64,000 bases of DNA. Source: Diplosphaera chodatii (lineage: Eukaryota; Chlorophyta; Trebouxiophyceae; Prasiolales; Stichococcaceae). Position numbers and translations under genes: made by a program. Position 1 is the first letter of the stretch. The number at the start of each line of letters is the position of its first letter. Of this stretch, positions 1-64,000 are shown piece after piece. The notes below the pieces were generated by a model that was given only the letters and a program-made list of their open reading frames with translations, was not told the DNA's origin and ran no database searches. The stretch is taken from contig JAALGY010000012.1 in assembly GCA_032358165.1 (NCBI GenBank), positions 2,914,001 to 2,978,000 on the forward strand, in the 5' to 3' direction.

Positions 1-1137
1 CAGGTGGGCCTAAACCCTGCACTAAACCCTGCGCAACCAGGTTTAAGTCTTCAAATAGGTATTTGACCAGCATGTCGTGCATTGGCATGCGCTCAGCGCC
101 AGCATCTTCGTCAGCGCTGGCGGCTGCAACAGCTGGGGCGCGCCCCTCCAGCGGTGACCTGTTCTGCTGCACGACTGCAGGGGCTGATGCTGGCGGGGCT
201 CAGCGGCGGCGATCCGCAATTGTTCAGCGAGGTGGGGTTTCGCACGAAACCTGACTCGTGGCTGAGGCGCACTCGATGTGCAGTGTGGCATGCAGCGGCT
301 GATGGCAGCCGCGTGTGTAACCTGCTACACTGCATCGCTCGACACCTTTGCATAAGTCGTCGCGGCACTTGCGGCTCCAGACAGCAATGTGGAGCGTGTT
401 GTGGCTGTAGGGCCTATTTGCCGCCCCAGCAGTGGGACCAGGTTTTAGGGCAAAGTGACGGCTGCAACGCTGCTGTTGACGATTCAAGCCACGTGGCACG
501 GAGATCTGGTGCTCATGGGCAGCATCGCTGGCGGCGGCAGATGACGTGATCATCAGCATCACATAGCTGGTGCCGAGGGTGGCATGGAGCGATGGCGTAC
601 AGCAACTTAGCGGCTGGCAGAGTGTTGAGACGCAACCAGCCAGTCACTCGCTTCCAAGCTCGCTGTTGGGTGGTGCACAGATCCGTTTGCCGCCGCACAT
701 CGGGGCTGTCGTGGATGTAGATGTACCGGTGCGGTGAGTACACACAGCACGGCACTGTACCACATCCTGTAGCTCTCCAGACAGCCGTTCAATCAGCATG
801 AGTTGGTCCTGTGCCATTCCCGCACATACAGTTTGAGGATTGGTCCTGCGGCTCATCATCTGGTGGCCGTGTCCGTCTGGGGTCTTGGGGTGCCTGCCAG
901 GGGCGGCAGCGCCGAGTGTCGCTAGACATTGGAGCAGAGTCTGTTAGACGCTTAGTGGCGATCGGCTCTGGACGTCAGGAGCAGTCTCGGAGGCTTCCTC
1001 GCTCCAGGGCATGCAAGTGATGCATGCCATTTCAAAGCAGGTGCAGGTCGCTGAGCTGCAACTGCTTTGCAAAGCACTGCAGCAGGCATCATGCAACACT
1101 GACGCGGCTGGTAGCTGCTCCAAGCCGGACTGCCGGC
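1..1137. other. Upstream region without recognisable gene
   Basis: Open frames occur on both strands, but none shows a domain, a signal peptide or convincing exon-intron structure. The first 40 bases hold two copies of a plant-type telomere-like word (taaaccctg), probably chance or a small interstitial relic. The right end presumably contains the promoter and 5' UTR of the ubiquitin protease that follows. I saw no certain promoter element. Confidence 0.4.
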
Positions 1138-4100
1138 ATGGCGCCCAAGCGGGCAGCCAAGCGTGCAAAGGCATCGGAACACCTGGAGCCCGAGGTGGCT
1201 GTGCGGATGCTGGATGCGCTGCAGACGGGAGAGTTGCGCCCAGAAGACCTCGCCACAGCGTTCAGGGCGGACGCGCCGGGCTGCGAGCCCTCAGATAAGC
1301 CCAGCGCAGCATGCAGAGGGCGCAAAGACAATCCCAATTGCCTGTGCGGCCTGGTGCCGCCCGTTGGCAGTTTCCGCCGCAAGGGGCTGTGGCAGAAGGG
1401 TCCCGAGGCCGTCGCCAAGCTGGGCATCAATCCCGCCGACTCCCGGCGAGAGGAGGTGACGAGTTTTCCGCAGCATGCGGCACGCTGACACCCTGGTACA
1501 CATTGAATTGCTTATCACAAGTCACAGAAGCATCAACACCGACTTGAGGCGCATGTGAGTCCTCGATGAGCGTGACACCTGCATGCTGCATGCACATGTT
1601 GGCATGACTCTGTCCCCATTCGGCCCAGCCATGGCCATCAGGTGTATTGTATTAATTGTATTAAAAAGTCTACATGCGCTGGTGTAATGCAGCATGCCCG
1701 TCCTCACTGCAGGGCGTGCCAGTGGGGCTGAACAACCTTGGCAACACGTGCTACGTGAACGCGGCGCTGCAGTGCCTCAACTCTATCCACGCCTTCCGGG
1801 CCGCCGTGTTCGCCGGGCTCGAGGGCGCCAGCAATGCAGACAACCCCATCATCCACGAGACCAGGTGCAGCTTTGTGTCGAGCTCTCGCGATGAGACAGC
1901 AGGTTGCTCACGACTGTGACGCTGTTTCTGCACAGTGCAGTAACTTTCAACCAGAATTGCCTGGACCTGCAGGGTGTCTGAACACGCATGGTGGCATCTG
2001 CATGCTCCTCCGGCCTTACCAGGCTGTAATTAGGGCCTTTGCAAGCCTTTCGTTTGCAAGGAAGCCATGGGGAGTCTCTGGGTGGCTGTAGGCAGCTGCT
2101 GGCGCACCTGAACGCGGGGCCGCGCGCCTCGGCGGACCCCACCGCATTCGCGCGCACCCTGGCGCTGGACCACTCCGTGCAGCAGGACGGCCAGGAGTTC
2201 ATGAAGCTGCTGCTCACGCTGCTGGAGCGCCTGTTCCGGGAGTCCGGCAACCAGGTGGGGCCCTGCGGGCCGCAACATGACCACACATAACGCTCCTGCC
2301 GAGATTCCTGAATTACCTGTTAGCGGGAAGCATGTGGCCACATCAGACAGCAGCTGCTGGATTGCACCATCAGCGCATGCGCTGTTAAGGCAATGTTTTG
2401 TGTCAGTGATCAAAGGATACAGCATCGAAGAAGCAGGGCTGCTTTTGAGCGCATGCATTTTGCATGGCTGCAGGGTGTCCAGGAGGTGGTGCCAGACCTG
2501 TTTCGGGGGCAATACGCCTACGAGACCACATGCCAGGTGTGTTTTGGCAGTGCAGACCGCTACTAAGAAGTGCTGCTGGAAGAGCCACAGTATCTGCGGA
2601 TTTGTACAGGCACATCAGATAGTGGCAGCCTGGAATGGACATGCAGAAGACGACAATATTGTCAGGTGTTTTGTTCGTGTGCTGGGCCCAAGCAGGCTGC
2701 ACATCTCATCTGTGCAAGATATGCTCATGGAAACCTTCTGCCACAGGTGTGCGGGCAGCCATCAGCCAGCAGCAAGCGGCTCACGGACTTCTATGAGCTG
2801 GACATCAACATCCGCGGGTTCCCATCCCTCGCGGACAGCCTGGTGAGGCGCAGCAAGTAACGAGGATACTGGCCGTCACCCCGCATTGGGTTCTTCCTTG
2901 AAGCCTCGGTTGTCGTCGAGACAACGCAGACGCCTTGCCCAAGCATCCACAGGCATGTGCCACCATGCCGTCGAATTGTGCATACATACACTGTTGCATG
3001 CACTGCTTCCTAAGCCTTTCCCCTGAAACCAAACCCCCGCACACTGCAGGCCAGCTACCTGGAGGCGGAGGTGCTGTGCGGCGACAACCAGTACTCCTGC
3101 GAGCGGTGCGCGCGCAAGGTGGACGCGCGGCGGCAGGTGGCGCTGCGGGCGCTGCCGCCCTACCTGTGCCTCTCCCTCCAGCGCTTCTACTTCAAGCCCG
3201 AGGTGGCATACTTCCCTATGCCGATGTCTGCGGCAACGCAGATGTGTTGGTACTGTAGGGCAGCCATCACATGCCGCCTTGTGAGATGCAGCCAGGGAGG
3301 TGGCCGCGGAAGGAGGATGTTTGATGGGCGTGTATCTAGCTGTGAGGCATGCACTGCAAGGGACTCACTGTCTCAAGTTCAGAGCCAGTTCTTCTGCAGC
3401 GCATGCAGCAGAGGTGGTGGTCGCAGGCTGTGCATGCCGAGGCCATGCGTCCTCTAGGTTGCAGTGCAACGTCCTGCATGCAAGGTCGCGTCTCTCAGCC
3501 TGCGATCACATCCAGTGTGCCATGCGCTGAAGTGACATGTGGCTTAGGGATGTGGTGCGATCTGACGCTGTAGCACCAACTGACGCCTGAGCGTATGGCA
3601 CGAGCTGCCTCCTGCACATAGCTCCTGTGACACACCGCTGCTATGTGCTGCTGCAGACGGGCACTAAGGTCAAGGCCAGCGACAAGTTCAGCTTCCCGCT
3701 GGCGCTGGACCTCGGCGCCCTTGTTTCGCCAGCAGAAGGTAGGGTTTATGGTCACATTGCTGTTGCACCCGAGGGTCCTGAGTCTGCTCACTGTCTGTCA
3801 GATGCCATCTTGAAAAAGGTGCCATCAGGTGCACATTGCCACATCAGCCAAGCATTCACCGTGGCCCATGCATCTGGCGGGAGTCTGCGCAAGTCGAGCC
3901 TGCTGAGCCACTTGAGCAGGCTGACTAGGCATCCTCGATCTGCACCGACCCTCAGCTCAGAACGCATGGATGCTGCGGCCCCTGCAACCGGCGTGCAAAG
4001 TAGTACCTGAACCCTCTGGTATCATGTGTGTTGCAGGCAGCCAGCAGTCGGGCAACAGCCTGGCCGACGGGGCAGCCCCACAGGGTGGGCAGCCGGGCGG

Positions 4101-7100
4101 CGCGCCGGCGGGCTACGAGCTGGTGGCCATCCTCATCCACAAGGGCACCAGCGCCAGCCACGGGCACTACGGTGCGGGTCCCCTGCTGGTGCCAGTACAC
4201 AGATTTAGGGTTTGTGCAAGTGTGCCAGTACACAGATGTAGGGTTTGTGCAAGTGCGCCCGCACGCAGATGTAGGTTTGTGCAAGTGTGCCAGCACACAG
4301 ATACACGTAGGGAAGATGAGCCGGCATGGTTGCCAGCACATGTGCATGACGCATCGCAATGGTCGTTGAGACCCAGGACGATGCTGCTTTGCATACAGCA
4401 GATCATGCAATCTGTCCTGGACTGCTGCATGTGGTCTAAGAGTGCACAGCCAGCATTGCTGCATGCAAGACTGGTCTCAGTGTCACACATGCCTGTCGCC
4501 AACAGTTGACAGTTGCCATCAGCAACACCTCCTGGCTGCTGCCGCAGTGGCGCACGTTCGCAGCGAGGACAGCGGCGACTGGTGGCGCTACGATGACTCC
4601 GAGGTCACCCGCATGGCCAGGGGGCCCGCCGGCGAGCACGCCGACCACGGCGTTGCCGCTGACAAAAAGGCGAGGCAATCCCATCCAATTTTTCGTTGTA
4701 ATGCACTGCGTCTCGCTCTCATGTGCACAGAATTGATGGACAGCAGCAGCTGAGGCGTCTGGACGCATTACCGCAGGTGAAGGCGGCCAAAGCAGCAGAC
4801 AGCACAGCAGCAGCCGGGGACGCAGTGGCGACCGACGCAGCCGGGGCACAGGCAGTGGAGGTCATCGACCTGGAAGCAGACGTGGAGCCTCCTGCAGCGG
4901 CACCGCCGGCCAGCAAGGCTGCGGCAAGCAGGGGCGGCGGTGGCAGGGGCGGAAGCAGGCAGCGGGCGCCCAAGAGGAAAGGCGGCGCCGCCGCTGCTGC
5001 CACCGACACCTCAGCAGCAGCAGCTGCCGCCAATGGCCTTGCGAACGGCAGCACGGCAACAGAGCATGCCAATGGTGTCGCCCCCATGGATCTTGCCGAC
5101 GGCGAAGGCGGCGGCGCTGCTGCGGCCGACAGCATCACGTCAGCAAACGCATACCTGCTGGTCTACCGGCGCACCTCGGATGCGCCCTCGCAGCCGCCGC
5201 CGCAGCTCCCTGACAGGCATGTTCTGCTTGCCGTCATTTGACTGCACGGAAGCTGCTGGGTGTAGGTTGCAGCTTGGTGGGTTGACAAAGGGGTAATGGC
5301 TGTCGTCACCGCACCTGCCATACTGTTGCAGCAGTCATGGTCTGAACTCGTGACAGCGCTGGTCCTGATCTGCTGCTGTTTCGGCTGCAGCCTGGCTGCA
5401 GACATGCAGGGGGAGCAGCAGAAGTTTGACGAGGCCTGCGCTACCTACCAGGTGCGACCCAGCCGATGTGACTGCCACGCTTGTACACAATGGAAGGGGC
5501 TTGATGAGTCGCTTGCATTCGCAGTGCTTGGTGTGAAACAGTGCGTGTGCAGTGAGCTCGTATGCCAAACCACAATTCAGCTGAGTTTTGCTTAGAGCGG
5601 GTCTGTCGTCTGTCTGACTTGCAGACAGCCAGAGAGGCGGCCCTGGCGGCAGTCCACGAGCGGCGGGAGGCTGTGCGGCAGGTGCTGCAGCAGGCGGCAG
5701 TTGCCCCAGGTACCACACGGTGCAGTCAGTTTCAGAAACAGTAAAATTTGTTGGTATGACACGTTTTTGGATACTTGGGGGCAGAACGGTTGTTCAGCAT
5801 TCCGCCAGAGCCTGCAGCATTGCCAGGCACAGCCTGGGCTGTGCTTCAGACGCCACCCATGCATCACACCCCAACGGAGAGCCGCCAGCACCCGTGACCT
5901 CATGCCTCCATATGACCAACAAAAGGGCATCACGTCTGCAGGGACGTCTGAGGATGCGCGGTGGGTGGACGCGGCGTGGCTGGCGGCGTGGGCGGACGGC
6001 ACAGAGGCCCCGCCGCCGATCGACAACGCGCCCCTGCTGTGCGAGCACGGCAAGCTGGACCCGGGGAAGGCTGCCGGTGGGGCTGTCATCGCGTCTGACA
6101 TACCGGCCCTGGCGACATCCAGGGCCTTGCATTCCGCTTCAATCAGATCTGACATCCCAAAGGGCTCGGGGCTAAAATGGCAAAGCATGGCAGGGTGTGT
6201 GCATGGTCCACCGGTCCGCTTCTCAGTCTGCTGAGAGCTGCCAGCAGCAGTGGACAGTTCCTGGCTGTGGAGGCACACCCAGCATCCACCACAGCCCTTG
6301 TCTGAGGAGCCTTGAGTGGTCAGTGCAGAGGGCAAGCGGGTGGCGGGGGCGGCGTGGCGGGCGCTGCAGCGGGGCCACCGGGGCGGCCCCGAGCTGGCGC
6401 TGGCCGACGCCTGCCTGCTGTGCCTGGACGCCAAGCTGCGCAGCATCGCCGCCGCGCAGGACGCGACGCAGGTGGGGAGCCACGGCCAACTGTCCGCGTC
6501 GATCCTGTTGCTCGGCTCCAGTCTGGCAGCTGTGACAGCCCCAACTTGACAGCATGCTCCGAGCACACATTGCACACAGGGTCACACCAAGAGCAGACAG
6601 AGGCGCACACCCCACGCAACGGCTGTGCAGCACTGCAAAAGCGATGGCTGCAAGGTGCTTTGACGATCTGCAACGTGAATTAACAAGGCGTTCGCTGCGC
6701 TCCTTGCCAGGCGCGTGGCGAGGTGCTGGCGCAGCTGGATGCAGCAGAAGCAGCCACACGAGACAGCGGCGCCCCGCCGCGCAGCAGCCGCTACGTCTCC
6801 GCCTCCTGGCTCGCGTGCGACTTCGTCCCATCATTACAGATCCACAGCCCCTGCCTTGTGCTGCCATTCTGTAGAACATGTCACTGCTGATTTCTGGGCC
6901 CGTGGGTAGGCAATGAAACATGGGCCGTGCTGAAGTCTGGCATGACTGCGACCTACAAGTGTCCAGACAGACTGATCGTTCATTGACCGGTGGAGTTCGA
7001 CGACCCCCCATTGACTTGCCTGCACTATCATCTCGGGTCACAACAAGACGTGCATCTGCCCTTCCATCCAGGGGGTTCAGGCGGCGGGGCGGGCGGTCAA

Positions 7101-10100
7101 TCGGGGCGGCAGCGCCGACGGACGGCATCGCCTGCCCCCACGGGGCGCTGCTGCCCGAGAGCCGCGGCGGCAGGGCCCGGCGAGCGACGGTGCCGCCGGC
7201 GGTGTGGGCGTTCCTGCGGGACGCCTGGGCCGCCGAGCGGCAGGCAGCAGCAGCAAAGGGCGCAGCAGGCAGCAGGTGTGTTTGGATGCCGGCGCAACCG
7301 TGCCTGTCAGGGTCAGCCATTCACCCGACATCCGTCGAGCACGCTGGACCGCTCAGCATGTTGAAGATGCAGCCTGGGGCGGCGGCAGCTCGGACCCAGC
7401 CGCTTGTAACATGGTGAGACCTGGTGACCATGTGTTTTGTGGTCCGCAGTCTGAAGGCGCCGCCGGAGGCCGAGGTCATTGTGCTGGACTCGCCCAACCG
7501 CCAGGCAGCAGGGCAGTCAGCTGGTGAGCATCTGCGTCCCGGAGACTATATCCAGCAAGCTGCATATCGCCAGCTCAACGGTTCCTGTCAAGGACTGTGC
7601 CTCTATGCATGCAAAAGCATACCAGATGGAAGTTCAAGACGCGGTGTACATTGCTGCTGCAGCGGTGGCACTGCGATGGCATGGCTGACAATGACATGTG
7701 GCCACTCATCCTGTGATCGCAGAGCTCAGCCACAGCGCAGCAGCAGGTGCAGCAGCATCATCCTTCCAGCCCGCGCCGCTGCCGGAGTTTCGTGTTGGCG
7801 AGGCCGCGGAGTGCGTGATGTGCGCCTCGGGCCTGGCCTCCGACTTGGAGCAGCATCAGGTAGGGTTTGAGCTGCAGCTTCTGAGCACACCTTGATCTGG
7901 CCAGATTGATTTGCAGCGGTTTCTCGTTGCTACATGGTGCGCTTTATGGTGTGCGTCTTGAAACATGAACAGTCACAGAAACGACAGATGTGTGAGCAAG
8001 CACAACATCAAAAGCAGCTCCCGGCCTCAAGCCTGCGACGCGCACGAGCTGCAGGGTCAGTGCCAATGTAGCCTGAGGTGCTATGGTGGAGGAACATTCT
8101 AGCCTGCAGTGTCCCCAGCATGAGCTTCACGCCCGTGCTGCATTCTTGCACAGGACATCCGGTCGCAGGCGGCGGCCGAGCGGCAGGCGCTGGGCAACCT
8201 GGCGGCGGGGACGGCGCTGGCGCTGCAGCCGGGGGTCGCCTACCGCCTGGCGCCGCGCGACTGGCTGCTCGTGTGGCGGGCCCACCTGCAGGTCGGTCTG
8301 AAATGTTAATCGTCAAGAGGAGCTTGTGGTCGATCAGGCCAACTTCTTGGTTGTCTGCGGAGTATTGCACGTTTACAGCATGCACATATCGTGGTTTGAG
8401 GCCTGGCAAGCCAAGTGCTTTACCGCCGTCAGCCGCGGCCATCCCAGTCGTGTTGATCACGTTGATGGTGTACAAGCACCAGCACATGCCGTGTGAGTTT
8501 TGGCGGTGTGAGCGTTATTGACATCGAGCACTACCAAAACTTGCAGGCGGCAGCCAAGCGGGGTGCCGCCGCGCCTGCCCAGCAGCCACAGCTGGCGTCA
8601 CTGGCAGACGCGCTCGCTCCAGCATTCTGCAGGCATTGAACCCCTGCAGCATCAGCGTAGTCATGACTCTGTCATGGCAGTGTGCAAACTGGATATTCCT
8701 TGCATTCGTGCCGCAGCACAAGTCCGGCAGGTGCCAATGCAGCAGACAAGACTTTCGACACCAGTTGCGCTTGTGTTGCTGCAGCTGCCACAGCGGCGAG
8801 GCAGCCATGCTGGCGCACCGGCCGCCGCCCGTTGCTCTGAAGTGAGCCCCTGGTGACCAGCTTGCGCCTGAATTATTACCGTCCAGCTCGTTTTGGCAGG
8901 GCGACATGCGTCTTGATCATCCTCAGTTGGTCGCTTGCATCCTGTGAACGGAGAGGACTAAGCTGGCAGAGCATGATTGAATTCCTTTCGCCTCTGTGCC
9001 TCATGTCAAAGCTTGCTTGTGTGCCATACTTACCTGTGTTCGCCGCGTGCAGGCGCGGCAAGTGGCAGGTGGTGCCGGAGGAGGGGGACGCCTTCTTCGA
9101 GGTGGTGACCGCTGGAGACTGGGCGGCGCTGCAGGGCTTCCACTCCGGCGGCGCACCCCTCAGGTGTGTTCCCTGTGGTCACACACATGTCGCCTGACCT
9201 CCGTGCCGACACGGACTTATGTTGTCGGACGCACGGCCAGCACGTCGCTGCACAGCTATCTGCGTTGTCAGGCTTTGAGCACTAGAACAGCAAGCCAAGC
9301 TGGTGCTGACTGCTGTACAGGGTGCTTGTTTGCCGCCTGCTGATGTGTGTGTTGTTTTCAATATCTGTCGCTGCTGATGTGTGCAGGGACATCACTGCAC
9401 AGCTGGTGGTCGACAGCGGTGTTCCAGCAGCACGCAGCGCATCGCCAGCGGCAGCCTCCGTCAATGCTGCTGCCGCCACCGTCAATGGCACCGCTGCAGA
9501 CCTGGACGGCCATGCAGCTGCTGCAGCTGGTGACGTCGACGGGGCGGCAGGCGGCGCCGGCAGCACTGCCAATGGAGCCCTTCACACAGAGGCGACGCCG
9601 CACGAAAGGTTGGGATGCATGCTGCACGTTACTTGTTCCCTGTTTAATGTGTACATTCAGAGCATGCTGATGACTGTAGCTGTCATTTGTGCAGGTCGTG
9701 GTCGCCGGCAATTCCGGGGGCGCGCCCTGACGAGGCCATCATCGGCGACGACCTGCGGCTGGTTCGGCCCCGGGGCTTTGGCGGCGCCCGGGACGGCGCC
9801 GCCACCGCGCGGCTGGTCTGCGACCCGCCCGTGTGCGAGGCGTCTCTGCAGGCGGCGGCAGCGGCCGCCAAGCAGGCCAGGTGCACCTGTGTCACGTGTC
9901 TGGCTGGGCCCACTGGCTGTGCTGCACACGAGAAGGCATGCTGCTGGCAGAGCGTGTGTAGAATGCAGCCAGGTAGAACAGACTGCAGTTGCCTGTCTCT
10001 GGCTACACACTGCCCCACAGCTGATCGAGCCTGCCCAAAACCTGTGTTCCGTTTGAGCTGCAGGTTGACATACAGCGGGGCGGAGATCATGGTGGCGCTG

Positions 10101-11885
10101 GTCACCGAGGCGGAGGCGACAGCGCCCGAGGCCAAGGCCGCCCCTGGGGCGGCCCCACCAGGCACAGGTAGTGCGCCCCTCCTGCTGTCACCAGGCAGTG
10201 TTTTCATATCGTCAGATACACTAGCACAGTACACCAGTACAGTATCTGCTGATGCCCGTCTGCATGCTGCCATTGCCAGACACTGCAGCACAGGGGTGCG
10301 CACGTCAGTGGCGGCCACTCTGCTGCACCACATCTTGGTGCTGCATGGTGGTCCTGTTGTAGATGAGCCCACCCCTGCGCTCTGCACAACCCGGCTGCGC
10401 TCGTGCCTCTCATATCAACATCGCGCCTCTCGTGCAGCCCTCTCGTTTGCTCACTTGCGTGACTTGCGGGCAGCTGCCCAGCAGACTGTGGATGGCGATG
10501 GTGTTCAGCGTCAATCAGCCTCAAGCTTGTGCTGTGATCAACATGTTTCCTCTGAACATGTTCTACAAGCAGGTTGTTGAGTAGTAAAGAGGCTGTGATG
10601 AGGATCGCTTCCAGCATAAATGACCCGTGGCAGACAACAGAAGCATTGTGCATTGCAGGCGAGCGGCGCAGCCGGCGCGCCCGCCGCGGACGCGCCCCGC
10701 TGACCGTCTCCTCCGACGAGCTGCTGCAGGGCCTGAAGCTGCGGGTGCTGGAGGCGCTGAACGTGGACCCCCGCAACGCCGCCGTCTACGTCCGGGGGCA
10801 GCTGCTCGACAACGAAGACGCCACGCTGGCAGGTGCGCACTGGTCGGGGTAGGCCGCTGGTTTGCTGCCCGGTCTCGAAAGTCAGGAAGTTAGACTGGTG
10901 ACACCATCTGCTGCACGTGTGAGGTATGCTGTGACTGCCACCAAGGCGGCCTGACAAGACATATGCACGGGGAACGTCAGCTGTGACATGGGTCGCGTAT
11001 GTGGTCAGCAGTACACTGAGCCAAAGCGGCAGCACAGCTGCACTGTCAACACCTGAAGCGGCTGCACTGTACATGGCAACTTGTCAGTGCACAAGTGCTG
11101 CTGCAGAGTCGCGTCTCGTTCATGGCCTGGAAGATTGACAGTCTATGGTCCAGCCGACAGGCACAGACTGTCGATATCTCAACTTGAAGGAGGCAACACT
11201 CTTGCAAGTTTGGCAGACTGGATGTGGCTTACTTACACAACAAGCACGCATCTGCAAGTACACACATGCCGTATGGATGGACACTGCAATCATGTGGGTG
11301 GGGCATTTGCAGAGTGCGAGATCTACCCTGGGGAGGAGGTGCGGGTGCTGGACCGGCAGATCTACGGGGAGGACGACCTGGGCTCCCTGTTCAGCGGGGC
11401 AGGCGGCGGCCCCGCCACCAAGCGCGAGCGGGAGGTGACTTGGCAGACTGAGCACAGCAATCCTAAGCTGGTGGGTGTGTCATGCGATCGTGCAAGCCGT
11501 GTCACACAGAGATCTTCAATGTGTCTTCGTGTGCCTGCAGCGTGGCTTCAGCGGCACCGCTCTGGCTGGCGGCGGCAAGGCTGCAGCTGCAGTCACCACC
11601 GCAGCTGCGGGATCAGACACACTGGCCCAGCCAGACACGTCTGCTGACAAGCCGCCCTCGGCGGCGGCGGCGAGTCCTGCTGCCGGTGGCGGCGGCAAAC
11701 AGCCGGATGATGGCAGCGGCAGCGCAGCTTTTGTCAGTGCTGCTGCGGCGGCGCAGACAGAAACGCTTGGACAGTCCAGGGGCGATGGGTTGCCGCCCGA
11801 CGCTGCTGCCGCCGTGAACCAGGCTGGTCTCGACGACATGTCGGCAGAGGACAGGGCGGCGGTCATGCAGGCCATGCTGTCCTAA
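1138..11885 (+). CDS. UBP26: Ubiquitin-specific protease, UBP26/USP48 type (multi-exon)
   Basis: This is a cysteine deubiquitinase; plant UBP26 and animal USP48 are nuclear enzymes acting on histone H2B and other substrates. The start at 1138 (MAPKRAAKRAK) is a basic, nuclear-type N terminus; an in-frame upstream ATG at 1024 is possible. The Cys box (GLNNLGNTCYVNAALQC) lies at about 1725-1780. The QQDGQEF block is at about 2180, the zinc-finger-like CERCARKVDARRQ at about 3100, and the His box (GYELVAILIHKGTSASHGHY) at 4110-4170. The catalytic domain closes with NAYLLVYRR near 5140-5170. Two DUSP-like repeats follow: APPPIDNAPLLCEHGKLDP (about 6005-6065) and GIACPHGALLPE (about 7125-7160). 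A ubiquitin-like domain (about 10680-10830) and a block containing EIYPGEEVRVLD (about 11315-11355) come next. A low-complexity Ala/Gly tail ends at the stop at 11883-11885. All catalytic boxes look intact. The order of domains is that of UBP26/USP48, so the assignment is firm; exact exon borders are inferred. Confidence 0.9.
4190..4316 (+). repeat. Intronic ~33-bp tandem repeat, about 3.5 copies
   Basis: A unit of about 33 bp (gccagtacacagat, then tagggtttgtgcaagtg) is repeated three and a half times with a few substitutions. It lies in the intron just after the His-box exon of the ubiquitin protease gene. The tagggttt core resembles the plant-type telomere word. It has no coding role. Confidence 0.8.
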
Positions 11886-12277
11886 GCGTACAATATGCTA
11901 GCATAGGACTCGGTGGGTGGCGCGTCCAACAGCAGCTGCGCTTTGTAGCATAGGCGCAGGACAGAGGTTAGCTCACAGGCGTGTGCCGCCATGTTGTTAG
12001 GGAGACACCGTATCAGGGGGCCTCGAAGCGTGTGCATTGTCTAGAATAGTGCGTGTCAGCAAGGCTGTAGGTGTCTAGCTGAGACTCTTCATCCTTCTAG
12101 CTTCCAGCTAAGATCAAGTGTTCTGGCAATTTCAGTGTGGGAGGGATCAGCAAATAGGTGGAGCATCAGAAACGCTCTGGTTCTGCGGGACTGGGATGTT
12201 CATAGCCATGGTATCAACGGCCTTGACGCCCTCGCTCTCGGCTGCCAGCAACTTTCATTCCACAGACTGCACGCCCT
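11886..12277. other. Convergent intergenic region
   Basis: This is the 3' flank shared by the ubiquitin protease (+) and the small secreted protein gene (-), which converge here. I saw no domain-bearing frame, no RNA gene and no clear TGTAA signal. Confidence 0.4.
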
Positions 12278-13965
12278 CTACATCAGGCCCAGAACGCCAC
12301 CCGCCATCACAGCCGCGGCAGCGCCCACAACAGCCAGCGTCGCTCCTGACACCTGTTGAGCAGCACTGCCGCAAAGTCGGTTCCCACCTCCGAGGGAGTC
12401 TAAACCTGTTTCTCCAATGATGCAGTGCCATTGGACTCGAGGGCTTAGCATACTCCCGATCTTTGAGCACACAGGCGCCTGACTGCGGCATGATTGTCTG
12501 CGGTGAGGAGGCATATTATATTTGTTACATATCATGTATCATTGTTATGCAAGCACGAACCCGCCGCCTTCTGCCGTGATTAGGTGCGGGCGCCTCGGCA
12601 GGCCCGCCGTCCGGCACCGGCACCGCCGGCGCAATGCCCGGCCCCGAAGCGGCACCGCCAATGGACGCTGCCAAGCTGCCCTCAGATGCTGCTGCTGCAG
12701 GTGGCGCGCTACATGAGATGCACAGTCAATGTGAGGCATCTTTCGTGGCTCGTCAGCAGGCTAGCATATCGCCACTGTTGGTGCAGATACAGCTGCTTTG
12801 GTGTTCTGCCCGTAATATATGGTGAGTCGCTGTCGCGACAGCTTTTCGACAAGACGACATGCTGATGGTTCAACGTAGCAGACATGCGGCATACCTGGCA
12901 TCCTTGAAGGTCACGTTGCATGATGTGAAGACGCGTGCGCTGCAAGGCAGAACACGTGTGCAGTGTCATAATAATGGGGAGGTGGCGTCAGGGGGAGTGC
13001 AGTCGCTCTTGCAACATGCAGCATCGCATACGCATAGCAGCCATGTCACGTGCAGCACACAGCTTCACTCACAACATTGGGCCGAACTCAGGTCCAGCGA
13101 CTAGCTCATTGCGGCACCTCCCATCCACCTGCACCAGGTTGATTGACAGTTTTCATGCCAGACTAGACGGCCCACCTGAGTGCCATCCCAAGTGTCGGCA
13201 AACACCAGGCCATGCACAGCAGCAGGCGGTGCATCACTACGCTGGGCGGTCGAAGTGCAGTGGCTACATACTCAGCATTTGTTCATAGCAGGGGTGGGCG
13301 TGCATGAATGCAGCGCGCCTGCTGGAGTTTGCGGCGGCAGGCGGCGGGGCACGAGAGCGCCACACCGCTGGCGGCGTCAATGGTGGCGTTGAAGCTGGCG
13401 CAGGCGGAGCGCTGCGTCAGCAGCGCGGCGGTGTCGCCGGCTGCCAGGAGGCAGGCGGCCTCGTTCAGCAGCGACGCTGCAGGACGGGACAGCTTTGAGC
13501 CCAGCAGCGCTGCGCAGCAGTGCAAAGCGCGAATGCTGCTGTATGCCTCGTTGATGTGGGATGTACGATGCAGGTGTTGAGTGCGCCAATGCTTTAGATG
13601 TCGTTTCTGAGACTCTTGCGGCCCAATACACCGAAGCGAAACACTTCGGATGCTGTCACACCGCTGCCAGGCAAACGTCTGCTGCAACAATTGGTGACAA
13701 TTGACAAGCCAAAGTGAGCCGCGGCTATCAAGATGCGACAAAAGGTTCACCCCAGCCTCATGTCAAGCGTGCATGGCCTTGTCGTAGCTCAACAAACGCA
13801 CTCAGGATGCAGATCGATGGATGGAGCATTGGATGGGCCAACGGTAGGTGCAGGCAACTCACGTTCCGGGGCAGCCGCCAGGCCGATGACGCCCGCGTTT
13901 GCCACGAGAGTTTGAGATAGTATGGCAGCAGCGCACCACGCTATCACCGCTGCCGGTGCCAACAT
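12278..13965 (-). CDS. Small secreted protein, probably GPI-anchored (multi-exon)
   Basis: No family is recognised. On the minus strand the ATG at 13965 opens an exon coding for a classical signal peptide (MLAPAAVIAWCAAAILSQTL, then VANAG). It ends in a GTGAGT donor near 13864. A second coding stretch (about 13300-13500 in the frame containing ASLLNEAACLLAAGDTAALL) carries several cysteines. A third (about 12590-12700) is Ala/Gly/Pro-rich, like a serine/alanine linker. The last exon ends at 12278 with a short hydrophobic tail (GATLAVVGAAAAVMAGGVLG) followed directly by the stop. A signal peptide, a Cys-containing middle, a linker and a C-terminal hydrophobic tail without a basic cytosolic end is the plan of a GPI-anchored surface protein. 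A tail-anchored or type I membrane protein is the alternative. Exon chaining is inferred and the middle exons are the weakest part. Confidence 0.45.
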
Positions 13966-14570
13966 GGCGGGAAGGTCGGCCCACCAGGCAGCTGCCTTGC
14001 GTGCAGAGGTCTATGATCAAACCCCGGTGTGGTGCAGGATTGCTTAGGATCCACCGTGAGTGCTCAAAGACGTGCGTGCGCCTCAAGCTTTGCACGAAAG
14101 CGGGCATCCGGGCCGCGCACTGGCGGAGCCAGGTACTCCAGGGTGGTCGGGGTCAAGACCCTACATAGCAGGGCACACCTCAACCTGATGTTGGAGAGGT
14201 GTGGAGCTGCAGAGCTGCCTTTCAACCTTTCTCACCTTCATTGTGACAACGTGACAACTGCATCTTTCCAATCGCTGAGACCTGACGAGAGAAAATGAAA
14301 ACAATGAAGGACGAGGGCACTGCAATCATGCACGCGTCCATGCCACTCAAGTCCGTCAGCGGCAACATACTTCGATGCACGTCAGTCCGACTAGAGCTGA
14401 CTGCATGCCACCTAGAAGCTTCTACCGCCATATCAACCGGCGCGTTCGGAAAAGCTGGGTTCATGTTGTAGGCCCGTGCATGTCTACCTTGCCACCCCTA
14501 CTGCAGCGCACCTGCTGCATCCCGCCCATACTTCATGCTTTATGTCATACCTACCATACTTCGATGCCCC

Positions 14571-16529
14571 TCACGGGCAGGCGCCCGACTGCACTGGAAT
14601 GCCGACCACGTACTGCCTAGCAGGTCGTTCTGCCTGGTCGGTGCTGGGCTGCCGCCGCTGCTGCCGGTGCTGCCGCCACTCCCGCCACCACACCACCATG
14701 ACCCACTCCCTCGCAGGCAGCGGCGTCGGCAGCAGCCGCCGCCAGCCCCGCCTGGCCCCATAGGCGGTCCCCGCTGCGCTGGCGTCGTCGGTCTCGTTGT
14801 TGCTGCCGCCGGCAGCCGGGCTGCCGTCAGCGCTGCTGGGCTCGGCCACAACCACCGCCTCAATCGTGGGTGGCAGTATCCGCTCCCGACACATGGGACA
14901 CAAGGTCAGGCGTGCCTGCAGGACAGGACGAAAAAGCGCTGCATAATGATAGAGACTTGCAGTGCATGTACATGGTCACCCTGGTTGACAGACCCGGCAG
15001 CAGGATGCCTCAGCTGCCCGGCCCGCAAGTTGACGCATGGCACTGCAAGCGCACTGCGCGGGTGATGAGCTTGTCGAGGCAGATGTGGCAGCAGCCATGG
15101 TTGCACGGCAGCACCTGCAGCAGACATGCATGTTTGCTGGTCGGGCTCGATGCATGTGAGACCGCGGTGCTGGCACATACGACACAGCATGGCGACCTGC
15201 CTGCCAGAGCTGAGAATGTATTACTACTTCACTTATAGAACCCGGCCGCACCAGTTCGCAGGGTGTGTCCAGGCACACGGGACACTCCACGCCCGCCATG
15301 TGATGCGCGTCGCCGATCTTGGACACGAGCTGCTTCTCCATGATCTCTGCAGCCGCTGCTGCAGGGTCCCCTGCAGAACGGCAGCGACACAGCGCACTTG
15401 CCGAGTGATCAGAAGCTGCCTCCAGCACGTTGTGTGCAAGCAGCTTTTATACACCAGCGCAACACCAGCGCACACACCAGCAGCTCATACAGCACCGCGG
15501 CACCTACAATGCATCGGATGTTCCACGCAGTGTCCAGCATGACACACCTGCTGCTGCCTGCGCAGCGGCGGTGGCAGCTAGGGAGTTCGCATTTGGCCGC
15601 GGCCTGGCTGAGCGCTTGCTGCAGGGCAGCAACACGAGAACATGAGGAGATGAGCAGTTCGTATAGTCATTGAGACCAGCTCGGATGTGGACACAGAAGC
15701 GTCTCGGTCAGGTCGACAGCTGCCAGGCCAGGTGTTTGTGTCCCATCAGAGTGTCGCCTGCTGGTTCCGGATCGCCGTGCTCACCAGCAGCAGACGCAGC
15801 ACAGGGCGCAGCACAGGAAGGCGACGGCGGCGGCCAGCAGCAGGGAGAACGCAATCACGCAGCCCGAGCCGGAGCCGCAGCGCCGCGACCCCTGGTTCTG
15901 CAGCAGCTGCCGGCCCCCGTGGCGGCCCAGCAGCGCCTGCTTCAGTTCGTTGCCTGCACGGCGCGCACCTCCAGCGGTGCTGCTTCTAACGCTGCCCCGC
16001 TTATGCGAACGCAGGCCTGAGACAAGGCGCAGCGCCGCTCCGGCGGCTTTGGCGCTGGCGCTGAAGGTGGCTCTGCCAGCGCTGCTGCTGCCGCTGCCGC
16101 TGCGGCTCGGCAGCGGACGTGCAACTGCCGGGTGTGAGGCTTGAGCACCACCGGCCACGCTGTGTGATGGCAAGCTCCTCTGAACGAAGCCGCCATCAGT
16201 GGGCTGACGTTGCCGGCGCTGCTGCAGGCTTGCATCTGCTACCTCCAGCAGGTTGGGTCCCGGTTGCTCTGCGGCGCCGCTGAGTGCAGTGACGGATGCG
16301 CCGCCCTGCAGGGTGTGCATGCACTGGCTTCGACGACATTCACGTGTGCAAGGTCGCTGTGTTTCAGCTGGGTTCAACCGAAGCTTGACTCCAGCCGAGA
16401 CATGAGCATAGTCAGACGCTCTCCAGAGACGCTCACCAAGAGGAGCGGCTGTACAGCGTGCACCGGACGCGCCGCTGCGCCCAGAGACAGCAGCAGCAAA
16501 GCAGCTGCCGCCGTGCGCGAGGACGCCAT
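14571..16529 (-). CDS. Membrane-associated C3HC4 RING-finger protein, putative E3 ubiquitin ligase
   Basis: The 3' exons form a clear RING: CPVCLDTPCEL (about 15252-15285), VLPCNHGCCHICLDKLITRA (about 15065-15130) and LTLCPMCRERILPPTIE (about 14870-14915). They join in phase 0 across GT-AG introns and supply all eight zinc ligands in C3HC4 order. A preceding helix reads EIMEKQLVSKIGDAHH. Such domains recruit E2 enzymes. Far upstream, the ATG at 16529 opens a signal-peptide exon (MASSRTAAAALLLLSLGAAA) ending at a GTGAGC donor. Near 15790-15870 there is a hydrophobic span (CVIAFSLLLAAAVAFLCCA) whose exon can end at another GTGAGC donor at 15781-15786. I chain these as one single-span membrane RING protein. 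The alternative is two genes: a secretory single-pass protein (about 15781-16529) and a soluble RING protein (14571-about 15430). The RING itself is secure; the join is not. Confidence 0.55.
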
Positions 16530-17167
16530 CGCTGCCCACAGTGATCGGCGGGCACTCCGGTGTCGGAGTTGTGGGACTGGCGAACGACTACGCTGCAGTC
16601 ACGCAGCGATGCTACAGCGGCTGCCCGCCGGCTGTTGTCAAAAGACTCAGCACATTAGCAAAGGCGACGGGGAGGTACTCCTGTGTGTAATCTGCCACCC
16701 GGCCCACCCCGCCTCATGACACGTGGGGCTGCATCACCTTCCCTTTGTCTGAGCTTTGGTGCGGCGTCATACAGTTTAGCCGACAGCACACCTGTGTAAC
16801 ATTTGACACTGTGGCGCAGGTTCAGCACGCACAATGGTGGTTATGCTGCACGGTGTGTCGTTGGGAACTTGGGATGTGCCCAGATCACGTCACCACGACA
16901 CACAAGAACCCTGGACGCAAAAAGCCTACTGGGTGCCTATTTGGCCAGGCATTGTGGGAGCCAGCTGTGAGGTGCACTTGAAGGGCTGGCAATCCACGCT
17001 TTAGGCTGCGTTCTGTTGGGTCACTGAAGGGCAGGAGGCCTCAGCTGCTGGGATCAGGCCTCAGCGCCTGCAGCGAGCCCTGGGAGGGTCTGTCACGTTG
17101 CAGGAATCCCAGACTTGGGGCGGGCACAGGCAGTGGAGAGGGCCACCGGCGCTTGCGCCGCGGCGCC
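16530..17167. other. Divergent intergenic region
   Basis: About 640 bp between the divergently transcribed RING gene (-) and the glycosyltransferase-hydrolase gene (+). It presumably holds both promoters. I saw no recognisable element or RNA gene. Confidence 0.4.
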
Positions 17168-20100
17168 ATGGACAATCAGCCAGAGCACGCACATCTGCGT
17201 GACGACCGGCTGCCGGCGTCAGATGGCTTCGGCGAGGCAGCCGAGGAGAGGTAGGTCCAACGGTTTGTGGGCAGAGTGGGCACTGTCACTGGCTCTGCAG
17301 CTCGGCTGCTGGTTCCCTGGCACCGGCCGAGCCCGCCGGTTGAGGATGAGCAGCGCAGATGCGCCTGCCTCGCCAGTGTGCGGATTGGCATCGCAACCCG
17401 CAGTGCCCGCCACGCTGCCGGGGCGTCAGGGATGCAGTTGCCGGCACGGTCAGGTCCATCTTCCGTGGACGCGGACGGCCCACAGCCGCGCGTGTGTATA
17501 GTAGTCAGTAACATCATTCCGCCGCCGTGGTAGCATTGGCGCATATCTTGTTGCCGCATGCACCGGCATGTGGTTCATTTTGCGCTGTGTTTGAGCACAC
17601 AGTCCAATGCGTCCCGAGCTCGGCCAACCCAGTCAACGCTTTCAGCAGCGAGTCTGGAGCTGATGTAGCTGTGTGTGGCGCCTGATCCTTTGTCGGCGGA
17701 GCTCGGTGCGTATGTGAGGATCTGTCTTCTCACCACCGTCCTGACAAGCTTGCGTGCTGTACACAGATGGGACGATGGCGCCATCGACGTGCCGGAGGAC
17801 GACAATGTGTTTCGGGAGCAGCTGGAGCTGACGCCGCAGGAGCGGGTGAGGAGTTGTCACTCCTGAGGCTGTTGTCTGCAACACGTCCAGCTGACAGATG
17901 GCCGGGGTGCTCTGCCGAGTGCTTTACGGTGCAGCCAACCAGGGTCTCCAGCATTGTCACGAGCGGCGAAGTGCACAGAAGACGGGGCAGCCTGCCAGCA
18001 GTTGCGCCAGCGGCCCGCTGTGTGCGCCCCAACGCTGTCACCTCAACTCAGCAGCGGCATGCCCGCAGTGTCCTGCGATTAGGCAGCTGCAAGGCTGCTA
18101 CCACTTCAGCACATACACGCCGGGGCATCAGCACATGCCTGTTGGCGCTGTGAGCAGCCTCTTGGCACCTGGGCAGCCGGAAAGGACGGCACAGCCCTCC
18201 AGCTTCAGCACAGCGGCAGACACCCCGCAGCGCCCCTAATCACGCAGCCAGCGCTATCAGCAGCACGCCGGCGTGCAGCGATCACACCCAGCAATCAAAA
18301 ACGGCAGAGAGGTTCAGCCCCTGCGGTGGTGTAGCCATCCTGCCCTGTCGTCTGTGTACATGCGTGTACACGTCTTTACTGCATTTTGTGACAACCCCTG
18401 CAGGCCATGTTGGAGCAGTACTCCGGGGAGAACCGGGGCCTGCGCAACCTGGACGCGGCGCTGCGGGACGCGGTGCAGATGGTGCAGGTGTCCGACCAGC
18501 GGATCACGTACCTGCGCAAGATGCACGCGCTGCTGCTGCTCAGAAAGTGCGGCCCCCTGGCTCTGCCTGCTCTCGAGGGCTAGCCTGCTGCTGCTCGTCT
18601 GCGGACCTGACCCAAGTCACCACCGCTGTGTGTTGCAGCTGGTCCTGCTGTGCAGCCCTGGTCTGTACCCCATTGCCGGCACTGTTTGCTCTGCAGGCTG
18701 AAGGGCGCGCTGCAGACGTACGACGATGAGGAGGAGGAGGAGGACGAGATGCGGCGGTCTGAGGTGCACGCTGCTCCGCCGTGCAAGATCTGGAGTTCAG
18801 GGCTGCGGCTTCGCTGCTGGGCGGCTTTCTTGGATGTTTCCGCAGACTGGCCGTCCATCATGACATCTGCAACGCTGAGATTCTGAGACCGAGGGAGATT
18901 TCCAATCCGCGCAACAGGTGCACAGCCGTGGCGGCCGGGACCTGCTGCCGGAGGACTACCCAGAGTTTTCCTCCGAGGAGGACGAGGACGGCTTGTCGCG
19001 CAGCGAGGCGCAGCGCTCAGCCCGCAAGCAGAAGGTGCGCTTGAGATGGATTGGATGGACACCCCAAGATGGATGGAAAGAAAGTGGAGGAGAGGCAGCG
19101 CTGGTCGGTCGATAGCACAAGAGATGGATCTGAGAGACAACGAAGGAGAGGCAGCTCTAGTCTGTCGATAGCAGAATGCCTGTGCACGATCCTGTGCTGT
19201 TGCTTGCGTGTGCTGTGGAGTCTACCATGGTGGCAGTCTGCCGGCGCAAGTGGCAGCAGTTGGGCAGGCCATGCCAGCTGGCGTGCAACTTTGGTGCACT
19301 GCCCCAGTTGCCGGCCCAGCAGGCGGCGCCTCGCTGGCACAGCTGGCTGGCCCGCTGCAGCGGTGCACCGTCTGACCGGGGCTGTGCGGTGGTGCAGCGG
19401 TATGTGGCGCGACGGGGCCCCAACTCGGACGACTTCATCCCGGTGAAGGGCGGCAGCGACTTTGGTGGGCACTCGCGTGGCGGCAGCCTCGGCGGGAAGG
19501 AGGAGTCCGTATTCGACCCCGAGGAGGCCCTGCTCGCCAAGGACGAGGAGGAGGAGGCGGCGGTGTACACCGCGCGCCCCTTCTACACGGACAGCGGGGC
19601 GCTGGCGCCCGGCAGCTTCGACAGCGACCTGGAGAAGGTCGACGCAGACAGCGGCTCCGCCTCCGGCACGCCCCTGGAAGGTGGGCACAGTGCGTGTGCC
19701 CTCAGCACCCTTCAAAGGACGATCTAACAGTGTGGATTTTGTTGGGCTTCCCAGCAAACAGGAGCCTTGCATGAAGCATGCTGCCTGATGTTGGCATCCG
19801 CTGGTGCTGACAGAAGTGCCTGCAGACATGCGAATGACATGTCCTGTATGGGGCGTCCTGTGTTGCGCTGGAGTATGTTCCTGTCAGTGGCTGCAGTTCA
19901 GCAGCTGGCGAAGGACTTCGACACAGCTGCTGCATCCTGGTTTGTGAGCCTCGCAACCAGTTTATTGTTGGACAGCCTTATGGAACATTTGTGTGCCGCC
20001 ACCGCCTCGCAGGCAGCATGGTGGAGAAGCCGGAGGGCAACCACAAGGAGACGAAAGCAGAGAAGGCGGAGCGCCGGGCTCGCGAGGCGGCGGCATACGA

Positions 20101-23100
20101 CCCCAAGCGCTTCGCACGGCGCTTCAAGCGGCGGCGGCGCCTCAACTGGATCGGCACCATTGTGTTCATCGCATACATCCTGGCCTTCCTGGGCTACATG
20201 TTCATCCGCATCACGAAGACGCTGGCGCTGGGCACCTACTTCGTGTACGGCCTGTTCGTGCTGGGTGTGGAGATACTGGGCGCCACCACCACCCTCATCT
20301 ATGGTACCAACCTCATCTGGAGGCCGGTCAACCCGGAGCTGGACCGGCTGAAGGTCAAGGCAAGGGGGAGGAAGGAAGGAAGGAACTTCCATCTTTTCAG
20401 GGGGCGCAAGGGGAACGACGCGCAGCTGCCGGTGTCGGATTCGGCGTCTGTCAAGTCGGCGCTGGAGGGCGACATGTCGGTGGCCGGCGACCTGGAGGAG
20501 GGCGGGGTCGGCAAGGTGGGCCAGGGTTTAGGTGCCAGGGTTCAGTAGACTTCCACATCAGGGTGGCGGTGTACATGTACAGTATCGCAGCAGTGCCTGC
20601 AGCTGCCCGGTGCTGGGATTCGGCGCATGTGCAGCGACAACATGACAGGCCTCAGCCTGCTGTCCATGACTATCTGGAGCTGACAGCGGCGAGAGCACAA
20701 GGCCGCTGGCCCTCGGAGCATGCTGGCTTCGGTGTCATGCAGCAGCTGCTGTGGGGACCCCGGCAGCACCGCAGCGTGCAAGCGTGCCTGCTGTGCTCTG
20801 CAGGACCCAGACGTGGAGGATCAGGCGCCGCCCGTCGGGCAGTACCACATCCGGGTGCTGATCCCCTGCTACAAGGAGCCCGAGGACATTGTGCGCCAGA
20901 CCGTCGTCGCCATCCGCACCGCTGTGCTGCCGCCGGGTGCGGCTTCCAACCGATGCCGTGGTTCTGGGCCAGGCCCCACTGAGCCGCCTCCTGGGTCCCG
21001 GCTGCTACCGCGCACACACCCCCATGATTGACAGTGCCGCCGCCACTGCTGCCACTCATCACATCTGGAGGTGGCATTGCGTGTTGACTCGCTGGCTCGA
21101 TCGTGTGCGCAGGCTGCCACCGCACCATCTACGTGTGCGACGACGGCAAGGACAAGTACAAGCGGCGCATGTGCCAGCGCATGGGGCGGGAGGTAAGCAG
21201 GGCCCAGGCTTTGTCATAATGCCACGAGTCATGCACCTGTAGCTGCAGTCAGCAGCCACCCATGTGCGTTGAGACAGGCACATCTCAGTCAGATGTCAGT
21301 CTTTGACCTTTCATTTGCCGCTTTGACTGCAGGTGCAGTACATCTCGGGGCGCACCCGGCCCGCCGGCGAGACCAATGGCAAGTCCGGCAACCTGAACAA
21401 CGCGTGCCGGCAGATCTACCCCGCCGGCTGCAAGATCCCCGACCACGAGGTCATCTGCGTCATGGACGCTGATCAGGTGCCTTACACTGATCACTTTGTC
21501 ACTCCTGCATCGTAGGTTCAGCATGTGCTGTCGTTTCATCATATTCTTTGCTCTGCGCATCCCCACCGGCGTCCTGCTATGACGGACGTGCGTAGGTAGG
21601 GAAGGCTAGAGCGCTAAGTAGGTTACTGTGCCCCGCAGATCGCGGACCCCACCTTCTTCATGAAGATGATCCCGATGATGGACGGCGGCGACGATGTGGG
21701 CATGGTGCTCAGCCCCCAGTGCTTCCACAACCTCAACGCCGAGGCCGACATCTTCAACCACTCCAACATCCACTTCTGGGAGTGCGCACCCCCCTCAAAC
21801 CATGACTTGCGCCTGTCCAACCTCGTCTGCACAGCAGTGACTGTTCTGTATGATGCCCACGCCTCATGCTGTACAGCAAAGCACCAAATGTGACTAGCAA
21901 GGCGACGGCTGGCATCGGGCAACCGATTGCATGGCTTCCATGACCAGCAGCTCCTCTGCTGTGGCAATCTCAGACCACCTGAAACCACTAACATGGACGT
22001 CATGACTGCTTCGCAGGTACATGCAGCCGGGCTATGATGCGTTGGGCTTCATCTCCTGTACCGGAACCAACTTCCTGATCCGCAGCAAGGCGTTCCAGGA
22101 GTGCGGCTGGTCCCCAGAGTACACCCTGACCGAGGACTTCGGCCTCGGCATGGAGCTGAAGATGCGCCACTGGCAGGTGGGTTTAGAGTTTGCGCTCTGC
22201 AGCCTGTCTGCGACATCGGCACACACTGCTTACCACAAGCTGCAGCTGCAGCTGCAGCTGTGCTCATTGCTCGAGAGAATTAATGCTCGATGTCAAAGAT
22301 GCTGTGTGCTCATCATCGCTGTGGTGCCTGCCTGCAGTGCCGGTATGTGCCAGAGTACCTGGCGGTGGGCGAGGCACCCGACCAGGTCCGTAACTGCTTC
22401 CAGCAGCGGTCGCGTTGGTGCAAGGTGCGCCTGCAGATCATCATCATACACCTTGGCATACACAGCAGTGGATGCATAGAGTCTGCTCAATGCGTTTGCA
22501 GTGGCACATCAGGCCACCTTTCATGCAAGAATGTACCTGCTGACGCTGCTTGCATCTGCCTTTCTGCTACAGGGGCACTTCCAGGTGGTGTTCTCCCGGC
22601 AGCATTGCCCCTTCCTGCAGCGCCGGCTCAGCCTCTTCATGAAGGTTTGCGAGCCGTTTGTCATCTAGATCAGCCTCTGCACTACCCAGCCTGTCCTTGC
22701 ATGCAGCACCAAATGCAACGCCCCCTGCTCACACTCGTTCGCCTGCCTATGCCACAGATCCTCTTCTGCTCTGGTGTGTGGTCGTACCTGGTGGCCTCCA
22801 TCGCAACACCTACCTTCATCCTGGTGCGCTTTCTAGTTGGCGGCCACCCTTCTGCCAGCAGCTGTATCGTCAACACCAAAGGAAGCTCCTTACTCTATGC
22901 TGGAACTCGGGGTGGAGGTGTTTTGATGGGAAGCCGAGTGCCTGGCTGTTTGCTGCGCAGGTGCCGCTGCTGACCATCTGGTTCGGCATCTTCCCTATCA
23001 TCCTAAACTGGTGGGCGGCGCTCGGACTGACCGTATACTACATCGCCACCACAGCGGTACGGCCTGTGGACTCGTCACCCGCTTTGCTCGTGTTGCAGAG

Positions 23101-26100
23101 TCGCTTTGCAGCCGCTGGGCTGTACCATCATGCAGAGCCTTCTCACAGTGCTACTGTGGCCAAGGCGGCTGCTATGGCCTTTGCCCACCTTGCCACCTTT
23201 ATGATTTTCAACACCGCTGTCGCCTGCGTGCAGGTGCTGAACTATGCGCGGGAGCGCAAGCACTTCATGCCGCTGTGGTTCTCCAACGTGTCGACCGTCA
23301 TCATGTTCTGGACGTACATCAAGGCGCTGTGGCGCGCCACGATCGGCAAGTACTTCAGCGGCGGCATCAAGTTCAAGACCACGCTGAAGGTGCCCCGAAA
23401 CTGCTGTTGACATACCTGTGCCTACACACACATCGCATCAGCTCCCACAACTTTCGAGCTCCGCTGATCGTGGCCCATCGACATGGGGTCAATGGCTCAC
23501 AGCTCGGCAGCAGCTCTGTCTAATTGCAGGCTACGGTCCAGATGCTGAGCTGCATCATGTTGCTGCTGTGCAGGGTCTGGGCAGGCTGCAGGATAGCGCC
23601 TTTGGTGACCTGATTGTGCCGATCATCGTGCTGCTGCTGTGCCTGGTGTCCCTGGGCATCGGCATCGGCAAGGTCGCCAACAACGCCTCAGGGGTAAGCA
23701 CTCATACAGTCGAAACCTGCACCCGGCTTTGTTACGCAGCATCAGGCCCCATCTAGCTGGTGGCATGCCCAAGCCACCGCTGCCTGCTGCAGCATCTAGC
23801 TGTGCTGCTGCCACAGCGTCCGGCGGTGCTGTGCTCACCATTCGTGTCTTCGCTGTCTCCGCAGGTGAAGACGACGCTGCTGGTGTCGCTGGCGTGGATG
23901 ATCTTCAACATGATCCCGCCGTACCTGCTGATGCACTACCAGTTCGTCGGGCGGGGCACCACACTGAAGATCGTCTGCAAGTGCGCCGCAGTGACATCCG
24001 CCTGCTTATTTCAAAGTTCCACCAGTGTGCAGATGTGCCCTCTGTGCTGGGAAACCCCCCCGCTCCCTGTTGCATCCTGTGTCGCCACATGTCGCCAGAG
24101 AGCGCGCGGTTCTCAATCTGTCAAGGGACCTGACGCCTGCTGTTGCGGGTGCCCACCGCCAGGCTGTGCTTCTACCTGTCGTTCCTGGTGGGCATCGCGG
24201 CGCTGGTCCTCATCTGGCTGCTGTACCCCAAGGACTTCGACTACCCCACCGCCATCCAGGACAACCTCACCTACTTCCAGGCACGCCTTGCCACTCTCGC
24301 ACGCCACGAGCCCCCTGTGCCGTCGGCCTGCACACCGGTCGCTTCCGTGCAGCGATGCGTGTGAGTGAGAGCGTGCGCCTTCAATGCATGGGGCAGTGTG
24401 CCTGAGGTCTGACTTGTGGCCTGTGCACGCCGCGCAGAGCACGATGGTGGGCACCGTGCCCGGCAACGGCTACGGGGTGGACTGGCGGGCGACGGCGTAC
24501 GCGCAGGACGCCAAGTCGCCCATCGTGGCGCCGCTCACAGCGGTGCAGGGCGTCGCGCACGACTCTTCGGGCGGCTGGATGACCGGCGGCGCTGGCGGTG
24601 AGTCAGTCACTTTAGCGTGCACTCTAATTCAGATGGCTCCAAGGTCATCTGCGTGGTGTGTATTGATGTGATGCGATTGATATGACGCGATTGATATGAG
24701 GAGGCACTGCAGCTAGTAAGTGGATCCTGGTGGTGCAGCTGGAGGAGGGTGTGTACAGCACCTGCCGCTTGCTGTTGAGGGTCATCGATACTGAGCTCTT
24801 TGGTGAGGCCCACGTGCAGGCAACATCAAGATGACGCAGCCGATCGCATTCACCACCGCCATGCTGGCGTGGGGCCTGCTGCAGTTCCCCAAGGGCTTTG
24901 GTGGCAGCAAGAACGGCGTGCTGCAGCAGATCCGGGTGCGCTGCGTCAGTGTGACCTCCTCACGAAGCGCCGTGTGCTTGGTACCGTGCATCGTGTGGCA
25001 GCTGAGCATCTTGTGGTGGTTGGCTGGGACGGATCCTCCTTTGCTGGTTGGGAAACTCATCAGCCTTGCCACCCCTGCAGGTGGGCGCGGAGTTTCTGAG
25101 GAAGTCGCTGGTCGAGTACAAGGCCAACAACCCCGACTTCTATGTCATCTACCAGGTGTGTGATCCCTGCTGGCTGCCATGCACCGCAGCTTTGGTCGCA
25201 CGGTTCGCGCCGTCTTGCAGTGCTACAGTTCATGTGTGCCACCCGCCCCACAGCACTTTGGAAACCCGTTTGTCCCGTAGTGGCCCCAGCCCCATCATGT
25301 GGTGGGGCTCAAGCATACGTATGAGAGAAGGGTGGATGCTCAGGGTGCAGTCTGCACACAGCCTGCCCATACATAACACCTTGCTGCTGTTTGCGCGCTG
25401 CAGGTGGGCAACCTGAGCACGGAGAGCCGGTACTGGGGCTACCCGGAGGCCAACACCAACGTGCGGCCGTCCTACTACGTGCCCACCACCATCGGCACCT
25501 CCGACCTCACGGGCTCCATGTCGGCGGCCTTCGCCGCGGCCTCGCTCGCCTTCCAAAATGTGGACAAGGCGTACTCACAGGCGCGCTTCCTGCTGCCGTG
25601 CGCCATCTCTGAAGCAATTTGATGCGGATGAAACACGCTTCCATGCATGTTGGGACCTGCAGCAGGCTCTGCACTTCGGGAAGGCGGGCACGGGGCATCC
25701 GTCCCTCGTCGAGCCTGACGGCTGTGTATTGTCTTGCGGTGCAGGGCCTGGTCAACTTGGCCGGCAACCTGTACGCGTCCGCCAAGGCGTACCCGGGGTC
25801 GTACTCTGTGCGCATCCGCGGCAGCGTGTGCACCACGCAGGTGGGATCTCTTGCGTCATCGCCACGGCATCTGCATGTTGTGCCCTTCAGACACCAATGC
25901 GACAACACGAGGCTGCCAGCGTCTGCATTGGAAGAGGAGGACTGGCGTTGGAATTGGGTGTGCCAGGCACCAAGTGTCCTGCATTGGTGCTCAACTTCGT
26001 CATACAAACACAAGGCAGTGACCACGTAGGATTGACCAATAAGATGTGATGATGTGCTGCAGTATGAGCGCGCCAGCATCGGGCCGACAGGCGCCATTGC

Positions 26101-28320
26101 TGCCAACACCGGCGTCTGCAAGGGCCCCTACGATGCCCTGAACGGCTCCGCGCTGGCCTGGTGCGCTGCTGCTGCCTCCCGTGGCCACATTGTGTCTGGA
26201 TGGAGTCCACGATGGAGTACATTGTGTCTGCGTCCCGCGCTGGCGTCTGAACCTGTTTGGGCCTGTGCGTGTCTGAGCCCTCAAGCAGGCATCGTAGCAA
26301 GGGTGCGGTGTGTGTCAAAGGGCTTTCTTCAGAACCTGCCTCCGTGCTCAACCCTGGCTGGCGCTCCTGCAACAGGTACAACAGCACGTCATACTATGAC
26401 GACATGACGTGGGCAGCCACCTGGATGTACCAGGCCACGCGGCAGCCGAGGTACCTCAACGACGCCATCCAGTACTACGTGCAGCACTCCCAGGTACTGC
26501 TGCGGTCACCAACCCTCATGTTGGGTTCCCGCTGTCAGGCCCAGGGAGCTATTGAAAGCACACTGTCGCGGACTGTGCATATGCCTCATCGGATTGCATG
26601 GCTGGTGCACGGGCGTGTTTGGGCGTCTGGATGTCTGCGGGTATCGCCGCTGCAGCTGGCTCTGACGGTCTGTCGCAATTCTGCTGCAGGGCCCTGAGCA
26701 GGTGTACGACGACCAGCTGCTGTTCAATTGGCAGAACACGTTCTGGGGCGCCAACCTCAAGCTTGCGCAGCTGCAGGTGTGCTTGTGCTTCTCCACAAAT
26801 ATTACCACCTTGGTCCAGCCGTGTTGCCTGCTTTGACGGTTCTCTGCCTGCACAGCTACTCAATGGCACACGCAGAAGTTGAGGCTTCTGCTGCTGTGTC
26901 TGCTGGCCAACCTTTACCGCCTGAACCGCAGGGTGCGCCGGCGTACCACAAGCAGGCGCAGTACTTCTTAAAGTACTGGATCTGTGCGACGGGCGGCGAT
27001 CCCATAAAGTTCACGCCGCTCGGCCGTGCGTGGAACGTGAACGACGGCTCCCTGGGCACCACAGCCAATGCTGCGTTCCTGTCCGCCGTCTACGCGCAGA
27101 CCGTCCAGTGAGTCCCCAAATACCGAAATCCCTGCCAGTGATCCCGTAAAATGTGCACCGTGCCACTCCACAGCCTTTGCTACTGCTGGCTGCCAACCGG
27201 CCAGCAGCGGCATGTGTCTGACATTTGCAGCTCATCTAAGGGGTTGTTGCATCACTGGTGCTGTGTACTGCTGGAGGCGTAAGGGATTTGCAAGTTCATT
27301 GGGGTGGACTTGTGTTTGGTCACGATCATCTCACGTGACATCCTCAATATGCACCCTGCCCTCAGGTCCAACTCCACCAGCAAGGCGCAGCGGTACAACT
27401 GCTTCGCCAAGGGGCAGACACGGTACGTGCTGGGGGACAGCGGCAGCGTGTACCAGGTGGGCTACGGCAGCGGGGGCGCCGGCTACGCGCAGGTCATGGG
27501 TGCCTCCTGCCCCGGCCTCCCCGTCCAGGGCAAGGCGCAGGTGAGGGTTTAGAGGGGTAAATTAGAGGGATATTTAGGGTTATGGGATTCACATCAAAGC
27601 AGGTCATGGGCGCGTCCTGCCGCGGCTTGCCTGTCCAGGGCAAGGCGCAGGTGGGATCCACTGGCAGGCACATCCACACCATGTTTGCGTCGCCCTCATT
27701 CACGTGCACCGCATTGCTGCGAGTTACAAGTGCAAGGGGTTGCCAGCAATACGCTTGCTGCGTCAGCCATACCAATTGCACTCATTGATACTTTCGCCCA
27801 AGCCATTCCAGGCTCTGATCCTTGTCGCATCAGCTCACGCTGACAGCCCCCTGCATGTGCTGCGCTGCAGAACTGCACGGCGGCGCAGCTCATCAGCAGG
27901 AAGAAGAACCCGCACACGGCGACGGGTGCGCTGCTGGAGCAGTCGTCCTTCAGCGACCAGCTGTCCGTCGTGCGCGCCTCCAACAACAGCCGCACCGCCC
28001 CCGAGTACAACGCCGGCCTCATAGGTGCGCGCTGGAGCATCACTAGACTCCACAATCTAACACAGACGCCTGTCGCTGCAGCTGCCTCCCTCGTCATGCG
28101 CCGCCAGGCACTCAAAACTGTCATGCTTTGATGCACCCAGGCTACATCCCAGCTGTGTTGTCCTGTCCGACTCGCAAAGCTGTGTGTGATGCATCCTGTC
28201 CCCTGGGTTCATGTAGGCGCGCTGGCGGCGGTGAAGCAGGCGCCCGGCAACTGGAACGAGTGCCTGCAGGGCAACGGCATCCTGTCGCGGGACACCACGA
28301 TCTGCGACGCCAAGTCCTGA
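17168..28320 (+). CDS. Fusion protein: cellulose-synthase-like GT2 plus GH9 (endoglucanase-family) domain
   Basis: The N terminus (MDNQPEHAHLRDDRLPASDG) is cytosolic and acidic (DDEEEEEDE near 18722-18750; EFSSEEDEDG near 18965-18990). A pair of membrane spans follows at 20148-20325. The GT2 catalytic core has every processive-synthase signature: YVCDDGKDKYKRR (about 21130-21170), VICVMDADQ (about 21450-21475), TEDFGLGMELK (about 22129-22160) and QQRSRWCKG (about 22400-22425 plus 22570). At least five more hydrophobic spans lie at about 22755-24240, the last being LCFYLSFLVGIAALVLIWLL. The frame then runs into a GH9 domain: GGNIKMTQPIAFTTAMLAW (24820-24880), SDLTGSMSAAFAAASLAF (25501-25555), YYDDMTWAATWMYQATRQP (26395-26450), VYDDQLLFNWQNTFWGANLK (26702-26762), a LGDSGSVYQVGYG block (27430-27470) and EYNAGLIGALAAV (28003-28240). 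The stop is at 28318-28320. In topology the GH9 part would be extracytoplasmic after the last span. The GT2 part probably makes a beta-glucan, but the product is not shown by sequence. The GH9 catalytic acids appear missing (see findings). Confidence 0.82.
27491..27650 (+). repeat. Tandem duplicated exon end in the GH9 region
   Basis: The 3' end of one exon (coding QVMGASCPGLPVQGKAQ, ending at 27540) is repeated 62 bp further on as a separate 48-nt block (27603-27650, coding VMGASCRGLPVQGKAQ). The second block is preceded by AG and followed by GT and is in phase 0 at both ends, so it can be included or skipped without breaking the frame. The two copies differ by a few bases, which makes this a recent tandem duplication. 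Confidence 0.75.
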
Positions 28321-29462
28321 GCGCCCCGCAGCCGCCAGCAGCTGCAGCAGCGTCAGCAGCCCCGCCCCACAGCGACATGTTTCGGTTGCAAGTCAGGGGT
28401 GGGCACAGTTGGCCAAAAACAAGGCGACAAGTTGACGCATTTGCCAAGGACTTGAGCACCTGCCGGTAGGGGAGGCCGCAGGACTGCCGTGTGCCGGGTG
28501 CCGGGGGGTCGCCTTCTGCAATGAAGACTGACTCCTGCCGGATGGCCGTCATGTGTGGTGGTCCTGGGGCCTTGCTGCGTGCCGGGAAACTGTAGCGACG
28601 GGCTCTGTACTGCAGTGTGGTTTTATGCGAAGCAGCTGCTAGAAACCAACCAGCATACCTACTCGTTCAGCAATGCCACGTTGCTCTTACTGGCTAGGAA
28701 GGTAGCGCATTGGAACTACTTACTGATGACCGTTGATGTTGCTGATGCGAAATTGTAAGCTGGTCGTACTGACACACATCACCACTAGTGCTCTGCAGAC
28801 AACCGTGGCCATTGCTCCTCAAGCCTGTGCAGCGAAACTCACATAGCAGTTGCAATATTGGATAGGCGCACATACCGGTAATGCATCTGATTGTCACATT
28901 TGCACACATGCCTGCTTTCAAAGTTGCGCATGAGTGGCAGTTCAAATGAGAACCCCAACGACACGGGCCCTCAGAAGCTGCCGTCCAGCCATAGTCAAAC
29001 GAACAAATAGATGCAATAACCCCACGCATGTTCACGGTGAACAACACCTGCTGCAGTCTTAGGGATATGCGCTATGCTCCGCACAATGAGAATCAGTGCA
29101 GAGGCTTCGCCAAGAAAGCAAAATCTGTTGCTAGTGTTAGGCAATGTGCCAGCAGCAATGTGGCCTCTGTTAGCCTCAATAGAAGCTGCTCGTAAACCAC
29201 AAACCAACGATCCTTGAGCCAATATTTGCTGTTTCTGCTGGGCTGTCCTCAACGTCACGACTTCCCTGTGTCTCCTTCCCATTGTTCTTCATGATAACAG
29301 TGCCTCCATCTGCAGCGTGTAACTGTCAACACCCTTGCCGCCCGCTGCCTGCACGCGACCCTGACACTGCAGCGCCTGTCAGGCGCCTGCTCACGCTTTT
29401 GTTCGAAATGCTCATGTGAGCTGCGTCACGGTGGGCATGGGCGCTACCGCCTGCAAGGCTGC
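28321..29462. other. Convergent intergenic region and 3' UTRs
   Basis: About 1.1 kb between two converging genes. It holds the 3' UTR of the GT2-GH9 gene up to about 28770 and the 3' flank of the minus-strand receptor-like gene. The base composition is less GC-rich than the exons. No further gene was recognised. Confidence 0.45.
28754..28758 (+). terminator. Candidate poly(A) signal TGTAA
   Basis: TGTAA is the usual polyadenylation signal in volvocine green algae. This copy lies about 435 bp after the stop of the glycosyltransferase-hydrolase gene and would give a 3' UTR of that length. This is inferred from position only. Confidence 0.4.
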
Positions 29463-32400
29463 TCAGTGGCGCTGCCGCTGCACTTGCTGCAGGCTGGGTG
29501 CATACGGGTCGAACGGCTGCGACGGTGGCCGCCCCAGCTGCAGGTGCGTCGGGGTCGCCGGCGTGGCCTGCGGCTGCAGCAGCGGCACGGGGCTCGGGTA
29601 AGGCACCCCTTCGTGGATCGGCTCGGCATGTTCTGCCGGCTGTGGTCGGTGCTGCGGCTGCCCCACTGCCCCCGCTGCCTGCTGCTGTACGCACAACGGA
29701 AGAGCCGTCAAGTACCTTTGAGGACATTCACGAGTCCCAGTGATAGGCTTGATTCAGCACCCCTACCCTCATGCCCTTTCAATCAACGGCGAAGCAGATG
29801 ATAGTGCTGCAGCAGCAGCATCAGCGCAACACACACATGTCACGGACATCAGCAGATACGCCTTCCCTCAGAGCTCGTCAGATACAGTACCTGGTGCTGC
29901 CTCTCCTCCCACACGCTTCGGATGCGCTGCACCAGGGAGTGCCGCAGCGGCTGCGCCGCCGCCGCCGGCTCGGGCACCTCAGGCTGCGGGTCCTCCTGCA
30001 GGAAGTGAGCTTGTCGTTGCCAATAATGCATCCCTGTGCATTTACCATGTAGCAAATGTTCGGCATTGGCCATAACGTCCGAGTGAGTACGTGTCACTAC
30101 TCACCGTGGCATAGGGAGGTGGCTGGGCCCCCGGCAGCATCCCAGGCACACGGTGGTCCAAATATGCCCCCAGCGGCACATACGAGTCCGACTGCTGTGC
30201 ATATGTTGGCGCCTGCTCGACACCCGGCTGCACATGGCCGTACTGCAGCGGCTGCACTGGCATGTCGGCGCCATTGTAGGGCTTCACAAAATTGCCGTCG
30301 GCTGTGTGCAGGCCTGCTGGCTCGGGGTGGACCCTGGCATACTGCTCCAGGGTGGCTGGCTTGCCAAGATGCGCCTGCAAACAGGCATCAACACGACGGG
30401 TTGCCTCTCTTCGCACATCCACAGTTGCGATGCCAGCCTATGGACGACGTGCTACCCATACCTGCAGCTGCACTGTTTGACACGGAGGTTTGATGCGCAA
30501 GGGACCACACTTCATCACGCTGCCGTGTTGTGAGGATACAGACTGGGACGAAGCAGCGCAAGGCGGCACCTCTGCAGCTGCCGAGTCCCCGCGGAAGGCC
30601 CCTGGCTTTGTTGTGGCTGCCCCTTCCACCTTCCGCGCCTTCCTGCGCCTCTTGCACAGCCAGGTGCAGCCTGCAGCAACAAACGGTCTTCAGCACTTGC
30701 ACCTTCTTGTATGCCCGTGATCAGGGCTCCCATTTGCTCATCGAAGGCTCCGAAAGCCATGCTGCACTGACGGGCATTGCTCATCCCAGCTGCATCGAGC
30801 TTGACAAACTGCCATGTCAGGGTGTAGCTTACATAAGCCAAGCAGCTAAGAAGGCGCCAACGGGACTCACAGAGCAGCAGCAGGACGGCGACGAGGATGC
30901 CGCCGACGATGCCGCCTACGATTGCACCAATGGAGCTGCCGCCGCCGCCGCCGCCGCCGCCGCTCTTGCCGCTTCCTGCCTCCTGAGGCACAGGCAGCGT
31001 GATGCCGCCACCCGCAGTGTCCACCAGCGTAACCTGATCAACATCGAGCCCTGCAATAGCAACATACAGCTGCAGTCTTTGATGTGCAATGTGCATTGTG
31101 TCAATGTAAGAGGAGAACGATCCATATTTGCACCAGCGTCACACATCATCTAGGTGTGATCCTCACGTGCGTGCATGTGTAAAATTCCGATGCACAACGA
31201 CAGAAGCGGCTCGATGTGTTGGTGGTGGAGTCACCTGACTGTCGCAGCTGCTGCAGGAAGGCGGCCAGGGTAGCTGAGGTGCCGAGCGTGGCTGCAGCGC
31301 TGCTGGCCCCCGTAACCGGCACGCCGCCAATGTTGTAGTACACATTCACCTGCCAGCGCAACAGCTGTGGAGATTGCGTGCCAGCATAAACCATAGTGCT
31401 GTGCCCTTGCACCAGCTAGCCCATTGACCAGTCTTTACCACACAACAAAAGGCAGCCTTTCGAGCACTCCCCACCCCTCGATGGTACATTTGAGTGCTGC
31501 GCAGAGCAGCGTACGGAGGATGTACCAAGCCATACTCTGCAGGATTCACCTGGTTGCTGCCTGCGGACTGCAGGAGGCTGCGGGAGCGCCGGCGCTGCGC
31601 AGCCCCATTGCCCACCTGGGCACCCTGCAGTACAACAATAAGGTGCTGGCAAACCATCAACTCCAGGTGGTGTTAGCCCATAAGTAGTGCCGTGAGGCAA
31701 TCGCGCAAAGGCGCCACGCAGCGGCAGGGCCTCTCACTGCTTACCACGGACCCCACATAGGTGATGCCGTTGTTGGTGATGTCGCGGCTCTCCAGCAGGG
31801 CGGCGTACTGCTGCTCGAAGGCCTGCCGCACGCCGCCGCTCCAGGGCAGCAGCCCGGTGCCGTTGAGGCTGTGCGCCGTCTGCGTCGCGCCACAGTGGCA
31901 GGCTGGTGTGGTGTGCAACGACCATGGCACCAGGTGCCGTCACGCCATGTCGACTATCGTTTGGAATCCCTTCAGTATATCGTGTATGCTCATGTACGTG
32001 CTTAGTCCTTCCGATCCAAGCTGCCTTGACAGTGCTTGCGGCTGGTGCGGTCGCAGTCATGACACTCAAATATGCAATCATTGCCAGACGCGGTGCTCAC
32101 CCCCAGAACGGTCGAGTTGGCAGCTGCTGGAGGCGGCCGGCGCGCAGTGGGAGCTGCTGTGCTGATGATTGGGGCGGCAGCGGGCTGTGGGCTGCTTCCC
32201 GGCTCTGGTGACGGCGAAGCATCCGGCGAGGGGCTCGGCTGCATGCAGGACAGAAGTCAGTTGTACATTGATGCCAGACGTCTTGTGACAGCTGCAGACT
32301 GCTCCTGCAGGTGCGTCCAGTGCCAGTCACCCCGCAGGCACAAGGCTGTGATCGACCCTGGTAGCAATAGTTGGCAGCACACCCACCTCTGGTGATGGGG

Positions 32401-33427
32401 ACGGCGATGGTAATGGCTGTGGCTCAGGCGATGGCGATGGCTCTGGGGATGGAGAAGGTGATGGCGATGCATCTGGCCCAGGCTCGGGAGAGGGCTCGGG
32501 CGACGCCTCAGGCGAAGGCTCAGGCGAGGGAGATGGGGAGGGAGATGGGAGTGGGTCTGGTGATGGGGATGCTGCAGGGGAGGGGGATGGCGACGGCAAT
32601 GGCTCCGGCTCGGGTGATGGGGACGGCGTCGGTGACGGCTGCAGCTCAGGCGAGGGGTTTGGGGAGGGGGATGGTGATGATGGTGATGGTACTGGCTCAG
32701 GTGACGGAGCAGGGGATGACTCCGGCTCAGGTGATGGCGACGGCTGCGGCTCAGACGATGGCTCGGGTGATGGCGACGGCTGCGGCTCAGGTGACGGCTC
32801 GGGTGATGGCGATGGCACGGGCGATGGCGACGGCTGCGGCTCAGGCGCTGGCTCGGGTGATGGCGATGGCTGCTGCTCCGGTGAAGGGGATGGCGACGGC
32901 TGCGGCGCAGGTGATGGGGATGGCGAGGGTAATGGCGAGGGCGACGCCTGCAGGGAAGGCACGGGCTGTGGGGTGGACACCGGAGCAGGCGGGTTGTCGG
33001 GCGAGGGAGTGCTGTCCAGTGAGAGGCTTGGGGATGGCAACATTGGGGGCAGCTTCGGGATGGGCTAAGGGAGTTGTCCAGCAAGGGACTGTTGCGATTG
33101 CCGTCCGATGTTGCCACACACCTGGGCTGGGCTGGCGCTGCTGTCGCCGCTCCCTCCGCCGCCGTCGCCGCCGTCGTTGCCGTTGCCGCCGCCGGGAGCA
33201 GCGTCCCCGCCGTTGTCACTGTCGGGGCTGTCGCTGTCTTCACCGTCGCCGCCACCAGCGCCGCCGTCGCCACCAGTGTCGCCGCCGTCCTCGCCGCCGT
33301 CGTTGCCAGAATCCTCGCTCTGTTGAGCAGTCACAAAGGCGGCGCTGCACAGCAGGAGGCTCAGGAGCAGCGCTGCGGCTGCGCCACGGCGGCAGCGGTA
33401 CCACCGCGCCGCAGAAGCCCGCCGCAT
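29463..33427 (-). CDS. Pro/Ser-stalked single-pass membrane protein, receptor-like (paralogue A)
   Basis: No named family. The minus-strand start at 33427 gives a signal peptide (MRRASAARWYRCRR, then GAAAALLLSLLLCSAAFVTA). A Gly/Asp-rich acidic stretch follows (33120-33300). A long SPSPEP-type Pro/Ser stalk follows (32390-33060), typical of hydroxyproline-rich wall glycoproteins. The ectodomain resembles a ferredoxin-like or SEA-like fold. It reads LPWSGGVRQAFEQQYAALLE and ITYVGSV (about 31745-31860), then an Arg-rich loop RRRSRSLLQ (about 31580), then VNVYYNIGGVPVTG (about 31350) and GLDVDQVTLVDTAGG (about 31010-31055). A Gly-rich linker and one span (GAIVGGIVGGILVAVLLLL, about 30875-30930) come next. 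The cytoplasmic tail has PYNGADMPVQPLQYG, SDSYVPLGAYLDH, a PPPY motif and the exon PLRHSLVQRIRSVWEE (about 29905-29955). The last exon is Gln/Pro-rich and stops at 29463. The paralogue at 35240-39897 shares the order of all parts and at least two intron positions. It is probably a surface sensor or wall-membrane linker; that role is inference. Confidence 0.7.
32390..33060 (-). repeat. Pro/Ser-rich stalk repeat (SPSPEP type)
   Basis: Imperfect repeats code for SPSPEPSPEPQPSPSPEP-like runs over about 220 residues on the minus strand. Ser-Pro repeats of this kind are hydroxylated and O-glycosylated in algal and plant wall glycoproteins. The repeat also creates a long open frame on the opposite strand, which I take as a shadow. 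Confidence 0.85.
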
Positions 33428-35239
33428 CCCCCGGATCTGCCACGCAAAGGCCTGTGAATGATGAGCTTGTGTGTGTGTGTGCCAGGCACCAGATGGTTTG
33501 GACCACTGTGACGTGAATGCTTTGGCCCCACTGGGCATCAGCACACCTACCTGATCAGACGCCAGGAGACTCAGCGACGGTGTGCAGAGCGGCTGATTGA
33601 TAGACCGACCTACTACAACTCGACGTACTCGATGCACGCCGTCTGCCGGCCCGCGCACGACGCCCCGGCCGTCTGAAGTTTACAGCTTCCCCACAAATCC
33701 CCTTTCAGAGGACCTGCAGCGGAATCATTCCGATAGCGTTTCACCCACAACTTCTGATTCTGCTAGAACTGTATACATGTAGTCGGTGGGGGTCAGTGGG
33801 AGTGTGTGCGGTAAGCAGGGCAGGCTGCACTCAATGTTTCTAAGCCGCCTATGATATGAACTACTTTTGTACAGCCGACGTCAATGCGACATGCACTGCA
33901 GATGTTGAACGAACGCAGCGCCGACCTTGCGCACAGCCGGCTTCAGCGATAGATGGAGTGCTTGACTGAGCAGTGGCCTGGCGGTGCGGCGGCTGTCGCC
34001 TGCGCTTCAGGTGTTGGCCAAGCATGTCGCCAGCTGGCCCCCGCTTACAAGCTGTCGTGGATCACAATCTTCACGTGCACGCTGATCGCAGATCACAGAG
34101 GTCGCAGTCGACAACAACATTTGCACATGTGCAACGTCGACGATACTGCTTCATTGGTTGATGAGTGGAGGCTATGCAGATCCGAACTGACAATGGCCGC
34201 CGCAGTCAGACGTCTGGCGCACATGCGTGTATTCTGGTGGTCTCCCTGTCAGGTGTGTGCGTTATTCGAGCGGCTCAAGGTGTTTGGTCAGTCACCTGGA
34301 TTGGTCTCTCGTCGCAGCTGATATGCTGTTCACCATCGAGTGAACCAAAGGCTCCACGGAGTCAATGTCACGCCATACCTGCATTGGCAAGTTTAGGTTT
34401 GTACATGCGGTGTTGTTTGCCATACTGCGGCCTCTTGACTGCCACAGGCCATGAGGAGCACACGAACCGGCGTCTGATACCTTTGAACACCGTGTGCTGC
34501 ACAAGCTGCTGACGGATCGTCAGGCCACGACCAGCATCATCGGCTTTGTTCCGGAGGAAGGTGGGCCCAGCCGCCGGTGAAGCTGCTGGCGGACGGTCCG
34601 AGACGTTGGAGATCGTCAAGACGCCAACGATCCTGATATTTTGCATGCCGCTGATAGGTGGCAGCGCTGCGCCTCCATCACCTACGCAACAACAAGTGTC
34701 GCAAAGAGCGCTTGCATCCGAGTCAGGCTATCAGAAAGCCGTTGTTTGCGTGTTATCCATTGCACCTACTACTTGGCATCGCGCCTACAGCATCTCATCC
34801 GGTACACAGAAAGAGCCCTGGTGTGCGACTGCCGGCAGGCCACCCGCTGAAACCACGGAAGATACAAGGACTCATGTCTGCCGTCACGGGTTCTAAAGCT
34901 GAGCCGCCGGTGCCCACCTTCATAGCGGGGCTGGCAGCTTCCGCGAGTCTGCAGCACAACGGCATCGGGCCGTGACGCGCCGACATCCCCTCGAATAGGT
35001 GAAACGAACATCAGCCGCTTGTTATCAACTTGTTACATTCACCACAAGGCTGCATGCGTGCGACTTTCGTCTCGATGTTACGGCTTCATGCATGCGGGCC
35101 AGTAACAGGCCGGTCATGGCCGTTGGGCCAGCTCCGGCAGAGCCACCATACAACGCCCTGATCAGGCTGTTTCACAGTCGTTTCTGTTGATCATGTCGTG
35201 ACGCGGCCGCTTGTAAGTTTGCAGGGTCACACGGCCAGC
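33428..35239. other. 1.8-kb divergent spacer between paralogues
   Basis: This lies between the starts of the two head-to-head receptor-like genes and should contain both promoters. Short open frames occur (for example 33953-34321 plus, and 34441-34640 plus with a GHEEHTNRRL-like start), but none has a recognisable domain or matching neighbour exons. They may be relic coding sequence. No promoter element could be assigned. Confidence 0.4.
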
Positions 35240-38200
35240 ATGCGACACCACCAGTCCCCGCGGGGTGGCGGCAGCCGCCACCGGCCCGTGTGGGCTGCAG
35301 CGCTCCTGACGGCGCTGCTGCTTGCACATGCGCCCCTGACAGCCGCTCAGGACAACGGCCCAAGCAGTGGCAGCAGTGACGGCAGTGACAGCAGCGGAGG
35401 TGGCGACAGCAGCAGTCCTGGCAGCGCACCCAGCGCAGATGCTGCGCCGTCGCAGGAGTCGCCGTCGCCGTCGCCGTCCGAATCGTCTCCTCAGCCGCAG
35501 GACCCATCTCCCGCACCCACCCCGCAGCAGGAGGCGCCTTCGCCTGCGCCCACCCCGCAGGTGCAATCACCATCGCCGTCGGACTCATCTCCAGTTCCAT
35601 TGCCGCAGCCACAGCAGGCCTCATCTTCGGCACCCACCCCGGAGCAGTCTCCGTCCCCATCTCCGCAGCAGGTTTCATCGCCCGCACCCACCCCACAGCA
35701 GGCGACATCGTCCGCACCCACCCCGGAGCAGTCTCCGTCCCCATCTCCGCAGCAGGCTTCATCGCCCGCACCCACCCCAGAGCAGGCGACATCTTCGGCA
35801 CCCACCCCGGAGCAGTCTCCGTCCCCATCTCCGCAGCAGGCTTCATCGTCCGCACCCACCATGCAGCAGTCTGCGTCCCCCTCTCCGCGGCAGGCTTCAT
35901 CCCCCGCATCCACCCCGCAGCAGGCGCCCACACCCGAGCCGCAGCCGCAGCCGCAGCCGAGCCAGCAGCAGCCGGTGGTAGCTGACCAGGCTTCCTCGCC
36001 GTCAGCTCCACAGCAGCCGTCGCCGTCGCCGTCACCCGCACTGACAGATCAGTTATCCGCCCCTGCGACGGCGCCACAGCAGCTGCAGTCCCCAAACCCA
36101 TCCCCCACGCCGCAGCTGCGGTCGCCTATCTCATCAGCGCCAGGTGCGTCTCCAGTTAGGGGCCAAACCTCCGCAGCGCCGGGCCCCGCCGATGCCGCCT
36201 CATCAGCAGTGCTGGCCAATGCTCCGGCGCCCGCTACAGGGCAAGCGGCGGCGGTGCGGCAGCCCACCCGGCAGCGGCAACAGGCCGCCACGCCAGGCTC
36301 GGCACCCGCTCCGTCCACAGCTGCTTCAGGGCCGGAAAGCTCCACGCCAGCAATGGCAGGCAACAGCACCGCAACCGCAGGCAACAGCACCACAGCTGCG
36401 CGCAACAGCACCGCACTCGCAGGCAACAGCACCACAGCTGCAGGCAACAGCACCGCACCGCGTGTCCAGCCGCAACTTCAGACGGCTGCGCCGACTGTGC
36501 AGCCGCCGGCGCCTGCAGGAACTGTCACAGTCGGGGTGAGCCCTCCTGGAACTCTTGACATGAAGCATGTCGCGTTACATTTGTTGACGTATGCTGCCAT
36601 CCCCTTGATCAGGCTCTTGAAGGTCAACAAGGGCATGGCACTCATGATGTGGGCCAGGCAGGTGGTCTTGAAAAGGGTTCTGGGCGTTGTGTACCTCTCG
36701 AAAGCATGCCAACGGCAACCTACTATGTGTGGTCCCCTTGCAGACGGCGCACAAGCTGACGGGTGCAGGCCTTATACCCTGGGCTGGTCAGGTGCGGCGT
36801 GACTTCGAGGACCAGTATGGCGAGTGGCTGACGGATCGCAACATCAGCAGCAGCAGCCTGACATACGTTGGCTCAGTGGTGAGCGGGCTGTGAGGAGTGG
36901 TTGACCTGTTGTTGCCAGCAGCGCATGCTCACGACGGGCATAGCACATACCAACATCTGCAATCGAGCTGCCATGCTGGGGAATCGTGCTCTGTTATGCG
37001 CTCATGTTGGTGAGTTTGTGGTCACCCAGTGCTGATCGGCAATGCGCGATCGATTGCAGGCCATTCCCGGGGGCAGCGCCAATGCGCAGCGGCGGCGGAG
37101 GCGCCAACTGCTGCAGCAGGGCTCAGACGACCAGGTACGCTGACCCCTTCTGCGCCATGTCTACTCTGCAGTACAGGGCTGTGCAATGCAAAGGTCGCAT
37201 AGATCTGACATGGCTAAGCTGCAGTTACGAGATGGTCAAAGCACAACAGGGCATCGAACACTGCGTGATTTATCCTTTGCAGGTCACCGTCTACTATGAC
37301 ATCGGCGGAGTGCAGCCTGAACAGGCACAGTCTGCAAAGGCGGATTTGGGCGGCGCTGCAGCAATAGATGCGTTCCAAAACCTCCTGCAACAAGCTGGTG
37401 CGCCGCGCACTGGCTCTTCCATGCATACGCTGCATTGCTGAGTGAAGGCGGTCGAACCGCACAGATCTCAAGTTTTGCAGCGTCGTCGCAAATCATGTTG
37501 AAATCCTCGTGATGTGGTCACCAGACTGTCCCTAGACTGTGGCTGTACAACCCAACATACACCCAGACGGCGGTCATGCGAGATGGAGCTGTAATGTACA
37601 AGCAGGTGTCCAGGTGCAGAGCCTAACCTTGGTGGTCACTGAGCAAGGCGGTGTGTCGGCGCCAGAGGTTGCTGCGGCTGCAGCAGCCGCAGGCAGCAGC
37701 AGCGCCAGCAGCGACAGCGGCACCAGCAACGGTTCCGACACTGAAACCAGCAGCAGCAGCAGCAGCGACAGCACCAGCAGCAGCGCCGGCGGCAAGGCGG
37801 CTGCTCCGGCTGATAGGCAGAGCAGCGGCGGCCCCGGCAGCCCCGTGGGCGGCATCGTAGGCGGCGCCATCGGTGGCGTCGTCGCAGCCTTCCTGCTGGT
37901 CCTTGGTGCGTTCACTGCTGCTTCCACTTCCGTCAGTGACAATAAAGAGCTGTTCTGCAACACATGTGATTTGATGTTTGCCGCCTCCTCCACGAATTGC
38001 ATGACCACCGATCAAGGGATGTGGCAGTCACAACGTCGCATTCTGCGTTCTGTCAGTCGCCAGATGGCTGGTTGCATGTTCGACTGCAAGGACATCTGTG
38101 CATTGCAACACTGTGTTGCTGGATGTGCAGTGTTGGCGTGCCTGTGCCACCGGCGCGTGAAGCGGCGGCGGCAGGTGTCAGGCGAGCTCAACGGAGCTTT

Positions 38201-39897
38201 TGCTCCTTCAGCTTCAGACACCATGAGCATGGCAGGCTCCAAGACGGGAGGATCGTCGTCGTCAACAGGGAAGCTCGTGCAGCACAACCCATTTGCCGAC
38301 AACCCCCGTGACTCGCTGGAGGCAGCATACGTCATCAAGGTGCGACTGATCGTGGAGACTTGCAGAGCAGCCTGCAGCAGGTTGCTGGTATCCTGCCCAG
38401 TGAGTTACGGGGACATCCCCCATTTCACAGCGTCCCGCCCATCGCTTGCCTGTTATGCCTAGCATCATCTTGCAAGCGGGTGTGTTGCTTGCCATTGCTT
38501 GGCAGCTCTGTTCCGGTGCAGGCAAGTGTCAGTGCAGCACTCTGAGTTGAGAGCTCTGTGACTCACCTGACGTTGCACACGTATCCTGCAGGCTTCTGGC
38601 GGGGGCTTGCACCATGCCGAGGTCGTGCCGCGGCTGCCGGTCAGCAGCTGCGGGAGCTACATGCCGGTCAGCAGCCTCGGCAGCTACCGCCAGGGGTCGC
38701 CCGCTTCAGCGCTGACTCCTCGGGCATCACCCCGTGGCCAGGTGACATTTTTTTGCTCATGTAGCAGTCCACTGAGCTGCGCACTGGTGACGTCAACTGG
38801 AACCTTGCCTGCACTAGGCACTGACTTTCCGAAGATACGCAGTGTGGGTCGTGACACCTTCACTTGGGCCAGCAGGGGCAGCAACATCACTGATTAAGAG
38901 CTGGGCTGCGTCAGCACATGATGATGACACATGTTCCTGTGCTGCAGACGCCGGTGCCGGCAACACCGCCCACGAGGCGCGAGGTGGCAAACTGGATCCC
39001 TGCGCTCGAGGCCAGCTCACAGCCGGCGCCAGCAGCCCGCAGGCCCCAGTGGCCAGCACAGCAGCAGCAGCATGAGGCAGCGCCGCCAAGGCTGGCAGCT
39101 GTTCTTGCACCAGTGTACCAGCAGTGGCAAAGCGTGGCAGCTGTGCCGCCAATTTCCAGCCAGGCGGTGCCGCTGCAGCCGCAGCCGCCGACTCCGATGG
39201 CGCAGCTGCAGCAGCAGTGGCAGCAGCATCGGCAGCAGCAGCAGCAGCATCAGCAGCAGCACACCCCGGCATGGCAGCCAGAGGCGATGGCCCCACCTTA
39301 CGGTCGGCAGTTGTCGGGCGAGCCGCAGTGGCACATGCAGGGCAGCCCTCAACTGGCTGCAGCGCAGCAGCAGAGCGTCAGCGGTAGCGCGGGCTCGGAC
39401 AGCTGGCAGCCCGATGTAGCAGACCCGCCACCGCTCCGTGACAGCCTGGTGCAGCGCATACGAGAGGCCTGGCAGGTCCGCAACGAGCAGGTGCCATCCG
39501 TGCCTTTTTCTTGTCCGTTTACTGCGGATGGGTTTCATGCCTCATGCCACAAACAGGCTAGGTTCACCTAAGGTTGTAGATGGGGTGGCGTGGTCGTGCA
39601 GCAAGCAGGTGTCGTCTTCATGGTTTGCCATGAACCACGTGCCTTGCGTGTTGAGCGGCATAGTGTCCGCTTGCTAGTTGGTGCGTGTCTACAGCCATCA
39701 ATGAGACATTGCCTGCTGAGTCTTCATTAGCGCTGACAAGCGGTGCATTCCTTGCATTGCAGCAGCAGCAACAGCACCAGCAGCAGCAGCAGCCGGACTG
39801 GCCGGGCAGCATGCGCGGCAGCGGCAGTCCGGGGCAGGCTGTGCGGCGGTACGACCCCTTCACGCTGCCAGGGGATGACTTGCGGCCACAGTGGTAG
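35240..39897 (+). CDS. Pro/Ser-stalked single-pass membrane protein, receptor-like (paralogue B)
   Basis: This is the divergent paralogue of the gene at 29463-33427. The start at 35240 gives a signal peptide ([20 protein letters not shown]). A Ser/Gly-rich stretch and a long stalk with repeats of [16 protein letters not shown] type follow (35440-36000). A run of N-S-T sequons ([11 protein letters not shown] type, 36355-36460) marks likely N-glycosylation. The ectodomain matches paralogue [20 protein letters not shown] and LTYVGSV (36775-36880), [10 protein letters not shown] (37090-37120), [14 protein letters not shown] (37283-37325) and [15 protein letters not shown] (37609-37655). A Ser-rich linker and one span ([20 protein letters not shown], 37849-37905) follow. 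The tail has basic residues after the membrane (HRRVKRRRQ), an NPF tripeptide (38288-38296), [12 protein letters not shown] (38650-38690), a poly-Gln block and the exon [20 protein letters not shown] (39430-39489). The stop is at 39895-39897. Function is unknown; a surface sensor or wall-linked protein is likely. Confidence 0.72.
39190..39275 (+). repeat. CAG-rich low-complexity run coding for poly-Gln/His
   Basis: Runs of cag/cat code for a [13 protein letters not shown] stretch in the cytoplasmic tail of paralogue B. A second run (39763-39800) starts the last exon. These are low-complexity segments prone to length change. Confidence 0.75.
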
Positions 39898-40600
39898 CAA
39901 TGACATGGCACCCGGGAGCGCTACGCAGCCAAATACTGTTAACTGCGGTAGCGTTCGACTATGATCAGGTGTACAACAAGGCACATGACCAGAGGACTTG
40001 CTGGCCTGCCACCGTCGTAACATCATTCTTTGGTAGCGGCTGCTTTCATATGTCGCGTGTTGGTCCATTCACTACAGAGTGTCGCTGTTGAGTGTCTTGT
40101 GAGCTTTCTGTGGTTTGTAGCCGTTGCCTCTTGTTTGTTACTCCAACCACTTTGTACTTTACTTGGGTGCGCAACTATTGCTCCATAACAACACCTGCTT
40201 GAACACAGCAACACAAGTCTGACTTCGATGCACTCGAGTTCACACGTCTTGTCAACACCACGCCGATCTCACGACATTCCACAGGTCTGGCTGCCAATTA
40301 AAGATTGGTGATTTAGAACTGGCAGCGGTTTCTCGAACCTGTGTCCAACCTCATCTCACTTGCGGGGGGTGACTAGCTCCGTGCACCCCCACGCAGTGAT
40401 CGCCCGCCAAGCTTCGTCCGCCGCAGTCCCACCGATTAGACACGCCAAGATACTACATCCATAACACATGTCGAGGCATACCTCCGTCGCCTGCTGCCGC
40501 CAAGAAACAGCTGACAGTGTGATGTGAAGCCATTCCGCATCCCAACAGCTGTGTTGTTGGGCCGCCGCTGATTGATGATGCCAGATGCATCCAACACAAG
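39898..40600. other. 3' flank of paralogue B, no gene recognised
   Basis: The first few hundred bases are presumably the 3' UTR of paralogue B. Composition is nearer to AT/GC balance than the exons. There is no domain, RNA gene or clear TGTAA signal. Confidence 0.4.
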
Positions 40601-40612
40601 CCGCCGCCCGAA

Positions 40613-41250
40613 TGAATGAAGGCGATTACCTCCACTGGTCACACAACAATCAATGCTGGTGTCCAAGAACTGTGGAGCACCAGGGTTTAGCACAAAGGCC
40701 GACACCCTGGATGCACCCGAAGGCACACGGGGAAACAACTCAAAAACCATCAAGGCCGCCGCCCAATGAATGAAGGCGATTACATCCCATATACTCCACT
40801 GGTCACACAACAATCAATGCTGGTGTCCAAGAACTGTGGAGCACCAGGGTTCAGCACAAAGGCCGACACCCTGGATGCACCCGAAGGCACACGGGGAAAC
40901 AACCCAAAAACCATCAAGGCTCAAATGAGTGCAGCCGCCGTGCATGAAGCAGGCGGCAGGCTTAGCCCGGCAGGAGAAACCCGGCGGGCACACAGCCGCC
41001 GCCCACCAAAAATGAAATGAAAATGAAGGCGATTACATCCCATATACTCCACTGGTCACACAACAATCAATGCTGGTGTCCAAGAACTGTGGAGCACCAG
41101 GGTTTAGCACAGAGGCCGCACCCTGGATGCACCCGAAGGCACACGGGGAAACAACTCAAAACCATCAAGGCTCAAATGAGTGCAGCCGCCGTGCATGAAG
41201 CAGGCAGCGGGCTCAGCCCGGCAGGAGAAACCCGGCGGGCACACAGGCAA
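40613..41250 (+). repeat. Three-copy tandem repeat, ~150 to ~250-bp units
   Basis: Copy 1 (about 40613-40756) is short. Copies 2 (about 40767-41016) and 3 (about 41018-41250) are full length. Each begins near atgaaggcgattac, continues through cactggtcacacaacaatca and a block ending ggggaaacaac, then aaccatcaagg. Copies 2 and 3 add a second half (caaatgagtgcagccgccg to ggagaaacccggcgggcac). Units are joined by a gccgccgccca-type spacer that recurs at about 40600, 40750, 41000 and 41655. Copies differ by only a few bases, so the amplification is recent. It could be a satellite or part of a non-autonomous mobile element; no transposase is present. Confidence 0.85.
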
Positions 41251-42060
41251 AGCACAGCAGGTGTCTAGCAATATCACCACCAATGAGCAATGAGCCTAAT
41301 GAGGCGTCAAGGGCAGCATGCCTGCCGGCCACAACACAGATGCATGACAGCAACACACCCAACGAGCCGCAATGCTGTGGGGGCCAGCATGGCTGGAACG
41401 TGCGGGGGAAACCTCTTAGGAGGGTGGGCGGCGCAGTCAAGGTGGCAAGTGACTGCACTGCCGCTGCTGGGGGCCGCGACCCCAGCGAGCAGCATACCGC
41501 CCTAACGTCATCCCGCAGGTCTCACTGTCAGCACTGTGGTGCAGCAGACAAAGCACCCACCATGCGCCGCTGTATGTCCAGTCCAAGTCTCAGTCGCTGG
41601 GATGTGACCGCCGCCTCAAAACACACAAAACAACCGCCGCCAAAACTCACAAGCCGCCGCCCGCCAACCGGACGACACCCCAAGAGCCCGACACCTCACA
41701 GAACCTGACAAAAGGCCCCTCCGCCGCACGCTGCCGCCACAGAGCAGAGGCCATGCCCAGCTGGCAGAAATGCTGCAACTGAGCCCAGAACACCGCCACC
41801 GCTCGCCTGCCAATGCCCACATGGTCAACCTGCTGACCAGGGCGGTGGCAGGCAAACGCAGCGCGGCGGGCATAACCACAGGCATACACCGCACAGAGGC
41901 ATGCCAGCCTCCAAACACCGCCAAACACCCCCGGCTGTGGGCGTGCCAGCCAGATGTCAGCCACCAATTAGCCGAAAAACTGACGTTTTGCCTACGTATA
42001 CATATGATAAATCGCACCGCCAACTTCTGCTGGATGCCTCCCGGAGATGCAATCTCTAAC
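41251..42060. other. Region between repeats and tRNA, possible mobile-element relic
   Basis: Open frames (for example 41283-41708 plus) have a biased composition, with a CQHCGAADKAP stretch and several gccgccgccc spacers like those between the tandem repeats. I could not identify a transposase, reverse transcriptase or terminal repeats. It may be part of the same non-autonomous element as the repeat next door. Confidence 0.3.
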
Positions 42061-42061
42061 G

Positions 42062-42146
42062 TGCGAGAGGTCCCGCGTTCAATTCGCGGATCACCCCAAA
42101 AATGTGTGCAGGGTGATTGGTCTAGTGGTATGATTCTCGCTTAGGG
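42062..42146 (+). tRNA. trnP-AGG: Circularly permuted tRNA-Pro (anticodon AGG)
   Basis: The 3' half comes first (42062-42097). It carries the 3' anticodon strand GCGAG, the variable loop, a perfect T arm (CCGCG-TTCAATT-CGCGG), acceptor strand ATCACCC and discriminator C. A 13-nt spacer (42098-42110) follows. The 5' half is at 42111-42146, with acceptor strand GGGTGAT, a D arm with AGTGGTA, anticodon strand CTCGC and loop TTAGGG. Joined 5' half to 3' half, it gives a 72-nt tRNA: acceptor 7/7, anticodon stem 5/5, T stem 5/5, loop TTAGGGT, anticodon AGG. The break falls between positions 37 and 38, the usual intron site. The flanks GCAATCT (42050-42056) and AGATGC (42148-42153) can pair with one bulge beyond the anticodon stem, as a bulge-helix-bulge substrate would require. 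A TTTTT terminator follows. The spliced sequence closely resembles plant tRNA-Pro. Confidence 0.85.
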
Positions 42147-42153
42147 CAGATGC

Positions 42154-42158
42154 TTTTT
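42154..42158 (+). terminator. Pol III T5 terminator after permuted tRNA
   Basis: Five T residues lie 7 nt after the end of the 5' half. Because the terminator follows the 5' half, it supports one transcript that runs 3' half, spacer, 5' half. Confidence 0.7.
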
Positions 42159-42435
42159 GCGCGCCAACGTTGCAGCCGACCCCTGCTGTGTCTCACAAAG
42201 TGCCACTGGTGTGGCTTGCACCTGGTCGGGCACCCTCAGGAGTTTGGGTGCTCCGGCTCGTGAGCACAGGCACCCCTGTAGTGCCTGTAACACACACATG
42301 TTCGACATGTGACCACCTGCTGCACACTTTTGCAACTGCAGGCACCCACACATCCCTTCCCTATATTCATGATCAGCGATCTCCAGCGGTGACAATGTTG
42401 CGCAGCAGAAGTAACATATACTGACACTCGCCAGC
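42159..42435. other. Short intergenic region before TRM112
   Basis: About 280 bp between the tRNA terminator and the TRM112 start codon. It presumably holds the TRM112 promoter. No second copy of either tRNA half was seen here. Confidence 0.4.
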
Positions 42436-43439
42436 ATGAGATTGCTCACACACAATTTCCTTGCATGCCACATCCGGTCGCACAAGCACGAGCAGCCGCA
42501 GCCGTTCATCATCGAGGCTGAGGAGATAGAGGAGCAAGAGGCGGACTTCGACGCGGACTTTCTGCGGCACATTTTCGATCGCATTGAGTGGGACACTCTG
42601 CGTGCAGCAGCCGCCAGCCTGGGTAAGTGTCTGCACAGACAACGACTTGGTCGGGCATTCGCTGTATGCTACACGCACGCCCCTGCATCTTCAGCTGCCT
42701 TGTACGCTTGTCGATATTATAAGTGCGCTGCACGGCGGCAACGCAGCACTGACTGCGCCCCCTGCTGCGGCTGCGCTTGCACTGATCGTGCCCCAGCGTG
42801 CTGAGCTTCAAACTCAAATGTGGCATTGCAGTCCTGCACCAGGTTGTGGATGTTGAGTCATCAGCGCACAGCGCTGGTGGTCTGTATGCTGGACTTGCTT
42901 GTGATGAGGAATTTGGTGCCACCCATGGCCCCGCACTCGCAGGCATCGACAACCTGCCGGAGACAGCGTCGCCGGAGTCGCTTGAGGATGACGACTTCCT
43001 TGCCGCCTTCCACCATGCGCTTCTAGAGGTGCGTCTTCAGTTTTCTCATGTGATTTGTCCATGAGCAATGCATGTGCAGTCGGTTGTACGCTGGTGCTGG
43101 TGTACGTCTCGATTGCTGGAATGCATGAGCAGGCCAGCAAGCAAGGCTGCATGCTGCTCGCCTCTGCTCCGATGACTGTGCTGATGTGCACACCTGGACT
43201 ATGTAGCATGGCAGCAGGATTGCTGCGCTGCTGCGCCTCAGCTTGCTGGGCAACTGAAAGCCCTGAACATGTGGACACCTGAAACGATCGAAGATTTGCC
43301 GGAGTACTGATTTGATTTGTTGCTCTTTGACCTGCAGGTGGGCCTGAAGGAAGGCGCATTGGTGTGTCCACTGGACGGCCGCCGCTTCCTCGTCAAGAAG
43401 GGGATTCCCAACCTGCTGCTCGACGAGCACGAAGTGTAG
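42436..43439 (+). CDS. TRM112: TRM112, methyltransferase activator subunit (3 exons)
   Basis: This small zinc-binding protein is the obligate partner of several methyltransferases that modify tRNA, 18S rRNA and release factor eRF1. Exon 1 (42436-42622) begins MRLLTHNFLACHIRSHKH, the family's start, and ends at a GTAAGT donor in phase 1. Exon 2 (42943-43028) gives IDNLPETASPESLEDDDFLA and ends GAG/GTGCGT. Exon 3 (43338-43439) gives LKEGALVCPLDGRRFLVKKG and IPNLLLDEHEV, then the stop. Total length is about 125 residues, which is normal. Of the zinc cysteines, C11 in exon 1 and the CP pair in exon 3 are seen. The family often has four Cys, and one usual N-terminal and one C-terminal Cys appear replaced here, as also happens in other eukaryotes. 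The gene lies 280 bp downstream of a tRNA gene; this is probably a coincidence. Confidence 0.93.
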
Positions 43440-43880
43440 GTGTGCTGGACAGACAGGTTGCACGTAGGTCGCCAGTGGGGATCTGGGGTCAGCTCTGTAG
43501 TGGGTCTGTACCATTGCCCCGCATGCTGTGACGCGCACGCAGAAGTGGGTGGCCGCATCAGCCAGCTTGATAGCATTTGCCGTGGTTTGTATGTGTAGCA
43601 TCTGCGTGGTTTCGTCTGAGTTTACAGCAGCACTGCAACTGCAAGCCCAACCGTGCCCAGGGCACAGCCCACATCCCAACATGGTCATACACCTGCGCTT
43701 CCCGCCAAATCAGCCAGCCAACGACTGGCTGTGCTTCCTACTCGCAAGATATCCAAGCCTACCCAAATCTTCACTTTAGGCCCCGAAGCAAATATACTCG
43801 TCGAATCCCAAGATACCAGTCAGGCCGCTGCGTATTGCATGTCTGCATAGGACCCTATAGGAGCAGGACAGAGGAGCAGC
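43440..43880. other. TRM112 3' flank
   Basis: About 440 bp with no recognised gene. It presumably contains the TRM112 3' UTR. No TGTAA signal was noticed. Confidence 0.35.
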
Positions 43881-44309
43881 ATGGCGGGAGGCGTGCTGCT
43901 GCCGAGCGGCCAGGTGCCATTGGCAGGCCGGCAGGCGAACACACGGCGGCCGGCCTTCCAGGCCGACAACCTGCGTAGCAGCAGCTCGCAGGTGGGCTTG
44001 AGAGCGATACTGGCTGATTGCCCTGATACATGCATGGACTTTGACGGTCGTCTTCGACTGGCTGCCTGTGGATGGCACTGGAGTCAGTGCACAAGATCGC
44101 AATGTTTGCGCCCGCAGGCAGCGCGCGGCCGGCAGCTGCAGCGGCAGACATGCAGCCGGAGCAAGGCAGCTCGTGGCTCGCAGCAGGTACGAGACGGAAA
44201 GCATATAACTGTTGCATACTGTGCCAAAAGCTCCCAGCTGGACACGTCGATCAAAAGCGGCTGGCGCGCCCTGGATGTGGCGCCGCAGCTGTGTCTCGGA
44301 CCCGACTGA
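43881..44309 (+). CDS. Doubtful small protein, or 5' exons of CHLH
   Basis: An ATG at 43881 opens MAGGVLLPSGQVPLAGRQAN and runs to a CAG/GTGGGC donor at 43991. A middle exon may lie at 44118-44186 (AG acceptor, GTACGA donor). A last piece (44238-44309) reads LDTSIKSGWRALDVAPQLCL and stops. All junctions are phase 0, which gives about 83 residues with no recognised domain. The first exon is basic, Ser-rich and free of acids at its start, so it could also be a chloroplast transit-peptide exon of CHLH with a different splice path. I cannot decide between the two. Confidence 0.25.
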   Translation: MAGGVLLPSGQVPLAGRQANTRRPAFQADNLRSSSSQVGLRAILADCPDTCMDFDGRLRLAACGWHWSQCTRSQCLRPQAARGRQLQRQTCSRSKAARGSQQVRDGKHITVAYCAKSSQLDTSIKSGWRALDVAPQLCLGPD

Positions 44310-44398
44310 GCAGCAGGCTGCAATGCATGCTGCGGCGAGCCGCGATCCACCGAAACGCTGCTAACAGCAGTCTTGATCTGCTGCTGAACCAGGCGACC

Positions 44399-47300
44399 AT
44401 GGCGATTGCATCCCCGCCCCGGCAGCGCAGCTCCTCGTCGCCGCAGAGTCGCAGCAGCACCTTCGGCACGGACGAGCCGCTGCGTCTGAACATCGGCGAC
44501 GGCCCAGGTGGGCGTTGATCAGCGGCATAGCTGCACCATGCGGCTGCTACAGCTGGCGGCACATGCACATGCCATCTCATCGGACTGCGGCTGCGCAGAC
44601 AGCAATGAGATTCATACTGCGTGACGCCAGGGGTGCAGCACGACGGTGTGCTGTGGTGTGTGGGATGTGTCGACACACCATCAAACACATGTGAGAACAC
44701 ATCTGGCAATCGCGGCAGGTGCCGGATACACAGCGGTGGATCCAGAGTCCCGCCGCATCGTTCCGACGGACGCGGAGCGGCAGGGCAAGACCGTGGTGAA
44801 GATGGTGTACGTGGTGCTTGAAGCGCAGTACCAGGTGGGGGGCGTGGTCGATGTCGCATCAGCTGCGGCTGCAGGATGCATGGGGACACGCCGCAGCGCC
44901 AGTGATGCAGCAGTCGCGGCGGCCACAGAGCCGTGCGCTGGCGAGCCACAGGGCATGTGCCATGCAGACGCGGTGCCTGATGCACTCTCAGCACCATCTG
45001 TCCAAGGTCCTTCCGCTCAGCTGTGGCCTGATGTCCGCAGGCGTCCCTGACGGCAGCTGTGCGCAACATCAACGCACACAACAAGCACATGGCCGTGGAG
45101 CTGGTGTGTACTCTGCCATCCATAGTGCTGCGTGCAGTGATCAGGCTGTGCCAAGCTTGGCATCATGGCATCACCACATCGCTGCATCGTCAAGGCGGTT
45201 ACCGTCAGCTCTGAGGTCCCAGCTCCCTTCCCATCCCATCAACCTGCCTATCACACTGCCCATCAGGTGGGCTACCTGCTGGAGGAGCTGCGCGATGCGT
45301 CCAACTTCAAGGCGCTGCAGGCCGACGTCGCCTCCGCCAACATCTTCATCGGCTCGCTCATCTTCATCGAGGAGCTGGCCGACAAGGTGGGCAGCCAGGA
45401 CACCTCCAGGACATGCCAGCACTGTGCCTGCCACGGGTTACCACAGGAAGCACATGAGAGTCCGTATTTAGTGATACAATATCGAATGCCAGAAAAACAG
45501 TATGCGAGGAGCTGAGCTCAGTGGCAGTAGAGGAAGGGAGTGTCAGTCCGAATCATTTCAGAGAACAACGCTGTCAATGTCTCTGCCTCTGGCTGCAGAT
45601 CGTGGAGGCGATCAGCCCTGTGCGGGATAACCTCGACGCCATCCTGGTGTTCCCGTCGATGCCGGCCGTCATGCGGCTGAACAAGCTGGGCAGCTTTTCG
45701 ATGAGCCAGCTGGGGCAGGGCAAGTCCGTCATCTCCGACTTCATGAAGAAGCAGGTGGGTGGTAGCTTATGGTGTATCTGTGTGGCGTATGCCCAAAGCC
45801 TGTGGGGCACCTGCTTTGCATCTTGACAGAGTGACATTGCTGCATGTGAGCTGTGCTCGTTGCACAGCAGTGGTCACAGTTGTTGGTGTGGTGAACCATA
45901 TGGCACGCACATATCAACCATGGCTGCTGACTGCACTGCTCTGCTGCTGCAGCGCAAGAACAACGAGAACTTTGAGGAGCAGATGCTGCAGCTCGTGCGC
46001 ACGCTGCCCAAGGTTGGTCGACATGCTGGCCAGCGCGCACGACGCCTGCTTCCATACCGTCACTGCCTGCTGAGCTGCTGACTGCTCCCTGCTGTCTGCT
46101 GGCCAATCGGCACTGTCATGCTTGCACAAGTGCGCTGCAACCTGCGAGCGGTGTGCTGATTGATCCCCCTTTCAAGGCTTCCTTCCCCTTGCAAACCGAC
46201 AGGTGCTCAAGTTCCTGCCGATGGAGAAGGCGCAGGATGCGCGCCACTTCGTGGAGTCGCTGCAGTACTGGCAGGGCGGCAACCCGGAGAACCTGGAGAA
46301 CCTCATCCTCAGCACCTCCGCAAACTACGTGCCCGCGCTCAAGGGCGTGGAGTTCAAGGTCGCCGAGCCGCAGCTGTTCCCCGAGGTCGGCATCTGGCAC
46401 CCGCTCGCGCCCGCCTACTACGAGGACCTCAAGGAGTACCTCAACTGGTGGGTGCAACTTGAGATACGTATTGGGTAGTGAACATCTGGCACAGTCACGA
46501 AATTGCTGAGGGGTGACAGATGGGGCTGGTTGCAGCCAGAGTTTTCTCATGCTCTGCTGGCGTCCATGCACCATAAAGCCATAAAATTTACACCTGCTTT
46601 GTCACTGGTCACTCCCTGTCGGTCCGTACTTCTGTGGGAAGCTCGGGCCACAGCACTCAGGGTATCGTCATGCTGTGCCAGTTATGTGCGCACAAGCTGT
46701 CGAGGTGCCCCACCAAAGGCTTCATGGCTCTCATATGTTTACTCGGCTCCTTGCCTGTGCAGGTACGACACACGGTCGGACGTGAAGTTCGAGAAGGACG
46801 CGCCCATCATCGGGCTGGTGCTGCAGCGCAGCCACCTGGTAACAGGCGACGAGGGCCACTACTCGGGCGTGGTTTCGAACCTGGAGTCCCGCGGCGCCAA
46901 GGTGCGTTGCTGAGCCGTGACCAACTGTGCCGCTCTGGCAGCCACTTACCTCAATCACTAAGATCTACAACAGTACCAAGTACCTCTAGTACAAGCAGCC
47001 GATCACCCAGCGCAGTCCGGCGCCAATTGAGAGCACACCACCATGTCGTTGCCAAAGGCATGAACTTGGCAGAGGCATCAACTTGCATGCCGTGGTGGAC
47101 AGCAGACCAGGCAGGCAGCGGCCAGCGTCGGCAACTTGTGTTGGCGGCTGCAGGTCATCCCGGTGTTTGCCGGCGGCCTGGACTTCTCCTCCCCCGTCAA
47201 GAAGTTCTTCTTCGACCCCCTGGGCTCCGGCAAGGCCTTCGTGTCCACCGTGGTGTCGCTCACAGGTGGGCTGCATTGTCGCCTGTGCCTTGAGGCCCAA

Positions 47301-50300
47301 GCGGCATTCCTGCACCTCCTGCTGCGGCATGCCAGAAAGCAGATGTGCCCGCAGCCCTGCTGACTGGCACTCTGCACCCTGGCTGCATCTATGGCACCTA
47401 TGACGGAGCTGCCCTGATGATCCCAAGGCGGCTGCCCCATTTGCTGAGCATGGCTGCTGGTCTCCGCTGCAGGGTTTGCACTAGTGGGCGGCCCGGCGCG
47501 GCAGGACGCGCCCAAGGCCGTGGAGGCCCTGAAGCGGCTGAACGTGCCCTACCTCGTCTCCCTGCCCCTGGTGTTCCAGACCACCGAGGAGTGGATGGAC
47601 TCGGAGCTGGGGCTGCACCCGGTGCAGGTCGCACTGCAGGTGCCGCTTCCAGCTTCCGACTGGTGTTGCCCACTGACCATGCTCGCACATCCAGTGCTGC
47701 TGCCTTGATTTGTCGTCGTCTTGTGCGATCTGCGACCGAGGGACGTCCTCTCCGCAACAGGTGGCGCTGCCGGAGCTGGATGGCGCGCTGGAGCCGATCA
47801 TCTTTGCCGGCCGCGACTCCAACACTGGCAAGAGCCACTCGCTGCCGGTGCGGACATTACTGTCAGTCGCCTGTTGCAACATGCTGTGTGCTCACATTCC
47901 TTCCAGTGCACTGAAGCTCAGGACCTGCTATCACTGGTTCACCATTGTGCTATGCTGGCCACTACCCAGGAGCTGAAGTTTGGGTTTCTACATCTGTCAC
48001 ATCACAGGACCGCATTGACAGTCTGGCGGAGCGCGCGATCAAGTGGGCCAGCCTGGCGCGCAAGAAGAACGCGCACAAGAAGCTGGCAGTCACAGTGTTC
48101 AGCTTCCCGCCCGACAAGGGCAACGTCGGCACCGCCGCCTACCTCAACGTCTTCGGCTCCATCTACCGCGTGCTGAAGGTGCGACTCGTGCCGCAGCCCT
48201 TCACGCCTTTGCTGCTGTACGCGCCCAGCATACAAATGTGCATGTGGTTTGCCAGATGCAGGAGCTGCACATCAGGATCTTTTGCAGCTGCAAGATGTGC
48301 AGCAAGCGTGTGCTGCGTTGGCGGTTCAGCTGGCGGCGCCACTCATAGACATCTTGCATGTCCTGACTATGCAGGAGCTGCAAGACGATGGCTACAATGT
48401 GGGCGAGCTGCCAGAGGAAGAGGGCGGCCTCATCAAGAGCGTGCTGAACGATGAGACGGCGCGCTTCAACTCCGCGGACCTCAACATCGCATACAAGATG
48501 AGCGTGCCCGAGTACCAGCGGCTGTGCCCCTATGCGGAGGCCCTGGAGGAGAACTGGGGCAAGCCGCCAGGTGTGCAGGCTGCTCCGTCCGGCCGGCTGA
48601 CCTGTTTATCTCGTAGTCTGCAGCACTGGCCAGGTTCTGATACTGACAGATGTGGACTGCTGTGCTTACACTGTGCGCATGCTGCACCGCAGGCAACCTG
48701 AACACCAATGGACAGGAGCTGCTGGTGTACGGCCGCCACTTCGGCAACATCTTCATCGGCGTGCAGGTGTGCAAGTTGCCACCTCTTGTTGCGCTATTAC
48801 CTGCAACTCTGTCTGCCGTGTGACTGCTGCAAATGTCACAAATGTCACTCACACTTCATCTGCGTATCAGAGGCCACCACCATGCTAGCAGACCTGCGGT
48901 GCTATAGCACCTCTTGACATGCGAACATCTGCCTGCTGCAGCCCACATTCGGTTACGAGGGCGACCCGATGCGGCTGCTGTTCTCCAAGTCCGCCAGCCC
49001 GCACCACGGCTTCGCGGCCTACTACACCTACCTGGAGCACGTCTTCAAGGTGTGCAGCAGCTGCGGTGTGGATCAGCACTGGCGAAGGTTTTGCAGAGCC
49101 ACAAGCGTCCGCTCATCTCATGTACATCTGTGAAACTGAATGTTGCACAGCTGACTACCAACAGCACCGATATAAATTTGCATGATGTGGCTGCTGCAGG
49201 CGGATGCAGTGCTGCACTTCGGCACCCATGGCTCGCTGGAGTTCATGCCCGGCAAGCAGGTAGGTCTTGGGAGGACTCACAACATTGCACAGCTGTGGAG
49301 ACCTGCGCTTGAGCCATGCATATTTGCACACGTCTCAGACCTCTCGCAACTGGGGTCCTGTATTGTGCGCAGGTCGGCATGTCGGGCGTGTGCTACCCGG
49401 ACAGCCTGATTGCGTCCACGCCAAACCTGTACTACTACGCAGCCAACAACCCCAGCGAGGCGACCATCGCCAAACGCCGCTCGTACGCCAACACCATCTC
49501 CTACCTCACCCCGCCCGCAGAGAACGCCGGCCTGTACAAGGGCCTGAAGGTAAGGGCGATGCATACCGAGTTTGCTGGTGATATCCTCTGGCTGTGTCCA
49601 AGGTCCTGAGCTTCGGCTGCCCATATGGAGCATGGTTCAAGCTGGGGACTGTAACGCACTGCCGCAACAGACCATGCAGAGCACCAGCGCCCTTCTGACG
49701 TTCTGGCTTGCCCCGTTGTGCCCATAGGAGCTGAAGGAGCTGATCGCCAGCTACCAGACGCTGCGGGAGGGGGGCCGCGGCCCGGCCATCGCCTCCACCA
49801 TCATCTCCACCGCCCGCGTGTGCAACATGGACAAGGATTGCAACCTGCCGCCCGACGAGACGGACACGGGCGCGATGCCGCTGGACGAGCGCGACCAGAT
49901 CGTCGGCAACGTGTACCGCAAGTGAGGGCCCTGCCATGCTTGCATGTATATACGGGTCACACGGGATTTGGTCTAGGTGGTGGTGTACCATGACAGCACA
50001 CAAGCAACGACCTGACGTTGGAATTGCTTATTTTTGTTGCCAGCCACCCCACTACCTGCACGGGATACTTGATGTGGCACCGCTGCAAGGCTGCTGCAGT
50101 TGTTCAAGGCCGTACCATCACTCGCCAGCCAGACATTCTTCCCTCGTGTGCCCCAGGCTGATGGAGATCGAGTCGCGGCTGCTGCCGTGCGGGCTGCATG
50201 TGGTCGGCTCCCCGCCCTCCGCCCCCGAGGTATTAAACACGTACAGTGATATCTGGTGTCAAATCAGGAAATGACATCAAACAGCAAAGAGCCAGAGTCT

Positions 50301-53300
50301 GCTGTCAAAACATCAACGAAGCAGCTGTTCGTCCCTGGTCACAGGCCGTCGCCACGCTGGTGTCCATCTCTGAGATCGACCGCCCGGAGAACGACCCCCC
50401 CACCGCGGGCCTGCCCGGCATCATGGCCCGCGCCATCGGCCGCCGCATCGAGGACATCTACGCCGCCAACAACAAGGTGGGCCTTCAGCTTACAGTGCTC
50501 TGTGCTTGCAACCTGCTGGCCAGCACCGCACCTGCACCCAAGCTCCCAAACACAAGTCACCTGCATCTGGCACCTTTGCAGAAGCTGCATTGGATCGTGT
50601 CTGCACCCAGCTAGCCAGTCTTACTGGAGGGACCACACAGGGAAGCTCAGCACGATGCAGCGTGTACTGTCGCGGGCAGCCACAGTCGGGTTGTGTGCAC
50701 CGCTGCAGGGCATCCTGGCGGACGTGGAGCTGCTGCAGGAGATCACCATGGCGAGCCGGGAGGCGGTGGGCGCCTTTGTGGCGGACCGCACCGACCGGGA
50801 GGGCCGCGTGTCCAGCTCCGCGCTCAAGAACTTCGCGCGCCTCGCCAACCTCGACCGCGAGCCGTACATGAAGGCGCTGGAGGTGCGGCTGCACAGAGAC
50901 CTGTCCCTTGATGCCGAGTGGGCCCGACGCTCCGGTGAAAGGAGGGGCGTGCAGGCGGCCGAGTTGAGGCCGCTGGTGCAGCTCCAGTGACGACAGCCAA
51001 GCACTTTGTTTTCAAGCCGACGCGCCCGCGAGGGTCGGGGCGCAGCCCTGTAGTGGTCTGCCCCGGCGGCTGCATCGGTGGCGCGGCGCACCCTTGTTGC
51101 ATGACGATCCACGACAGATATCGGAGGAGCTGCGATTGCATCTAATATCACTGAACACTACATCTGCATCCAGCGATTGTTGCAGATGTACAGAAGTGCT
51201 AGCGCCTGACTTCTGTAGATGCTGGTGATCTGTGACCTGTGCTTGCCACCGCGAGGGTGCTGATATGTGTGCCCTTTCCTGTGCTGCAGAAGACGCAGTT
51301 CAAGAAGGCCAACCTGCAGGACATGCGGCTGCTGTTCACCTACCTGGAGTTCTGCCTGGAGCAGGTGTGCCACTAACACTGCACCCTGCCACACACTTGC
51401 GTCCTGCTGTTGGCAACTCGGGGCGCCTGGCGTGTCTGCCTCCCCTGTGCTCCTGAGCATGAGTCGCGCTTGTTGACGCAGTGTGCACCCTCCTCATGGC
51501 TGAGTCTCCACTGAGGGATGCCGCAACACGCTGCAATGTTTGCGCTGCAGATCGTGAAGGACAACGAGCTGGGCGCCCTGAAGCAGGGCCTCAACGGCGA
51601 GTACGTCGAGCCCGGGCCCGGCGGCGACCCCATCCGCAACCCCAAGGTATCGTTGTGAACCTGCTGACACTACATCAGTCACAGTCGCAGGTCTTGGACG
51701 AAAGCATAGCTATTGCCAGGGATAAAGGATGTGCAAGCCACCCCACTCAGAGGACCTGCAAGGTCATGCCGCCTCTGTGACTGGACCGTCAGCAGCAGCG
51801 GTTGGTGTGCGACAGAGGAGCCCCTCCTGCTGCAGGTGCTGCCAACGGGGAAGAACATCCACGCGCTGGACCCGCAGTCCATCCCCACGACCGCGGCGGT
51901 GGCGTCGGCGACCGTGGTGGTGGACCGCCTGCTGAAGCGCCAGAAGCTGGACAACGGCGGCAAGTGGCCCGAGACGATCGCGGTGGTACTGTGGGGCACC
52001 GACAACATCAAGACCTACGGCGAGTCGCTCGCGCAGGTGAGCCGCGGCCGCTTGCCAGCCGCCTGGAGCATGGCTCATGCACCTATCAGACATTCCTTGA
52101 GTTCAGTGCATCGAATGAAGTCCGGCCACACTGGCTCAGGTAGCAGTCCATACAGCTTTGACTTGACAGCCGCCTCAAGATTCTAGCGTTCTGGCATCTG
52201 TTGACGCTCCTGTGACTCCTGTACATTGGGTGCTCTCATGAGGGGCCTGTCTTTGATGCTGTGGTTCTTCTGCTTTGGCAGGTCATGATCATGGTGGGCG
52301 TGAAGCCGGTGGCGGACGCGCTGGGGCGTGTCAACAAGCTGGAGGTCATCCCGATTGAGGAGCTGGGCCGGCCGCGCATCGACGTCGTCGTCAACTGCTC
52401 CGGCGTCTTCCGCGACCTGTTCGTCAACCAGGTGACAGACAGATCGTTTGCTTCCCTCCCTTGTCGCTGCTTGCACAGCCACCCTGGCGCCTTCTGCATG
52501 CATGCTGTATGCTCATCAGGTTGGGGCTCTGCACCGAGCGTGTGTCTATCTCATCATCTTCGGCTGTGACCTGGGCCGCTGAGCTACAATGTGCGGCGTG
52601 AGGTGTTGCACTTCATGCACATAGCTCAAGCGCCTGACCCAGAAATGTCGTGTGTCGTGTTTGCAGATGAACCTGCTGGACCGTGCAGTGAAGCTGGCAG
52701 CAGAGCAGGACGAGCCGGATGACATGAACTTCGTCCGGAAGCACGCCAGGGAGCAGGTGCGCTGTAGCAGCGGAACACATGTTCTTGTGCCAAAGCCATG
52801 GCTGCTTTAGGGCATTGCTGCCGGAGAACGGCACTTACATACCGCTCTTGCCGCATGCAAAGCCACACGCTGTCAAGACTGTTGCTGTCAATTAAACGCG
52901 ACGCAATGGGTGCACATTGTTTGCTGCGTGTGCTGGTTATGATACACAAACATGCCGAACGTGCTGCAGGCCGAGGAGCGGGGGATCAGCATGCGGGAGG
53001 CCGCCTGCCGCATCTTCTCCAATGCCAGCGGCAGCTACAGCTCCAACGTCAACCTGGCCGTGGAGAACAGCTCCTGGTGCGCTGTGCTGTTGGCTGTGCT
53101 GTTCCCCCACCTCAGGTGGCAGGCTGTGCTGCGGCAGGTCACAGCTGCCTGATGGTGTGCGTTGCTGTTCCAAGCTGGGTCTTGCGGCACCCTGTTGCCA
53201 GCCGGGTTGCTGAGCGGGGGGTGGTGTGTCCAGGTCTGACGAGCAGCAGCTTCAGGAGATGTACCTGTCGCGCAAGAGCTTCGCCTTCAACAGTGACCGG

Positions 53301-55373
53301 TGCGTTCAGCACTGCAGCAGTGCATGGAGAGTTACGGTCAGCTGATCTCAGTCGATCTGCCTGTTGCCTCCGAAGAAAAGGCTACATCAGTGCGCTCCAA
53401 CTGCACAAACGAAGCGCTGTCCGTGTTTCAGGAGCGTCACGTTGCTTGTCTCTGCAGGCCGGGCGCCGGTGGCGAGGCAAACAGGGAAGGCTTCGAGTCG
53501 GCAATGAAGACCGTCGATGCCACCTTCCAGGTGTGCATGAATGCTGATGCAGCATATTGTGTGCCGACTGCCATCAATTGCAAGCCGTCAGCAATCCTGT
53601 CCTGGTTCACACACATGACGCCAACACCCGGCGCTGCTGTGGCAGTGGTTCAGTCTTGCAGCAGCGCCTCTGTCAGCCACTGCCCCAGCAGCAGGGACAC
53701 AGTCACAATCGACACTGGCCCTTTGTGAACCCAAACCCAGGCGCTGGTTTGATGCTGACTTGCTGCCGTGTGTGCTGCCGCAGAACCTGGACAGCAGCGA
53801 GATCAGCCTGACGGACGTCAGCCACTACTTCGACAGCGACCCCACCAAGCTGGTGTCGGGGCTGCGCGGGGATGGCAAGATGCCGTCGTCCTACATCGCA
53901 GGTGCGGCCCCGGCTGCCGGCTCGCTTCTGCAGAGCTCACGCTTCCTATGTTGCTGTGTCACCATCATGTCTCTGCAAGTGCACACCTCCATCTGGGGCT
54001 GCAAGCCAATCTGGGGCTGCAAGCCAGCTGGTGCAGTGGCTTGAGGGTTGCGGACCTGTGTGTTGTGCCTGGTTCATCCTACTGATTGGCATTTGTGCGA
54101 CGCTGACCCTTGGCTTGTGCCGCTGCAGACACGACCACAGCCAACGCCCAGGTCCGCACGCTGTCCGAGACAGTGCGCCTGGACGCCAGGTGCCCACCCC
54201 TCTGATTTCTCCGCCCCTGCACACTGCACGCCCATGCCTGCCATCTTAGGACATACACAGTTTGTACCGTCCAGTGTCTGTACAGTCAGCTGCTGTACAC
54301 AATTGCCCACTGTGTGTGCACACGAGATGCCCAGTCAGGCCCAGGCCCAGGCCCATCAACCAGTTGTGGAGATGCGTGCCATTCAGATCGTCTATGCCCT
54401 TTGGGTTCCTGTGCACATGCACGCCTGCTGAGCTCAGTTCGTGCCATTGCCGCAGGACCAAGCTGCTGAACCCCAAGTGGTACGAGGGCATGCTGGGCAG
54501 CGGCTACGAGGGGGTGCGGGAGATCCAGAAGCGGCTGACCAACACGATGGGCTGGTCCGCCACCTCGGGCACCGTCGACAACTGGGTGTACGACGAGGCC
54601 AACAAGTGCGGCCCCTCCCATGCTGTTTGAGTATGCCACTAGTGGGTTGCGTCTGAAGTGGGCAGTGGCATGCATTGCAACCTCGTGCAGCAGTGATGCC
54701 ATCACGGCAGCAAGCATTGGCCCTGATTGGCAGGCTCAGGGTCGCATGCAGCATGCCCTAAGGCGGCTGGCTTAGTGCGTCTGTGTAACCTCTGCAGGAC
54801 GTACATTGAGGACGCTGAGATGCAGCAGCGGCTGATGGAGACCAACCCCAACTCCTTCCGCAAGCTCGTCGCCAGCTTCCTGGAGGTGTGCTTCCTACTG
54901 CCGCCACCCCGCCCCTGCTGCGCCTGCCGCCCATGTCTCCCCCACGCTTCCCGTCTCAAACGGCGAACATGCTGCCTGCTGTCTGTGTGTGCGTGTTGGG
55001 GCGCGTTTTGGACCGCTTGTGGAAATTGCTGGCTCACTGCCGGCACTGCTTCAACGGTGCAGGCCAACGGCCGCGGCTACTGGGACACCACTGAGGAGAA
55101 CCTGGAGCGCCTGCGCCAGCTGTACACCGATGTCGAGGTGATCACACTTTACAGTGCATGCAATCTACGTATGCAAGTGGAGCTACGGCGTCCGACCGCG
55201 GTATCAGCTGGTTCTGCGGAGGCTGCCTTCAATACCCTAGCACTGCACCACAACATGTTCTGCCACCGCTTACTGCTCAAGCTTTGATGGTTGTGCACTC
55301 TACCTGAACAGGCAAACCCTAAACCCTAATGCTCCCTGCCATGTGTCTGCAGGACCAGATTGAGGGCGTCTGA
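44399..55373 (+). CDS. CHLH: Magnesium chelatase H subunit, chloroplast (about 30 exons)
   Basis: CHLH binds protoporphyrin IX and is the catalytic subunit of the ChlH-ChlI-ChlD complex that inserts Mg2+, the first committed step of chlorophyll synthesis. Recognised blocks run in order. The N-terminal domain has [20 protein letters not shown] (from about 44745) and [11 protein letters not shown] (44800-44832). [20 protein letters not shown] lies at 45283-45340 and [24 protein letters not shown] sequence near 45670-45730. [20 protein letters not shown] spans 46264-46322 and [20 protein letters not shown] 47155-47214. [14 protein letters not shown], with the conserved [11 protein letters not shown], is at 49217-49258; [12 protein letters not shown] follows at about 49377. 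[19 protein letters not shown] lies at 51847-51904, [18 protein letters not shown] at 52372-52425 and [19 protein letters not shown] at 54549-54605. The protein ends with DQIEGV and a stop at 55371-55373. Length matches the family (about 1300-1400 residues). I chose the ATG at 44399 because it has an ACCATGG context and its exon joins in phase. A transit peptide should exist and may begin further upstream. Confidence 0.95.
54000..54033 (+). repeat. Short direct repeat in a CHLH intron
   Basis: The word tctggggctgcaagccaa is repeated head to tail with one change in an intron of CHLH. It is a simple slippage-type duplication with no coding effect. Confidence 0.7.
55314..55330 (+). repeat. Two-unit interstitial telomere-like motif
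   Basis: The last CHLH intron contains aaaccctaaaccctaa, two units of the plant-type telomere repeat CCCTAAA. Two units may arise by chance or by break repair. There is no sign of a chromosome end here. Confidence 0.5.
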
Positions 55374-56608
55374 GCCAGCACTCATGGCCGCCGGTGCAAC
55401 AATGCGCCAGCCGGCTGCACAGAACTCGGATCATGAGGGGAGTGGGCGGCCGCCCGGAAGGGGGCCGTCGCCGCACGACAGGGCGCCGCAGGGGAGCTGC
55501 AGCGGCGTCTGGGACAGCGCATGCTGCAGGGGGGGCCATGCTGGAGCTCATGCAGCCCGCGACGATGGGATCATGGTGAACAGCTGGAAACATGTAGTTT
55601 GCGATCGCAAGGGAGCGTGGGGACATGCGGACGCGTCATATGACGCGCCTCTTTTGCAACACGACGCATGTCAACACTCGAACCGTTTCAATTTTGTTGG
55701 GTATTACGTTTCTGCTCTGAGCGAGAGAGTCGGCGTTGAACATTGGCGCACTGCCCCCCCGCTGTTGCATTGGCTCAGCAAATTCTCTTGTAACACATGA
55801 ATGAGTTGGATGTATCACATCTGCACGGGGGCTGTTTCTCTGAGATGTGTACACCGCGCCTCTGCTGTCTGCTTCAGCTGCGGCATCAGCAATATGTTGC
55901 ACGGCGAAGCTAGCAGTGCACGCTGCAGCTACAAGCCTGCATCATTGAGCTTGGTAGTTCACTCGAGGACTGCAGTAATAGAGCTCATGGTCGTTGCATT
56001 TGCGGTGTTGTTTGCACCGAGTGAACGAAGAGTGCAGGTATGTGCAATGCATGGACACAAACCCAGCAAGTCGCGTCAATTGTTCGATGGATGCATGTAT
56101 GTTTATGGGCGCCGTCCGCGAATCCAGTGACCGATTATGTCCAGTAAGGGCCGTTGTGCAGCATCAGTTTGCTGATTTCGGAAGATGACCCCACATGCAC
56201 GTGCACATTACAAATAGCTGGTGCAGAGGTATAGTCTTCAACCTCAGCCAGTGATGCCAGAGCATAGCTACATGTCGTATTGTTACTAGTCCCTGTGCGA
56301 GCGTCGCAGTCGCACTGGTGGGCTGTGCGCGCCTTGTGCATGTGCGCATCCCCGCACTGCCATCGTCAACTATCAGCCCAGGGCGGAACCATTTGCATGC
56401 ATACAAGCCGCTGTCAGGTACTTTGTGCGTCGTCACACCCTACAAACCCTTTCACATTCGCAAGGTTGCCCCCAGATAAGCATCTCTGATCAGGTTGCGC
56501 CAGATGCTGGGCAGGATCTACGCGCTACTGCAGGCCTGAAGTGATGTGAGATGCTGTAGGGCCCTGTCTAGTCAAAAGTTCGGAGCGTGAGAGCCCTGAC
56601 GCGGCGCC
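55374..56608. other. CHLH 3' UTR and channel-gene promoter region
   Basis: About 1.2 kb without a recognised gene. The CHLH 3' UTR probably ends near the TGTAA at 55789-55793. The rest should contain the promoter and 5' UTR of the channel gene. Small open frames look random. Confidence 0.45.
55789..55793 (+). terminator. Candidate poly(A) signal TGTAA for CHLH
   Basis: TGTAA lies about 420 bp after the CHLH stop, in the expected orientation. The assignment rests on position and on the known green-algal signal only. Confidence 0.4.
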
Positions 56609-59600
56609 ATGTCTCCCACTGCGCTGACGCCGCTGCTGGAGGAGACCGGCGATGCTGCGGACATGCATGCCGGTGGCAGCAGCCTCGAGGCAGGAGACCT
56701 TGCAAAGGTGCATGCATTGCACGCCTGAGCCCGACACTCATTTCGGTCGCTGATCTTCAAGGCATATACTGCGTGTCCCAGTCACTCGTGTCAATGTGCC
56801 TGCCGGACTGTGATTTTCGATTTGGTACCATAGGATCACCGCACCTTTCAGCAGCTGCTGGCCGCGGACCCCGATCACGTTGTGGAGCACATCGCGGAGC
56901 GCGGCACGCAGCTCCTGGGCACCTTCATCACTGAGGTGCACGGCATGTGTCGGCCCTGACCCGCACTGCTTCTCGTTGATACAGTCACTGAGGCATGACA
57001 TGGCAGGGCTTCAGGTTCGAGTTGGCTGTCACTGAGCAAATCTAGGCATGAGGTAGTGCCGCCAGCAAGTTGCCGCAGCGCCTTGGTCCAGGAGGCTCCA
57101 AGCTCTGCCACTGATGCCGCATACAACTGCTCACTTCTCAGCGCTCACAGCATCGGGCCTCACATCGCAGGCTTGGCCCATCCATATCACCTGCGTCTGG
57201 TGTGCAGGACACCGACGTGCTGCCGCTGGTCCGGGACGGCACCTGCTGGACGATGGGCGCCGACAGCGCCGACATCGACTACGAGGCGGCGTGGCGGCAG
57301 AGCCTGCGGCGGGACCACTGCTGCCACTTCACAGGTGAAAGCAGGCTCATAATCATGCGCCGTCCCAGTAGATGCACAGCACATGCAAGACGGTCTGAGG
57401 CACTGCCATGTCATTCATCGCAACTGTGGCAGCAGCCACGTGACCGTGCACAATGGCTGTCGCTCAGCACAAAGCAACATCCCACGGAGGGCAGGTGCGT
57501 TTCAACCTTTTTACCTCTGTGTACTGCCTGACTCCAAGGTGCTCATTGTGAAGGCAGCTGGAGGCAGCGGACCCCATGCTGCTGCCGGATGTCAGACCAT
57601 AAGAAACACGATGCTGAGCGGGTGCACGACGAGCTGCCCACCTGCTTACCATCCCCTGCCGCCCAGGGTTCTCCTCCAAGCTGGAGGTGGAGGCGCATGT
57701 CGTAACGCTGCGGGACGCGGCGCGGCCGGGCGACGAGGGCCTGCTGCTGCCGCTGCTGCGGAAGTGGCATGACGGGTGGGGGCAGGGGGCCCACTGAAGC
57801 GGCGACCTGTGACGGGAAACAGACTGCGACTCGCTGTGCAGAAAAGCAGATCCCTGCTGTTTCAAGGCCGCATGCATAGGAGGCGCCATACTCAATGCAG
57901 AGCATTGGAGCCAATTTGCATATGCTGTGGTGCTGGTATGATGGGGCCCAACGCTGTCATGACCCAGAATTTAAAGCTGCGTCTTCAAGGTTGACCATGC
58001 TGTGCAGGGCCCTGTCCACCAAGGTCTTCGGGCTCCCGGCAGTGCAGGTGGGGCAGGTTCATGGTTGCATACAATGTGATGTGCTGCACCATGATGTGAT
58101 TTGTGTACATTGCTGCTCCCTGCACTGCTGACCTGCATGCCACTCAGCCGCACCATCATGCACACGCCGCTATCCAATGATCATGTCATCATTGTTGTTT
58201 GGCTGCGCAGGCAGTGATCACACACAGATGGAATGCATATGCCCAAAGCATACTTCAGCTAGAATTCTGTGCATATTTGCTGTGAGCGGCGTGTCGTTCA
58301 ACATGCATGTTTCACGGCCAGCTTCACAGTTATAACCAAGATGCTCAGCACTGCACAAATGCAAGTTGAAACATCGTGCTGCACATCTGGCAAGCGTGTA
58401 TTCTGTGACCTGCAGGTGCCTTGCCGGATACCAAACCTTCATCATCCTATTCCAGGTCTGACTCCCGTGCATGCCACTGTCTGCTGTGCTGACGACGTCT
58501 GATGAGTGTTGACAAAGAGTGTAGCCGAACTCTGTGGATCCAGGAAGCCCCCATAGATATGAACACAAATGGCACTGTAGTCTGGGCATGCTGATCTGCA
58601 GGACGAGAACCTGGATGCGAGTCTTGGGGAGCTGCTGCGCACGCCGCGCGGCGTCGCAGAGGCTGCGGCGCTGTCGGCGTCACTGCTCGGGATGCTCCCC
58701 TTCCTGTACTTCGAGGTGTGCTGTGCTGTGTGGGTGACAAGGCGTGCTTGATGTTTGACCATGACTGCTGGCGCCCAGCTGCCTGCGTTCCCCAACATCA
58801 GGCTCATTCTTGCTGGTCATGTATACAACGCAGCAGCAACTTTAGCTACTGAACTTGATGGTGCAGTTCTGCTTCTTGGCAAAGTTCGGCCTGCGGTGCT
58901 GGGCAAACGCCTGCAACATCACCGGCACCGCCACCTGCTTACTTGAGGTGTGTGCCCCAGTCACACACAGATGGGCAAGATGCATTTCATGTAGCTTGTC
59001 GGTGCTGAGCTGGGTCAATTCCAGCTTGTCAATCCAACTCAAATGCCAGGGCTGTGTGACCATGAGGCAGGCGACATCACCAGCAGCGCCATGGCAGCGT
59101 CTCGTTGCAGCGGGCTTGCAACTTGTCACGCAGTGTGGCAGGTGCAAGGCACTGTTGTGTGCTTCTGCTGTGCAGATCGCTGTGGCTGCGCTGTGGTTCT
59201 CCCGGAGTCAGCTGCGTGGGGAGGTGGCCTCTGTCATGGCCGCCGCCGTGGTGCTGCTACTGTACTGGAAGGTGCGGACGGCCATCAACCAAAACCCATG
59301 TCTCATCCTGTTGTGGCATAGCCATTTGGTTGGGTGTGCAAATGACCGTCTTGGTGAAATCGACTGTCAAGTGCGCCGGTCAATGGTCCTGCTGGCTGCG
59401 TGCGATAGCAGAGGGTGCCATCCCGCGTAGGAAAGGCCTCGTGATGCCATGTCACTGACGTTGGTGTGAACTCTGTGTGGCAGGTCCAGTTCTACGCACG
59501 TGCCTTCCTGCCACTGAAGCACAGGTAAAGCTTCAGGCAGGCCTGTCACTTGACCTTTGTGCTCCTTGGCATCTGTCTTGTGCGCCGCTGACGTGTTGCT

Positions 59601-61572
59601 TTTGCTCTTGCAGCCGGACATCTGCATGCATGCTGATGTTGATCGCTGTCATGGTTCCTGCAGCTTCATGGACTCGATGCGAGCCGTGATTGCGGATGTG
59701 CGCTGGCTGCTGGCGCTGCTGATGGTGACACTGTGAGTGTCCAGCAAGCAATTCCTGCCAGCAGTTCCTGATGTCAGTTCCCTTCGAACATATGTTCGAA
59801 GGGAATGAAGGGGTCAATATCTGAGCCGCTCTGCAAACTCGGAACATGCCTGCGAATAAACAACACCCATCATCTGTTGTTGAGTGCGCCCTGGAACTCA
59901 GCTCTTGGATGTGCACTGCAGCTGGGGCTTTGCATCTGCATTCTACATCCTCTTCAGGAACGATCAGGTGTGATAGTGCCTGTGGTGTTTGCTGAAGCCG
60001 TCTGAACCGCGAATGATTTGCCAGATCAATCCGCAGATTGACCAAGTCGTGTTGAGGAGCATTGTCAGAACAAGATGTGCTGACAATTCAACGGTTTGCT
60101 GCAGGGTACACGGTTTTCCAACATCTGGTAGGTTGCCCACTGCGCAGCTCGACATGCTGCTGTCATGTGCTGGTTTGTGTATCGACTGCACGAAGCCCTA
60201 CAGCTTGTTGCGCTGCGCTGCAGGCACACCAACCTCACGCTGTTCAAGTGAGGGCTACAGCCGTGGTGCCCCCGTGCCGACAATGCGCATGCTTCATGTG
60301 CTGACAGATGACGCCAGCACACTGCTGAATATGTGAGTGCACTCCTGAGCTGAGCATGTAGATGCTTGGCTTCATGTCCACCTGTGAAAATGTGCGCCGC
60401 GACGTGTGTTGCAGAGTGATGCTCGACGGCTTCGAGCCCAACATGTTTTACGACAGCCGCCATGCGGTGCTGGGCACCGTGTTGGTCCTGGTGTTCGTCT
60501 TCTCTATGAGTTTGGTGTTGCTGAACGTGGTGAGCAGCCACCCCTCCCTGTAGCAGCTGCATGTCGGATGCGCCTCGCTCGCACCAAGAAACTGCTGCAC
60601 CACATGTGCAGACACACTGCATCGCTACATAACACCCTACTCCCCTGGCACTCCTGCAGGTCATCGCCATGATGGCCGAGGCAGCATCGAAGGTGCGCAT
60701 ATTTGATGCTCTTTTTTCCGCGCAGTTTTGCTGCGCTGAAGATGATGCTGATGCGGAGCCGAGATTGGTTGATCCACGGACCACGCCACCGCAGCACTGT
60801 GCCACCCAGCAGCTCCTTCGCCATGCTTCGCATGCTGCACCACCGTGCGCGTCAGCAACGTGCCCGGTACCCTGGACAGGCCACGGACGAGGACGGCACC
60901 AAGTACCTGAAGGGCAAGGCGCAGCTGATCGAGGAGCTGGAGGCGACCCTACCGGACTGGGTGCGGCAGCCACACTGGTATCCGTCCTATGTACACATGC
61001 TAAAGGTGCGGTCGGGGGCCTTGGCTGCCGGTACACAGCTTCTGACACACAGCATGTCAGAAACCCCGCATAGTACAGTGCTGGGCTGTTGAAGGCAGAC
61101 AGGTTGTTTTGGGTTTGTCTTGTCTAAAGCATGATGTGTACTGTAACAAAGCTGCTTGGTGCACGACGGTAGCAAGGTATCCGCTGAGCCGCGTGTCTGA
61201 CGTGTGCAGGTAAACCCAGCGAGTGCCCAGAAGGTGGACTGCGGCCGGCTGTGGACCCTGGCCACAAAGGAGGGCGACAACGCAAAGCTCGTTGCCACTG
61301 CAGACGTGCGCCACGCCTCTTGCTGCACCAAACACTTGCAAGCTGCATGCTATCTGCCATGATTGACCGGCGTCCACAGCCAAGACGCAGCTGATTTGCA
61401 TGCACTGGCACGTGTGCATGCAGCTGCCTTTCCCCTGACCCAGCCCTCCTTTCCTTGCCAGCAGGACGTGAAAGGGCAGCTGGCAGAGCTGCGGGGCCAG
61501 GTTGCGGACCTTGCAGCGCAGAATGGGCGGCTGGAGGCCTTGATGCGGTGGATTGTGGAGCGGCAGGAGTGA
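56609..61572 (+). CDS. TRP-like / ion-transport-domain cation channel (multi-exon)
   Basis: The start at 56609 gives an acidic cytosolic N terminus (MSPTALTPLLEETGDAADMH). Soluble exons follow, such as HRTFQQLLAADPDHVVEHIA (56834-56893), DTDVLPLVRDGTCWTMGADS (57209-57268) and LEVEAHVVTLRDAARPG (57680-57730). The membrane part has a span near 58660-58715 (LSASLLGMLPFLYFE), FCFLAKFGLRCWANACNITG (58864-58923), VAALWFSRSQLRGEVASVMA with AAVVLLLYWK (59180-59270), FYARAFLPL (59492), DVRWLLALLMVTL (59697-59732) and GFAFYILFRNDQ (59926-59967). A pore-like piece (HTNLTLFK, about 60230) leads to the last span, LGTVLVLVFVFSMSLVLLN (60471-60530), and VVIAMMAEAASK (60530-60690). The pore, last helix and LNVVIAMMAE match the S6 end of TRP and related channels (LLNMLIALM). 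The C-terminal tail runs through EDGTKYLKGKAQLIEELEAT (60892-60950) to a coiled coil (LAELRGQVADLAAQNGRLEA) and stops at 61572. Ion selectivity and subfamily cannot be told. Confidence 0.72.
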
Positions 61573-62382
61573 GCTGGATTGGCAAAATGGAAAATCTAAC
61601 TAAGTGCAGGGCAGCGCTCTGATGACGGGTTGCAGTATACCTCTGACACACTATTCTGTACGTACCAGCTTGGCACGGACATGTGCTGAGATGAGATGTT
61701 GATGGGATGATGTAAATCAGTGACGCTTGATGATGACGCAGTGAGGGTTGCATGTGGTTTAGTTTAAACTTTGATGTGCCTCGGTAAACATGCATGCCTA
61801 TCAGCAGGGGGATGTGTCTGCACCAGCACTGTCTGTGTGCAAAGCAAGTGCATGACAGAGTGCATGAGCATACCGGTAAGCTGGCGGCGGACGTTGTGCA
61901 TGCAGATGTGATCATAGAACGGCACAAAGAGGCCTGGCGCCCTAAACCATTGAACCTGTTGTTTTTGAATTCGAAGCTGTGCAAATGGCAGCTGCGCTGG
62001 ACATGCAGCCGAAGGCTTTGAAGCCTGTGCTGTTGCTGCGGTCCGGTGCCAGGAATGCAACACCTCAGCATCGCCTGCTATTCATTGTGAGGCGTCACTA
62101 CATTCTGGTTGACTGGGTGGCTGCACAGGGGCTGTGGCTCTGTAATTGGTGTGAATATTCAGCATTGCACACCCAAGCCAATGTGCCAAGCTTGGCTAGT
62201 ATTGCTGACCAAACGGACGCAGGTCTCCAACAGCAGGTCCCTTCGAGCAGGTCCCTCTTAGCCGCTACCACCACCATACACTGTGTGCCGCCACTTATTG
62301 TACTCCTTGGCCTCTGTCGATCGCCAGGTTCAGTCATGCGTTTGGCTGCCTCTGGGACCCAAGAGTGTCAGCCGCACCACCT
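61573..62382. other. Convergent intergenic region between channel gene and SEC13
   Basis: It holds the 3' flanks of two converging genes. Open frames on both strands here have no recognisable domain. The left part is relatively AT-rich. Confidence 0.45.
61711..61715 (+). terminator. Candidate poly(A) signal TGTAA for the channel gene
   Basis: TGTAA lies about 140 bp after the stop of the channel gene and in the same orientation, which fits a short 3' UTR. Confidence 0.45.
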
Positions 62383-64000
62383 TCATTCCACGACCTGCTG
62401 CCACTGGTGGTCGAGCGTCTCCTTCCAGACGGTGACGTTGTTTTTAGCGTCCGACACCGCGAGCAGCCCCCCTGCAGAATGGCAGAGCAACAGCCTTGCT
62501 GAGTTGTACAAAAGACAAAGCTGCAAGCAGGGCTGGCGGGCTCTGCCGCTTGTTCGACCCTGCCAAAGCTGCAGCAGGCAGCCGCCTATGATGCAGACGC
62601 TGAGATGCTGCAAAACACCGCCAGCAGTGCCGACAGCACAGCGCTGCTGTGCTTGTACAGGGCTGTTCTGCTGTGTTGCTGAACACGATCGGCATGCACA
62701 AACTGGAAACACTCTCGTTCATGTACAGTTTTGGACCCTGAAGCGCCTACCTGTGATAGACCAGGACACGCGCCACACGGGCGCCCCGAAGTCGTGCACC
62801 AGCGTGCGCGTCCAGCTGCCGTCCGGCTTCTCCGCCCACGCCACCACGGTCCCGTCCTGCCAACACCATTTCCCACACGCTCAACTCATGATTCATGCAA
62901 TCGTGCATACTCGTACGACTGCATAACGGGACCACCAGCAGTGTTGCACGGATCACCAGCAGTGCTGATGGCACAGGGGAATGCCCCCAGAAGCACCCCC
63001 ACCTGGCTGGCGGAGGCGATGGTGTTGGCGTTGAGGCCCAGGTTGGGGGCCCAGGCGACGTCGCGGACCCACCCTGTGTGGCCCGCCAGCGCCGCCGGCT
63101 CCTGCTCCCACCGCCGCTGCGCCTCGTTGTAGAACCACACCTGCGTCGGCCGTGGGGATCACCACTGAGGCCCCTTGGGTCGTCAGCTCGCACCAGCATG
63201 AGACTGCTGGCAGGACGCCCACCGCCGCTGCGCTTTGTTGGAGAAGCACGCCCGCGCACGAGGGCAGCGGCGGCGGTGTCGGCATTTGCACTGGTGGCCA
63301 AAACACGTTGCAGGCCTGCCAAGCCTTCGTCACAACGTCGAGCCTTCTGCTGCAGGCCGCTGGTCAGACATCAGCCAAGTCGCATGCCGAGGCTTCCTTT
63401 TGAATGCGCATGAGGCCTGCGATGTACAGGATGGTAGTGTGGCGGCGCACACCTTGACGGTGTTGTCGCAGCCGCCGGTGGTGAAGCGGCGGGCGGGGGC
63501 CCCCGGGGCCTTGCCGCTGGTCAGGCTGCCGCGCGGCACCGCTGGCGCCCAGCTCACCCCCATCACCCCCAGCGTGTGTGCCCCCTCCACCTGCACAGGG
63601 CGTTCAACTCTTACTCACCCCTGCACTTTGCGCAGCAGGCCAGAGATCCCCAGGGAGCTACCTGAAGACAGTGATGCCGCTGGCAGTGTTCAGTTGCCAT
63701 GTGATGCCTTGGGCAGTGCACCATCTCCCGTTGCGCATGAACCGTCAAGCCAACACTGCGAGCGCCGTTGGATATGTCTGCCGTGCGTCCGTCTACACAG
63801 CTGAGCCGCCGTCCGTCTGCAGCAAGCTGGGGAGGGGGCGCGCCCCCCACCTTCTCGGTGTGCCAGCCGGCGTCGGCGGTGTGCGTAAGCACGCTGACGC
63901 TGCCGTCGGACGAGGCCGCCGCCAGCGCCAGCCCCAGCTCGTGCGGCGCGAAGGAGACCGCGTTCACACTCGCCGTGTGCGCGCTGCTGCTGTGCACCTG
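62383..64000 (-). CDS. SEC13: SEC13, WD40 subunit of COPII coat and nuclear pore (5' end outside window)
   Basis: SEC13 is a six-bladed WD40 protein that pairs with SEC31 in the COPII coat and with NUP145C/NUP96 in the nuclear pore. The window holds the C-terminal half or more. On the minus strand the exons run in order: HTASVNAVSFAPHELGLALA and AASSDGSVSVLTH (63850-63998), GAHTLGVMGVSWAPAVPRG and RRFTTGGCDNTVK (63455-63596), VWFYNEAQRRWEQEP with GHTGWVRDVAWAPNLGL (63003-63140), DGTVVAWAEKPDGSWTRTLV with FGAPVWRVSWS (62750-62862), and GGLLAVSDAKNNVTVWKETL, then the stop at 62383. The VWRVSWS, LAVSDAKNNVTVWKE and GCDN signatures are diagnostic of SEC13. The N-terminal blades and start codon lie beyond position 64000. 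Confidence 0.95.

Follow-up and report, generated by a model that had tools for sequence, protein, structure and literature searches.

Can a gene whose two halves stand in the wrong order still produce a working tRNA? The question is raised by a stretch of 64,000 nucleotides of the trebouxiophyte alga Diplosphaera chodatii (hereafter the window), in which positions 42062-42146 hold a tRNA-Pro(AGG) with its 3' half first, then a 13-nt spacer and then its 5' half. Such permuted tRNA genes are known but rare, and in core green algae they have been in print since 2025, from Auxenochlorella. The evidence set out below makes it very probable that the locus is a nuclear type II permuted gene for tRNA-Pro(AGG), joined at 37/38, whose transcript is predicted to be cut, circularised and likely reopened at the acceptor end.

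Layout and detection of the tRNA-Pro(AGG) locus

The 3' half (tRNA positions 38-73) occupies 42062-42097 of the forward strand, which carries all features of the gene given here; the spacer follows at 42098-42110, and the 5' half (positions 1-37) at 42111-42146, with the anticodon AGG at 42143-42145. Both halves lie on the same strand, the 3' half upstream of the 5' half and with only a short sequence between them, as in other type II permuted genes. An ordinary intron-containing tRNA gene is ruled out, as the 5' half does not come before the 3' half, and a split tRNA gene with separately transcribed halves is rejected, as the halves are 13 nt apart with no T-run between them. Counted by hand with the limits used in section 5 of PMC3978253, the B box (T arm, positions 52-62) falls at 42076-42086, upstream of the A box (D arm, positions 8-19) at 42118-42128. 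An initial annotation of this DNA had proposed a permuted tRNA-Pro(AGG) gene in a core green alga; the coordinates it gave for the halves and for CTAA are correct, as are the 13-nt spacer, the anticodon and the flanking motifs GCAATCT, AGATGC and TTTTT, and the host, as a member of the Trebouxiophyceae, does belong among the core chlorophytes.

When the halves are rejoined, each of the six permuted Pro loci of the genome (described below) gives a full eukaryotic tRNA without an encoded CCA. ARAGORN calls these 72-mers tRNA-Pro, with the anticodon agg in 4/4 cases, the window locus included, and tgg in 2/2. The earlier description of all stems as paired is slightly too strong, as the last pair of the D stem, 13-22, is U-U and 10-25 is G-U in all six loci. 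Left unrotated, the window contains no tRNA according to ARAGORN and none according to Rfam at its gathering score, which is what would be expected of a permuted gene; across the unrotated permuted Pro loci ARAGORN detected 0/6. Standard tRNA tools thus overlook such genes in this genome.

The locus can be found by a model built for its layout. For this covariance model (R2), 12 nuclear tRNAs of ordinary order were taken from the genome itself, put in rotated order at the 37/38 site and given a spacer of N; the training rows included neither a proline tRNA nor a permuted gene. On the window it matched exactly 42062-42146 over the full model length, at 57.8 bits (E 5.2e-17, a rough value, as the calibration was short), and the sole further match up to E 10 reached 6.6 bits. 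The six permuted Pro loci scored 53-59.5 bits, compared with at most 31.9 bits at ordinary-order loci (36 sources), some of which had also supplied training rows. The top score among the latter belongs to a tRNA-Thr(AGT) gene (L038, C24:97421-97893), whose last 8 bases are repeated directly 3' of the gene. A chance arrangement at 42062-42146 is ruled out by the score of the window locus, reached as it was with no proline or permuted row in training. Short of a systematic fault in the assembly, reading the layout as an assembly error or an accident is hardly credible, given that E-value and the occurrence of permuted genes at eight loci on eight contigs.

Permuted proline and phenylalanine genes across the genome

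The genome assembly comprises 85.6 Mb in 55 contigs, with many loci present in two diverged copies; the window lies on C10, and the tRNA and protein content of C54 (83,919 bp) and C55 (174,073 bp) suggests that these are the mitochondrial and plastid genomes. A query of 42040-42170 found six matches in the genome, all six of them permuted: tRNA-Pro(AGG) on C10 (the window), C3, C35 and C38, and tRNA-Pro(TGG) on C25 and C11. An ordinary-order AGG query produced 8 matches, each a half-gene at one of the four permuted AGG loci with its 3' half upstream. The many normal tRNA-Pro(AGG) genes that the initial annotation had named as evidence against a permuted gene did not appear; among the 8 matches of this heuristic search, which could pass over a divergent copy, none is an ordinary-order gene, and the same query found no extra half-genes adjoining the four loci. 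The pattern of the permuted Pro genes had 0 matches in viral and prokaryote collections.

A permuted TGG query gave nine matches at seven loci, two of them in ordinary order. These two, L072 and L070, lie at C10:2783941-2784044 and C3:453261-453365 and encode tRNA-Pro(CGG), interrupted at 37/38 by a 32-nt intron. They resemble the permuted Pro genes in splice site and in the geometry of a 4-bp helix, and their halves are 97% identical to those of the permuted TGG gene, but they differ in having the ordinary order and the 32-nt intron. One isoacceptor family therefore contains both permuted and intron-containing layouts. Compared by eye for signs of a common origin, the flanks of the permuted genes and the CGG intron share no convincing similarity beyond the 4-bp helix. 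Since permuted and intron-containing members with the same splice geometry occur in one genome, sister species now allow a direct test of the model that derives permuted genes from intron-containing genes in tandem.

Further permuted genes were sought with two 18-base D-arm patterns, each controlled by its own reversal. The patterns gave 7 and 29 matches against 5 and 27 for the reversed controls, so many of the matches are due to chance. R2 was run on 24 of the 36 pattern loci, the other 12 being on organelle contigs or already known, and two stood out: L091 at 60.8 bits and L093 at 61.9 bits, with the next at 17.6. Both are permuted tRNA-Phe(GAA) genes, one on C17 and the other on C45, and form a pair; their spacers measure 11 nt, those of the permuted Pro genes 8-31 nt. 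The permuted loci of the genome thus number eight or more; the eight identified, six for Pro and two for Phe, are on eight contigs and all joined at 37/38. In the same 24 loci, ARAGORN with introns allowed found a tRNA-Tyr(GTA) and a tRNA-Ala(AGC) gene, both in ordinary order with 32-nt introns. The ordinary-order nuclear loci collected number 29 (23 of 24 given, two initiator Met, two CGG, one Tyr and one Ala) and are a sample rather than a census. An Rfam tRNA search of the genome returned 63 matches, organelle genes included, and missed the initiator tRNA-Met, so the absence of a tRNA from its results says nothing as to whether that tRNA is permuted. Queries with plant tRNAs were equally limited: those for Ser, Ala and Cys had no match in the genome, which is uninformative since the intron-containing tRNA-Ala was later found by pattern, and that for Phe matched two tRNA-Lys genes only, missing even the permuted tRNA-Phe, so that it could equally have passed over an ordinary one.

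Some other sequences met in this search deserve mention. The tRNA-Tyr copy on C26 (L084:1501-1518, minus strand; C26:248091-248108) looks broken, its 5' half running into a short repeat around TTTCGACTG with no 3' half directly after, while the copy on C27 (L085) is complete with a 32-nt intron. Two tRNA-like sequences with a poor acceptor stem, L090 (C13:2976348) and L092 (C22:210358), were not counted as tRNA genes; by eye, each is enclosed by inverted repeats of 13-14 bases (CCTCCATTGACACT and its complement) and may be part of a small mobile element. Several tRNAs were met once only, for example Gln ctg, Arg tcg and Gly ccc.

The paired loci offer a way to ask whether the halves are maintained. 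For six locus pairs (two AGG, TGG, CGG, Phe and a splicing-endonuclease locus), on contig pairs C3/C10, C15/C47, C17/C45, C35/C38 and C25/C11, the main blastn stretch is 69-77% identical over 1.2-3.1 kb. The pairs are diverged haplotypes or homeologous copies; identity in this range points to an old hybrid, a doubled genome or a long-asexual diploid. The halves are identical between copies at 289/289 positions (Pro 216/216 over three pairs, Phe 73/73), and the halves likewise agree in full among the AGG loci on different contigs. The Pro spacers, summed over the three pairs, show 39 identities, 10 mismatches and 4 gaps, most flank segments of the Pro pairs are more diverged than the halves, and the spacers of the Phe pair differ.

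Identical halves amid diverged spacers and flanks are unlike what a dead junction would leave, that is, a remnant, without product, of a tRNA-Pro tandem that has lost its outer halves to decay. Tandem duplication is the usual model for the origin of permuted genes (PMC3978253, section 10), and next to one tRNA-Asp gene this genome does carry partial copies of a 3' half. The identity of the halves between diverged Pro pairs and between AGG loci on different contigs, the repetition of the permuted layout at eight loci, a splice helix that tracks the anticodon (see below), and a heuristic search in which neither an ordinary AGG gene as substitute nor an extra half beside the four loci came to light all argue against a decayed junction, which we consider very unlikely. 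The tRNA-Asp case itself (L050, C45:1486645-1487116) has at least two extra partial 3'-end copies downstream of tRNA-Asp(GTC), a possible starting point for permuted genes.

Predicted splice signal, transcription and maturation

In the window, the left strand of the outer helix of a predicted bulge-helix-bulge, GCAATCT (42049-42055), pairs with AGATGC (42148-42153) with one bulged A. Between it and the 3' half, at 42056-42061, stand CTAA (42056-42059), which pairs with U32 U33 A34 G35 of the anticodon loop in a 4-bp central helix, and the bulge CG, giving a predicted cut at CG^T. On the other side, the C of the second bulge precedes AGATGC (42147-42153 together) and places the second predicted cut, GG^C, after 42146. 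The pairing of CTAA with TTAG of the loop and the 37/38 junction, both proposed earlier, are borne out by the other proline genes. In an alignment of the six permuted Pro loci the central helix is paired in 24/24 cells (100%), so the 37/38 junction falls within a predicted bulge-helix-bulge, as in type II genes. The outer helix, also proposed earlier, does pair at this locus, but over the six loci it is 58.3% paired and so is not conserved as a whole, being strong in the window copy only.

The central helix follows the anticodon from gene to gene. One strand of this helix consists of loop positions 32-35 of the 5' half. Its partner in the permuted Pro genes is the stretch from -6 to -3 ahead of the 3' half, and in tRNA-Pro(CGG) it is the end of the intron. 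The helices are CTAA/TTAG in the first pair of AGG loci, CTGA/TTAG in the second, CAAA/TTTG in the TGG genes and CGAA/TTCG in the CGG genes; the helix is complete, with one G-U, in all eight Pro genes (six permuted and two with an intron). Position -5 varies along with anticodon base 34, the pair being U-A, A-U or G-C, and leader bases that track the anticodon fit the requirement of a bulge-helix-bulge splice signal. Suitable 4-mers occur in the window at frequencies of 0.022 for TTAG, 0.052 for TTTG and 0.027 for TTCG; a joint probability is withheld because the loci may share ancestry. Three-base bulges stand on both sides, with CG^T, CT^T or GA^T at one and GG^C or GG^A at the other. In the permuted Phe pair, 3/4 pairs of the central helix can be formed (by eye).

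Over the whole predicted structure, 90.8% of 174 cells in the alignment of the six permuted Pro loci are paired, a value reached by 0/500 shuffles and compared with at most 46.0% for slid structures. Of five measures on this alignment, the number of cells with two-sided changes and the covariation score were likewise reached by 0/500 shuffles and the number of pairs with two-sided change by 10/500, while further pair types, reached by 201/500, were no better than chance. In the acceptor stem, three pairs are altered on both sides between the AGG and TGG genes and all are still paired. Energy-based folding gave a different picture: the minimum-energy fold of the precursor is the designed bulge-helix-bulge cloverleaf in 0/6 Pro loci (designed versus minimum-energy fold, -26.2 versus -32.6 kcal/mol at the window locus and -20.1 versus -43.6 at AGG2a), and the folding energy of the precursor is not better than that of shuffles (z -0.77). 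This is a weak test, since the same program misfolds the mature 72-mer too. Of PF01974, the splicing-endonuclease domain, a part covering positions 16-49 of 85 is encoded on C47 and C15 (E 2.4e-5 and 6.0e-5, over the cut-off). Together with the 32-nt introns at 37/38 in tRNA-Pro(CGG), Tyr and Ala, this partial match indicates that tRNA splicing must work in this alga.

Transcription would be by RNA polymerase III. The TTTTT noted earlier behind the 5' half lies at 42154-42158 and is its likely terminator; it starts at +8, and the first run of at least four T falls at +8 to +21 in 6/6 permuted Pro loci and at +10 in 2/2 Phe loci. Neither the permuted genes themselves nor the sequence between their halves contains a T-run (Pro 6/6, Phe 2/2). 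Ordinary genes have a T-run within 70 bases in 25/27 cases, so that a downstream T-run is normal for the genome. Upstream, a weak TATA-like ATAAAT is found at 42007-42012, about 55 bases before the 3' half. Between 70 and 15 bases upstream, AT content averages 0.59 in the eight permuted genes and 0.47 in 27 ordinary ones (p 0.005, with copies that are not independent of one another). This signal is weak, and the genes for tRNA-Pro(CGG) and initiator Met equal the permuted ones in upstream AT-richness. As the B box stands ahead of the A box, it is plausible that transcription of the permuted genes relies on upstream sequence, by analogy with Cyanidioschyzon, for which such reliance has been argued (PMC3978253, section 5).

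Maturation of the transcript can be outlined from the predicted structure. Transcription, probably helped by upstream sequence given the reversed A and B boxes, would be followed by cutting of the predicted bulge-helix-bulge by the tRNA-splicing endonuclease at CG^T and GG^C, and ligation of G37 to U38 would then close a circle. RNase P and tRNase Z would likely open the circle at the acceptor end, removing the 13-nt spacer, after which CCA would be added and the tRNA charged with proline. The layout leads one to expect a circular intermediate, such as has been observed in algae (PMC3978253, section 6), which raises the alternative that the main product is a stable circular RNA or a tRNA fragment rather than a translating tRNA. 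We think this even less probable than a decayed junction, since joining the halves yields a whole tRNA-Pro, and the ordinary-order query brought up no further AGG gene that could serve the CCU and CCC codons. If the permuted-gene reading is true, the alga relies on this permuted-gene pathway for the tRNA that would decode CCU and CCC, as well as CCA should the anticodon carry inosine.

Relation to known permuted tRNA genes

Close parallels come from the prasinophytes Ostreococcus and Micromonas, whose permuted nuclear tRNA genes are mostly of type II, joined at 37/38 (Maruyama et al. 2010, as listed in Table 1 of PMC3978253). They share with the present set a leading 3' half, a short spacer, the 37/38 junction nearly throughout, the bulge-helix-bulge and a nuclear location. 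Their spacers are 11-64 nt long, compared with 8-31 nt for Pro and 11 nt for Phe here, and according to the same table they serve Ser, Leu, Cys, Arg, Asn and initiator Met, whereas the genes here are Pro loci and a Phe pair in the Trebouxiophyceae. The Soma 2007 set, as summarised in PMC3978253, shares the layout, the downstream T-run and the lack of a terminator between the halves but has junctions at four positions, in contrast to 8/8 at 37/38 here. A permuted tRNA-Ser is common to two nucleomorphs (PMC4494063).

Within the Trebouxiophyceae, permuted tRNA genes have been reported from Auxenochlorella (Plant Cell 2025, PMC12636532; preprint PMC12633428). According to these reports it resembles the present alga in being a trebouxiophyte with nuclear permuted genes, two haplotypes and an incomplete ordinary tRNA search; it belongs to the Chlorellales, whereas D. 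chodatii belongs to the Prasiolales, which looks like a second trebouxiophyte lineage to be added to a short list of hosts. Two organelle proteins point the same way: of the named entries among the matches listed, mitochondrial ATP6 comes closest to Prasiola crispa (89%) and Lobosphaera incisa (88%), and plastid AtpE to Prasiolopsis wulf-kochii (89%) and Edaphochlorella mirabilis (85%), with other sequences reaching up to 95% and 100%. Lobosphaera belongs to the Trebouxiales, the other three genera to the Prasiolales. The review that covers the field up to 2014 counts 34 permuted genes, with neither Pro nor Phe in its Table 1 (PMC3978253), and, the tRNA identities of Auxenochlorella aside, the genes described here are the first permuted tRNA-Pro and tRNA-Phe that we have found described. 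As far as the literature searched shows, what is new is the lineage, the Pro and Phe members, and the presence of permuted and intron-containing forms in one isoacceptor family.

A broader reading, for and against which we hold the chances to be even, would take these genes as more than a curiosity. The Pro codons CCU, CCC and CCA and the Phe codons would be read wholly via permuted genes, which selection would have preserved as the genome doubled or as its haplotypes diverged over a long time; the sister tRNA-Pro(CGG) would have stayed in ordinary order with its intron. The Pro family would then keep the permuted layout side by side with its presumed source, the intron-containing one, and permuted genes would be a hidden but regular part of trebouxiophyte genomes that annotation has missed.

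The remainder of the window was surveyed through ten of its open reading frames. Frames between about 47.9 and 52.2 kb match Mg-chelatase H; at 22 kb there is a weak hit to a glycosyltransferase that stays below the curated cut-off. Two long open frames, at 32327-33064 on the minus strand and 35162-36802 on the plus strand, are rich in Pro-Ser and Ala repeats and may encode wall or extensin-like proteins.
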